Origin: Leptolyngbyaceae cyanobacterium M33_DOE_097
GTDB taxonomy: Bacteria; Cyanobacteriota; Cyanobacteriia; Leptolyngbyales; Leptolyngbyaceae
Length of the DNA stretch: 43,741 nucleotides
NCBI GenBank assembly: GCA_015296075.1
Contig: DVDV01000162.1
Span: 1 to 43,741 of the forward strand
Direction: 5' to 3'
Part shown: in pieces, positions 1 through 43,741 of the stretch
How the letters are laid out: each line of letters begins with the position of its first letter
Numbering within the stretch: position 1 is the stretch's first letter
The notes under the pieces: generated by a model
What the model was told of the DNA's origin: nothing
What the model saw: the letters and a program-made list of their open reading frames with translations, nothing else
Databases searched by the model: none
Made by a program: the position numbers and the translations under genes

Positions 1-126
1 GAACATTCCCGCCACCGGTCTCCAGTCAACGGCTTTGTCAATGTCATCTGTGGGCTGATTGCCTACTGCCACCAGCCCAAGAAACCGTCTCTGTTAATTG
101 ACGAGGCTTTGCCTGCTGCCGCTTAA
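1..126 (+). CDS. IS982-family transposase, C-terminal fragment (cut by window edge)
   Basis: The window opens inside a reading frame that runs to a TAA at 124-126. The 41 visible residues include [20 protein letters not shown] followed by [11 protein letters not shown]. From memory this is the usual C-terminus of cyanobacterial IS982-family DDE transposases, where a serine/arginine-rich stretch is followed by a GLIAY-QPKKPS tail. The catalytic residues lie outside the window, so activity cannot be judged. The element's right end should fall just after the stop codon, because a truncated Uma2-type gene begins within about 15 bases on the opposite strand. The family call rests on recognised sequence and not on a search. 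Confidence 0.75.
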
Positions 127-138
127 ACCGAACTCACG
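1..138 (+). mobile_element. Right end of an IS982-like insertion sequence
   Basis: The transposase tail ends at 126, and the short stretch from about 127 to 138 (ACCGAACTCACGTT region) separates it from the broken Uma2 gene. That stretch is the probable terminal inverted repeat. The exact junction cannot be fixed because the left end and the target-site duplication are outside the window. Confidence 0.55.
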
Positions 139-519
139 TTAATCTAACTGCACGCCATTTTCAAGGTACTCTTGCATTTGTGCTTGCAGCGGAAAACAGC
201 AGCGATCGTCTGGAGTCAAAGCTTCCCAACGCTCTTTTTGAACCCAGGCAACATCGGGCGATCGATTGGCCCCATTCGGCAGCTTGAAAACTGTCGAGGA
301 GCTGAAAACGTAACCAGCACGAGTACGCCGATTCCAAATTTCAACATCAGTGATTAGGCCTGCTTCTTGATTACTACTATCGCCACCGACAGGAGGCATC
401 ACGATCAATTCTCCGCTTGCAGTCAATTCAAATTGCCAGTCTTGATTGCTTTGGCAGAGGGCATAAAATTGCTCATCCGTCAGATGCACGGTATCAAGAT
501 TCAGCGTTAAAACTTGCAT
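139..519 (-). pseudogene. Uma2-family (DUF820) endonuclease-like gene, truncated by IS end and internal deletion
   Basis: The 126-residue product begins like a cyanobacterial Uma2/DUF820 protein: HLTDEQFYALCQSNQDWQFE, GELIVMPPVGG, then FKLPNGANRSPDVAWVQKER. Family members are usually about 190 residues. They carry a PD-(D/E)XK-like core in which the SPD aspartate is followed by an ELRSPSD-type segment. Here the sequence jumps from CCFP directly to LQAQMQEYLENGVQL, so the ELRSPSD-type segment is missing. The frame then stops at the IS junction before the usual GWLIDP tail. I infer an inactive remnant: one internal in-frame deletion plus truncation at the mobile element. The N-terminal half is intact and reads normally. 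Confidence 0.7.
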
Positions 520-573
520 GGCTTTTATCCCAAAGCTATAGCGCTACGCATAGAAGTTGGTACAAGAGGATGT

Positions 574-607
574 GGGAGCTGCGCTCCCAGCCAGGGGTTT
601 CACCCCT
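574..607. repeat. Tandem pair of small perfect hairpins (dispersed palindromic repeat)
   Basis: Two adjacent hairpins are visible, each with a 6-bp stem and 3-nt loop: GGGAGC-TGC-GCTCCC at 574-588 and AGGGGT-TTC-ACCCCT at 593-607. They lie in the 244-bp gap between the Uma2 remnant and the pilQ terminator. This style of intergenic repeat is common in cyanobacterial genomes. The gap shows no gene. Confidence 0.6.
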
Positions 608-702
608 GCACCCCGTCCTAACATTTTCCAGTATTGCTATATTTGCAGTCTAGCGTTTGTGCCGCGGCGGACAAAGAATCAAAGTTCAAAAAAGTGGGCA
701 CT

Positions 703-724
703 AAAAAAGGGGCATGACTGCCCC
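703..724 (-). terminator. Intrinsic terminator of the pilMNOQ operon
   Basis: On the minus strand GGGGCA-GTCA-TGCCCC forms a perfect 6-bp stem with a 4-nt loop, followed directly by TTTTTT. It lies 40 bases past the pilQ stop codon, the right place and orientation to end the operon. Confidence 0.85.
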
Positions 725-763
725 CAAAAGCTTTCAAGTGAGTAGAGAAAGGAGAGAAACCGA

Positions 764-2923
764 CTAGCGCGGCTGATTTTGCGGCTGTAGTCGATTGTTT
801 TGATCTTCGAGCAACTGCTGCACCGCAGGCCCAGGTGTATAGGTATACCCGAGCGTACTGAACTGAGAATCATCCAACACACGGGGTGTCAGCAGCACAA
901 TCACCTCGCGCCGTTGATTTTCCCGTTCAGTTCTACGGAAAAGTGCGCCCAGTAAAGGAATATCACCCAAGATTGGCACCTTCGTTACTAACGCCCGGTC
1001 TCTGTCATCAATGATTCCAGACAGCACCAAAGTTTGACCATCTCGTAAACGGATCTGACCCGACTCTAAACGGCGTTCACTCAAGAGCACAATCTGAATG
1101 TTACCTAAGTCAGATGAAACTTGTACCTGTTGCCCAGAAGGACTGGCCACAGTTGGTGCAACCGAGAGAGAAATGAAGCCGTTATCATCAATGCGATCGA
1201 TCTTAATTGTCAAAATTAGACCAGCCGCGCCTTTTTCAACTGTGACGTTCTGGGTGGCAAGACCATCACTAAAGGTTGTCTCTACATCCAGGTTTGTAAC
1301 AACTTCTTCAACCAGGCGCACCGTGGCGGTTTGCCCCTCCTGCACCACCAGAGTAGGATCCGTCAACAGCTTCGCGTGCTGGTTTTCCACAGCCAGAGCC
1401 AAGCTTGCAACAAAGTCATTGCCTGCACCACCCTGCGAAGTGCCAAAGCCAATTGAGCCAAAGTCAGAGCCATCACCAAAGACGTTAAATCGGAAGCGAC
1501 CCAAACCAAACCGGAAACTCGCATTGGCTCGATCGATCGCATTCAGGTCAACATCCACAACCCGCACATTCACAACTGCCTGACGACGACGAATATCCAG
1601 CTGAGTCAGTTGAGAGATCGCGATGTTGACTAATCGGGAATCACCGACCAGCGTCACCATATTTGTTCGCTCATCCCCTGACACGACCAATCCCCGCAAA
1701 ATTGGGACTGAATCAATGTAGTTTACCCGCTGTGTCTCAATCCGAGTTTCAGTCGTGGTCTGAGCCTGTGTCGGAGCAGCTGTCGTTTGCGCCCCTTCAA
1801 GCTGAGCAACAGGCAATGCGACCACTGTTGTCACCTGCCGTTCACGGGCAACCGCAGACTCAGCTCCCAGAGCCACAAGAAAACCAACTGCATTCGTGAC
1901 TAGAACTTGGTTTAAACGTACAGTGCGAGTCACCAAGTTTTTAGCAGAGTTGGGTAGGTTGGGTGCAACAAAAATGGTGCGTCCGACGCGGTTTGCCTCC
2001 AGACCACTCAAGCGCAACACATAGTTAAATACGTCTTGCACCGATTCATTCTCAACGTCAAGTGAAATTCGCGGTCCTTCAGCGGCAGCTTGCTGCTGGG
2101 CTGTTTGCTGTTGACCCTGTTGTTGCGCACCTCCTGCTGCGGTAAATGCAATATTTAAACCTGCAGTGCGGGCCAGCAGAGAAAGCACTTCTCTGGCAGG
2201 TGCATCTTTTAAGACAAGCCGTACCCGTTCGTTAGAGCCAAGGTCAATCGTTGCAGCCGTTGCATCGATCGTCCCTGTTGCAATATCCCCAATTGGCGGT
2301 GGCGAAGCTTTTGGCAAAAATGGAGGTGTACCGGGAGCATTTGCTGGCACGCCATCAATCATCACACCCGGAGCTGGCACCATCGGTTGCTGGCTAGTTG
2401 GGAACGGTGCAACTGGAGAATTTTGTGGATTTGTCGGAGCAGGTTGAACCGGCACCTGAGTTTGAGCCGTTGTTCTAGGGGCTGTTTGGGCCAATTTAGG
2501 AACATTTTGGGCAGTTGTTGTTGTTGGGCTTACACTCAACACAACTCCACCCGGCGATCGCTGGATCTTACCCACTGGCGAGTTACCTTGCCCGACAACC
2601 GTTACCCGCACACTGTTGGCATCCAGTGGTGTAACCGTGACTAACTGAATACCTGGGGCTGGGGTTTCTTGGCGAAACGTACCACCATCAGGCAAACTCA
2701 GGCGAGTATTGGTAATATCAGCCGTCCAAGAATTTGACCGATTCACTGCAAAAACTTGGGGTGTTTCACCTGACTGAGTTTGAAGCGATAGGTCGATCCC
2801 CCCATTCGTTGGCTTTACCTGCACCTTGACCAGTTTGGTTGGCTCAGCAAAAGCTGGCTGACTGAGGGCGATCGCCACCGCCCCACTTAGTAGCATTCCA
2901 TGGAACCATTGAGACTGTTTCAC
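764..2923 (-). CDS. pilQ: Type IV pilus secretin PilQ
   Basis: This 719-residue protein forms the outer-membrane ring through which the type IV pilus passes; in cyanobacteria it supports phototaxis and DNA uptake. Residues 1-26 are a signal peptide ending PAFA. Residues about 30-128 form an AMIN domain, which binds peptidoglycan. A Pro/Gln/Thr-rich linker follows to about 215. The STN/N0 domain starts near 230 (LVLKDAPAREVLSLLARTAG), an N1 domain follows, and the secretin core runs from about 480 to the end, with the typical VPILGDIPLLGALF and VIVLLTPRVLDD motifs. It is the last gene of pilM-N-O-Q, 58 bases after pilO, and a terminator follows. Length and domain order are normal. Confidence 0.96.
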   Translation of the reverse strand: MKQSQWFHGMLLSGAVAIALSQPAFAEPTKLVKVQVKPTNGGIDLSLQTQSGETPQVFAVNRSNSWTADITNTRLSLPDGGTFRQETPAPGIQLVTVTPLDANSVRVTVVGQGNSPVGKIQRSPGGVVLSVSPTTTTAQNVPKLAQTAPRTTAQTQVPVQPAPTNPQNSPVAPFPTSQQPMVPAPGVMIDGVPANAPGTPPFLPKASPPPIGDIATGTIDATAATIDLGSNERVRLVLKDAPAREVLSLLARTAGLNIAFTAAGGAQQQGQQQTAQQQAAAEGPRISLDVENESVQDVFNYVLRLSGLEANRVGRTIFVAPNLPNSAKNLVTRTVRLNQVLVTNAVGFLVALGAESAVARERQVTTVVALPVAQLEGAQTTAAPTQAQTTTETRIETQRVNYIDSVPILRGLVVSGDERTNMVTLVGDSRLVNIAISQLTQLDIRRRQAVVNVRVVDVDLNAIDRANASFRFGLGRFRFNVFGDGSDFGSIGFGTSQGGAGNDFVASLALAVENQHAKLLTDPTLVVQEGQTATVRLVEEVVTNLDVETTFSDGLATQNVTVEKGAAGLILTIKIDRIDDNGFISLSVAPTVASPSGQQVQVSSDLGNIQIVLLSERRLESGQIRLRDGQTLVLSGIIDDRDRALVTKVPILGDIPLLGALFRRTERENQRREVIVLLTPRVLDDSQFSTLGYTYTPGPAVQQLLEDQNNRLQPQNQPR

Positions 2924-2981
2924 AATTCCTTCCTCACTCGAAAGACGATGACTCGTAACCCCTGACGCAGAAGCACAGCCT

Positions 2982-3848
2982 TTACTTTGCAGGCGGCTTT
3001 TGCCCTGGTGGAGGCGCTAGCTTGCGCTGTTCCTCAGGGCTAAGAGGCATCAACGCCTCTAACTGAAACGTGCTTCTAATCTTGGTTTCTAGCTGACAGG
3101 TTGGATAGGGAACGGCTCCACCGCCAGTCGTGTTGTAGATAACATCGGGCTGTAAAACCTGAAAATCAACGTTTTTAGCAACTAACAAGTTTTGCTGTTG
3201 CTCAATTCGCTGAAGAATTTGCCGAGTATCATCGAAATTTGCGACCACATTGAGGCCAACCACTTTGCGCTTGACCTTGTTGTTTAGCGCCTGACCATAA
3301 GAACCGTCATTCACAGGACCCGATTTAGCTTCGTCAGGAGTAAACTCCTCTAGCTGAGGCGTCACTATAAACTCGCCTTTACCTTGCTCCTCAACCTGAC
3401 GAGCATTTTGGCGAATGGCTGGTGGGCATGTTGCTAGCTTACGCTCACGCTCTTGTTGAATTTGAGCTGGACTGCGACGATTGACCTGCTTGTTAATATC
3501 CAGCAGCAGAGTATTCAAAGAGGCTTCATTTGCAAATAGCCCCAGAACCTCTTGCTGTTGACGTTTGGCAACCTGTAGATCAGCCTTTGCAGCATTGATG
3601 CGGCGGGCAATCACCTCACGGTCTTTAACTTTTGCTTGCTTTTCAGCCACTTCAGCATTCAGCCGTTGGTTTTCTTCTAGGGCAGGCAAAACCAATTGCA
3701 GCAAAGCGTAGATTGCCGCAATCAAGCCTAACAGGCCCAGTAAAATACCACTAATTAGAGGGGTAATCGTGAGACCAAAGATTGTGGGATAAGTCGGTCC
3801 CGCCTCAAAGTCATCATCAGCAGGAATAAAATCATCACTAACCGTCAT
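2982..3848 (-). CDS. pilO: Type IV pilus inner-membrane platform protein PilO
   Basis: This 288-residue protein is a PilO-like alignment-complex subunit. It has a short acidic N-terminus, one membrane helix at about residues 29-54 (LISGILLGLLGLIAAIYALL), and a heptad-rich coiled coil (about 55-110). A periplasmic region follows with a cyanobacterial extension containing Cys-Pro segments and a proline-rich tail (PPPGQKPPAK). Sequence alone identifies PilO weakly. Position does so strongly, since it lies 15 bases after pilN and just before pilQ. In characterised systems PilN and PilO form a dimer that links the cytoplasmic PilM ring to the PilQ secretin. No separate pilP gene is present here. 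Confidence 0.9.
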   Translation of the reverse strand: MTVSDDFIPADDDFEAGPTYPTIFGLTITPLISGILLGLLGLIAAIYALLQLVLPALEENQRLNAEVAEKQAKVKDREVIARRINAAKADLQVAKRQQQEVLGLFANEASLNTLLLDINKQVNRRSPAQIQQERERKLATCPPAIRQNARQVEEQGKGEFIVTPQLEEFTPDEAKSGPVNDGSYGQALNNKVKRKVVGLNVVANFDDTRQILQRIEQQQNLLVAKNVDFQVLQPDVIYNTTGGGAVPYPTCQLETKIRSTFQLEALMPLSPEEQRKLAPPPGQKPPAK

Positions 3849-3863
3849 TTTTTCTCACCTCCC

Positions 3864-4751
3864 TTAATTAGCCTTCTTTGGCTCAGCGGTCTGAGCACCT
3901 GCTGGTTTCTGCTGCGGTTTAGCTGGAGTTTGCCCAACGCCCTTCTGTTGCAAGACCCGCAAACGAGTGACTAACCCTTTTGCACCTTTCGCGTTCAGCA
4001 CATCAACCATTTCCGAAGCAGGCATTTCGGTTAAACCCGCCCGGATACTAAAGTCGATCAGTTTTGGCAATCGCACCTGCTGATCGGGAGTCTGAGCCTG
4101 TTGCGGCTGGTTTGGCAAAGTCAGAGGCGCCAGGGGTCTTTCTTGCGCTTCTCGCTTCGCCCCTAAGATTTGGACAGCCTTGCCATCAACTAGGGGCGAT
4201 CGCTCCAGCATCAACGCCAAATCATTCACATCATTAAAATCTTTTGCCTTACCAATAATTTCTAAATAAGTGGGGGGCACAGCCGTTGGTGACTTTGGTG
4301 ACGGCGAAGGCGAAGCTCCACCACCCGTGGGGGTAGGAGCCGCCACCTGTTTAACGCTAGTGATCTGCACATTCGGCGGAATGCGATCGCGCAAATCTTG
4401 CATCAAAGCCGACCACGGCTTCACTTGATTAAATACAGTTGCGAGGGCTGTCGCCTCATCTTTTGCCTGCTTTACATCCGCTTCTAGCCGTTTAAGCTCA
4501 GCCTCTTGCTTTTGTAACTCTTGCAACTGAGAATCTAACTCTGCACTATCCTCACGCAGTGCATTGTTGCTGTTTTGCAAAAAGAGAAGCGAAGCCAACG
4601 TCAAAAGGGGCAACAGCAGACCAACTCCCAAACCAATCCACAGCGGACGTCGGCCACCAATTGCCACGCCACCGCCTCGACCAGATCGTTTTGCAACGTC
4701 TGGCTTGTACTCAGGACGATCATTTAGAAAGTTAACGTCCAGACTATACAT
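3864..4751 (-). CDS. pilN: Type IV pilus assembly protein PilN
   Basis: The 295-residue product starts MYSLDVNFLNDRPEYKP, the conserved cytoplasmic N-terminal motif (in other PilN proteins close to IN-LP) that docks into PilM. A membrane helix spans about residues 38-59. A coiled coil follows (about 62-105, rich in Leu/Glu/Lys), then the ferredoxin-like periplasmic domain (WSALMQDLRDRIPPNVQITS). A Pro/Ser-rich insert (ASPSPSPKSP) and an Ala/Gln/Lys-rich tail are low-complexity additions. It starts 7 bases after the pilM stop codon, indicating one transcript and probable translational coupling. Membrane topology matches its role in the inner-membrane platform. Confidence 0.92.
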   Translation of the reverse strand: MYSLDVNFLNDRPEYKPDVAKRSGRGGGVAIGGRRPLWIGLGVGLLLPLLTLASLLFLQNSNNALREDSAELDSQLQELQKQEAELKRLEADVKQAKDEATALATVFNQVKPWSALMQDLRDRIPPNVQITSVKQVAAPTPTGGGASPSPSPKSPTAVPPTYLEIIGKAKDFNDVNDLALMLERSPLVDGKAVQILGAKREAQERPLAPLTLPNQPQQAQTPDQQVRLPKLIDFSIRAGLTEMPASEMVDVLNAKGAKGLVTRLRVLQQKGVGQTPAKPQQKPAGAQTAEPKKAN

Positions 4752-4758
4752 TGCCGCT

Positions 4759-5889
4759 CTATGCCTCCCGCATTCCTAAACCGAGCACCACGCCTAAACC
4801 GGAGCGCGTTGCGTCAACAAGATCTTGACCTTCTACGTTGAGACCCAATGTTGCGATCGGATCGACCTGACTACAGGGCAACGCCAATCGTTGTGTAAAA
4901 AACTCGTCCAATTGTCCAATCGAAGCTCCTGGACCAGCCAGCAAAAGCTGAGCGACTTCCAGGTTCTCACCCTGATTTAGATAGAAGTCAATCGAGCGGC
5001 GTAACTCGTCTGCTAACTCGCCTAGCGCACGCAACATGGCTGCGGCACCTGGATTCACTCCCCCCATTCGACCTGGCGAACCCATCGTCGTCTCCCCTGG
5101 CGTCACCGGAATCGTCATACTTTGCAACAACTCAGTACTGCGACTCGGCGGCAAATTCATCGCCCGCGACAGCGAACTTTGAATCAAATAAGTGCCAATC
5201 GGCACCGTTCGGGAAAACTGAGGCACACCATCCACCGTGATCGAAATTTCAGTATTCTCAAACTCGATATCGACTAGAGCAACAGCCTCTTGTGGCGAAA
5301 ATTGGCGCAGTTGCTCCCGAATCGTACGAATCAGAGAAAAACTTGCAATCTCTAAAACATCAATATCTAAACCGGCTTGTTGAAACGTCTGGACATAGGA
5401 GTCAGTCACTTCTTTGCGGGTTGCGACGAGCAGCACCTGAAACTTCTCAATGCCATCTTCATCAACAAACAAACCGAGCTTCTGATAGTCAACATCTGCC
5501 TCTTCTCTGGGAAATGGCAGATACAAACTCGCTTCCTGGTTCAGCACCATTTCGCGCAACTCTTGGTCATTCAACTCTGCTGGAATTGGGATGATTCGAG
5601 TCACGGTATCACGTCCACCCGGTACAGCAGTGGCAACGCGTTTTACTTTAATTTTATTTTCAGCCAGCAATTCTTGAATGATCTCGGCAACACCAACCGA
5701 GTCCATGATTTGCCCTTCTTGAAAAGCACCTTCTGGCAGCGGAGCAGAAGCAAAACTAACAAGCTTAAACCCCTGACCTTGCTTACGAATTTGCGCAATA
5801 TTAACGCGATCGGCAGCTAACTCAACGCCGATCCCTTTCGCCTTTTTAGAGAACAGGTTTTTAAAGCTGCTAGCCACAACACCGCCCAC
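4759..5889 (-). CDS. pilM: Type IV pilus assembly protein PilM (actin-like ATPase)
   Basis: PilM is an actin/FtsA-fold protein that forms the cytoplasmic ring of the pilus machine and binds the N-terminus of PilN. Visible features are the N-terminal LFSKKAKGIGVELAADRVNI strand pair, the GGRDTVTRIIPIPAELNDQE segment, the second phosphate-loop-like strand VALVDIEFENTEISI with VPIGTYLIQSSL, and the C-terminal LLLAGPGASIGQLDEFF. The longest frame starts with GTG at 5889 (376 residues). Another GTG at 5877 gives MASSFKNLF, closer to relatives that start just before KNLFSKK, and is preceded at workable spacing by AAAAAAGG. I consider the 5877 start slightly more likely. This is the first gene of the operon. 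Confidence 0.95.
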   Translation of the reverse strand: MGGVVASSFKNLFSKKAKGIGVELAADRVNIAQIRKQGQGFKLVSFASAPLPEGAFQEGQIMDSVGVAEIIQELLAENKIKVKRVATAVPGGRDTVTRIIPIPAELNDQELREMVLNQEASLYLPFPREEADVDYQKLGLFVDEDGIEKFQVLLVATRKEVTDSYVQTFQQAGLDIDVLEIASFSLIRTIREQLRQFSPQEAVALVDIEFENTEISITVDGVPQFSRTVPIGTYLIQSSLSRAMNLPPSRSTELLQSMTIPVTPGETTMGSPGRMGGVNPGAAAMLRALGELADELRRSIDFYLNQGENLEVAQLLLAGPGASIGQLDEFFTQRLALPCSQVDPIATLGLNVEGQDLVDATRSGLGVVLGLGMREA

Positions 5890-6523
5890 CCTTTTTTACT
5901 AGAAAAAAACGCCACAAAGCTTACAAGAATTAGAACACGCTGAATAAAAAATGGAAAAGAAAAACTCTCTTGACTCGAAATATATTTGCTTACAACTCAA
6001 TTAACCAGCACAAAAATCGGCTAGCGAAGACATTTTTTGAATGTATATCTACTTTTTAGAGAAGATAAACAGACTGTCGGCAGCACTTTGAGAACGAACA
6101 TATAACAAACGGCTGCAAGCCTCTTAACTCAACAATTTAAGCTTTGAACTTAATTGTTTCAGCGATTAGGCTAGAGCTTACTTATTCACCCTGAAGGCTT
6201 AGCTACTGACAGCTTTTACCTACTCATCTAGCGATGTTACACACGATTTGTGAAATTGAACAAAAAATTTCGAGAATTGTGACAGCTTTGAAGCTTAGGT
6301 GCTGTGTGAGATTGCTGATTCTGCGATCGCCGATTTCGTGTTCTGTTTAGGTACGGTTTGATTGGGGCGATAAAACCTGACACACGACCAGCGACATACT
6401 AGTTAAGACTCAAGAAGTAATGATAACAAGTTGATGAGATAAGCGTGTGACGAAGCGTTAACTTGACATTTTTTTCGTTTCAAACATCACTTACCAAACA
6501 ACTTATCACGCGTCTTTTTAACC
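5890..6523. other. 634-bp intergenic region upstream of the pil operon
   Basis: This AT-rich gap lies between the 3' end of lnt and the 5' end of pilM, so it must hold the pil promoter on the minus strand. I see no convincing gene, RNA or complete promoter. One imperfect inverted repeat is visible at 6131-6158 (AACAATTTAAG paired with CTTAATTGTT, one bulged base), and one GCGATCGC site lies at about 6324. Its length, compared with neighbouring gaps, suggests a long leader or several regulatory sites. Confidence 0.4.
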
Positions 6524-8155
6524 CTATGGATTGTGATCAACCCAGGCACTAGGCCGTTCTGCTGTTTTTTGAGAACGAACCCAGAAAAGCAAGTAACCCA
6601 AAGTGAGCAAGCTGATTGTGAACAGAATAGGAATGTCTCCACTCACTACATATAGTGTTTTAGTTGCGCGAGAATAGAGATTTGCAGGATATATCTGGTA
6701 AGTGAAAGGTTGCGATCGCCAAATCACTTTTCCCTTTGGGTTGATCACACCCGAGTAACCTGTGTTTGTTGCTCGCACCAACCAGCGATCGGTTTCAATT
6801 GCACGCATCACTTCGAGTGCTTCAAACTGCACCATCAAGCGCTCACTATAGGGGTCGAGGTTAGCCGACGTTAGAATGAACTTGCCACCCGCTTTTGCTT
6901 GCCGTTGAAACACATTGGGAAAAACGGAGTCGTAACAAATTCCGGCGATCGCGCGGCCTAAAGGCGTATCAAATTGCTGGTTCAAAGTACCAGGCTTGCC
7001 ATTTTCTTGAACGGGCGAAAGTTGGTTGATCAGCCCACCCAATACCGAGGCAAAAGGGGTGTATTCCCCCAACGGCACCAGTTTGATCTTGTCGTAACGG
7101 CTCAGCACCTCACCCTGCGCACTGAGTGTGATGAGGCTACGCGCTAACCCGTCTGGCTCTGGATAAAACGTCCCCAGCCAGAGCGGCACCTGCTTTTGTA
7201 GAATCGCTTGATAAAAAGGGGTTTTCGCAAAGGCTGGCGCATTCCAGATAAACGGCAACGCCCCCTCTGGAGTAAGTACCGCCTGCATACCCGTGTTTGC
7301 TAGATCAACATACCCCTGGGTGTAACCTGTCTCAGCCCGCCGAATTCCCTCATCAGTTAATTTAATCCGCGTTGGCACATTTCCTTGAATCACACCAATC
7401 CTTAATTGATTTTCGGGAGCATCAATTAACGGACGCTGATACAAGACGTAACCAACCAGATGCAGACTGGCAAAGAGAGCCAACGCGATCGCCCCCAACC
7501 GTTTAGGTCGCGGATTCACAGAGCGCCCGAACTGTTGCTGCAAAGCTTCTGCCAGCAGACCATTCACCGCAGCGATCGCCAATGAAATAATCCACGGGCC
7601 AGCCAGTTGCCCCAGATGCAAAATCACGACATTGCCGGGAGTTTGGGTAAAAGCCAAATTCGTCCAGGCAAGCGGCCCCTGGCTCCAAATAATTTCGAGC
7701 GCCGCCCATAGATTTGCCCCAACAAAAATGCGCCCTCCTGCCGCCAGACCCGTTCGCCGTTGCAGCCAGCGCAGCAGCGCCACCCAGATCACAGGCAAAG
7801 CCGCCCCCCAAAAGGTAATAAAAGCCCAACAAAAAAGGGCAATCGCGATGCTGGCTAACCAGGGCACCCCCAACCACATCAGCGGATGGAGACCCGTAAT
7901 CCAGATCAGGGTGTAACCGTAAAACCCCAACCCCCACAGCAGCGGCAGGTAAAAAGCAGGAGCTTGCCAATAACGCAGCGGATGCGTCACGGGCGATCGC
8001 GGCAAGGTCAGACCTAACCAGAGCGGCACCATAGCAATCCAGCCCAAGCCCCACTCATTTGAGGGTACGGCAGCCAAGCCCATCACCAGGCCACTGCCCA
8101 GCGCCAGAGAAGACTGCCACACTTGCGATGAAAGAACTTTAAATGGCTTTAGCAT
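6524..8155 (-). CDS. lnt: Apolipoprotein N-acyltransferase Lnt
   Basis: Lnt adds the third acyl chain to the N-terminal cysteine of lipoproteins in the plasma membrane. The protein has about seven hydrophobic N-terminal segments, then a nitrilase-fold domain with the Glu-Lys-Cys triad: TPEGALPF (Glu near 297), YDKIKLVPLGEYTPF (Lys near 353) and GICYDSVFPN (Cys near 404), and a final C-terminal membrane helix. A longer frame begins at 8182, but ATG at 8155 (MLKPFKVL, 543 residues) is preferred. It sits in the overlap ATGCTAA, where the TAA is the prmA stop, a typical coupled start. The PsbP-like lipoprotein at 39.3 kb is a likely substrate. Confidence 0.95.
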   Translation of the reverse strand: MLKPFKVLSSQVWQSSLALGSGLVMGLAAVPSNEWGLGWIAMVPLWLGLTLPRSPVTHPLRYWQAPAFYLPLLWGLGFYGYTLIWITGLHPLMWLGVPWLASIAIALFCWAFITFWGAALPVIWVALLRWLQRRTGLAAGGRIFVGANLWAALEIIWSQGPLAWTNLAFTQTPGNVVILHLGQLAGPWIISLAIAAVNGLLAEALQQQFGRSVNPRPKRLGAIALALFASLHLVGYVLYQRPLIDAPENQLRIGVIQGNVPTRIKLTDEGIRRAETGYTQGYVDLANTGMQAVLTPEGALPFIWNAPAFAKTPFYQAILQKQVPLWLGTFYPEPDGLARSLITLSAQGEVLSRYDKIKLVPLGEYTPFASVLGGLINQLSPVQENGKPGTLNQQFDTPLGRAIAGICYDSVFPNVFQRQAKAGGKFILTSANLDPYSERLMVQFEALEVMRAIETDRWLVRATNTGYSGVINPKGKVIWRSQPFTYQIYPANLYSRATKTLYVVSGDIPILFTISLLTLGYLLFWVRSQKTAERPSAWVDHNP

Positions 8156-9093
8156 GAGACTCGATGAGCAAAAGCCACCCATTCCTGCGATCTCGCCTGG
8201 TCAAGCCGTTCAAAGCCTGCCTGCTGTAAAGCCTGATCCACTTCTTCGGCGTAATCATCGGTAAATCCGGCGGTGATCACGATGCCACCCTCTGGTAACT
8301 GCTGATGCAAGGCTCCACGATAATCGTTTGCCAAGGTGACGTGAATCCGTCCCAGGACATTCGCCGCGATCAAATCAAATTGAGGCGCAACCGCGATCGC
8401 TGGTACTGTTTCGGTTAAATCGCCGCCCATCCAATGCCCCATGTCACTCCCCTGTCCGAGGCTACCGACCATCACGCGCACCTGATTTTCGACCTGGTTT
8501 AAACGCACCGCTGTTTCACTCGCCGCAACGGCGATCGCGTCGTTGTCTACCGCTAAAACCGTTGCTCCTAAGTGAGCCATTGCAATACTTAACACTCCCG
8601 AACCGCACCCCAAATCTAGCACTTGCATCCCTGGTTGAACGTAGCGTTCCAACAGCTCCAGCGCCAGGTTCGTCGCCGGATGCAGCCCACTCCCAAAGGC
8701 CAGACTTGACTGCAAGCGAATCACCGCGCGATCGCCCGGTTCAGGCACTTCTGCATCAGCTGCCCCAATCAAAAAGCGATCGCCGACTGGGTGCCAAAAT
8801 GAGCCAACCCCCTCAGAATCAGCCAATTGAAGCGCTAGCGGCGTTGCCATCCCTGTCCGCTGTAAGGGAGACAGGAGTTGATGTAATTGCTCATGCGAAC
8901 GACTCGACCATGAATCAGGCACTTGCAACGTGAGGGTATACGCCCACTCAGATGACTCTGCCTGAGCAAAGTCAAGTGTCACTTCGTAACGACTCACCGC
9001 AAGTTGCCCTGCAAACCCATGCTGCGCCAGGAGCGATCGCACCCAATCGACTCCCTCTGCTGTCGTGTGCAGGGTGAATTGATTCTGAGACAT
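8149..9093 (-). CDS. prmA: Ribosomal protein L11 methyltransferase PrmA
   Basis: PrmA trimethylates lysines of ribosomal protein L11 using S-adenosylmethionine. At 314 residues it is close to the family length of about 300. The N-terminal L11-recognition domain spans about residues 1-105. The Rossmann methyltransferase core carries VLDLGCGSGVLSIAMAHLGA and the acidic strand-2 end AVDNDAIAVAA, with the LIAANVLGRIH motif (NVL type) that marks PrmA. The upstream motif SSLAFGSGLHPATNLALELL (FGTGxHxTT type) is also present, in a slightly altered form with Ala-Thr. It lies 27 bases after cysA and overlaps the lnt start, so cysA-prmA-lnt reads as one transcription unit. Confidence 0.95.
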   Translation of the reverse strand: MSQNQFTLHTTAEGVDWVRSLLAQHGFAGQLAVSRYEVTLDFAQAESSEWAYTLTLQVPDSWSSRSHEQLHQLLSPLQRTGMATPLALQLADSEGVGSFWHPVGDRFLIGAADAEVPEPGDRAVIRLQSSLAFGSGLHPATNLALELLERYVQPGMQVLDLGCGSGVLSIAMAHLGATVLAVDNDAIAVAASETAVRLNQVENQVRVMVGSLGQGSDMGHWMGGDLTETVPAIAVAPQFDLIAANVLGRIHVTLANDYRGALHQQLPEGGIVITAGFTDDYAEEVDQALQQAGFERLDQARSQEWVAFAHRVSC

Positions 9094-9120
9094 ACCCTGC
9101 CCTACTTGCTGATCAACTAC

Positions 9121-10137
9121 TTAAATAGAGTAGTACAGGGGAAAGGCTTTCGCGTCTTTGGGTTTGACAAAGACCCGTTGCTGCGGTTTCAGGCTGAGTT
9201 GGTCAAAGCGATCGCGGGTCAGGTGAGCCGTTAACACTTGCCCATCATCCAACGTCAGCTCTGCTTGCACCTCCCAGCCCAGATGAATCAGCCGACTGAC
9301 ACGAGCAGGCACCGAAGTTCCATTCGGCGAAACGTCGATCAAAATATCCTGTGGCCGGAGGAAGACCTCTGGGTGAGGCGAATCGAAACCACTGTCCTGA
9401 AACATGCGCGAACTGCTGGGTAGCACATTCACCGGGCCGATAAAGCTCATCACAAAGGCCGACGCAGGATGATCATAAATCTCTGCCGGGGTGCCAATTT
9501 GCTCCACCTTGCCCCGGTTCATAATCACAATTTCGTCGGCCACTTCCATCGCTTCTTCCTGGTCATGGGTAACAAACACAGTCGTCACATGCACTTCATC
9601 ATGCAAACGCCGCAACCAGGCGCGTAAATCCTTCCGCACTTTGGCATCGAGGGCACCAAAGGGTTCATCGAGCAGTAACACTTTTGGCTCCACCGCCAAG
9701 GCTCGCGCTAAGGCCACCCGCTGGCGTTGCCCGCCCGATAACTGAGATGGATAGCGATCGCCCAATCCATTCAGTTGCACCAGCTCTAGCAATTCATCGA
9801 CTCGTGCTTTAACCTTATTGGGGGGCGTTTTGCGTAGCTCTAAACTAAACGCGATATTTTTGCGCACGGTCATGTGCTTAAACAACGCATAGTGTTGAAA
9901 CACAAAACCAATGCCCCGATCTTGCACTGTCCGATAGGTTGCATCTTCTCCAGTCAGCAAAATTCTGCCCGAATCGGGTGTCTCTAACCCGGCAATCAGC
10001 CGCAATAACGTGGACTTACCAGAACCCGAAGGCCCTAGCAAAGCAACCAGCGCACCTGACTCGACTTTCAAGCTGACATCTGACACCGCCTGAAAATCGC
10101 CAAACTGCTTAGAAACGTGCTCGACGACAATCCCCAT
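9121..10137 (-). CDS. cysA: Sulfate/thiosulfate ABC transporter ATP-binding protein CysA
   Basis: This ATPase powers sulfate/thiosulfate uptake. The start at 10137 (338 residues) is preferred over the open frame reaching 10359, because [13 protein letters not shown] is the canonical beginning and the 74 extra residues look non-coding. Walker A is GPSGSGKST (residues 35-43), and signature [15 protein letters not shown], Walker [13 protein letters not shown] and H-loop [13 protein letters not shown] all follow in order. The C-terminal regulatory domain ([16 protein letters not shown] to YYSI) is the CysA-type TOBE fold. No cysT, cysW or sulfate-binding gene is nearby, so its permease partners must be encoded elsewhere. 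A closely related molybdate or other anion importer is the main alternative. Confidence 0.88.
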
Positions 10138-10384
10138 AGTCTTTTCACCACCGAATAGAAAGTACGGTTCTTTGATTGGGTTTTTGTAGTTTACACCAAC
10201 TTTTCCAGAATCTTGCCTTAACCGGGGGTAAATCATTGGCAGGTGCCGCGTGCGCGATCCTTCGTTGAGTCGCTTCAGCACCTCGCGCGTTCGACAACTG
10301 CCTGCCCATCGCTGATTTAGCCCTTCGCCAAAAAAAGTGAATGAATTCGTGTAGCACAACCCTGCCTCTTCCTCTAGAATGGAA

Positions 10385-10397
10385 AGGTTGTCAACCT
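10385..10397. promoter_or_regulatory. Perfect inverted repeat in the rpmF leader
   Basis: AGGTTG-T-CAACCT is a perfect 6-bp inverted repeat with a one-base centre, ending 16 bases before the rpmF ATG, where no Shine-Dalgarno sequence is visible. It could be a protein operator or a translation-control element. Function is unproven. Confidence 0.3.
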
Positions 10398-10413
10398 ATC
10401 ATTATCAGCAAAA

Positions 10414-10593
10414 ATGGCAGTTCCTAAGAAGAAAACCTCAAATGCAAAGCGAGATATGCGTCGGGCGCACTGGCGTCGGAAGGCAGAACTGCAAGCTCAA
10501 CGCGCTCTTTCAATTGGTAAGTCGATCCTGACCGGACGAGCCAAGGGCTTCGTTTACAACAACAAAGATGAAGAAGACGAAACCGAAGAATAA
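10414..10593 (+). CDS. rpmF: 50S ribosomal protein L32
   Basis: The 59-residue product begins [20 protein letters not shown], the highly conserved L32 N-terminus, followed by a basic centre and an acidic tail ([11 protein letters not shown]) typical of cyanobacterial and chloroplast L32. The zinc-binding CxxC pairs found in some L32 proteins are absent, as expected for the cyanobacterial type. It is transcribed divergently from cysA. No Shine-Dalgarno motif is evident; an inverted repeat lies just upstream. The stop codon is buried in a 16-bp palindrome (10590-10605) centred on GCGATCGC. Confidence 0.95.
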
Positions 10594-10605
10594 GCGATCG
10601 CTTAT
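10590..10605. repeat. 16-bp palindrome with HIP1 core overlapping the rpmF stop
   Basis: ATAAGCGATCGCTTAT is a perfect palindrome whose centre is the cyanobacterial HIP1 octamer. It includes the last base of the final rpmF codon and the TAA stop. It could form a hairpin at the mRNA 3' end, but no T-run follows, so I do not call it a terminator. Confidence 0.6.
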
Positions 10606-10669
10606 CTTTGCTGCACTAATCCGCGAATGCTTGCTAGAGTTTTGCTAGACGTTTAGGGCAGTCATTTTT

Positions 10670-11269
10670 ATGCCGGGTCAGTTTTTTCAAAAGCCGGGTC
10701 CTGAATTGCGCGATCGTGTGCCACCGGGGCAACATCTCGCAAAGGGGTTCCCGGTTTTAACATATGGAGACACGCCGATCATCAGTCAGGCCGACTGGCG
10801 GTTTCAGGTATGGGGCTTAGCCACGCGCAAGACCTTCAGCTGGGATGACCTGATGGCGATGCCTCAAAGCGAGTTTACGGCTGACTTTCACTGCGTCACT
10901 ACCTGGTCAAAGCTCGATGTGCAATGGCGCGGGGTGAAAGTGACTGATTTTATGCAGGCGGTAGAGTTAGACCCAAAGGCAACTCACGTCATGCAACATT
11001 GCTACGGTGATTACACCACCAACATCTCGCTTGACGACTTCTTGCGAGAAGAAAACTTTTTTGCCCACACGCTGTTTGGCGAACCACTACCGGCTGAGCA
11101 TGGTGGCCCACTTCGTTTGGTTGTGCCTCACCTCTACGCTTGGAAAAGTGCCAAGTGGATTAATGGACTTGAGTTTTTGTCAGAGATGCAACTCGGCTTT
11201 TGGGAACGCAACGGTTATCACCATCGGGGCGAACCCTGGTCTGAAGAACGCTACAGCTCACGCTACTAA
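10670..11269 (+). CDS. Sulfite-oxidase-like molybdopterin oxidoreductase
   Basis: This 199-residue protein matches the compact, single-domain sulfite-oxidase-like molybdoenzymes (YuiH type). It has the oxidoreductase molybdopterin-binding core: DFHCVTTWSKLDVQWRGV contains the conserved cysteine expected to bind the molybdenum centre, followed by YGDYTTNISLDDFL, AEHGGPLRLVVPHLYAWKSA and KWINGLEFL. There is no signal peptide, Tat motif, haem domain or dimerisation domain, so it should be cytoplasmic and use an external redox partner. The substrate is unknown. The cofactor-insertion gene moeA is in the same window at 28.6-29.8 kb but not adjacent. Its stop codon overlaps that of the convergent DMT transporter by 4 bases. 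Confidence 0.85.
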   Translation: MPGQFFQKPGPELRDRVPPGQHLAKGFPVLTYGDTPIISQADWRFQVWGLATRKTFSWDDLMAMPQSEFTADFHCVTTWSKLDVQWRGVKVTDFMQAVELDPKATHVMQHCYGDYTTNISLDDFLREENFFAHTLFGEPLPAEHGGPLRLVVPHLYAWKSAKWINGLEFLSEMQLGFWERNGYHHRGEPWSEERYSSRY

Positions 11270-12177
11270 CCACGGCCAAACAACAACCAGATTCCAGCTA
11301 AAGCCAATAGCACCCCAAACAAGGCGCGCCAACTGACGCGATCGCCCGTCAGAGCAGCGATCGGCAACACAAACAGGGGACTCGTTGCACTCAATGACTG
11401 AGCCACCCCTGCAACCGCATACTTCAGCGCAATCTGTTGAAACCAGATGCCTAAGTAAGTGCTAAAAAACGCTGCCAGAACGAGTATTCCCGCATTTTTG
11501 GGCACCTTTAGGGCTTTTAGCTCACTTGGCGAAACTTTGCGAATTGCCAGCCATACCAGTAACACCAAGCAACCGGCAACGAGCCGCACCAACGTACTCC
11601 ACAACGGGTTGATATCGGAACCTGCCAGCGCCGATCGCGATAACACCGCTCCACTGGCCTGCCCCAATGCTGCCAACAGCCCACAGATGACACCTCGCCG
11701 CCAGAAAGTGTGTTGTTTTTGCTGCTCCGTCAACCGTTCAAGTACGACCCAAACCACACCCGTAATCGTCAGCACAATGCCCAACCAGGCAAGCGGCGGC
11801 AACCATTCCTGCAAAAAGACCAGCGCCAAAAGTGCCGTTAGTGGGGGAGAGAGCGACTCCAATACAAGTGTGCGACGCGGCCCAATATCCTGCAATGCTT
11901 GAAAATAGGCGGTGTCACCAAACCCAACGCCCACGGCACCGCTGAGCAGCAGCCAACTCATGTCAGACCACGCCACAGCCGGAAAAAGCTGATTTTGAAC
12001 CAGCAGTGTCACGAGCAGCAGCGCGATCGCAATCAACCCCTTAGCCAGGTTCAGCAGGGTCGGGGAAATCGCGCGTCCCATCTGGGTGTAAACAATCGAC
12101 GCGATCGCCCAAATCAATGCCGCACCGAGGGCAGCCAATTCTCCACGAAATTCAAACAGCACAGTCAACCGCCCCAC
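11266..12177 (-). CDS. DMT-superfamily (EamA) transporter
   Basis: The 303-residue product has ten predicted membrane helices arranged as two EamA repeats: ELAALGAALIWAIASIVYTQ opens the first and RRGVICGLLAALGQASGAVL the second. Each repeat ends with the usual LALVFLQEWLPPLAWLGIVL or ALTGDRVSWRALFGVLLALA segment. Family members export amino acids, nucleotides or other metabolites from the plasma membrane; the substrate cannot be told from sequence. Transcription is convergent with the sulfite-oxidase-like gene, and CTAA at 11266-11269 serves both stop codons. No clear terminator lies between the pair. Confidence 0.9.
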   Translation of the reverse strand: MGRLTVLFEFRGELAALGAALIWAIASIVYTQMGRAISPTLLNLAKGLIAIALLLVTLLVQNQLFPAVAWSDMSWLLLSGAVGVGFGDTAYFQALQDIGPRRTLVLESLSPPLTALLALVFLQEWLPPLAWLGIVLTITGVVWVVLERLTEQQKQHTFWRRGVICGLLAALGQASGAVLSRSALAGSDINPLWSTLVRLVAGCLVLLVWLAIRKVSPSELKALKVPKNAGILVLAAFFSTYLGIWFQQIALKYAVAGVAQSLSATSPLFVLPIAALTGDRVSWRALFGVLLALAGIWLLFGRG

Positions 12178-12444
12178 TCCTATTTATCTTTGTGCCGACA
12201 TCAAACAAGTTGCCAAACTTCAGCCCATTCAATTCAGTCGGACTGATTGGTGAATGCCGATAGCAAGGACTTTACCCAGCTTGCCTCAAACAAGCAAAGT
12301 AAAACGCCATCGGTGGCTTTAAGCAAATGAACTAAAAACACGATGATCTCTGTTAAGAAACGGCTCGTTGCAACAAATCAAGCCGATCATAAGACTAGGG
12401 CATCCTAAGAACAGACCATCACAAGTTGTAAGGAGGTGGGCAAG

Positions 12445-13446
12445 ATGCCTGAAATTCGCTACAACCCCATTACCAGTGATTGGGTCATAATTGCCACTGA
12501 ACGAGCAAAACGCCCTCACGAATTTATTCAAACCGATCGCGAAAAGCTGATCGTTCCCGCTTACCGTCCCGATTGCCCCTTCTGTTTCGGCAACGAAGAC
12601 CATACCCCCGACGAAATCTATCGGCTCTGCAACGATCAAGGGTGGCGAGTGCGTATTGTTAGCAACAAGTATCCGGCTTTGTCAAGCGAGGGAGAGCGGC
12701 AATGGATCCGGCGTGGGTTCTTCCGCACAGTCACGGGAGTAGGCCATCACGACGTTGTGATCGAGCATCCTGATCACAATGCGGCGATCGCTGGCATGAA
12801 CGCTGAGGACGTTCTGAATATCTTGCGTGTCTATCGCACCCGCTATCAAGAATTGCGGCAGGATCCACGCGTTAAAGCGATCGTCATCTTCAAAAATCAC
12901 GGTATGGAAGCGGGCACCTCGTTAGAACACCCCCATTCTCAAATCGCGGCCACCCCGATTGTGCCAACCCAATTTCGCGATCGGCTCGACATGGCAACCC
13001 GCTTCTTTGATACCGGGGGGGAATGCCTGTTTTGCCGCGTCTTAGAAGAAGAACTAGCAACAGGCGAACGAATTGTTGCCCAAAATGCAGACTTTGTTGC
13101 GTTCATTCCCTACGCGGCGTTATCGCCCTTCCACCTGTGGATTTTTCCGCGTCGCCACATTTCATCCTTTGACTCAACGGCCGATAGCGAGTTGGCAAGT
13201 TTTGCCAGCATTTTGCGAGAGGTGACCGCCAAAATCTATTACGGCTTAGGCGACCCAGCCTATAACTTCACAATTCGTTCCAGCCCGACGGATGAGCACC
13301 AGACCGATTACTTTCACTGGTATTTGGCGATCGTCCCCCGCGTGTCAAGAGCGGCTGGATTTGAAATGGGCAGTGGCATGTACATTAACACCTCGCTCCC
13401 AGAAGCCAGTGCCGAGTTCCTCCGCTCGGTCATCGTTCCGTCCTAA
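12445..13446 (+). CDS. galT: Galactose-1-phosphate uridylyltransferase GalT
   Basis: GalT swaps UMP between UDP-glucose and galactose-1-phosphate in the Leloir pathway. At 333 residues it matches the family. It has CPFCFGNEDHTPDE (zinc-ligand type), the catalytic HxH motif in SLEHPHSQIAATPIVP (residues about 161-167) and the second-half HIT-like segment FHLWIFPRRHISSF. The start is ATG at 12445, because AAGGAGG (12430-12436) sits 8 bases before it; a GTG at 12436 overlaps that ribosome-binding site and is rejected. No galK or galE neighbours are visible. Some members of the family use other NTPs, so the exact substrate is inferred. Confidence 0.92.
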   Translation: MPEIRYNPITSDWVIIATERAKRPHEFIQTDREKLIVPAYRPDCPFCFGNEDHTPDEIYRLCNDQGWRVRIVSNKYPALSSEGERQWIRRGFFRTVTGVGHHDVVIEHPDHNAAIAGMNAEDVLNILRVYRTRYQELRQDPRVKAIVIFKNHGMEAGTSLEHPHSQIAATPIVPTQFRDRLDMATRFFDTGGECLFCRVLEEELATGERIVAQNADFVAFIPYAALSPFHLWIFPRRHISSFDSTADSELASFASILREVTAKIYYGLGDPAYNFTIRSSPTDEHQTDYFHWYLAIVPRVSRAAGFEMGSGMYINTSLPEASAEFLRSVIVPS

Positions 13447-13502
13447 GCCAGACAAACCGAATCCCCTGCTTTCAGCGACCTTTGTGTCTGCGACTCAATG
13501 CA

Positions 13503-14231
13503 TTACTCTGCCGGAACTGGGATAGGCTGCTCGCGCGAGGGCAACTTTAAGTCAGGCAACTGCCAATCGGGCAACTCAATCGAAGGGGCTTTCCAGTCCG
13601 GCACATGCCAATCAGGTAAACGAGGCTGCCAGCGATCGCCCGTAACGGGTGCCGTTGGTTCTCCATTTGAGGCTCCGACGGGCACTGGTCTTGGCGCAGG
13701 CATGTAACTGCCCCAGGTCGCCCAGAGAAACACCGCGACACAGGCGATCGCCAACACTGTTTGAATCACCCGCCCCACAAGAGAGCCAACCACAATTCCC
13801 AAAGCGGCTTTCAGCGCCACCATCAGATCTTTGCGATAAAGCAATTCACCGACAATCGCCCCAGCCACTGCGCCGAGCAAAATTCCTAAAATTGGTCCGA
13901 TTGGGCCACCGATCGGCAGCGTTGGCAAAAAGCCAAACATACCCAGAAACAGGCCAATGATTGAGCCAATTTGCCCCCAATTGCTGGCTCCGGCCTTCTT
14001 CGCACCAAAGTAACCTGCGAGAAAATCAACTCCACTGCCAATTAAGAACAGCACTACCGAAACAATCAGTGGCACCGTTACCACGCTAAAACCTTTGACT
14101 AGACCCCAGGCGGCGATCGCCAAAACAATCAAACCAATGCCTGGAATGCCCGGTAGCAGAGCCCCTGCCACTCCGACCAGCATCACCAAAACCAAAACCC
14201 AGTAAAGCCAAAACATCCAATCAGTAATCAT
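13503..14231 (-). CDS. DUF456 family membrane protein
   Basis: The 242-residue product has several glycine-rich membrane helices of DUF456 type: GVAGALLPGIPGIGLIVLA, PIGGPIGPILGILLGAVAGA and a third hydrophobic block. An odd C-terminal tail follows, with repeated PDWxxPD units (LPDWHVPDWKAP, LPDWQLPDLKLP). The start at 14231 is chosen over an open frame to 14336: MITDWMFWLYWVLVLVML begins the first helix, and the upstream part overlaps the preceding gene. It begins 5 bases after the CCB-type gene, so the two are probably co-transcribed. Function is unknown. The tail looks like a flexible aromatic/proline repeat and not a membrane segment. Confidence 0.85.
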   Translation of the reverse strand: MITDWMFWLYWVLVLVMLVGVAGALLPGIPGIGLIVLAIAAWGLVKGFSVVTVPLIVSVVLFLIGSGVDFLAGYFGAKKAGASNWGQIGSIIGLFLGMFGFLPTLPIGGPIGPILGILLGAVAGAIVGELLYRKDLMVALKAALGIVVGSLVGRVIQTVLAIACVAVFLWATWGSYMPAPRPVPVGASNGEPTAPVTGDRWQPRLPDWHVPDWKAPSIELPDWQLPDLKLPSREQPIPVPAE

Positions 14232-14236
14232 TCCCG

Positions 14237-14926
14237 CTAGTCTCCTGTGCTTTCGCTTGTGGCAGTTTGTGTGTGATCTGGCAATAAGCTTTGACTGAGT
14301 GTGTTGTCGAGTTTGTCTGCGATCGCGGCGATCCAATTTTCATCCTGACGGGTGTAACTGCGGGGGGCATTGGCACCGAGAATCAACACGCCGCGTTCGC
14401 CTAAGGGCTGACAAATCACCCCCTGGGTATTTTCGGGTAAATAGTCAAACTCAAACCGACCGGGGTAGAGCTTCAGAGAAACCAGGTAAACGGGCTGTTG
14501 CTTTTCGGTCACGCGCTTCAAAATGGCACCGGGAGCGACATTGGTTTGCTCAGGCAAAATTCCCCGGCGCAGCAACACGCGGTTGTCGTACCAGACCAGC
14601 AGCGATCGCGTCACCGTATTCGTCAGCAGCAGATGAGATGCCCAGGCTAACTCAGTCTGTACAGAGTCTGGTAGATCAGGGGCAAGCTCAAATTGCTCAC
14701 GCCCAACCAGTTCAACACTTTCGGGCGATCGTGGTTGAATTTGTTGCCACAGCAAACCCGTCAAAATCAAAACAGCACTGAGAATAACTCCCAAGGCGTC
14801 TGAGCGGGCCTGAGAAGCCGTTAAATCTGGCGTAATCAGTCGATTAGTCATTAACAGTGTGCCTGCGATCGCCCCAACCGCGATCGGGAGCAGTCGCAGC
14901 ACTGCGTTTGGATCTGGCTTTGCCAT
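14237..14926 (-). CDS. Cofactor assembly of complex C subunit B (CCB2/CCB4 family)
   Basis: This 229-residue protein resembles the CCB2/CCB4 family, whose plant and algal members help attach haem ci to cytochrome b6. Visible features are two N-terminal membrane helices (LLPIAVGAIAGTLLMTNRLI and ALGVILSAVLILTGLLW), the TASQARSDALG link, and the soluble domain with LAWASHLLLTNTVTRSLLVW followed by VLLRRGIL. A late RQDENWIAAIADKLDNTL helix closes it. In cyanobacteria these proteins are single copies in the thylakoid. It is the first gene of a two-gene unit with the DUF456 gene, which is 5 bases downstream. The family call comes from remembered sequence pattern; the detailed role here is inferred. 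Confidence 0.75.
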   Translation of the reverse strand: MAKPDPNAVLRLLPIAVGAIAGTLLMTNRLITPDLTASQARSDALGVILSAVLILTGLLWQQIQPRSPESVELVGREQFELAPDLPDSVQTELAWASHLLLTNTVTRSLLVWYDNRVLLRRGILPEQTNVAPGAILKRVTEKQQPVYLVSLKLYPGRFEFDYLPENTQGVICQPLGERGVLILGANAPRSYTRQDENWIAAIADKLDNTLSQSLLPDHTQTATSESTGD

Positions 14927-15032
14927 ACCGAAATGCTCGAAACCTTCTATATTGTATTGGACGGAATCAGTAACGTAGACGGATGCAGCGGAAGTCTAGC
15001 GGCAGATTTCTGAGTCACACAGGAGGCTAACC

Positions 15033-16370
15033 TTGCTCGATTTACTTAGCTCTGGGGTCATTTCTTTCATGCTGAACCAGGCACAAATGCCAGAGTTGGC
15101 AAATTCCGCCGACTTAGTGGTGTGGCAACCTCCGGTTCCTGTTTTTGTGAAAGACGCCGATCCAACCGCCCAAGCTGCCCTGCTCAGCACGCTTCAAACC
15201 TTATCTGGCCAGGGCTTAAATACTCAAGAACAAGGAATTTGGCTGCAACAAGGCTCGATGATGCTGGCTCAAAACCAGGGCACGACCCCTTTTCCGGCAG
15301 CCTCCTTAACAAAGGTGGCAACTTCACTGGCAAGTCTCTATACCTTTGGCCCTAATCACCAATTTGAGACGTTGGTGAGTGCAACTGGCCCGATCTATAA
15401 CGGGGTGTTGCAAGGTGATTTGATCGTGCAAGGTGGCGGCGACCCCTTGCTGGTGTGGGAAGACGCGATCGCGATTGGCAATGCGCTAAACCAACTGGGT
15501 ATTCGACAGGTAACTGGCAATTTGCTGGTTACTGGCAACTTCATGATGAATTTTGAGAGCGATCGCTTCAAGAGCGGCAATCTGTTAAAGCAGGCACTCA
15601 ACCAAAGTCTCTGGTCGGGTGAAGTTGAGGCGCAGTACCGCACGTTGCCAAAGGGTACCGCTCGCCCCCAGGTAGAAATTACCGGCTTAGTCAGCCATGT
15701 TGGGTATGGCAGCGATTTACTCCCAGCCAGCACCGTGTTACTTCGGCAAAAGTCGCTCCCCGTCAAGCAAATCATCAAGCTGATGAATATTTACAGCAAT
15801 AATGCGATCTCTGAAGCGATGGCAAATGCTGTCGGAGGGCCCGCCGTAGTTGCCGAACGCGCCGCTCAACTGGCGAATGTTCCTCAGCAAGAAGTTCTAT
15901 TGAAGAATGGCTCTGGCCTAGGGGTCGAAAATCGCATCTCACCCCGCGCTGTCTGTGCCATGTTTGCTACGTTACAACGCTATGCTGAAACATCGGGCAT
16001 GACCCTGGCCGACTTCTTCCCGATCTCGGGGACAGATGAAGGCACGATTGAAACCCGCAAAATTCCACGCTATGCGGTTGTTAAGACTGGCACGTTGAAT
16101 GATGTCAGTGCCTTAGCGGGGGTATTGCCAACGCGCGATCGCGGCTTAGTCTGGTTTGCTATTCTCAACCGGGGCAGCAATCTCGATGGTTTACGTGGAC
16201 GCCAGGACGCCCTCTTGCAAGCCTTAAGCGCCCAATGGGGCGTTGCCAATCCCGTTCCAGTCGCGGTTCGTCCGACGGCTTCTGTTCACTCGGTCGTTGG
16301 TTTTGTGGGAGACAATCGCCGGATCCAGACAGCGCAAGCTGCCGCAGAAAACTATTGGTTTCGGCAATAA
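15033..16370 (+). CDS. dacB: D-alanyl-D-alanine carboxypeptidase (peptidase S13, PBP4-type)
   Basis: This 445-residue enzyme trims or cleaves peptidoglycan stem peptides. All three penicillin-binding motifs are present: SLTK with the nucleophile near residue 90 (FPAASLTKVATSL), SNN near 256 (YSNNAISEAM) and KTG near 351 (VVKTGTLNDVSALAGVL). The domain inserted between the first two motifs is typical of the S13 family. The start is a TTG at 15033, supported by AGGAGG at 15021-15026 with a 6-base gap and by the N-terminal LLDLLSSGVISFML, which resembles cyanobacterial relatives. The N-terminus is a weak signal or anchor. It is divergent from the CCB gene. Confidence 0.92.
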   Translation: MLDLLSSGVISFMLNQAQMPELANSADLVVWQPPVPVFVKDADPTAQAALLSTLQTLSGQGLNTQEQGIWLQQGSMMLAQNQGTTPFPAASLTKVATSLASLYTFGPNHQFETLVSATGPIYNGVLQGDLIVQGGGDPLLVWEDAIAIGNALNQLGIRQVTGNLLVTGNFMMNFESDRFKSGNLLKQALNQSLWSGEVEAQYRTLPKGTARPQVEITGLVSHVGYGSDLLPASTVLLRQKSLPVKQIIKLMNIYSNNAISEAMANAVGGPAVVAERAAQLANVPQQEVLLKNGSGLGVENRISPRAVCAMFATLQRYAETSGMTLADFFPISGTDEGTIETRKIPRYAVVKTGTLNDVSALAGVLPTRDRGLVWFAILNRGSNLDGLRGRQDALLQALSAQWGVANPVPVAVRPTASVHSVVGFVGDNRRIQTAQAAAENYWFRQ

Positions 16371-16383
16371 TCAGGCGCAGCCA

Positions 16384-16411
16384 GTAGAGGCGTTTCGCGA
16401 AACGCCCCTAC
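16384..16411. repeat. 28-bp near-perfect palindromic repeat
   Basis: The arms GTAGAGGCGTTTCG and CGAAACGCCCCTAC pair over 28 bases with a single mismatch (A at 16388 against C at 16407). It lies just after the carboxypeptidase gene and runs up to the BrnT remnant. The core TTTCGCGAAA with flanking GGCG/CGCC is a common intergenic palindrome in cyanobacteria. No T-run follows, so termination is uncertain. Confidence 0.75.
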
Positions 16412-16431
16412 CAAAAATATCTTGATACCCT

Positions 16432-16557
16432 ACCAACAACGGCAATCACGCGCCCTTGCAACAAGCCAAATGTAATAAACCGCTGCTCTCCATAGCGATA
16501 GCGATCGCCCTCACCCGTTATGGTGTCGCCATCGAATATGGCTGAGACGACAATCAT
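16432..16557 (-). pseudogene. BrnT-type toxin gene remnant
   Basis: Read on the minus strand from the ATG at 16557, about 42 codons give VVSAIFDGDTITGEGDRYRY followed by GEQRFITFGLLQGRVIAVV. In BrnT ribonuclease toxins a similar segment reads IFDGD-ED.Y-GE.RFI..G...GR.L.VV. The N-terminal third is lost (an in-frame stop lies just upstream), and the C-terminus diverges where the HTER-type motif should follow. No BrnA antitoxin is visible downstream, where a palindromic repeat occurs. I infer a decayed, non-functional toxin from a lost BrnT/BrnA pair. The rest of the 412-bp gap up to argD contains nothing I can identify. Confidence 0.6.
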
Positions 16558-16782
16558 TTGTCATCAAAAGTTGATAACGTCAATTCCTGCGCCCCATTCT
16601 CAAAGTAAGAGCAACACCCTTCTTGCTCAGTCCTGCTGAACGCGCAAGCCAGTCAGCAAATCATGGCAATCCTTCTACCACCTGAGTAGATCAGTTATGA
16701 TTGCCAGAAAGATACTGCTTAAGTGGACATCTGTTTGCTGTGAGCAGCTCTTACTGTCTTGAATACAAGAAGGAACAGTCTC

Positions 16783-18060
16783 GTGAGTCCTGAAGCGGTT
16801 ATTCCAACTTTGCCAGCCCTTGCCCATCCGTTACTGGATGCTCCTCATCCCTACAACACCGAGGAGTTTGATCAGTATGTGATGACGACTTATGCTCGTT
16901 ATCCCCTGACGATCGCCCGTGGGCAAGGCTGCCGTCTGTGGGATACCGATGGCCGCGAGTACCTCGACTTTGTGGCTGGCATTGCAACCTGCACCCTGGG
17001 GCATGCTCACCCAGCAATGGTTGAGGCGGTTTCAAAGCAGATTCAAACCCTGCACCACGTCTCAAATTTGTATTACGTTCCGGCTCAAGGCGAATTAGCA
17101 AAGTGGCTGGTTGAGCATTCCTGTGCCGATCGCGCCTTCTTCTGTAACTCTGGGGCAGAGGCAAACGAGGGAGCGATTAAGCTGGCTCGGAAGTATGCCC
17201 ACACGGTTCGCCACATTGAAGACCCGGTGATTCTCACGGCGCACGCCAGCTTCCACGGCCGGACTTTGGCGACGATCACCGCGACGGGTCAGCCCAAGTA
17301 TCAGAAGGGCTTTACGCCACTCATGCCGGGTTTTTACTACGTCACCTATAACGACATTCAGACGATTGAGAATGCGATCGCCGAGTTAGATGCTGAAACA
17401 CCTCGCGTTGCCGCCATCATGTTAGAAGCCCTTCAGGGTGAAGGTGGCGTTAACCCTGGGCAGGTCGAATACTTCCAGCGCATTCGTCAAATCTGCGACG
17501 AGAAAAACATTTTGCTCATCTGTGACGAAGTTCAAGTCGGGATGGGCCGCTCTGGCAAAATGTGGGGCTACGAAAACCTCGGTATTGAACCTGACATCTT
17601 CACCTCGGCCAAAGGGTTAGGTGGTGGAATTCCAATTGGGGCGCTGTTGTGCAAGTCTTCTTGCGATGTGTTTCAACCCGGTGACCATGCCAGCACCTAC
17701 GGCGGCAACCCCTTTGCCTGCGCCGTTGCCCTGACGGTGTGCCAAACGATTGAGCGTGATCACTTGCTAGAAAACGTTCAGGCGCGTGGCGAACAACTCC
17801 GGGCAGGGTTACGGGCGATCGCCGAGAAATACCCCGAACACATTAGCCAGGTACGTGGCTGGGGCTTAATCAATGGGTTAGTCCTCAAGGACGAAAGCGC
17901 GCTAACTGCACCCGAAATTGTCAAGGCAACGATGGCAGCCGGGTTACTGCTTGTGCCTGCGGGTCCCAAAGTGCTGCGCTTTGTGCCACCCCTGATCGTG
18001 AGTGCCGCCGAAATCGACGCCGCTGTCCATTCGGTTGAGCAAGCTTTCGCCAACCTCTAG
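16783..18060 (+). CDS. argD: Acetylornithine aminotransferase ArgD
   Basis: ArgD is a pyridoxal-phosphate enzyme of arginine synthesis that transaminates N-acetylglutamate semialdehyde. The class-III aminotransferase motifs are present: the cofactor-binding CNSGAEANEGAIKLARKYAH, the EALQGEGGVNP segment, ICDEVQVGMGRSGKMWGYE and the lysine loop TSAKGLGGGIPIGALL. The GTG start at 16783 (425 residues) is preferred to TTG at 16759, because AGAAGGA ends about 9 bases before it. The N-terminal extension before MTTYARYPLTI is normal for cyanobacteria. A strong terminator follows. The closely related LysJ or other ornithine-type aminotransferases are less likely. Confidence 0.93.
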   Translation: MSPEAVIPTLPALAHPLLDAPHPYNTEEFDQYVMTTYARYPLTIARGQGCRLWDTDGREYLDFVAGIATCTLGHAHPAMVEAVSKQIQTLHHVSNLYYVPAQGELAKWLVEHSCADRAFFCNSGAEANEGAIKLARKYAHTVRHIEDPVILTAHASFHGRTLATITATGQPKYQKGFTPLMPGFYYVTYNDIQTIENAIAELDAETPRVAAIMLEALQGEGGVNPGQVEYFQRIRQICDEKNILLICDEVQVGMGRSGKMWGYENLGIEPDIFTSAKGLGGGIPIGALLCKSSCDVFQPGDHASTYGGNPFACAVALTVCQTIERDHLLENVQARGEQLRAGLRAIAEKYPEHISQVRGWGLINGLVLKDESALTAPEIVKATMAAGLLLVPAGPKVLRFVPPLIVSAAEIDAAVHSVEQAFANL

Positions 18061-18090
18061 GTCAGCTAGCTTTTACTTATCATTCATCTG

Positions 18091-18126
18091 GGTGGATTCG
18101 GTCAAACCAATCCACCTTATTTTTTG
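18091..18126 (+). terminator. Intrinsic terminator after argD
   Basis: GGTGGATT (18091-18098) pairs perfectly with AATCCACC (18109-18116) around a 10-nt loop and is followed by TTATTTTTTG. It lies 31 bases after the argD stop codon. Confidence 0.88.
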
Positions 18127-18255
18127 CAGTCTTTTCAGTTCAAGGCTTCGTTTGGCCTTGAGAGAATTGTAGATAGAAAAATTTTGCTGAAGAGTATCAA
18201 AGCATAGCTTGAAGATGAGGATCGAATTAAGACACCCACTAATCAGCGTAGAATC

Positions 18256-18585
18256 ATGTTTTCATCATTACGCGGCTTCAAAGTCTTTCAAATTTCCTTT
18301 ATTTTGTGTATTTCTAGCTCGATAACTATTCACTTATTAGTCTTTTGGCTTGTAAAAGCCCGCCCTTCCTGGTCTCAGTTTGTTTTTCCAATGGGAGCTG
18401 TATTATTTGTTTCATTAACGGGTGCATTTCTAGGTTTTCTCAAATCTCTATTAGTCAGTGCTATTGCTTATTTAGGGAAGCCCTCTTTACGATGGCAATT
18501 GATTGTAGGAAGTACAGCCGTTTTATCCTTACTAGAGGCATGGCTCTACTACGAACTTTGGACATGGACATTTCCTTTTGGTTGA
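18256..18585 (+). CDS. Small membrane protein of unknown function
   Basis: The 109-residue product is strongly hydrophobic with three or four likely membrane helices (about 10-33, 40-72 and 82-100), and ends in an aromatic segment, YYELWTWTFPFG. I do not recognise a family. The base composition is more AT-rich than that of neighbours, and no clear Shine-Dalgarno sequence precedes the ATG, so it could be a young or transferred gene. It starts 130 bases after the argD terminator and converges on the dehydrogenase gene with a 33-base gap. The coherent helix pattern argues for a real gene. Confidence 0.55.
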   Translation: MFSSLRGFKVFQISFILCISSSITIHLLVFWLVKARPSWSQFVFPMGAVLFVSLTGAFLGFLKSLLVSAIAYLGKPSLRWQLIVGSTAVLSLLEAWLYYELWTWTFPFG

Positions 18586-18618
18586 CGCGATCGCTTTCTC
18601 CGGCAGATCGAGCACTTG

Positions 18619-19494
18619 CTACTGGTCAGCCGCTCCCTGGTTCAAAATCGTGGCAAACAATGAAGAGTAGTCTTTATCGGCTAATCCTTGAGCTAAGCTG
18701 CGCTCTAAAATTGCCTCCACTGCTTGCACCACTTCAACATCAAGGTTGAGCAATTGAGCAGCCTGATTGAATAAGTGAATGTCTTTATACAGATGCTTTG
18801 TTGGAAAGTTGGGGTTCTCAAAATTCTGATCTAGCATTTTCTGCAATTTTTTGTCGAATGTCGGAGCATACAAAGCACTCTGGCGCAAAATTTCCATGAA
18901 CGGCTCGATCGCGACGTTCTCCTTTAATAAAAAGCCAAGACTGGTTGAAAAAGCGGCTGTTAGCGAGCCAATTAATTGATTTAGCGCCAGTTTGACAGCG
19001 GCAGCTTGACCAACACCCCCAATCAAGCGGGGGCTTTCGCCAAAACATTGCAGCACTGGTAACCACTGGGTATATTGATCTGGAGTGCCGCCCACCATCA
19101 CAAGCAACTTGCCGTCTCTCGCTTCGGGGATGCTGCCCAACACGGGTGCCTCCAAATAGCTGCCCCCCGATGCTGTCACCATTGCGTGAATCTCACGACT
19201 CTCTTGCGGGGCGATCGTGCCCATTTGAATCAAGGTTTTACCAGGCAAAACACTCCGCGTGCCGTCTGGCAGCACCGTTTCGTGGATCGCCGCCGCATTG
19301 GTCAACATCAAAATAGTGCAGTCAGAATTTTGTAACACCGTCAGAGGATCCGGTGCGATCGCGGCCCCTGCGGTTTGCAACGGTTCTAGTTTGGCAGCAG
19401 TTCGGTTATAGGCTGTTAGCGAAAAGCCAGCACCCAGCAAGCGCTGAGCCATTGGTAGGCCCATTAGCCCGGTTCCAATCAATCCAATTTGCAT
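18619..19494 (-). CDS. NAD(P)-dependent 3-hydroxyisobutyrate-dehydrogenase-family oxidoreductase
   Basis: This 291-residue enzyme belongs to the beta-hydroxyacid dehydrogenase family. The N-terminal Rossmann motif is GLIGTGLMGLPMAQRLLGAG, then the substrate-binding-type GSYLEAPVLGSIPEARDGKL (APVLGS for the usual APVSGG), and the catalytic lysine lies in AAAVKLALNQLIGSLTAAFS. The C-terminal helical domain contains KHLYKDIHLFNQAAQLLNLD. Family members reduce short-chain semialdehydes or oxidise hydroxyacids; some plant and cyanobacterial relatives reduce glyoxylate or succinic semialdehyde. Substrate is not settled here. It is convergent with the small membrane protein gene, and upstream of it on the same strand, 43 bases away, lies the unknown protein gene. 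Confidence 0.88.
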   Translation of the reverse strand: MQIGLIGTGLMGLPMAQRLLGAGFSLTAYNRTAAKLEPLQTAGAAIAPDPLTVLQNSDCTILMLTNAAAIHETVLPDGTRSVLPGKTLIQMGTIAPQESREIHAMVTASGGSYLEAPVLGSIPEARDGKLLVMVGGTPDQYTQWLPVLQCFGESPRLIGGVGQAAAVKLALNQLIGSLTAAFSTSLGFLLKENVAIEPFMEILRQSALYAPTFDKKLQKMLDQNFENPNFPTKHLYKDIHLFNQAAQLLNLDVEVVQAVEAILERSLAQGLADKDYSSLFATILNQGAADQ

Positions 19495-19537
19495 TGCTCT
19501 TTTTTGTGAGGACTCTCACGTCAACTCTACACCTGCT

Positions 19538-20056
19538 TTAGCCAGGTAAATTTGCAAAAACCTGTGCAACAATAGCTTGCGTTTTCTGGTCAAGAGCGTT
19601 CCAATCGACTTCGCCAGTGTCAGCCTCAAATAAAGTTCGGTCAACTTCTGCTTGAGTGCCAGGTGAGCCATCGTCTAACCGCGAGACCCCCAGATCTGAG
19701 TCGTAGTCTCTAAAGCAAATTTGATAGCACAAATCCCATAGGTCAACAGTGACCTGGCGATCGCCCTGTGCTAAGTGCAAAGCGTACCCCGGATAGGGAG
19801 AGGGTAATTGGGCCAAAGTTGCCTGAATTTCAGTTGTTGCTTCTGGTGATGCCGTCTCTAACTCTGATTGCAGCAACGCAATCCGCGCTTTCGTTTCATC
19901 AGAGACTTCTTCTGCCCATTTCGAAAACTCTTCGTAGGTGCCCTTCCAGTCTGATTGCTCTAGCTGCTTACGCAGGTTATCAATCAAACGAATGTAAACA
20001 GGTTGCATGACCTGCTCTGCCAGATTCCACGTTGTCATGTCCTGAATCTTTGGCAT
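19538..20056 (-). CDS. Conserved protein of unknown function (172 residues)
   Basis: No family is recognised with confidence. The protein is acidic and soluble, starting MPKIQDMTTWNLAEQVMQPV, with predicted helices up to about residue 80 and then a mixed region containing PSPYPGYALHLAQGDRQVTV and DLWDLCYQICFRDYDSDLG. There is no signal peptide or membrane segment. The helix-rich first half (LRKQLEQSDWKGTYEEFSKW) and the well-ordered second half look like a real folded protein. It lies 43 bases upstream of the dehydrogenase gene and could be co-transcribed with it. Codon use resembles neighbours. Confidence 0.75.
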   Translation of the reverse strand: MPKIQDMTTWNLAEQVMQPVYIRLIDNLRKQLEQSDWKGTYEEFSKWAEEVSDETKARIALLQSELETASPEATTEIQATLAQLPSPYPGYALHLAQGDRQVTVDLWDLCYQICFRDYDSDLGVSRLDDGSPGTQAEVDRTLFEADTGEVDWNALDQKTQAIVAQVFANLPG

Positions 20057-20604
20057 ATCGAGTCAAGCCAACTAACAACATTAAGTAAAACAATCAAAGC
20101 AATCAATGATAATACAGGGATCCGATCTATTCCTCAACCTTTCGTAACATTTCAACAAACTGTCACTCGTCGAAGTAACGACTCACTTAATATGCTTTTT
20201 TCAATCAAAAACCAGAATCCTTATTCAAAGGGCTTTCCGGGGATTACAGCAGAATCAAGCAATCATCTCTATTCGTAAAAAGTGGCATAACTTCGCAAGG
20301 TATGTTTAATAAACTTAATAAAGTGGGGTAACATGAGCAGTAGGTAAATGTTCTCATTTCCTTCTGAGTCTTGCTTAGTCTGTCAAGAAAGTTCTGGATT
20401 AACGGGTAAGCAGATGCAGCCATACAGAAGTTGGTTGCCCCTTGTTTTCTCTACCAGTCTGCTCAGTTATCAGACACAAGCGCGTCTGGATCCTCCAGTC
20501 CTCCACTTGGGATAAACGGGCTTCTTTTCGGATTAGACAGGGATTGCCTCGCTGCTACTTTTTCGCAGTCCCGCTCCTTCAACCCTGCATCCTGTGTGAG
20601 CAAG
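20057..20604. other. 548-bp intergenic region upstream of ndhD
   Basis: The gap between the 5' end of the unknown-protein gene and ndhD must contain two divergent promoters. I see no RNA gene, clear promoter or known repeat. An in-frame extension of ndhD upstream to 20431 is open by chance but reads as non-coding: it is serine-rich, without helix pattern. Confidence 0.4.
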
Positions 20605-22203
20605 ATGAACAATCAAATTCCTTGGCTAACGATTATTACCCTTTTCCCACTGGTCGCCTCGTTCTTGATTCCAGTGATTCCTGACAAGCAAGGCAAAACC
20701 CTGCGATGGTATGCATTGAGTGTCGGTTTAATCGACTTTGCACTGATTGCCTACGCACTCTGGCAAAACTACGATCTACAAGATTCTGGTTTCCAGCTTG
20801 TTGAACGCTATGCTTGGATTCCGCAAATCGGTTTGAATTGGTCTCTTGCAGTCGATGGCATTTCAATGCCTTTGATTGTGTTGGCTGGTCTGGTAACAAC
20901 CCTGTCCATCATGGCGGGTTGGCAAGTGACCCATAAGCCTCGCCTCTTCTACTTCTTGATGCTGGCGATGTACAGTGCTCAAATCGGTGTCTTCTGCGCG
21001 CAGGATATCCTCCTCTTCTTCTTCATGTGGGAGTTAGAGTTGGTTCCTGTTTACATGTTGATTTCAATTTGGGGTGGGCCTCGTCGTCTCTACGCTGCGA
21101 CAAAGTTTATTCTTTACACGGCGATCGGGTCGATCTTCATTTTGGTTGCGGCGCTGGCAATGGCGTTCTACGGTGGCAACGTTACATTTGACATGGCAGA
21201 GCTAGGGCTAAAGAATTACCCTCTCGGCTTTGAGTTGCTCATGTATGCGGCTTTAATCATTGCTTACGGTGTTAAGTTGCCGATCTTCCCACTTCACACC
21301 TGGTTGCCTGACGCTCACGGTGAAGCTTCAGCCCCTGTCTCTATGATTTTGGCGGGTGTGCTGTTAAAGATGGGGGGTTATGCTATCATCCGCATGAATG
21401 TGGAGATGCTGCCCGATGCTCATTACTACTTTGCGCCTGTGTTAGCAATCCTGGGTGTGGTGAACATCGTCTATGGTGCGCTTGTTTCCTTTGCACAGAC
21501 CAATCTAAAGCGTCGGATGGCTTACTCTTCAATCTCTCACATGGGCTTCGTGCTGTTGGGGATTGCGTCTTACACTGAGTTGGGTATGAGCGGTGCTGTT
21601 TTGCAAATGCTCTCGCACGGTTTGATTGCTGCGGCTCTCTTCTTCCTGGCAGGTGTGACCTACGATCGCACCCACACTTTAGCGATGGAGAAGATGGGGG
21701 GTCTAGCAAAATCCATGCCCACCGTTTTCGCTCTGTTCACTATCGGTTCGATGGCATCGCTTGCTTTACCTGGCATGAGCGGGTTTGTGGGTGAGTTGGC
21801 TGTTTTCCTTGGCTTTGCAACCAGCGATTCCTACACTTCCACCTTCAAGGTAGTAGTGGTGCTTCTCTCAGCGATCGGCTTAATCTTGACCCCGATTTAT
21901 TTGCTGTCAATGCTGCGTGAAGTCTTCTACGGTAAGCAAACCGAGGAGCTGAGTCAGCAGATTCTACTGGATGCTAAGCCCAGAGAAGTGTTTATTGCAG
22001 CCTGTCTCTTGATTCCAGTCATTGGCGTTGGGTTGTACCCCAAGTTGGTGACTCAGTACTATGACGTGAAGACTGTAGAAGTTGCAACTCGCGCTCGCAC
22101 TGCCGCTTCGGCGATCGCGCATCAACCTGTACAGGTCTTTACCCAGGCTTCGGCGGCACCCAAGTTAACAGCAGGTCCTGAGCTACTCGGGATTTTGAAA
22201 TAA
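20605..22203 (+). CDS. ndhD: NAD(P)H-quinone oxidoreductase chain 4 (NdhD)
   Basis: NdhD is a proton-pumping, antiporter-like membrane subunit of the thylakoid NDH-1 complex. The start at 20605 ([16 protein letters not shown], 532 residues) matches the family start; the longer open frame from 20431 has no helix pattern. About fourteen membrane helices are expected. Diagnostic segments include [20 protein letters not shown] with the key glutamate, the lysine-containing [20 protein letters not shown], and [20 protein letters not shown]. Similarity to NdhD1-type sequences suggests the respiratory/cyclic NDH-1L form and not a CO2-uptake paralog. It stands alone and ends with a strong terminator. 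Confidence 0.94.
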
Positions 22204-22242
22204 CTTCGGTTCTCCCTAGAGTTCCGCTGATGTGGCTCGGTT

Positions 22243-22270
22243 ACTCGGTTGTGGGTGACCGAGTTTTTAT
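22243..22270 (+). terminator. Intrinsic terminator after ndhD
   Basis: ACTCGGT (22243-22249) pairs with ACCGAGT (22258-22264) around an 8-nt loop and runs into TTTTATTT. It lies 40 bases after the ndhD stop codon. Confidence 0.88.
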
Positions 22271-22282
22271 TTAGACATACAC

Positions 22283-22316
22283 AAAAACCCCGGAATCTTA
22301 GCGACTCCAGGGTTTT
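22283..22316 (-). terminator. Intrinsic terminator of leuS
   Basis: On the minus strand AAAACCCTGGAGTC pairs with GATTCCGGGGTTTT as a 14-bp stem with two G-U pairs and a 5-nt loop, followed by T and GTG. Read on the plus strand the two wobbles become A-C mismatches, so it is best as a minus-strand signal. It lies about 130 bases beyond the leuS stop. Confidence 0.75.
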
Positions 22317-22380
22317 GAATTACAGCCGGTAAGATGTCCAGGTGGCTTAAGGTTACGGACTAAATCAAATGCGATCGCTG

Positions 22381-22410
22381 TGTCGGGGTTTGGCATGCCA
22401 AACCCCGACA
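22381..22410. repeat. Perfect 30-bp palindrome
   Basis: The 30 bases are exactly self-complementary: the half TGTCGGGGTTTGGCA is followed by its reverse complement TGCCAAACCCCGACA. It lies between the leuS stop and the leuS terminator. A degenerate relative with the same GTTTGGCA/TAAACCCC layout occurs at 34388-34421. This is a dispersed repeat type, and no T-run follows on either side. Confidence 0.85.
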
Positions 22411-22445
22411 GCAAGTAAGTTACCGTGTTGTTTAATTCGCGTTCC

Positions 22446-25025
22446 TTAGGCGACGACAAAGTTGACTAGCTTGCCTGGCACAACGATCACCTTCTTCACC
22501 TCTTTACCCGCGATGAATTTTTGAGCCAACTCAGACTCACGGGCAATTTGCTCTAGCTCATCTTTGCTGGCCTGTGCTGAAACCTGAATCGTACCCTTTG
22601 TTTTGCCCAACACCTGAATCACGATGGTCATCTCATCAGCGACCAGTGCCGCTGCATCAACGGTTAACCAGCTCTGAGTATGAACCGAGTCGCTATGCCC
22701 CAAATAGTGCCACAACTCGTCTGCAATATGAGGCGCAAACGGAGCCAACAAAATCAGCAACGCCTCAATGCCCTCGGCGTAGGCAGGTGAATCTTTGCAG
22801 GTGGCATCAGTCAGCGCATTGCTGAGCTTCATCAATTCAGAAACCGCCGTGTTGAATTGATACTCACCCGTCAGGTCTTCGGTGACTTCCTTAATCGCAA
22901 TGTGAATTGCCCGGCGCAGATCTTTCTCTGGCTTCGTCCACTGTTGCTTTGGCTTCGAGGATTTGGCAGAGGCGGGATTGTCAGCAAACTCCGTCACCAA
23001 ACGCCAGACCCGATTTAAGAAGCGAAACTGGCCTTCGACATCTGCATCTTCCCATTCCAGGTCTTTTTCGGGTGGCGCTTTGAACAGAATGAACATGCGA
23101 GCCGTATCCGCGCCGTACTTTTTCACCACGTCGCCCGGAGCCACCCCGTTATGCTTGGACTTCGACATCTTCTCGTAAACTACTTCCAACGGATCGCCCG
23201 TCTCTGGGTCTGTCGGATTGTTCACATCCGCCACATTAGCAGGAATCACATATTTCCCTGTCTTGGGGTTTTTGTAAGTCTTGCCCTGCACCATGCCCTG
23301 CGTCAGCAAACGCTGAAACGGTTCGTCGAAATTGAGTAAACCGCGATCGCGCAGCACTTTCGTAAAGAAGCGGGAGTACAACAGGTGCAAAATTGCGTGT
23401 TCAATCCCACCGACATACTGGTCAACCGGCAACCAGTCATTTACCTTATCGGGAGCAAACACCTGCGCATCATTTTTCGCATCGGAATAGCGTAAGTAAT
23501 ACCACGACGAGCAGATAAAGGTATCCATCGTATCCGTCTCGCGCTTGGCTGGTTTGCCACAAGCAGGACAGGACACATTGATCCAGTTCTCCATCTTGGC
23601 CAGAGGCGAAGGCCCACGTCCGCTAAACTCGACTTCTTCAGGCAAGCAAACAGGCAGATCGGCATCGGGTACAGGAACAGCACCACAGTCGGGGCAATGA
23701 ATGATGGGGATGGGGGCGCCCCAATAGCGCTGGCGTGAAATCAACCAGTCGCGTAACCGGTAGTTGGCAGTTCCTTTGCCTTTGCCGTTTTGCTCTAGCC
23801 ACTGAACCGCCGCTTCAACACTTTGCCCCGGTTCCTTACCTGCCGTCACACCATTTAATGGCCCCGAATTGACCATCACTCCCTCACCTGGGTGAGCCTG
23901 GGACATGGTTGCACCATCCAGTGTTTCGCCTTCGGGTTGCACCACCACCTTAACGGGCAGATTAAACTGGCGCGCAAACTCAAAGTCACGCTGATCATGG
24001 GCTGGCACCGCCATAATTGCCCCAGTGCCGTAGTCCATCAAAACGTAGTCGGCAATCCAGATGGGAATTTTCTCGTCATTGACTGGGTTAATTGCATAGC
24101 TCCCCGTCCAAACGCCAGTTTTCTCACGACCTTCAGCGGTGCGATCGAGTTCGCTCTTGGCGGCTGCTTCGGCCTGGTAAGTTTGAATCGCCTTCGCCTG
24201 TTCCGGCGTTGTCAACTTCTCAACTAAGGGATGCTCTGGCGACAGCACCATAAAGGTTGCACCCCACAGCGTATCGGGACGAGTTGTGAAAACCGTAATT
24301 TCGTCGCCTGCTTCGGTCGTAAAGGTGACGTGTGCCCCAGTTGATTTACCAATCCAGTTGGCTTGCATCAAGCGCACTTTTTCAGGCCAACCCGACAACT
24401 GATCCAGATCGGCCAGCAGTTGATCGGCGTAATCAGTAATTTTTAAGAACCACTGGCGCAGTTGCTTCCGCTCAACCAATGCTCCCGATCTCCAGGATTT
24501 CCCCTCGCTATCAACTTGCTCGTTAGCCAACACCGTCTGGTCAATTGGATCCCAGTTGACAGTCGCCTCTTTTTGATAAGCCAAACCCGATTGAAAGAAT
24601 TGCAAGAAGATCCACTGCGTCCATTTGTAGTAGTCAGGCGCACAGGTGGTTACTTCGCGCTCCCAATCAAAGGAGATGCCCAATTGGTCAAGCTGCTGCC
24701 GCATTTGGGCAATATTTTGATACGTCCATTTGGCGGGTGGCACCCCCCGCTCGATCGCCGCATTTTCCGCAGGCAAGCCAAACGCATCCCATCCCATCGG
24801 GTTCAACACGCGATAACCCTGCATGCGACGCAGGCGAGCAATCACATCCACAATCGTATAGACGCGCACGTGCCCCATGTGCAGATTCCCCGAAGGGTAG
24901 GGAAACATCGACAGCGTATAGAACTTGGGTTTTTGAGGATCATCGAGAGTTTTATATAAACCCTGCTCTACCCAGGCTTTCTGCCATTTTTCTTCAATTT
25001 CTGCGGGGGTGTAACGGGCTTCCAC
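22446..25025 (-). CDS. leuS: Leucyl-tRNA synthetase
   Basis: LeuRS charges tRNA-Leu and edits mischarged amino acids. The 859-residue length is normal for bacterial LeuRS. The ATP-binding signature is [15 protein letters not shown] (HMGH for HIGH) near residue 43, and the second is [10 protein letters not shown] near 620. The editing domain (about 225-420) contains [20 protein letters not shown] and the [20 protein letters not shown] loop. A zinc-like [19 protein letters not shown] segment and a CPACGK pair are present. The anticodon-binding C-terminal domain ends [16 protein letters not shown]. It is a single-gene unit on the minus strand, facing ndhD tail-to-tail. Confidence 0.97.
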
Positions 25026-25596
25026 GAACCAAACTCCTGCAAAGCGGTTGTTGTCTAACTCATTCTAAAAGGTCGATGCGTTGAATCATCAGTTCTTTAT
25101 CAGGATCGTCGCCTTATCTGCCGGGAAGATAACAGAGTAAGGTCGATCACTTTTATACTACAAAAGTAACACTTTGCAATACAAAGCTGCAAATGAGCCA
25201 GAATCAATCACGATTAATTCAATTTTTGAGGTGCTTTTCCAAAGCTATTGGGTAGGAGAAATCGACATTTCAAAAAATCTATCAATTAAATCAGTATTAA
25301 AAATACTTAAAAGGCTGACATCGCCGACTTTCGCTGGCTATTTTTAAGGGCGATCGCAATTTTTCTGGCAGATTAGACACGAACAGCGTCCAGTTGTTGA
25401 TAAGATCTGTTCTTGGTTTTTGTAGTTTCGTAAACTGGGTTTTGCATCTTAAATCCATTGCTCCTAAGTGAGAGAAATACTTCTGGTAAAGAGATATTTC
25501 CCGCTTCACCAACCCTTTCATTCGTGTAACTGGTCAATTAAATTTCCAGGTTCGTTTACGAGAAGTGGGTTTGCCGTGTTCACAACCATTAAGCTC
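25026..25596. other. 571-bp intergenic region between leuS and the TPR gene
   Basis: This AT-rich divergent region should hold the promoters of leuS (minus) and the TPR gene (plus). It contains one GCGATCGC site but no RNA gene, terminator or repeat that I can identify. A 74-codon minus-strand frame at 25297-25521 has no protein-like features. Confidence 0.4.
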
Positions 25597-26691
25597 ATGC
25601 CAAAGCCAAACATGCTCAATCGTTTTGCTGTTGCTCTTAGTCTCTGCGCTCTGTTAGGAGCCGCACCCGAGGTGAGCCTTGCGCAAAATGCAAAACCCGA
25701 CGCTCAAAGAACTCAACAATTAAATGAACTGCTGCGCGAAGGCCGTAAGCAAGTCGATGCAAAAGCTTACGACCGCGCCATCCAAATCTATCGCCAAGCA
25801 GCCGAACTCGATGGCAAAAACGCCAAAATCTTTTCGGGTATCGGCTATCTAGAAGCCGTTCAGGGGAATTACCAGGAAGCGGTCAACGCCTATCGGCAAG
25901 CGATCGCCCTCGATCCTAAAAATGCTGATTTCTACTACGCCTTGGGCTACAGTCTGGCGAACTTGGGCGACAACGAAGACGCGATCTCGGCTTATCGGCG
26001 TAGCACCGAGATGAATGCCAAAAATCTCAACGCTCAGTATGGCTTGGGTATCGTGTTGACCCGCACTGGCAACCACCGTGAAGCGGAGCAAGTTTACCGT
26101 CAGGTGATCGCGCTGCAGCCCAAATCGGCTAAAGGCTACGAACTGTTGGGTGCTAGCTTAATTCAACAACGCCGCTTTCAGGAGGCCATTCCGCCGTTAG
26201 AGCAGGCTGCTAAACTAGCGCCCCGGCAAGGCACAATCTATGTACAAATGGGAGCCGCTCAACTAGGCGTCGGCAATCGTCAAGCCGGCCTGACAGCGTT
26301 TAAGCGAGCCGCCGAGTTAGAACCACGGAACGCGCTGATTCAACTCCAGATTGGGCGTATCCTGCGCGCCGAAGAACAGTGGGATGACGCGCTGGCGGCC
26401 TATAAACGAGCTACAATCCTCAAAAATGACTTGACAGAGGCGTATCTGGCGATTGGTGAGATATATATTCGCCGCCAAGATTATCTCTCGGCCATTCTGG
26501 CTTATCGCGATTATGTCCGAATCGCGCCCAATGACCCAACAGGTTACTACGGCTTAGGCAAAGCACTGGCAGCCCGCGATCGCAAAAGTGAAGCGATCGA
26601 AAACCTGGAAAAAGCGCGTGACTTGTACAAGCAACAAAGAAAGTCTGAGGAAGCAAAGCAAGTCGAAAAGCTGATTAAAGAATTACGCTAG
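25597..26691 (+). CDS. Secreted tetratricopeptide-repeat protein
   Basis: From ATG 25597 the product has 364 residues. Residues 1-30 are a signal peptide (hydrophobic FAVALSLCALLGAA, cleavage near SLAQ). At least eight TPR units follow, for example IFSGIGYLEAVQGNYQEAVN, FYYALGYSLANLGDNEDAIS and GYYGLGKALAARDRKSEAIE, so nearly the whole mature protein is a repeat scaffold for protein-protein contacts in the periplasm or lumen. ATG at 25612 is an alternative start; the open frame upstream to 25468 reads as non-coding. No partner is obvious. The downstream GT2 fusion gene is convergent, 5 bases away, and also carries TPR units. Confidence 0.85.
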   Translation: MPKPNMLNRFAVALSLCALLGAAPEVSLAQNAKPDAQRTQQLNELLREGRKQVDAKAYDRAIQIYRQAAELDGKNAKIFSGIGYLEAVQGNYQEAVNAYRQAIALDPKNADFYYALGYSLANLGDNEDAISAYRRSTEMNAKNLNAQYGLGIVLTRTGNHREAEQVYRQVIALQPKSAKGYELLGASLIQQRRFQEAIPPLEQAAKLAPRQGTIYVQMGAAQLGVGNRQAGLTAFKRAAELEPRNALIQLQIGRILRAEEQWDDALAAYKRATILKNDLTEAYLAIGEIYIRRQDYLSAILAYRDYVRIAPNDPTGYYGLGKALAARDRKSEAIENLEKARDLYKQQRKSEEAKQVEKLIKELR

Positions 26692-26696
26692 TCTGC

Positions 26697-28535
26697 TCAC
26701 AAAGCCGCTTTCTCAAACACCAGCCATTGATTGGCCTGGTGTGCAATCAGCTTACTTGCAAAAACGTTCTTAAAGGCCGTTGTTGCAGTTACAAGCGCAG
26801 AGGACGCAGTTGGATTGGCAACCGTTTCGCCATCGGTCTGAATCACCAACACCCCATTGAGTTGCAGTGTCCCCCAGGTGAGCAACAGCACCTCAAGCAG
26901 TTGATCCGCGCTAGCCGTGTAGTGAATGCAAGCGAACTGGAAGGATGCCGGAACCAGCGATCGCAAAATGGTTGTTGGCGTACCCGGCATTCGTTTCACT
27001 TTTTCGGCACAGCCTGATTTCTGGATATTTGTCTCAAACCGGGTCTGCTGTTCAAGCTTGTTTGACTCAGCTTCCAGGCAGGTCAGGCGATCGCGGGGAT
27101 CTGTCAAGACATGCTCCAACAGCCAGCAAGTCACTTGTCCTTCATCGACACCAATCTGCAACCCCCGGATCTCGGCTGTGCGCTGCGTCTCAATTGCCTT
27201 AAGGAATTTAGCAGCTGTGAGAAATTGGTTGAGGTTTGGCAAGGGTTGGGAAAACTCGTACCCTTTTTGAGTGACCAGCGCTCGGTATTGCAGCAACGGC
27301 AACTCGGCGATCGCTTCCTTAAACTCTGGATCGGTGGCTAACGCCTGCTGCATATACTTCAGCGCCGCACCCAGATCACCCTGATCGCGCAGAGTGGCGG
27401 CTGCATTAAAACAAACACGAGCCAGGTCTTGTTTAGGAATCGTTGGCTTCAGCGCGATCGCCCGCAGAAAAACCTCGGCGGCAGACGCCAATTTCTTCTG
27501 TTGTTGATAGTCGGTGCCTAAATTGTTGTAAGCCACAGCCAACAAGTTCACTAATTCATCGCGCCATTGCGGTTCTTTGGTTAGTCCCGGCTCAGCCACC
27601 GCGATCGCCGTTTGAAAGTCCTGCCGCGACACATACTCAGTTGCGATCGTCACGGGATTTAGCAACGTCAGAAATTCATCCGACTTCTCGTATTTCTTGA
27701 ACTTATCCAGTAAGTAAGACAATTTATCGCGTTCAAATTTGAGCCGAATCGCGTGTAATTCCTTACATTCAGGCGGCGTTTGGTCTTTGTATTCATTCGG
27801 TGGCGTTTGAAACTTTTTAAGCTGGCGATCGAACGCATTACCGGGATAACGAATATATTCAACCGTTTCAAGATCAATTTGATAGAGCTTAAAAAATCGC
27901 ATGGCCCAATAGTTATAAGCAATGTCTTCGCAACACTTTAATTGCTTATAGACTGGCGATTCTGAAAAGCCTTCAATAAACTCATGACACTCACGGCGAA
28001 TCGCAAAATTTTGCATGATGGTGTTTTCGATCGCCTTCTTCCAAACAGGGTGCAAGTCTTCATTCATAAACACCCCAGTCCGAATCATCGCCACTTCGGT
28101 TTTTGGCAGCTGAACAGGCTGCAAACCCTGTTTTGTCTCAACTTCAAAAGACTTCGGTGAAGTGGCATTGGGTTGATGGTTCAACACTCGGAAGCACAAA
28201 TAAATATGCGGTGGAAAAACTAAATCATCCCCATCAAAAAAGAACAAAATGTCGCCTTTTGCAACTTTTGCTCCGGTATTTCTGGCTGGGCCAATGCCTA
28301 AACTTTTGAAATGGCTGATGATTTTGTAATGCGATTTTGTCTCGGCAAATTGAGTTACTAACTCTAAGGTGCGATCGCTCGATCCCTCGTTGACCACCAC
28401 CACTTCTGGTTCAACCGAGGGGTCATCATGATGGGTTTTGAAATAGGAAATACTCGCTTCTATACTTTCTAAAGTGCGAATAATCTCGTTTTCTTTATTC
28501 AACACCGGCACAATCACCGAAAACGAGCGAATCAT
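26697..28535 (-). CDS. Family 2 glycosyltransferase fused to TPR and a methyltransferase-like domain
   Basis: The 612-residue product has three parts. Residues 1-240 are a GT2 domain: FSVIVPVLNKENEIIRTLES, VVVNEGSSDRTLELV and FFFDGDDLVFPP. Residues about 290-410 hold TPR-like units (AVAYNNLGTDYQQQKKLASA, VCFNAAATLRDQGDLGAALK). The last 170 look like a SAM-methyltransferase fold in layout: RGLQIGVDEGQVTCWLLEHV, DRLTCLEAESNKLEQQTRF and LVPASFQFACIHYTAS. The glycine motif there is changed (IGVDEGQ), so it may not bind SAM. The GT2 motif has NEGS instead of the common DDGS. Likely role: sugar transfer to a surface glycan or protein. It follows moeA by 14 bases with a good ribosome-binding site (GAGGAAAGG). 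Confidence 0.78.
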   Translation of the reverse strand: MIRSFSVIVPVLNKENEIIRTLESIEASISYFKTHHDDPSVEPEVVVVNEGSSDRTLELVTQFAETKSHYKIISHFKSLGIGPARNTGAKVAKGDILFFFDGDDLVFPPHIYLCFRVLNHQPNATSPKSFEVETKQGLQPVQLPKTEVAMIRTGVFMNEDLHPVWKKAIENTIMQNFAIRRECHEFIEGFSESPVYKQLKCCEDIAYNYWAMRFFKLYQIDLETVEYIRYPGNAFDRQLKKFQTPPNEYKDQTPPECKELHAIRLKFERDKLSYLLDKFKKYEKSDEFLTLLNPVTIATEYVSRQDFQTAIAVAEPGLTKEPQWRDELVNLLAVAYNNLGTDYQQQKKLASAAEVFLRAIALKPTIPKQDLARVCFNAAATLRDQGDLGAALKYMQQALATDPEFKEAIAELPLLQYRALVTQKGYEFSQPLPNLNQFLTAAKFLKAIETQRTAEIRGLQIGVDEGQVTCWLLEHVLTDPRDRLTCLEAESNKLEQQTRFETNIQKSGCAEKVKRMPGTPTTILRSLVPASFQFACIHYTASADQLLEVLLLTWGTLQLNGVLVIQTDGETVANPTASSALVTATTAFKNVFASKLIAHQANQWLVFEKAAL

Positions 28536-28549
28536 GAACCTTTCCTCAT

Positions 28550-29794
28550 CTAAAAAGCCGAAGCAACTTGCATGACTGAAACGGTTTCACCGGCTGCAAT
28601 GGAAGTGACACCGATGGGCAAAACCGCAAATCCATTCGTCCCTGCTAAGTTAATCAAATTACCAGAGCTGTGACCGCCACCAGCCAACCGAAACTCAAAT
28701 GACCTATTCGAGATCGCCAGGTGTCCCCACAAGTATGTTTCTCGTTTGCCGTCAGAGCGCAGGTCTTGGGTTGTTGTTGCCGTCACAAGGGGCGATCGCC
28801 AGCGTTGTTCGGGGTAGCCTGCCAGTTTACGCAGCGCTGGTTGCACGAACCGCCAAAAGGTTAACAGAGCCGAAGCGGGGTTCCCTGGCAAGCCAAAATA
28901 AAGCACTGGTTTCTCGGTAAAGGTGGCAAAGGTGAGGGGCTTACCCGGTTTCACCGCCACCGCCCGAAAGTGAATGTGAGCCCCTAAATCCGCCAGAATC
29001 TGATCGACATAATCGTAGTCACCTACTGACACGCCGCCCGAAGACAGCACCACGTCAGCTTCAGCGATAGCAGTGGCGATCGCGGTCTTCAATGCATCGG
29101 GGCGATCGGGCACAATGCCCAACGGTACAGGAATGGCTCCCGCATGGCTAATCGCCGCCGCTAGCGCATAACGATTGGAATCCACAATTTGACCCGGCTG
29201 GAGGGGTTGATCAATTTCCACCAGTTCATCCCCTGTCGAGAGAATCGCGACCCGTGGCTGACGCAAGACTGGCACCTGCCCACATTGCACCGCAGCTAAA
29301 ACAGCTAACTCGGTGGCACGAAGAGGCAATCCGGCTGGTAACAAGGGCTGACCCGCCTGATAATAATCTCCCCGGTAGCGCACAAAGGCTTTCGGTTTAG
29401 GGGCTGCCAACACCGTGACGCGATCGCCCTGGCGCTGCGTATTCTCTTGCATCACAACTGTATCGGCTCCGGCAGGCATCACGGCCCCCGTAAAGATCCG
29501 GGCAGCTTGTCCGGGCTGAACTGTGACTTGCGGTTGCTTCCCAGCCGGAATTTCTTCGCAGATGGTCAACGTGACCGGACTTTCGGTGGAGCAGGTTGCG
29601 ACATCGGCATATTGCACGGCATAACCGTCCATGGCTGAGTTGTCCCAGTGGGGAAAGTCGAGCGGACTGGTGATGGGATGTGCCAAAATGCGATCGCGGG
29701 CATCCATTAGGCTGACTTGTTCGCATTCTGTCTCAGCTTGAAATGGCTGTACACGCTGCAAAATGGTTTGTTCGGCTTGTTCCGCAGAAATCAT
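28550..29794 (-). CDS. moeA: Molybdopterin molybdenumtransferase MoeA
   Basis: MoeA inserts molybdate into adenylylated molybdopterin. The 414-residue product shows the family in order: the MoeA N-terminal domain with FPHWDNSAMDGYAVQYADV, RIFTGAVMPAGADTVVMQEN, AILSTGDELVEIDQPLQPGQ, VLSSGGVSVGDYDYVDQIL and FGLPGNPASALLTFWRFVQP, then the C-terminal MoeA domain IV. Length is normal. It is the first gene of a pair with the glycosyltransferase fusion 14 bases downstream, a pairing that makes no obvious functional sense. Its product would serve the sulfite-oxidase-like enzyme at 10.7 kb among others. Confidence 0.94.
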   Translation of the reverse strand: MISAEQAEQTILQRVQPFQAETECEQVSLMDARDRILAHPITSPLDFPHWDNSAMDGYAVQYADVATCSTESPVTLTICEEIPAGKQPQVTVQPGQAARIFTGAVMPAGADTVVMQENTQRQGDRVTVLAAPKPKAFVRYRGDYYQAGQPLLPAGLPLRATELAVLAAVQCGQVPVLRQPRVAILSTGDELVEIDQPLQPGQIVDSNRYALAAAISHAGAIPVPLGIVPDRPDALKTAIATAIAEADVVLSSGGVSVGDYDYVDQILADLGAHIHFRAVAVKPGKPLTFATFTEKPVLYFGLPGNPASALLTFWRFVQPALRKLAGYPEQRWRSPLVTATTTQDLRSDGKRETYLWGHLAISNRSFEFRLAGGGHSSGNLINLAGTNGFAVLPIGVTSIAAGETVSVMQVASAF

Positions 29795-29895
29795 AGGGAG
29801 GGTTCCGGCAATCTTCCTCCAATATTATTTGCTGAAGTTGCTGAGCAACGCATCGATCAGCGAACTAAGATGAATTTAGGGCTGGGGAAAAACCG

Positions 29896-30423
29896 ATGGA
29901 AGACGAAGAGATTTACATCCCGCGTCCCTACGTGGAAGTACCAATGGATCGGCGCATTTTGGCGTTTGCGATCGACTTTTTCACAACGGCTTTTGTCAGT
30001 CTGGGCGCTGGTTCTGCCTATATCGTGATCTTTTTGCTGGTCTGGTATGGGTTGCGCGTCGTTGGGGTCGCGCTCAACCAGGGTCAAAGTTTGGGCCGCT
30101 GGGCTGTCAACATTAAAGTTGTCGATCCACGTCAGCGTCGAATTCCCGGTTTAGTCGAGCTATTTCAGCGAGAAACAATTGCTGGCATCAGTAGCCTGTT
30201 TGTTGTGATTGGTTTGGCCAACTTCAGTCCGGTGAATGCCTGGGTTCTGTTCACGCCGATTCCGCTGCTGGCTGATTGTTGTCTTGCCTTTGGCGATCCT
30301 AATTATCGGCAAGCCTTTCACGATCGCGTAGCAGGCACCATGATGGCGCAAACGCGGCGGGGTTACTCACTTGACCTTAAATTAAAGAACTTATTTGCAC
30401 AATCTCGACAACGTATGAAATAA
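29896..30423 (+). CDS. RDD-family membrane protein
   Basis: The 175-residue protein has the RDD layout: the first helix begins MDRRILAFAIDFFTTAFVSL with the Arg-Asp spacing that gives the family its name. A second helix follows (IVIFLLVWYGLRVVGVALNQ), then GQSLGRWAVNIKVVDPRQRR, and a C-terminal helix pair with QAFHDRVAGTMMAQ, where DRVAGT is the classic RDD C-terminal motif. RDD proteins are transport-related or unknown. It precedes rpmG by 49 bases on the same strand and may share its transcript, which could make its expression growth-linked. The N-terminus MEDEEIYIPRPYVEV is short and cytoplasmic. Confidence 0.85.
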   Translation: MEDEEIYIPRPYVEVPMDRRILAFAIDFFTTAFVSLGAGSAYIVIFLLVWYGLRVVGVALNQGQSLGRWAVNIKVVDPRQRRIPGLVELFQRETIAGISSLFVVIGLANFSPVNAWVLFTPIPLLADCCLAFGDPNYRQAFHDRVAGTMMAQTRRGYSLDLKLKNLFAQSRQRMK

Positions 30424-30472
30424 TAGACGATTGTGTCTAATGCTGTTGCTGTGCTGCTGAGCGGGTAGAACT

Positions 30473-30667
30473 ATGGCTAAAAATAAAGGTGTCCGTATTG
30501 TCATTACACTAGAATGCACTGAGTGTCGCACCAATCCGGATAAGCGATCGCCCGGTGTGTCACGTTACACCACCTCCAAGAACCGTCGGAACACCACTGC
30601 TCGTCTTGAGTTGAACAAGTTTTGTCCTCATTGCAACAAGCACACGGTTCATAAAGAGATCAAGTAG
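30473..30667 (+). CDS. rpmG: 50S ribosomal protein L33
   Basis: The 64-residue protein is a clear L33: [20 protein letters not shown], with [20 protein letters not shown] and the second cysteine pair CPHC. The CxxC...CxxC pattern makes it the zinc-binding form. It is followed by rpsR after 92 bases, the conserved rpl33-rps18 order seen in cyanobacteria and in plastid genomes. Confidence 0.97.
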
Positions 30668-30759
30668 GCTAAAATCTGCGCGAGCTTCTCGCCGTTTTGC
30701 TTAGGTTTCTTAACCTCAATTTCAATTGTCCAAAAGCATATCTGATAGAAAGTTAAGTC

Positions 30760-30975
30760 ATGAGTTACTTGCGCCGTCGCGTTTCCCCAATTAAGCCCGA
30801 TGAACCGATCGACTACAAAGATGTCGATCTGCTTCGAAAGTTCATTACAGAGCGTGGCAAAATTCTGCCTCGCCGCATCACTGGTTTGACTGCAAAGCAG
30901 CAACGCGATTTAACCGTCGCCATCAAACGCGCCCGAATTGTGGCTCTTCTGCCATTTATTAACCAAGAAGGCTAA
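30760..30975 (+). CDS. rpsR: 30S ribosomal protein S18
   Basis: The 71-residue product has the S18 core: [20 protein letters not shown], then [20 protein letters not shown] and [10 protein letters not shown]. This is the standard rRNA-binding S18 sequence, in plastid-like rpmG-rpsR order. A hairpin with a T-rich tail lies between it and the exoribonuclease gene. Confidence 0.97.
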
Positions 30976-30996
30976 GTGGCGAGTTGAGATAAAAGC

Positions 30997-31040
30997 GTGA
31001 GGGAAGCGCATTCTACAGTTTCCCTCACTTTGTCTTTGTT
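30997..31040 (+). terminator. Terminator or attenuator between rpsR and the RNB exoribonuclease gene
   Basis: GTGAGGGAA (30997-31005) pairs perfectly with TTCCCTCAC (31020-31028) around a 14-nt loop and is followed by a T-rich stretch (TTTGTCTTTG, then TTGTTT). The next gene begins only 27 bases later on the same strand, so partial read-through into it is plausible. Confidence 0.65.
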
Positions 31041-31066
31041 GTTTCACCTCTCTGCTTTGGGCTTGC

Positions 31067-33079
31067 ATGGAAAAAGGCACGCTAGTTGAATTTCGCGCCA
31101 ATGGTGATCGCCGCCTCGCGGTGATTGATCGTCCTGAAGGAAAAAAGAATTGGATTGCCATTGATGAACGGGGGCATGCTCACTCTCTCCACCCGCGCGA
31201 GATAACGTATCAAATTCCAGGTAACTTCAAACCGACAGAAATTGCTAGTTTCTCAAAGGAAGTTCAGCCATTGCTCGATCCCAGCAGCCTTGAGGTGGCC
31301 TGGGAGTTATTGATTGAAGATGGCTTGACCGTTGACGCACCAGAAATGGCGATGCTGCTCTTTTCAGAGCAAGAGCCAACCCTTTGCTATGCAGCGCATG
31401 TGTTGCTGTCAGATGACAAGCTTTATTTCAAATTTAAGGGCGATCGCTACGAACCTCGCTCTAAAGGTCAGGTCTCTGAGTTAAAGCATCAACAAGAAGT
31501 CGCGGCCCAACGCCAACAAGAATGGGAAGGATTTGTTAACCGTTTGCAACAAGCACTAACGGGTGAAGCTGTCGAATGGCAATCTGGCGATCGCCCCCGA
31601 CTTGATTCATTAGAACGATTTGCTACCCTTGGAGAAGAAGCAACCCACCGCGCTCCAGCCTTGGAATTGCTTTCTCACCTGAAGCGTCCTGAAACCGCTC
31701 AGGGAGCCTTCCAGCTATTGGTCGATTTGGGGCTGTGGAGTCCGCATGAGAATCTTTTCTTGCGCCGCAGTCAGGCTCCAATACAGTTCTCCACAAAGGT
31801 GCTAGACGTGGCGCATGATCGTTTGACCACTCCTCCCCCCGATATCCACAGCGATCGCCTGGATCTGACTCATCTCAAGGTCTATACGATTGATGATGAG
31901 AGTACACGTGAGATCGATGACGGCCTCAGTCTTGAAGTCTTGCCTGATGGGAAACAGGTACTTTGGATCCATATTGCGGATCCAAGTCGCTGGGTCGAAC
32001 CCGGAGATGAGTTAGATTTAGAAGCTCGCCGCCGCAGCACCACAATTTACCTGCCAACGGGGACAATTCCCATGTTCCCTTCTGAGTTAGCGACTGGCCC
32101 GATGAGTCTGGTACAGGGGCAACCCAACTGTGCCTTAAGCTTTGCAGTGACGTTAACTGAGGCGGGTGCGGTTGAAAGCTATAAGATCCATGCGTCTCGC
32201 ATTCGTGTTACCTATCGTCTCACTTATGAAGATGTGGATGAGATGCTCGATCTAGGGGTCGAAGCCGAGTCAGAGCTACAAGCGATCGCGGCATGGGCCA
32301 AAAAGCGCTATGCGTGGCGGCAATCTCAAGGGGCAATCAGCATTCAAATGCCAGAGTCATCGATTAAAGTCGATGGCGATGACATCACGGTTGTCGTTCT
32401 AGAAAACTCTCTATCCCGCACCCTGGTTGCAGAAATGATGATTTTGGCGGGTGAAGTCGCCGCCCGCTATGCCCACGAAAATCAACTCCCGCTTCCCTTC
32501 CGTAATCAGCCTCAACCTGAGTTGCCGCCTCAAGAAGAATTGATGCTGTTACCCGCGGGGCCAGTCCGATCCTGTGCCATCCGGCGTTGTATGCCTCGCA
32601 GTGAGCTGAGCCTGACGCCTTCAGGCCATGCCAGTTTAGGGCTAGAGACTTACGCGCAAGTTACCTCACCAATCCGGCGTTACAGTGACTTGCTGGCCCA
32701 CTTCCAGATCAAAGCTCACCTGCGCGGCGCAACCTTACCGTTCTCAGTTGAGGAAGTGCGGGAGTTAATGCAAAGCCTTGCCACGACTGTACAGGAAGCA
32801 GTTTTGGTCGAGCGCCAGACGAACCGCTACTGGAGTCTAGAGTACTTACGGCGCAACCCCAAAGAAATTTGGCAAGCGCTGATGCTGCGTTGGCTACGTG
32901 AACACGAAAACTTAGGTTTGATTTTCTTAGAAGATTTAGGCATGGAGTTAGCCATGCGGTTTAACCGCTCGATTGACCCCGGAGATCGCCTCTGTGTACG
33001 TGTGGCCTATGTCGATCCCCGGCAAGACGTGCTTCAGTTTGAAGAAGTGGCCTCCGAAACGGCCCACGCGATCGGTTAG
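31067..33079 (+). CDS. RNB-family exoribonuclease (RNase II/R type)
   Basis: This 670-residue enzyme should degrade RNA 3' to 5'. The catalytic aspartate cluster is in YTIDDESTREIDDGLSLEVL (residues about 272-291), followed by IHIADPSRWVEPGDELDLEA and RSTTIYLPTGTIPMFPSELA. Further on is the family signature TSPIRRYSDLLAHFQIKAHL near 535. A C-terminal S1-like strand set (DLGMELAMRFNRSIDPGDRL) follows. The N-terminal region is a cyanobacterial-type cold-shock/winged segment and not the E. coli form. The pairing with ribosomal genes suggests coupling of RNA turnover to ribosome synthesis. The gene may be read through the upstream hairpin. No symbol is given because cyanobacterial naming varies. 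Confidence 0.93.
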   Translation: MEKGTLVEFRANGDRRLAVIDRPEGKKNWIAIDERGHAHSLHPREITYQIPGNFKPTEIASFSKEVQPLLDPSSLEVAWELLIEDGLTVDAPEMAMLLFSEQEPTLCYAAHVLLSDDKLYFKFKGDRYEPRSKGQVSELKHQQEVAAQRQQEWEGFVNRLQQALTGEAVEWQSGDRPRLDSLERFATLGEEATHRAPALELLSHLKRPETAQGAFQLLVDLGLWSPHENLFLRRSQAPIQFSTKVLDVAHDRLTTPPPDIHSDRLDLTHLKVYTIDDESTREIDDGLSLEVLPDGKQVLWIHIADPSRWVEPGDELDLEARRRSTTIYLPTGTIPMFPSELATGPMSLVQGQPNCALSFAVTLTEAGAVESYKIHASRIRVTYRLTYEDVDEMLDLGVEAESELQAIAAWAKKRYAWRQSQGAISIQMPESSIKVDGDDITVVVLENSLSRTLVAEMMILAGEVAARYAHENQLPLPFRNQPQPELPPQEELMLLPAGPVRSCAIRRCMPRSELSLTPSGHASLGLETYAQVTSPIRRYSDLLAHFQIKAHLRGATLPFSVEEVRELMQSLATTVQEAVLVERQTNRYWSLEYLRRNPKEIWQALMLRWLREHENLGLIFLEDLGMELAMRFNRSIDPGDRLCVRVAYVDPRQDVLQFEEVASETAHAIG

Positions 33080-33173
33080 TTAAGTTGCATCTTTCCTTGC
33101 TCTGATGTTTAGGCAAAGGTAAACCTTTAAGAGCCATCTCCAGCATCAAAGGAAACGGCTCCTAGATTCTTGA

Positions 33174-33761
33174 TTACTTCACAACTTTGACTTCTGTACC
33201 CAGGTTCACCAAGGCAAATAATTCTTCGATGTCTTTGTTGTACATCCGGATGCAACCATGCGAAGCAGCTCTCCCAACCGAGCCAGGGTTGGGCGTTCCA
33301 TGAAAGCCGATCCAGTTTTTGCCGTCTGTCCAAAACCCAATCCAAAAGCGGCCCAGTGGATTTTCAGGATCGCCCCCTTTAATCACAATCCCCGGCTTAA
33401 GCGGATGAATCCAGGTTGGATCCTTAAACATCTGCATCACTTTGAAGTTTCCTGTCGGCGTTTCCCAACCCGCTTTACCCACCGCGATCGGATACGACTT
33501 GATCACCGTCCCACCCTTCAACAAGGCAACCCGCCGTTGGTTTAGGCGGATTTCAAGACTGAGCGCTAATTCTTCAATTGGTAAGTCAGGCTGACCTAGC
33601 GGGGGCAGCGGCATTGGCGGAATCGTAAATGGCACGAGTTCGACTGCTGAAGGCTGGGATGGCACGACCAGCGCACTTTCCTGTGCCCGTGTGTGAGGCA
33701 TGTAAGCGCCTCCTAAACAGCTCATTAATAAACCAGCTAAAAGGATTTGACCACGCTTCAT
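33174..33761 (-). CDS. L,D-transpeptidase (YkuD domain)
   Basis: The 195-residue secreted enzyme cross-links peptidoglycan or attaches proteins to it. Residues 1-26 form a signal peptide ending HTRA. A short Pro-rich linker precedes the YkuD catalytic domain (about 65-195), with GKAGWETPTGNFKVMQMFKD, then WIGFHGTPNPGSVGRAASHG followed by CIRMYNKDIEELF. The catalytic His-Cys motif SHGCIRM is intact. A C-terminal GTEVKVVK strand closes the fold. It is a monocistronic minus-strand gene and convergent with the exoribonuclease (95 bases apart). Together with the D,D-carboxypeptidase at 15 kb it marks peptidoglycan remodelling. Confidence 0.93.
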   Translation of the reverse strand: MKRGQILLAGLLMSCLGGAYMPHTRAQESALVVPSQPSAVELVPFTIPPMPLPPLGQPDLPIEELALSLEIRLNQRRVALLKGGTVIKSYPIAVGKAGWETPTGNFKVMQMFKDPTWIHPLKPGIVIKGGDPENPLGRFWIGFWTDGKNWIGFHGTPNPGSVGRAASHGCIRMYNKDIEELFALVNLGTEVKVVK

Positions 33762-34029
33762 TTTTTAACTCACACCAAACAAACTAAGTGAACTGTTCTT
33801 TTCCAACTGTTAGATGACCCAACCGCCAATCAGCTTAAACTGCCGAGATTGAATCGATTAAAGCGCGATCGCTCTAACCTTTTTCCAGAACACACGTGTT
33901 TTAGCGCTGAGCAAACACACCAATAGAGCTGCTACGACGCAATAGACAGACTAGTTTCAATTAAAGCTTACGAATTAATCTCTTAACATCCTGATTTTGG
34001 CTGAGGAATTGTTGTCAGGCGAGAGAATG

Positions 34030-34095
34030 GGGGAAGGGGAGTGAGGGAGAACCGGGGAATGGGAGTGAGGGAGAACGGGGAATGGGAATGAGGGC
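34030..34095. repeat. G-rich minisatellite, three copies of about 23 bp
   Basis: Three tandem units start at 34030, 34054 and 34077. Each begins GGGGAA, continues GGGGAGTGAGGGAGAAC or a close variant, and the third is shortened. The plus strand has many G-runs and could form G-quadruplexes. Similar G/C-rich tracts occur near 37462-37490 and 42210-42240 on the opposite strand. Confidence 0.75.
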
Positions 34096-34387
34096 AATAT
34101 CCACGTCAACTAGAGTTTGGAGTAATTCAAAAAATGCACCATCTTTAGGAAGGGCGAATGGCTGTTAGCCCTTAAATGGAATGGAAAATTACATTTCGTC
34201 TAAAGTCCAACGTCAAGTGCGCCACTAATTAACCTAAGCTTGACAAGTTATAGCAGTCCCAGATTTAGCTGCAATCGGTGGGTTATCGTAAGGGAAACGT
34301 TTTTGCTGGTATCAGTCATTTCCCCTTATTATTTGTCTTTTTCCTGGTTCATCCGCCTTTAGGGATTTGCAGGTAAATGGTATCTCG

Positions 34388-34421
34388 TTGTAGGAGTTTG
34401 GCAGTGCTAAACCCCCTACAA
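34388..34421. repeat. Degenerate palindromic repeat
   Basis: TTGTAGGAGTTTGGCA at 34388 pairs imperfectly with TGCTAAACCCCCTACAA ending at 34421 (one G-A mismatch region and one bulge). The arms resemble the perfect palindrome at 22381-22410, so these look like two copies of one dispersed family. Confidence 0.65.
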
Positions 34422-34508
34422 CAGACGGTTCTACAACTGGGACTTTATTTGTTTACAGGTTCCTTGGAGTCAGTTCTAGCTTATTTGGATTTATTACTTC
34501 CTACTTGC

Positions 34509-35690
34509 ATGCGTACGATCGCCGAGATTAACGAAAAGATTCAGCAGCAAAAAGCGGTTGTGTGGACCGTTGAAGAACTTAAAGCCAGAGTTGTAGAGCA
34601 AGGCATCGCGGCTGTGGCGAAACAAGTCGATGTCATTACAACTGGCACTTTTGAGCCAATGGAGGCTTCGGGTGCAATTCTCAATCTGGGGCATACAGAT
34701 CCACCTATTAAGATTCGGCGCTGCTGGCTAGATGGAGTCCCGGCTTACTCAGGGTTTGGAGCCGTTGATTTGTTTTTAGGTGCCGCCCAATCAACCGAAA
34801 CTCCCGAAGGTGAAGAACCGCGCGAGCTGGGAGGCGGTCACGTAATTGAAGCATTAATTGGTGGAAAAACCGTTCACCTGCGTGCTTTGGGGCAAGTGAC
34901 CGATTGCTACCCCCGTGCGTCTTTTGAGACAACAATCACGCGCGACACAATTAACCAGTTTTACCTGTTTAACCCGCGCAATCTCTACCAAAATTTCATT
35001 GTGGGTGTAAATGGGGGCGATCGCCTGCTGCATACTTACTTGGGACCCTTACAACCGCGCTTAGGCAATGCAGTCTACTCCAATCCGGGAGCGATCGCGC
35101 CACTATTCAACGATCCCAAGCTGCAACTGGTGGGCGTTGGCACGCGCATCTTTTTAGGCGGAGGAATTGGTTACATCACCTGGGAAGGCACGCAACACTT
35201 TCCTCTGCAAAAGCGCTTACCCAACCAGACCCCAATTGGGCCAGCCGCGACTTTAGCGCTGATCGGGGATGCCAAACAAATGAGTACTCGTTGGGTACGC
35301 GGCTGCTACTTCAAGCATTACGGCCCCTCTTTGATGTTGGGCGTTGGCGTCCCCTTTCCCGTTTTAACAGAAGAGGTCGTCGCTCATTGTGCGGTACAGG
35401 ATCAAGACCTGGTTGCTCCAGTTGTAGACTTTTCAATTCCACGTCGGGTACGACCAACCTTTGGTTTAGTCTCTTACGCCCAGCTCAAGTCAGGCCGAAT
35501 CCAGATTGAGGGAAAACCTGTCAGAGTTGCCCCTCTCGCTAGCATCTACCTTTCGCGCCAAGTTGCGACCGAACTAAAAGCCTGGATCGAAGCAGGCGAA
35601 TTCACCCTGACTGAGGCAGTTGCCCCAATCACGAGCGATCGCACGTTTCTCCCCCAAGATGTTTGGGGATCGCAAATGGTAATGGATTAA
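34509..35690 (+). CDS. DUF39 (homocysteine biosynthesis-type) protein
   Basis: The start at 34509 gives 393 residues, beginning MRTIAEINEKIQQQKAVVWT. The family includes the methanogen L-aspartate semialdehyde sulfurtransferase, which makes homocysteine. Conserved segments here are VITTGTFEPMEASGAILNLG, HTDPPIKIRRCWLDGVPAYS, LGQVTDCYPRASFETTITRD and FNPRNLYQNFIVGVNGG. As I recall the family, characterised enzymes use two cysteines. One matches Cys133 here (TDCYPR), but the other, in an MCSSG-type motif, is replaced by MEASG at 51-55. The usual C-terminal CBS domains and partner ferredoxin are absent. I therefore keep the function open. It is convergent with the next gene; their stop codons overlap by 4 bases. 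Confidence 0.85.
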   Translation: MRTIAEINEKIQQQKAVVWTVEELKARVVEQGIAAVAKQVDVITTGTFEPMEASGAILNLGHTDPPIKIRRCWLDGVPAYSGFGAVDLFLGAAQSTETPEGEEPRELGGGHVIEALIGGKTVHLRALGQVTDCYPRASFETTITRDTINQFYLFNPRNLYQNFIVGVNGGDRLLHTYLGPLQPRLGNAVYSNPGAIAPLFNDPKLQLVGVGTRIFLGGGIGYITWEGTQHFPLQKRLPNQTPIGPAATLALIGDAKQMSTRWVRGCYFKHYGPSLMLGVGVPFPVLTEEVVAHCAVQDQDLVAPVVDFSIPRRVRPTFGLVSYAQLKSGRIQIEGKPVRVAPLASIYLSRQVATELKAWIEAGEFTLTEAVAPITSDRTFLPQDVWGSQMVMD

Positions 35691-36838
35691 CCTTCGCTGT
35701 TCTGCTTCGCCTTTTTAGAGGGCTTGGGCAGCGGCGCACGGTTGGGGGGTGGCCCTGAAGGTGCCCGTGATTTGTCACCACCACCACCGTCAAACCGACG
35801 CTTAAACGGCTTACCACCTTTCTTTGGCCCAAAGCCACTCTTCTTCTTGGGTGGAACTAAGCCAATCACATTACCTTCGGCGATCGTCAAATCGGTGCCA
35901 ATCCGCTTAACGTGTAACTCCCAGAAGTAACCAATCGTTTTGGGACTTGGCAACGTACCTTTGAGATGAAGCTTAAAGGCTTTTGCTTTCTGCTTACCCT
36001 TCTTGGGACTTTGCTGGATCCGAATGGTGATCGTATCCTCTTCGGGAGTTACTCCGATCACCTCACCGCGAATCGAAAAGTAATCGTCATCGTATCCAGG
36101 CGTTAAATTTTCGGTAGAGATGGGTTCAACAGATGACTCCGGCTCAGTCGCAGGTTCTTCTGTGGCTTCTAGAGCTTCACCCTCTTCACCTTCAAGTAAT
36201 TCTTTTTGTAGCTTTTCGGGTTCCCACACACCCACAACCTGCAGGTGCAGATCGCTCTGTTGCAAGCGTGTGCGGGGATAGACAACCCAGAGATGCTCTT
36301 GGGTTAGATCAAGGTGATTTTTAACCAGGCTCATTACCCGCCCTAGCAACACGGCCTCAACCGCAGTGCCATCCGCAATTTTCATCTCACCACGAGTAAA
36401 TTGCTCCTCCGAGGGAGTGTAACACCCACGAATCAAGCCGATCGCCCGGTACTGCTTCGGCTCACTGGGAGGGGGAATGGGTTGAAAGCGGGATACACCA
36501 TCTTCAATGGGTGCCTCAGATTCGACATGATCATCTGCAGCAACCGTTTCTGGCTTTGGCTTCTCGACCACTTCTGATTGAAGCTGAGCGGCTGGCTTAG
36601 CTTCAACAGTGGGGGTCTGAGGTGGCGGAGCTGGTCGCACAGGGCGCATCATCGGACGCTTTAGCTCAGGTGCATTAGCAGCATCTGAATGATCCGACTC
36701 AGAGGACGGATTAGACTCGGTCGAAGCAGACGGATTAAGGGATACATCGGAATTGATAGCCTCGTTTAGCTGCTCAGCAGATGCATCAGATACGTCGGAT
36801 TGTGAGGATGAGAGGGGCTTGTCGGGCAAAGAACTCAT
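35687..36838 (-). CDS. Low-complexity protein with Ser/Pro-rich N-terminus and Lys/Arg-rich tail
   Basis: The 383-residue protein has no family I can name. Residues 1-120 are Ser/Asp/Glu and then Pro-rich (PMMRPVRPAPPPQTPTVEAK). Two beta-rich domains follow: KQYRAIGLIRGCYTPSEEQF to LQVVGVWEPE, and a later FSIRGEVIGVTPEEDTITIR with KAFKLHLKGTLPSPKTIGYF. Between them is an acidic Glu/Ala stretch. The tail is strongly basic (KKKSGFGPKKGGKPFKRRFD). The layout recalls nucleic-acid or ribosome-associated cyanobacterial proteins with OB-like folds. No signal peptide or membrane helix is present, so it should be cytoplasmic. It stands alone on the minus strand and overlaps the DUF39 gene at the stop codons. 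Confidence 0.82.
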   Translation of the reverse strand: MSSLPDKPLSSSQSDVSDASAEQLNEAINSDVSLNPSASTESNPSSESDHSDAANAPELKRPMMRPVRPAPPPQTPTVEAKPAAQLQSEVVEKPKPETVAADDHVESEAPIEDGVSRFQPIPPPSEPKQYRAIGLIRGCYTPSEEQFTRGEMKIADGTAVEAVLLGRVMSLVKNHLDLTQEHLWVVYPRTRLQQSDLHLQVVGVWEPEKLQKELLEGEEGEALEATEEPATEPESSVEPISTENLTPGYDDDYFSIRGEVIGVTPEEDTITIRIQQSPKKGKQKAKAFKLHLKGTLPSPKTIGYFWELHVKRIGTDLTIAEGNVIGLVPPKKKSGFGPKKGGKPFKRRFDGGGGDKSRAPSGPPPNRAPLPKPSKKAKQNSEG

Positions 36839-37248
36839 AGGTCTTAATTTGAGAGCAGCGAGTAGAATCGCAGCAGTTCAGCTATTTTACTGAATGCATG
36901 TGAATTGAGTTTGAATCCGCACGTTTTGCATAACTTTCACAAAGAAAAATTCTGCTTGCGCAACAGCGGACTGATTAACACACATTAGACCTATCATACA
37001 GGCTGATTTAACTGGACAGAGCGAAAGATTTCACGATATTACGCTTGCTTCATCGCAGGCTGTTTATTGAAAGATTTTCAGCAAGATTGCGCACATAAAT
37101 GAAGTTTCTTGCCTGCGTTTCTGTATCTGTAATACCAATTCTCTAAATCCCATTTATAGTTCCTCGTAGGCACGGTTCCCGTTCGCGTAGCGTCTCCATC
37201 GGAGACAACGCCCTTACAGATAATCATCTGTAGCCCAGTTTTGAAGAA
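36839..37248. other. 410-bp intergenic region upstream of the low-complexity protein gene
   Basis: This AT-rich stretch must hold the minus-strand promoter of the gene ending at 36838. I see no gene or RNA in it. A repeat block with a 6-bp hairpin starts at about 37166. Confidence 0.4.
37166..37216. repeat. Degenerate dispersed repeat with GTCTCC hairpin
   Basis: The block includes CGTAGGCACGGTTCCCGTTC, then GCGTAGCGTCTCCATCGGAG. GTCTCC-ATC-GGAGAC (37192-37206) forms a perfect 6-bp stem with a 3-nt loop. Its GCGTAGCGTCTCC core is a repeat motif common in filamentous cyanobacteria. Confidence 0.6.
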
Positions 37249-37416
37249 TTAGTATAAGCGATGAAACTTCCGGCCTAGAGACAGGACGCGTCCTTCAAAC
37301 GAAGCCACTTCAAAACCTTCGCCATTATTTGGATGCAGGCAAGAATCTAGCCACAAGCGATCGCCCAGGATCCACCACAGTGAATTGGCTCCACTAGCAC
37401 ATCTAGCCATAATCAT
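37249..37416 (-). CDS. Possible small protein (55 residues), unknown
   Basis: Read on the minus strand from ATG 37416, the frame gives MIMARCASGANSLWWILGDR followed by LWLDSCLHPNNGEGFEVASF and EGRVLSLGRKFHRLY, then TAA. The composition is protein-like: tryptophan-rich centre, no low-complexity run, a HIP1 site read as GDR. There is no good Shine-Dalgarno sequence. I do not recognise a family. It could be a real small gene or the remnant of a longer one, since the frame stays open further upstream. Confidence 0.35.
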   Translation of the reverse strand: MIMARCASGANSLWWILGDRLWLDSCLHPNNGEGFEVASFEGRVLSLGRKFHRLY

Positions 37417-37645
37417 CTCGTTAGGATAGGAGGTAGGGGCTTTGACTGAGACTTCAACCCAACACTCCCACTCTCACGCACTCCCATACCTCTACTTCCA
37501 ATGTTCTAAGTCACCTGACAACAGCTATTATCGCGACTTAGTCAGTGCTTGCCGAAGAAGCAAAGACTCGAACCATTTATTTGCAAAAACAATGCAAGAG
37601 TACTATTTTATTGGCAGTACATTTGACCTCAATGAATTCAAGTGA

Positions 37646-38403
37646 TTTGTAGCCAGGCGGTCTATTTGATTAATTTGCTCTTGATTTTGTACGTGTTTCA
37701 GAAACTACGAGCATTTACGGATCGATTTAGCGCTGTTGCTCAATTTTTTGGGAACTTTATGGCGATCGCCACTCAACTAGCCAGTAAATCTCCTGAGATA
37801 GGTGCAGCAAGGGTTACATAGAGACAAGCTTTCATCAACAAATTCCTTTCAAAATATAAAAAATTAAAATCTTTTTTGCAATTCTTTGTGTTTTCCTAGT
37901 TTTTCCACACGCTTTCCACACAGTTTCCCCAGGTTTTCCACAGCTTTTAGCAAGTTTTCCACAGCCGAGTCCTTAAACCAGGGTTTTGAATTATCAAATC
38001 GTCAACGAAATATCTCGACCGTCGTGTCTAAAACCAGACAATTGTTAACTTTTATTCCAAAAAACATTCCCCAAGGAATCATTTGTAACGAAGTATTTCT
38101 CTTCAGGATAATTTAACTTTTCTAGAGCGTTGACAACCGCAGGCAAAGGTAGCAAGAATGAGTCACCTACATCACAAAGTGACATTCATTCCTGAGTTTT
38201 CAAGACTTTCGGTTTTGCAATTTTGTCAAATTTAGGAATGGTGGCACGTTTCTTTTTCGCAAAAAGTGAATTCACCGATTCGCTGATGCATCTACGGGTG
38301 TGTTGTATAGCTCGAATAGATTTTATTTTTCTTTAAATTCAGTTTACTTTTCTAAACATACTGTTTTGGTTGACACCTTACGCATCTTTGAGGACTCTCA
38401 GTT
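37646..38403. other. 758-bp gene-free region containing the origin candidate
   Basis: No gene is supported between 37646 and 38403. The left part holds an AT-rich block (about 37835-37895) and the DnaA-box array (37901-37963). The right part, to 38403, is AT-rich, without repeats I can identify, and must contain the promoter of the DUF2811 gene. Confidence 0.6.
37835..37963 (+). other. Candidate replication origin: phased DnaA-box array with adjacent AT-rich region
   Basis: TTTTCCACA, the consensus DnaA box reported for cyanobacteria, occurs at 37901-37909, 37934-37942 and 37955-37963. CTTTCCACA lies at 37912-37920 and the degenerate GTTTCCCCA at 37923-37931. Starts are spaced 11, 11, 11 and 21 bases apart, all head-to-tail on one strand, so the boxes face the same side of the helix. 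A further weak copy (TTTTAGCAA) fills the 37945 step. Immediately upstream, 37835-37895 is almost all A and T with runs such as AAAATATAAAAAATTAAAAT, a plausible unwinding element. No dnaA or dnaN is in the window, so origin function is inferred. Confidence 0.7.
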
Positions 38404-38607
38404 ATGAGGACAATCACCGTTAGCCTGTTAGCAGAAATTCCAGAAGGTCTGCATCAAGCAGTCGCTCAGTATTTAGACAGTCACCCCACCTGGGATCAAG
38501 ACCGTTTGTTTGCAGCCGCCATCTCGCTGTTTCTATTACAAAGTGGCGAGGAAGATCGACAAACGGCTCAAACCTATCTGGAAAATTTGTTTCAGCGATC
38601 GGTGTAA
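38404..38607 (+). CDS. DUF2811 domain protein
   Basis: This 67-residue protein matches the small cyanobacterial DUF2811 family: ISVLAEIPEELH-type N-terminus (here VSLLAEIPEGLHQAVAQYLD), then SHPTWDQDRLFAAAISLFLL and a C-terminal TAQTYLENLF. It has a short helix-strand layout and no signal peptide. Function is unknown. GAGGA lies about 10 bases before the ATG. It is the first gene right of the origin candidate and precedes hemJ by about 97 bases. Confidence 0.85.
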   Translation: MRTITVSLLAEIPEGLHQAVAQYLDSHPTWDQDRLFAAAISLFLLQSGEEDRQTAQTYLENLFQRSV

Positions 38608-38631
38608 ATTACTTGAATTTTGGATTTTCGA

Positions 38632-38661
38632 TTTGCGACGATAGTCTTTGCGATGATAGTC
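38632..38661. repeat. Tandem 15-bp direct repeat
   Basis: TTTGCGACGATAGTC (38632-38646) is followed directly by TTTGCGATGATAGTC (38647-38661), one mismatch, in the gap before hemJ. It may be a duplicated regulatory site or a chance duplication. An AT-rich hairpin, ATTGAA/TTCAAT with a T-run, follows at 38671-38690. Confidence 0.6.
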
Positions 38662-38704
38662 AATGTTGCAATTGAAAATTCAATTTTTTTAAGAGGTTTG
38701 TTCG

Positions 38705-39292
38705 ATGGCCTATTACTGGTTTAAGGCGTTTCACATTGTAGGAATTGTTTGTTGGTTTGCTGGCATGTTCTATTTGCCTCGGCTGTTTGTTTACCACGCT
38801 GAAGCTTATGAACAGCCAGAACCTGCACGCACGATTCTCAAAAATCAATATCAAATCATGGAGAAGCGCCTCTATCGCATCATCATGACCCCTGCAATGG
38901 TGTTGACGATCGCGATGGCAATTGGCTTGTTGACCGTCGAGCCAGCCGTGCTGAAAGAAACCTGGTTACACGTCAAAATGACCTGCGTCGCGCTGTTGCT
39001 GGTCTACCATTTTTACTGCCGACGCATCATGAAAAAACTGGCAGCCGATGAATGTAAGATGACCGGCCAACAGTTTCGTTGGTTTAACGAGTTTCCAACC
39101 GTTTTCTTTGTAATTGTTGTGATGTTGGCTGTCTTTAAAAACAACCTGCCAACTGATGCGACAACCTGGTTGATTGCAGCAATGGTACTTGGGATGGCAG
39201 TTGCAATTCAGCTTTATGCCCGCAAGCGTCGCCTCGATCGCGAAAAGTTGACTCCTGAAGAATCGACTTCCTCAGGAGCCGCAGGTGCTTAA
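38705..39292 (+). CDS. hemJ: Protoporphyrinogen IX oxidase HemJ
   Basis: HemJ oxidises protoporphyrinogen IX to protoporphyrin IX, the branch point to haem and chlorophyll. The 195-residue protein has several membrane helices. Conserved features are YYWFKAFHIVGIVCWFAGMF with the essential His in helix 1, the FYLPRLFVYH segment, and MEKRLYRIIMTPAMVLTIAM with basic residues at the second helix. LHVKMTCVALLLVYHFYCRR follows. Length and motifs match the cyanobacterial enzyme. AAGAGG lies 12 bases before the ATG. It is convergent with the PsbP-like gene; TTAA at 39289-39292 serves both stops. Confidence 0.92.
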   Translation: MAYYWFKAFHIVGIVCWFAGMFYLPRLFVYHAEAYEQPEPARTILKNQYQIMEKRLYRIIMTPAMVLTIAMAIGLLTVEPAVLKETWLHVKMTCVALLLVYHFYCRRIMKKLAADECKMTGQQFRWFNEFPTVFFVIVVMLAVFKNNLPTDATTWLIAAMVLGMAVAIQLYARKRRLDREKLTPEESTSSGAAGA

Positions 39293-39828
39293 TCTAATGT
39301 GAAGGACTCTGCTGCCCCTTTCAGCAAGCTCTCCATTTTTTCCCAACGGTCTTCGGGCGTTGAGGCGTTGAAAGTGTAGAGCTTGCCCCGGCTGACGGCA
39401 ACACTGGCAAAGTTGTGGCGTTTGTTGCCATTTACATCCGTTGCATATTCGAGAATATAGTGGGTTTTGCCATTCACTTCTCGTTCTTCAGCGTTGACGA
39501 GTTCAGCTTTACGACCTGAGCCAGGAGGAGCGATCGCGCTGTTTGCCAAGCGATACCCCACTTCACCGGGTGAGCCTAAGTCTTTCAGGGTTTTCCCAGC
39601 GGCAACTGGATTAATCACAACACTGACATTCTCAGTCTGTTGAATAATGTCGTGGAAAACAACATCTGCACCGCTTGATACTTGAACCTGCACCCAACCA
39701 TTTGGGTAGAGAAACTTGTACCCATCCGTGCTATCAACAAAACTCTTGAAGCCAGCACCGGCTGCGACACAGCCTTGTAGACTAAGACCCAAGACAAGTA
39801 CCAGCATTACAAAAAGTCGCTTCAGCAT
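39289..39828 (-). CDS. PsbP-like lipoprotein (CyanoP type)
   Basis: The 179-residue product is a PsbP-fold protein of the thylakoid lumen, associated with photosystem II assembly. Residues 1-20 form a lipoprotein signal with lipobox LQGC (Cys near 20), so the mature protein should be lipid-anchored and processed by the Lnt encoded at 6.5-8.2 kb. The PsbP core follows: FKSFVDSTDGYKFLYPNGWV, VVFHDIIQQTENVSVVINPV, REVNGKTHYILEYATDVNGN and KRHNFASVAVSRGKLYTFNA. The length fits cyanobacterial CyanoP and not plant PsbP. A GAGGGGG ribosome-binding site precedes the ATG. Confidence 0.9.
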   Translation of the reverse strand: MLKRLFVMLVLVLGLSLQGCVAAGAGFKSFVDSTDGYKFLYPNGWVQVQVSSGADVVFHDIIQQTENVSVVINPVAAGKTLKDLGSPGEVGYRLANSAIAPPGSGRKAELVNAEEREVNGKTHYILEYATDVNGNKRHNFASVAVSRGKLYTFNASTPEDRWEKMESLLKGAAESFTLD

Positions 39829-40000
39829 GAAAAGCGTTCCCCCTCATTCAGTGATTCACAAATCGTTAACAGGCTCATAGGTTATTCTCCCATTTCATGC
39901 CCCGCTTGCTGATAGTTTGTGGATTTTTTAGGCTGTTGGTAGGGTAAGCCAGAGTCTTCTGCGATCGCGATTTTGCCACTCCGATTCAACCTGAGTCTTT

Positions 40001-40879
40001 ATGTCGTCTGATTCATCGCTTCATCTGCGCCACGAAAACCTACTTGCATGGCTGTTTTTAGCTCCGGCAATGGTGTTGTTAGGGGTGTTTGTTTTTTACC
40101 CAATCGCCTATTTGATTGGTCTGAGCTTTACCACGGGTAGCTTTACACGAGTAGGGCCGCACTTTGTCGGTTGGCAAAATTACGGGCGACTGTTGAGTGA
40201 TCCCGACTTTTGGCAAGTCATGGGTAACACGGTCTACTTTACGGGGGCAACGGTGATCCCCAGTTTGGTTTTACCGTTGGGGCTAGCCGTTTTGCTGAAT
40301 CGAGCCGTTTTCTTACGCGATTTTTTGCGAACGGCCTATTTCTTACCGTCAATCACGTCACTGGTTGCAGTGGGTTTAGGCTGGCGCTGGTTATTTCAAA
40401 CCGAAGGGCCAATTAATCAAGGGTTGAACGCGATCGGGCTTGCCTCCATTCTCTGGCTCAGCAGCTCCACATGGGCAATGCCAGTCTTAATTTTGCTCAG
40501 CGTTTGGAAACAACTAGGGTTTAATTTGGTGATTTTTCTAGCGGGGCTACAAACAATTCCCACGAACCGTTATGAAGCCGCCGAACTAGATGGAGCCAAC
40601 GAATGGCAGCAGTTTTGGCACATCACGCTACCGGGTTTACGTCCGACCTTGACCTTTGCGGCGGTCACAACGGCCATTTTTACCCTCCGCAGTTTTGAGC
40701 AGGTGTATGTAATCACGGGCGGCGGGCCACTTAACTCAACCAATCTGCTGGTTTACTACATTTATGAACAAGCCTTTGCTCAGTTTGACTTTGGCTTCGC
40801 GGCCGCCGCTGCAACCGTATTGTTGTTGATCACACTCATTCTGGTGTGGTTGCAACTGCGAGAGCGCCCCTCAGAGTAA
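40001..40879 (+). CDS. ABC transporter permease, carbohydrate type (MalF/UgpA-like)
   Basis: This 292-residue permease has six membrane helices of the MalF/UgpA type. The first helix is in LAWLFLAPAMVLLGVFVFYP, then FVGWQNYGRLLSDPDFWQVM. The cytoplasmic EAA loop is YEAAELDGANEWQQFWHITL followed by PGLRP, which contacts the ATPase. The last section includes FEQVYVITGGGPLNSTNLLV. It resembles sugar or glycerol-3-phosphate transporter subunits, possibly the glucosylglycerol type found in cyanobacteria, but the substrate is not determined. The second permease, binding protein and ATPase are not beside it, so it is an orphan half. It is convergent with hppD, one base apart. Confidence 0.9.
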   Translation: MSSDSSLHLRHENLLAWLFLAPAMVLLGVFVFYPIAYLIGLSFTTGSFTRVGPHFVGWQNYGRLLSDPDFWQVMGNTVYFTGATVIPSLVLPLGLAVLLNRAVFLRDFLRTAYFLPSITSLVAVGLGWRWLFQTEGPINQGLNAIGLASILWLSSSTWAMPVLILLSVWKQLGFNLVIFLAGLQTIPTNRYEAAELDGANEWQQFWHITLPGLRPTLTFAAVTTAIFTLRSFEQVYVITGGGPLNSTNLLVYYIYEQAFAQFDFGFAAAAATVLLLITLILVWLQLRERPSE

Positions 40880-40880
40880 G

Positions 40881-41981
40881 TCACGCCAACAAACTGCCCC
40901 GTCGCAGCTGCTCTTGCTCCATCGCCTCAAACAAAGCTTGAAAGTTACCTTCGCCAAAACCATAGGCACGGTTGGTCTGACCATTGTTCGCGATCGTCTG
41001 CCGTTGAATCAACTCAAAGAAAAAGGTTGGTTCTGAAAAAATCGGTTCTGTAAACGTTTGCTGAAGCAACGCAGTTGGCTCATTGGGATGCCAGTCAACC
41101 AAAATCTGGTGAGCCGCGATCGCACTCAACTGTACAGCCGATAGGGCATTACCCATGCGTTTAGCAAGTGCCGTGTAGTAATGCTCAGGCACCTTCAACA
41201 AAGGAATCTGGCGTTGCCGAAACTGCTGAATCGTAGCCTGCAAATCGCGAGTCTCCAGGGCAATGTGTTGCACCCCAACCCCACGGTTCACATCTAAGAA
41301 TTCTTGAATCTGCGATCGCGGTGAAGTTGGCTGGTTCACCGGCATTTGAGTGCCACTTTCGGGATGCACCAAAACCCGGCTACATAACCCAGAGTAAGGC
41401 GTCTGAATCGCAAACTTTTGCTGTGGCTTAAATCCGAGAACTTTACCATACCAGTCAACAACAGGTTCCAATTGCCCCGTTGGGACATTCAACACCACGT
41501 GATCGACCTGCAGTAGGTGAGTATTCTTGGCCTGAAGTAGCGATTCATCAAGCGCCAGCATGGTTTCCGCGTTTGGCAGCAGTGACGTTATGCCATGCCG
41601 CTCAACCAAAGTGTGGACTAAATCGCCGATCGCCCCAATCACTGCCCAGCGCAGCACCCCATTCGCTTGAGTCTCCTGCTGAATTGGTTGTAAAAGCTTT
41701 GCTCCCTGAGCGATCGCCCGCTCAACCTGCTGCTGCAAATTCTCAACCTGAAACACCACATCCCATACCCCAGGCGGATGTTGCTGCAAAAACTTAGCAA
41801 CCTGATTGGCGGAGTTGGCCGATGAGCAAAGCACAAAAACAATCGCCCCCGCCTGCACCGCCTCAAAACGGATTCCCCGGCTCAAGCAACTGCCAATACT
41901 GACAAAGCCTAAATAATTGATAAACCAATCTCGCGTAGACTGGGCATTTTTAACACAAAAGCGGACGTGGTCAATCTTCAT
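40881..41981 (-). CDS. hppD: 4-hydroxyphenylpyruvate dioxygenase
   Basis: HPPD converts 4-hydroxyphenylpyruvate to homogentisate, the precursor of tocopherol (and of plastoquinone in plants). The product is 366 residues from ATG 41981; a GTG start at 41999 would add six. Two VOC-type domains are visible. The first, MKIDHVRFCVKNAQSTRDWF, is the pseudo half. The second has the three iron ligands: His in LLQVDHVVLNVPTG, His in GVGVQHIALETRDL and Glu in FFFELIQRQ. The C-terminal tail GFGEGNFQALFEAMEQEQLR closes the active site. It is a monocistronic minus-strand gene; the 231-base gap above it separates it from cobL. Confidence 0.92.
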   Translation of the reverse strand: MKIDHVRFCVKNAQSTRDWFINYLGFVSIGSCLSRGIRFEAVQAGAIVFVLCSSANSANQVAKFLQQHPPGVWDVVFQVENLQQQVERAIAQGAKLLQPIQQETQANGVLRWAVIGAIGDLVHTLVERHGITSLLPNAETMLALDESLLQAKNTHLLQVDHVVLNVPTGQLEPVVDWYGKVLGFKPQQKFAIQTPYSGLCSRVLVHPESGTQMPVNQPTSPRSQIQEFLDVNRGVGVQHIALETRDLQATIQQFRQRQIPLLKVPEHYYTALAKRMGNALSAVQLSAIAAHQILVDWHPNEPTALLQQTFTEPIFSEPTFFFELIQRQTIANNGQTNRAYGFGEGNFQALFEAMEQEQLRRGSLLA

Positions 41982-41999
41982 TCGAATTGGCGATCGCAC

Positions 42000-42230
42000 A
42001 GTAACCCGCGTTCATTTTGCCGCAAGCTTTGCGGAAGACTTTCATTCTTTAGAAACAAATCAGGGGAGAAATTGAAAAAACCAAACCAAATTCTGCAGAA
42101 AGGTAGATTAAAGCGCTGCCTAGGATCACGATTTTAATCAATCCGCAAACAGTACGGGCAGGTCTAGCAAACCTATCTGCACCCTGCAATGAATTTAACG
42201 GCAAAACTCGGCCCCCACTCCCCCACTCCC
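42000..42230. other. 231-bp intergenic region between cobL and hppD
   Basis: It includes a perfect 6-bp hairpin with 3-nt loop at 42020-42034 (CCGCAA-GCT-TTGCGG) and, at about 42210-42240, a C-rich tract related in kind to the G-rich minisatellite at 34030-34095. I see no gene. Confidence 0.5.
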
Positions 42231-43529
42231 TCACTCCCACCGCTCCAACACCAACAAACTCACTGGATTCAGCGGAGCCATACGCGTCAGGTTTGCCACC
42301 GGAACAGAACGAGCAATGTCAATCTGCAACCAGCGATCGCGCCACTCCTTGGTGTCATCCTGCCGTAACCAGGTGATTGCCTGGGCCTGATGCTCTAGCG
42401 TGGCGATCGCGACTACCACCCGCTCCGGTGGCTGCGACAACTCACCCAGCAACGACAAAATCTCTGGTAGTTTGCCGCTGCTGCCGCCAATAAAGACACG
42501 GTGAGGTGCAGGCAGGTTTTGCAGAGCGATCGGCGCTTCTCCTTGAACGGCTGTAACGTTCTTAACCTGAAAGCGATCGCAGTTTTGTTGAATGAGCTGA
42601 TAGCCGACTGCTGTTTTTTCGATCGCGTATACATCGCTCGACGGACACAACCGCCCAATTTCAATTGCGACTGAGCCTGTGCCTGCCCCAATGTCCCACA
42701 CGACTTGTTGGGGTTGCAGGGCCAGCGCCGCCAAAATCTGGACACGCACTTCACACTTGGTCATCAAACCGGGGCGATCCGGAAAACTGAGAAAGTAATC
42801 ATCCCCAATGCCAAATAGCGGCAGAGTTGCCAACTCCAACGCGGCTTCTGCTTGAATGCGTTGCAGCACCACCACATTGAGGGGATCAAAAACTTCATGC
42901 TCTAGCTTGAGCAAGTCTGTCGTGGACGTGATCCGCTCATGGTCGCCCCCCAGATTTTCACAGACACTCAAACGATATCGCAGCGGCAGTTGCAGCGATC
43001 GCACCAGTTTGGCAATCGCTGCCGGAGTATTGGTGCTATCGGTCAGCACGGCTAGCAATTTAGTTCCTTGTTGCAACGCGGGAACTAAAGCCTCAATAGA
43101 TCGTCCATGAATGCTGACAAACTCAGCTTCTTGCCAGGGCAGTCTTAACCGACTAAACGCCAGTTGTACTGAACTGACATGAGGGTGAAAGATGAGCGAC
43201 TCAGGTGCAAATTCTGCCAGCAGTAAGCGACCCAAACCAAAAAAGAGGGGATCACCCGAAGCCAAAATAACGGCGATAGGTGGCGTCTCGCGGGGGGTGT
43301 CCAAGTACGCTCGCAGTTGTTGAAGGGTTGTTGTGAAGTCTTGAATTAAGAGGCGATCGCCAGCCCACGTCGGGAAATAACTGAGGTGCCGCGCACTACC
43401 AACCAGTAGATCAGCTTGATCAATCAGCTTTTGGAGGCTTTCGGGTAAACTCGCGCGCCCCTCTAACCCTACACCCACAACATAAATAAAAAAGTTCCTG
43501 GTGCTATCCAACGGGCTAGCTTTAACCAT
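42231..43529 (-). CDS. cobL: Bifunctional precorrin-6Y C5,15-methyltransferase (CobL / CbiET)
   Basis: This cobalamin-pathway enzyme methylates C5 and C15 of the corrin ring and decarboxylates the C12 acetate. The 432-residue product is a CbiE-CbiT fusion. Residues about 10-215 are a tetrapyrrole methylase: FIYVVGVGLEGRASLPESLQ, VILASGDPLFFGLGRLLLAE and FHPHVSSVQLAFSRLRLPWQ. The C-terminal half is a SAM methyltransferase, with VVWDIGAGTGSVAIEIGRLC, VYAIEKTAVGYQLIQQNCDR and PHRVFIGGSSGKLPEIL. The start at 43529 is preceded by GAGGGAGATAG. No other cobalamin genes or cobalamin riboswitch are visible beside it. Confidence 0.93.
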   Translation of the reverse strand: MVKASPLDSTRNFFIYVVGVGLEGRASLPESLQKLIDQADLLVGSARHLSYFPTWAGDRLLIQDFTTTLQQLRAYLDTPRETPPIAVILASGDPLFFGLGRLLLAEFAPESLIFHPHVSSVQLAFSRLRLPWQEAEFVSIHGRSIEALVPALQQGTKLLAVLTDSTNTPAAIAKLVRSLQLPLRYRLSVCENLGGDHERITSTTDLLKLEHEVFDPLNVVVLQRIQAEAALELATLPLFGIGDDYFLSFPDRPGLMTKCEVRVQILAALALQPQQVVWDIGAGTGSVAIEIGRLCPSSDVYAIEKTAVGYQLIQQNCDRFQVKNVTAVQGEAPIALQNLPAPHRVFIGGSSGKLPEILSLLGELSQPPERVVVAIATLEHQAQAITWLRQDDTKEWRDRWLQIDIARSVPVANLTRMAPLNPVSLLVLERWE

Positions 43530-43600
43530 CTATCTCCCTCTCATAGTGAATCGTGGTATTGTGTGCCTACCCAGAATATCGATTTCAGGTGTTCGCATGA

Positions 43601-43741
43601 GGTAATGTTCTAGACATGGGGATCAATAAGGTCAAACCATCCGTCCAAATTCATATCGATTGATGAACAAGCCAATCACGATGTCATGCAACCATTGGGA
43701 TTTTGAAAAGCAAATTGTCTTGCGGGCCAATCGCTTAATTC
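43601..43741 (-). mobile_element. Right end of an IS1-family insertion sequence (partial)
   Basis: The IS1 transposase tail runs off the window and ends at 43632. Outside it, GGTAATG at 43601 matches the start of the classical IS1 inverted repeat (known IS1 ends begin GGTGATG or GGTAATG), so the element boundary is placed there. The sequence left of it (43530-43600) leads to cobL and would contain the target duplication. Confidence 0.65.
43632..43741 (-). CDS. IS1-family transposase, C-terminal fragment (cut by window edge)
   Basis: On the minus strand the window edge opens a frame reading IKRLARKTICFSKSQWLHDI followed by VIGLFINRYEFGRMV, then a TGA at 43632-43634. This is the well-known C-terminus of cyanobacterial IS1-family transposases: the (R/K)LxRKTxCFSKS-HD-VIGLFINRYEFG pattern that follows the catalytic region. 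The preceding catalytic part is outside the window. A 26-codon plus-strand frame starting at 43663 is its shadow. Confidence 0.8.
   Translation of the reverse strand, partial: IKRLARKTICFSKSQWLHDIVIGLFINRYEFGRMV

Follow-up and report, generated by a model that had tools for sequence, protein, structure and literature searches.

The repeated sites upstream of the DUF2811 gene of Leptolyngbyaceae cyanobacterium M33_DOE_097 are real and look like binding sites of the replication starter protein DnaA, but they are probably not the start point of the chromosome. They belong to a widespread and old element in front of a small uncharacterised cyanobacterial gene, most likely a DnaA-controlled promoter acting by looping. 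DUF2811 tends to disappear when dnaA itself is lost, which points to an unknown player in cyanobacterial DNA replication.

We first examined the array within the window, which is the whole stretch of DNA analysed (43,741 nucleotides, contig DVDV01000162.1 of GCA_015296075.1, here contig C34 of a 437-contig, 6.96 Mb draft genome). The preliminary description had reported five head-to-tail boxes in steps of 11, 11, 11 and 21 bp beside an AT-rich block at 37835-37895 with DUF2811 rather than dnaN as the gene to the right, and this observation was confirmed. The features are listed in the table below. A count of boxes across the genome, which had been proposed in advance as a check, showed that single boxes were not enriched: 18 sites with at most 1 mismatch were found in the window compared to 17.3 expected, and 64 exact sites in the genome compared to 62 for the reversed letters. 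The clustering is what is unusual. Three same-strand TTTCCACA with gaps up to 30 bp occurred at only 2 loci of the genome (the window and contig C435), with 0 for the reversed pattern, in 45 of 58 genomes (this one and relatives) with 0 control hits in the 58, and in 129 of 194 genomes of the class with control hits in 2 of 194. A search of the window with Rfam at the gathering threshold gave 0 matches, which provided no support for an RNA element.

Table. Features of the DUF2811 upstream region (window coordinates)
Position	Strand	Feature	Remarks
37872..37888	+	AT-rich element TTTTTTGCAATTCTTTG	Counterpart of the TTTTGCAATTCTTATC word upstream of related arrays
37901..37909	+	DnaA box TTTTCCACA	
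37912..37920	+	DnaA box CTTTCCACA	
37923..37931	+	Weak box GTTTCCCCA	Weak sites 5' of the strong pair are common in relatives
37934..37942	+	Strong DnaA box TTTTCCACA	Position -21 of the conserved pair
37955..37963	+	Strong DnaA box TTTTCCACA	Position 0; 175 bp from its start to the start of the -35 element
38130..38135	+	-35 element TTGACA	Conserved DUF2811 promoter
38154..38159	+	-10-like element AAGAAT	Spacer 18, read by hand
38404..38607	+	DUF2811 gene, 67 aa	Pfam PF10929, E 3.2e-27
38705..39292	+	Next gene, UPF0093 membrane protein (HemJ-type)	Also next to DUF2811 in many relatives

To determine where such arrays lie, we retrieved 88 regions around the three-box clusters of the 58 genomes, added four loci of the source genome and compared the flanking genes of the resulting 92 loci. 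Only the richest array of each retrieved region was analysed, so that the second array of locus L075 was not counted. Within 2 kb, DUF2811 was the nearest of three marker genes for 41 arrays, guaA for 25, dnaN for 15 and none for 11, the last group including two simple-repeat arrays and one further origin-like site (L124). In the 41, DUF2811 is on the strand along which the boxes read. Two DUF2811 paralogues of one genome each have their own array (L071 and L074; L084 and L085). A second kind of DUF2811 locus (L071, L084, L088, L098 and others) is followed by a PD-(D/E)XK/Cas4-like nuclease-type ORF, named by eye, instead of the UPF0093 gene, and also has its own DnaA array.

Because these loci had been selected by their boxes, we next assembled a set chosen by DUF2811 protein similarity alone, comprising the best 80 of 486 confirmed loci. 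The 1 kb upstream held 190 forward YTTTCCACA boxes and 8 reverse, compared to 1 and 0 for the reversed-letter control, and the 1 kb downstream held 8 and 1 (9 over both strands). At least one box was present in 77 of 80 loci, at least two in 62 and at least three in 39; two of the three misses (L167, L202) have under 400 bp of upstream sequence, and the third is L200. For alignment, loci were anchored on the last box of a 20-22-bp pair, or otherwise on the last box. Conservation of the spacing in related genomes, which had been named as a test of the array, was borne out: weak boxes tend to stand at about -63, -52 and -42 from the last strong box and a strong one at -21. A degenerate reverse box stands at +44 to +46 in 40 of 78 loci (77 related sites and the window), although the window lacks it. 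The AT-rich word TTTTGCAATTCTTATC often precedes the array, in most related loci between -65 and -97 from the last box; AATTCTTA-like words occur at -160 to -20 in 42 of 78 loci compared to 3% in shuffles. This word may be a site of another protein.

The commonest words between array and gene include CATTGACAA and CACAATGA, which form a promoter consisting of TTGACA, a spacer of 17-19 bp in 72 of 78 (19 in 36, 17 in 19, 18 in 17) and a xAxAAT hexamer. A TTGACA-N17-20-xAxAAT promoter was present within 500 bp upstream in 78 of 81 loci (the 80 and the window), compared to 0.6% of shuffles. A looser pattern allowed every locus to score but gave low values (69, 79) that are misassignments, and it was not used. 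The analysis was repeated with the nearest forward box, which was found 100-260 bp upstream of the promoter in 77 of 81 loci. The distance to TTGACA has its mode at 183 bp and was 180-186 bp in 43 of the 77, 170-177 in 13, 190-198 in 12, 203-204 in 3, 152 in 3, 162-163 in 2 and 115 in one. These peaks are about one helical turn apart, whereas the promoter-to-gene distance varies: with the anchored boxes, vector strength at 10.5 bp was 0.62 for 57 array-promoter distances and 0.51 for the 20 distinct values, compared to 0.14 and 0.12 for promoter-to-start distances. The phase pattern is partly produced by the box-to-box steps of 11 and 21 bp, its peak is broad (10 to 11 bp) and relatedness contributes, so we treat it as supporting and not independent evidence. 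Relatedness in fact inflates every count, and the contig and whole-genome sets appear to share records (L137 and L064 have the same box spacing on contigs of the same size). The arrangement TTTTCCACA-N150-180-TTGACAA occurs once in the source genome, at this site, and in 35 of 58 genomes, while the reversed pattern scores in 8 of 58, so some matches elsewhere are chance. Together, the near-fixed distance suggests that array and promoter form one unit.

The three-box pattern misses many sites. In one family (f32) it was found in 3 of 11 genomes, each within about 1.2 kb of its dnaA, and in a family of small genomes (f2, inferred to be marine from their size) in none, yet single boxes stand at the DUF2811 place. 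Family f32 keeps a single box 182-184 bp from TTGACA in 8 of 8 fetched loci. Of 12 fetched f2 loci, 10 have an upstream forward box and 5 have an exact reverse box 44-45 bp beyond it; the strict promoter was found in 0 of 12, though by our count 8 of 12 have a TTGAC word 183-199 bp beyond the last box. The three Gloeobacterales-type loci (L168, L171, L176) have a single forward box, one of them 115 bp from the promoter.

We then asked whether DUF2811 follows dnaA. Of the 194 class genomes, 190 have DUF2811 and 3 lack dnaA (G152, G158, G164), two of which also lack DUF2811, while 2 of 191 dnaA-positive genomes (G060, G159) have no DUF2811 match. Among 90 relatives of G152, a set that again includes all three, dnaA gave no match in 9 and was decayed or doubtful in 3 (G221, one stop; G264, a fragment with a stop; G273, a weak match). 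DUF2811 was absent in 8 of these 12, a pseudogene with three stops in 1 (G255) and intact in 3 (G158, G267, G221), whereas it was present in 78 of 78 genomes with good dnaA. Fisher p was 3e-10, or 4e-6 if only no-match genomes count as dnaA-less and the pseudogene counts as present. Phylogeny was not corrected for, but the losses fall in two genera of f32 and in another genus (g91), where a sister keeps both genes. G158, without dnaA, keeps the AT word and the promoter but has no box, while its congener G280, with dnaA, has three boxes and a distance of 184. The pseudogene locus of G255 has no upstream forward box. In contrast, the draft genome G267 (95% complete) has no dnaA match but keeps the AT word, degenerate boxes and DUF2811, so that these loci point in different directions on whether the boxes depend on DnaA. 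Of 17 further loci from genomes with a dnaA match (including G221), 14 have box and promoter, 10 of them 181-184 bp apart and the others at 161, 188, 205 and 216. Of the remaining three, G093 and G277 have only TTTTCCCCA and no strict promoter, and G272 has three boxes but no strict promoter.

We consider it likely, with good though not full confidence, that the array is the distal control element of the DUF2811 promoter. In this model, DnaA would nucleate on the two strong boxes 21 bp apart and fill the weaker boxes 5' of them at about 11-bp steps, and the complex, on a preferred face of the helix about 17 turns upstream of a conserved sigma-70-type promoter, would contact RNA polymerase by looping, so that DUF2811 transcription follows the amount or nucleotide state of DnaA. 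What our analysis demonstrates is the boxes, their spacing and orientation, their near-fixed distance to the promoter, their conservation and the co-loss; DnaA binding is inferred from the motif, which DnaA domain IV of Cyanothece protects in vitro at oriC (PMC4674748), and from box loss with dnaA, looping is inferred from phasing, and a role of DUF2811 in DnaA-dependent replication control is inferred from co-loss. Neither occupancy of this site nor any effect of DnaA on the transcript was assayed, and 175 bp is far for a classical bacterial activator. We lean only slightly to activation over repression, because spacers are 18 or 19 bp in 53 of 78 promoters and the -10 hexamer is poor. No boxes were found in the 1.6 kb before the Bac_DnaA match of the source genome, on contig C348.

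The function of DUF2811 was not examined experimentally, and its fold was only predicted. Two AlphaFold2 models (mean pLDDT 68.4 with 18 alignment rows and 60.2 with 62) placed helices at 14-26, 32-47 and 52-65 after a low-confidence N-terminus. This would fit a ribbon-helix-helix protein, but that reading is ours and unproven: there was no PDB sequence match up to E 10, Pfam gave nothing but DUF2811 below E 0.03, and a Foldseek search of the first model (the second was not searched) gave 17 matches up to E 10 and none up to 0.001, which neither establishes nor excludes the fold. A further, tentative possibility is that DUF2811 is a missing regulator of DnaA-dependent initiation in cyanobacteria, a small, possibly DNA- or DnaA-binding protein whose gene is switched by DnaA through a helically phased remote array, forming a feedback loop that is old within the phylum and is dropped repeatedly when DnaA is dropped. 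What DnaA does in cyanobacteria that no longer need it for replication is an open question (PMC7198777), and factors other than its own ATPase that limit DnaA in S. elongatus are as yet unknown (PMC6478999). A widespread array in front of one uncharacterised gene, co-lost with dnaA, gives one gene and one site with which to address both questions.

DnaA acting as a transcription factor at intergenic boxes outside the origin is known from other bacteria, including eight intergenic regions of Bacillus subtilis (PMC7198777). Here, one cluster type is instead tied to one gene family across many cyanobacterial families, about 180 bp upstream of a promoter at preferred helical phase. In the open literature, to which our search was confined without subscription papers or preprints, we found no paper naming DUF2811 and none that by title describes these arrays: DnaA box clusters in cyanobacteria returned only Ori-Finder, DnaA ChIP-seq with DnaA boxes in S. 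elongatus nothing, DnaA as a cyanobacterial transcription factor nothing on such arrays, and guaA with DnaA boxes nothing on cyanobacteria. The E. coli regions datA, DARS1 and DARS2 (PMC4585315) are likewise non-coding, lie away from oriC, act through DnaA and keep their place, but the array described here is linked to a gene and promoter; an IHF site was not sought, and nucleotide exchange or hydrolysis on DnaA was not measured. The arrays at guaA fit this kind better.

The best surviving alternative, which we regard as unlikely, is a DnaA titration, inactivation or reactivation site (datA- or DARS-like) that happens to lie upstream of DUF2811 and whose job is to set free ATP-DnaA, not to control the gene. 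Clusters of strong and weak boxes outside oriC would fit this, as would the sister class of arrays at the 3' end of guaA, where no promoter is expected. Against it stand the near-fixed phased distance to the promoter while the promoter-to-gene distance varies, the arrays at both DUF2811 paralogues and the co-loss of DUF2811 with dnaA.

Less likely still is a true or auxiliary replication origin. The interpretation in the preliminary description was only partly supported: phased DnaA boxes next to an AT-rich block are supported by more than the window shows, but a chromosome origin is not. In favour, phased strong and weak boxes lie beside an AT-rich block, mean AT content is 0.63-0.69 at -120 to -60 compared to about 0.50-0.56 in most other bins (with a second rise, 0.62-0.66, at +80 to +160), and some cyanobacteria replicate from several origins (PMC7198777). 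However, predicted cyanobacterial origins lie mostly beside dnaN (55 of 68 species; PMC4674748), and dnaN of this genome lies on contig C9 with its own cluster of five exact TTTTCCACA beyond its 5' end, four within about 0.5 kb in both orientations and one about 1.15 kb away. That origin-like locus carries the DnaA-trio TACTACTAC and GTATTTATAC. Across 16 dnaN- or dnaA-side sites (the 15 dnaN arrays and L124) these words occur in 14 and 13, whereas across 78 DUF2811 sites, the window included, they occur in 0 and 0. The array shares TTTTCCACA boxes and a nearby AT-rich stretch with cyanobacterial oriC, but its strong boxes run in one direction and it is tied to one gene's promoter. Cumulative GC skew, the test first proposed for the origin, was not computed for this draft, no copy-number or other functional origin data were examined, and the presence of comparable clusters elsewhere, named beforehand as evidence against an origin, was observed at dnaN and guaA. 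The suggestion that the site might be vestigial is not supported either, as position, spacing and distance to a promoter are conserved in relatives. A last and very unlikely alternative, that the TTTTCCACA words are the operator of another protein with a similar motif, is allowed by the absence of binding data but is opposed by the loss of boxes with retention of the promoter in G158 compared to G280 (one pair), by the lack of a three-box array in the three dnaA-less genomes of 194 (although 62 dnaA-positive ones have none either) and by identity of the motif to the footprinted oriC boxes (PMC4674748).

The guaA arrays form a second syntenic class and are candidate titration or datA/DARS-like sites. 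The array of the source genome (C435, 29773-29843; locus L012, about 9270-9350) and 24 related loci point at the guaA stop codon in 25 of 25 cases, mostly with three boxes at 31/21 or 20/21 bp and little else conserved, and by our count the longest ORF on the other side converges in 18 of 25. Another cluster of 3 reverse boxes in the source genome (C126, 14429-14495; L011) lies just beyond the 3' end of a nucleoside-hydrolase-like ORF, named by eye, and was assigned neither to a class nor to relatives. The two simple-repeat arrays, L095 (G026, C1, 4977096-4977299) and L128, are tandem repeats of 14-bp and 13-bp units containing TTTCCACA that mimic DnaA arrays.
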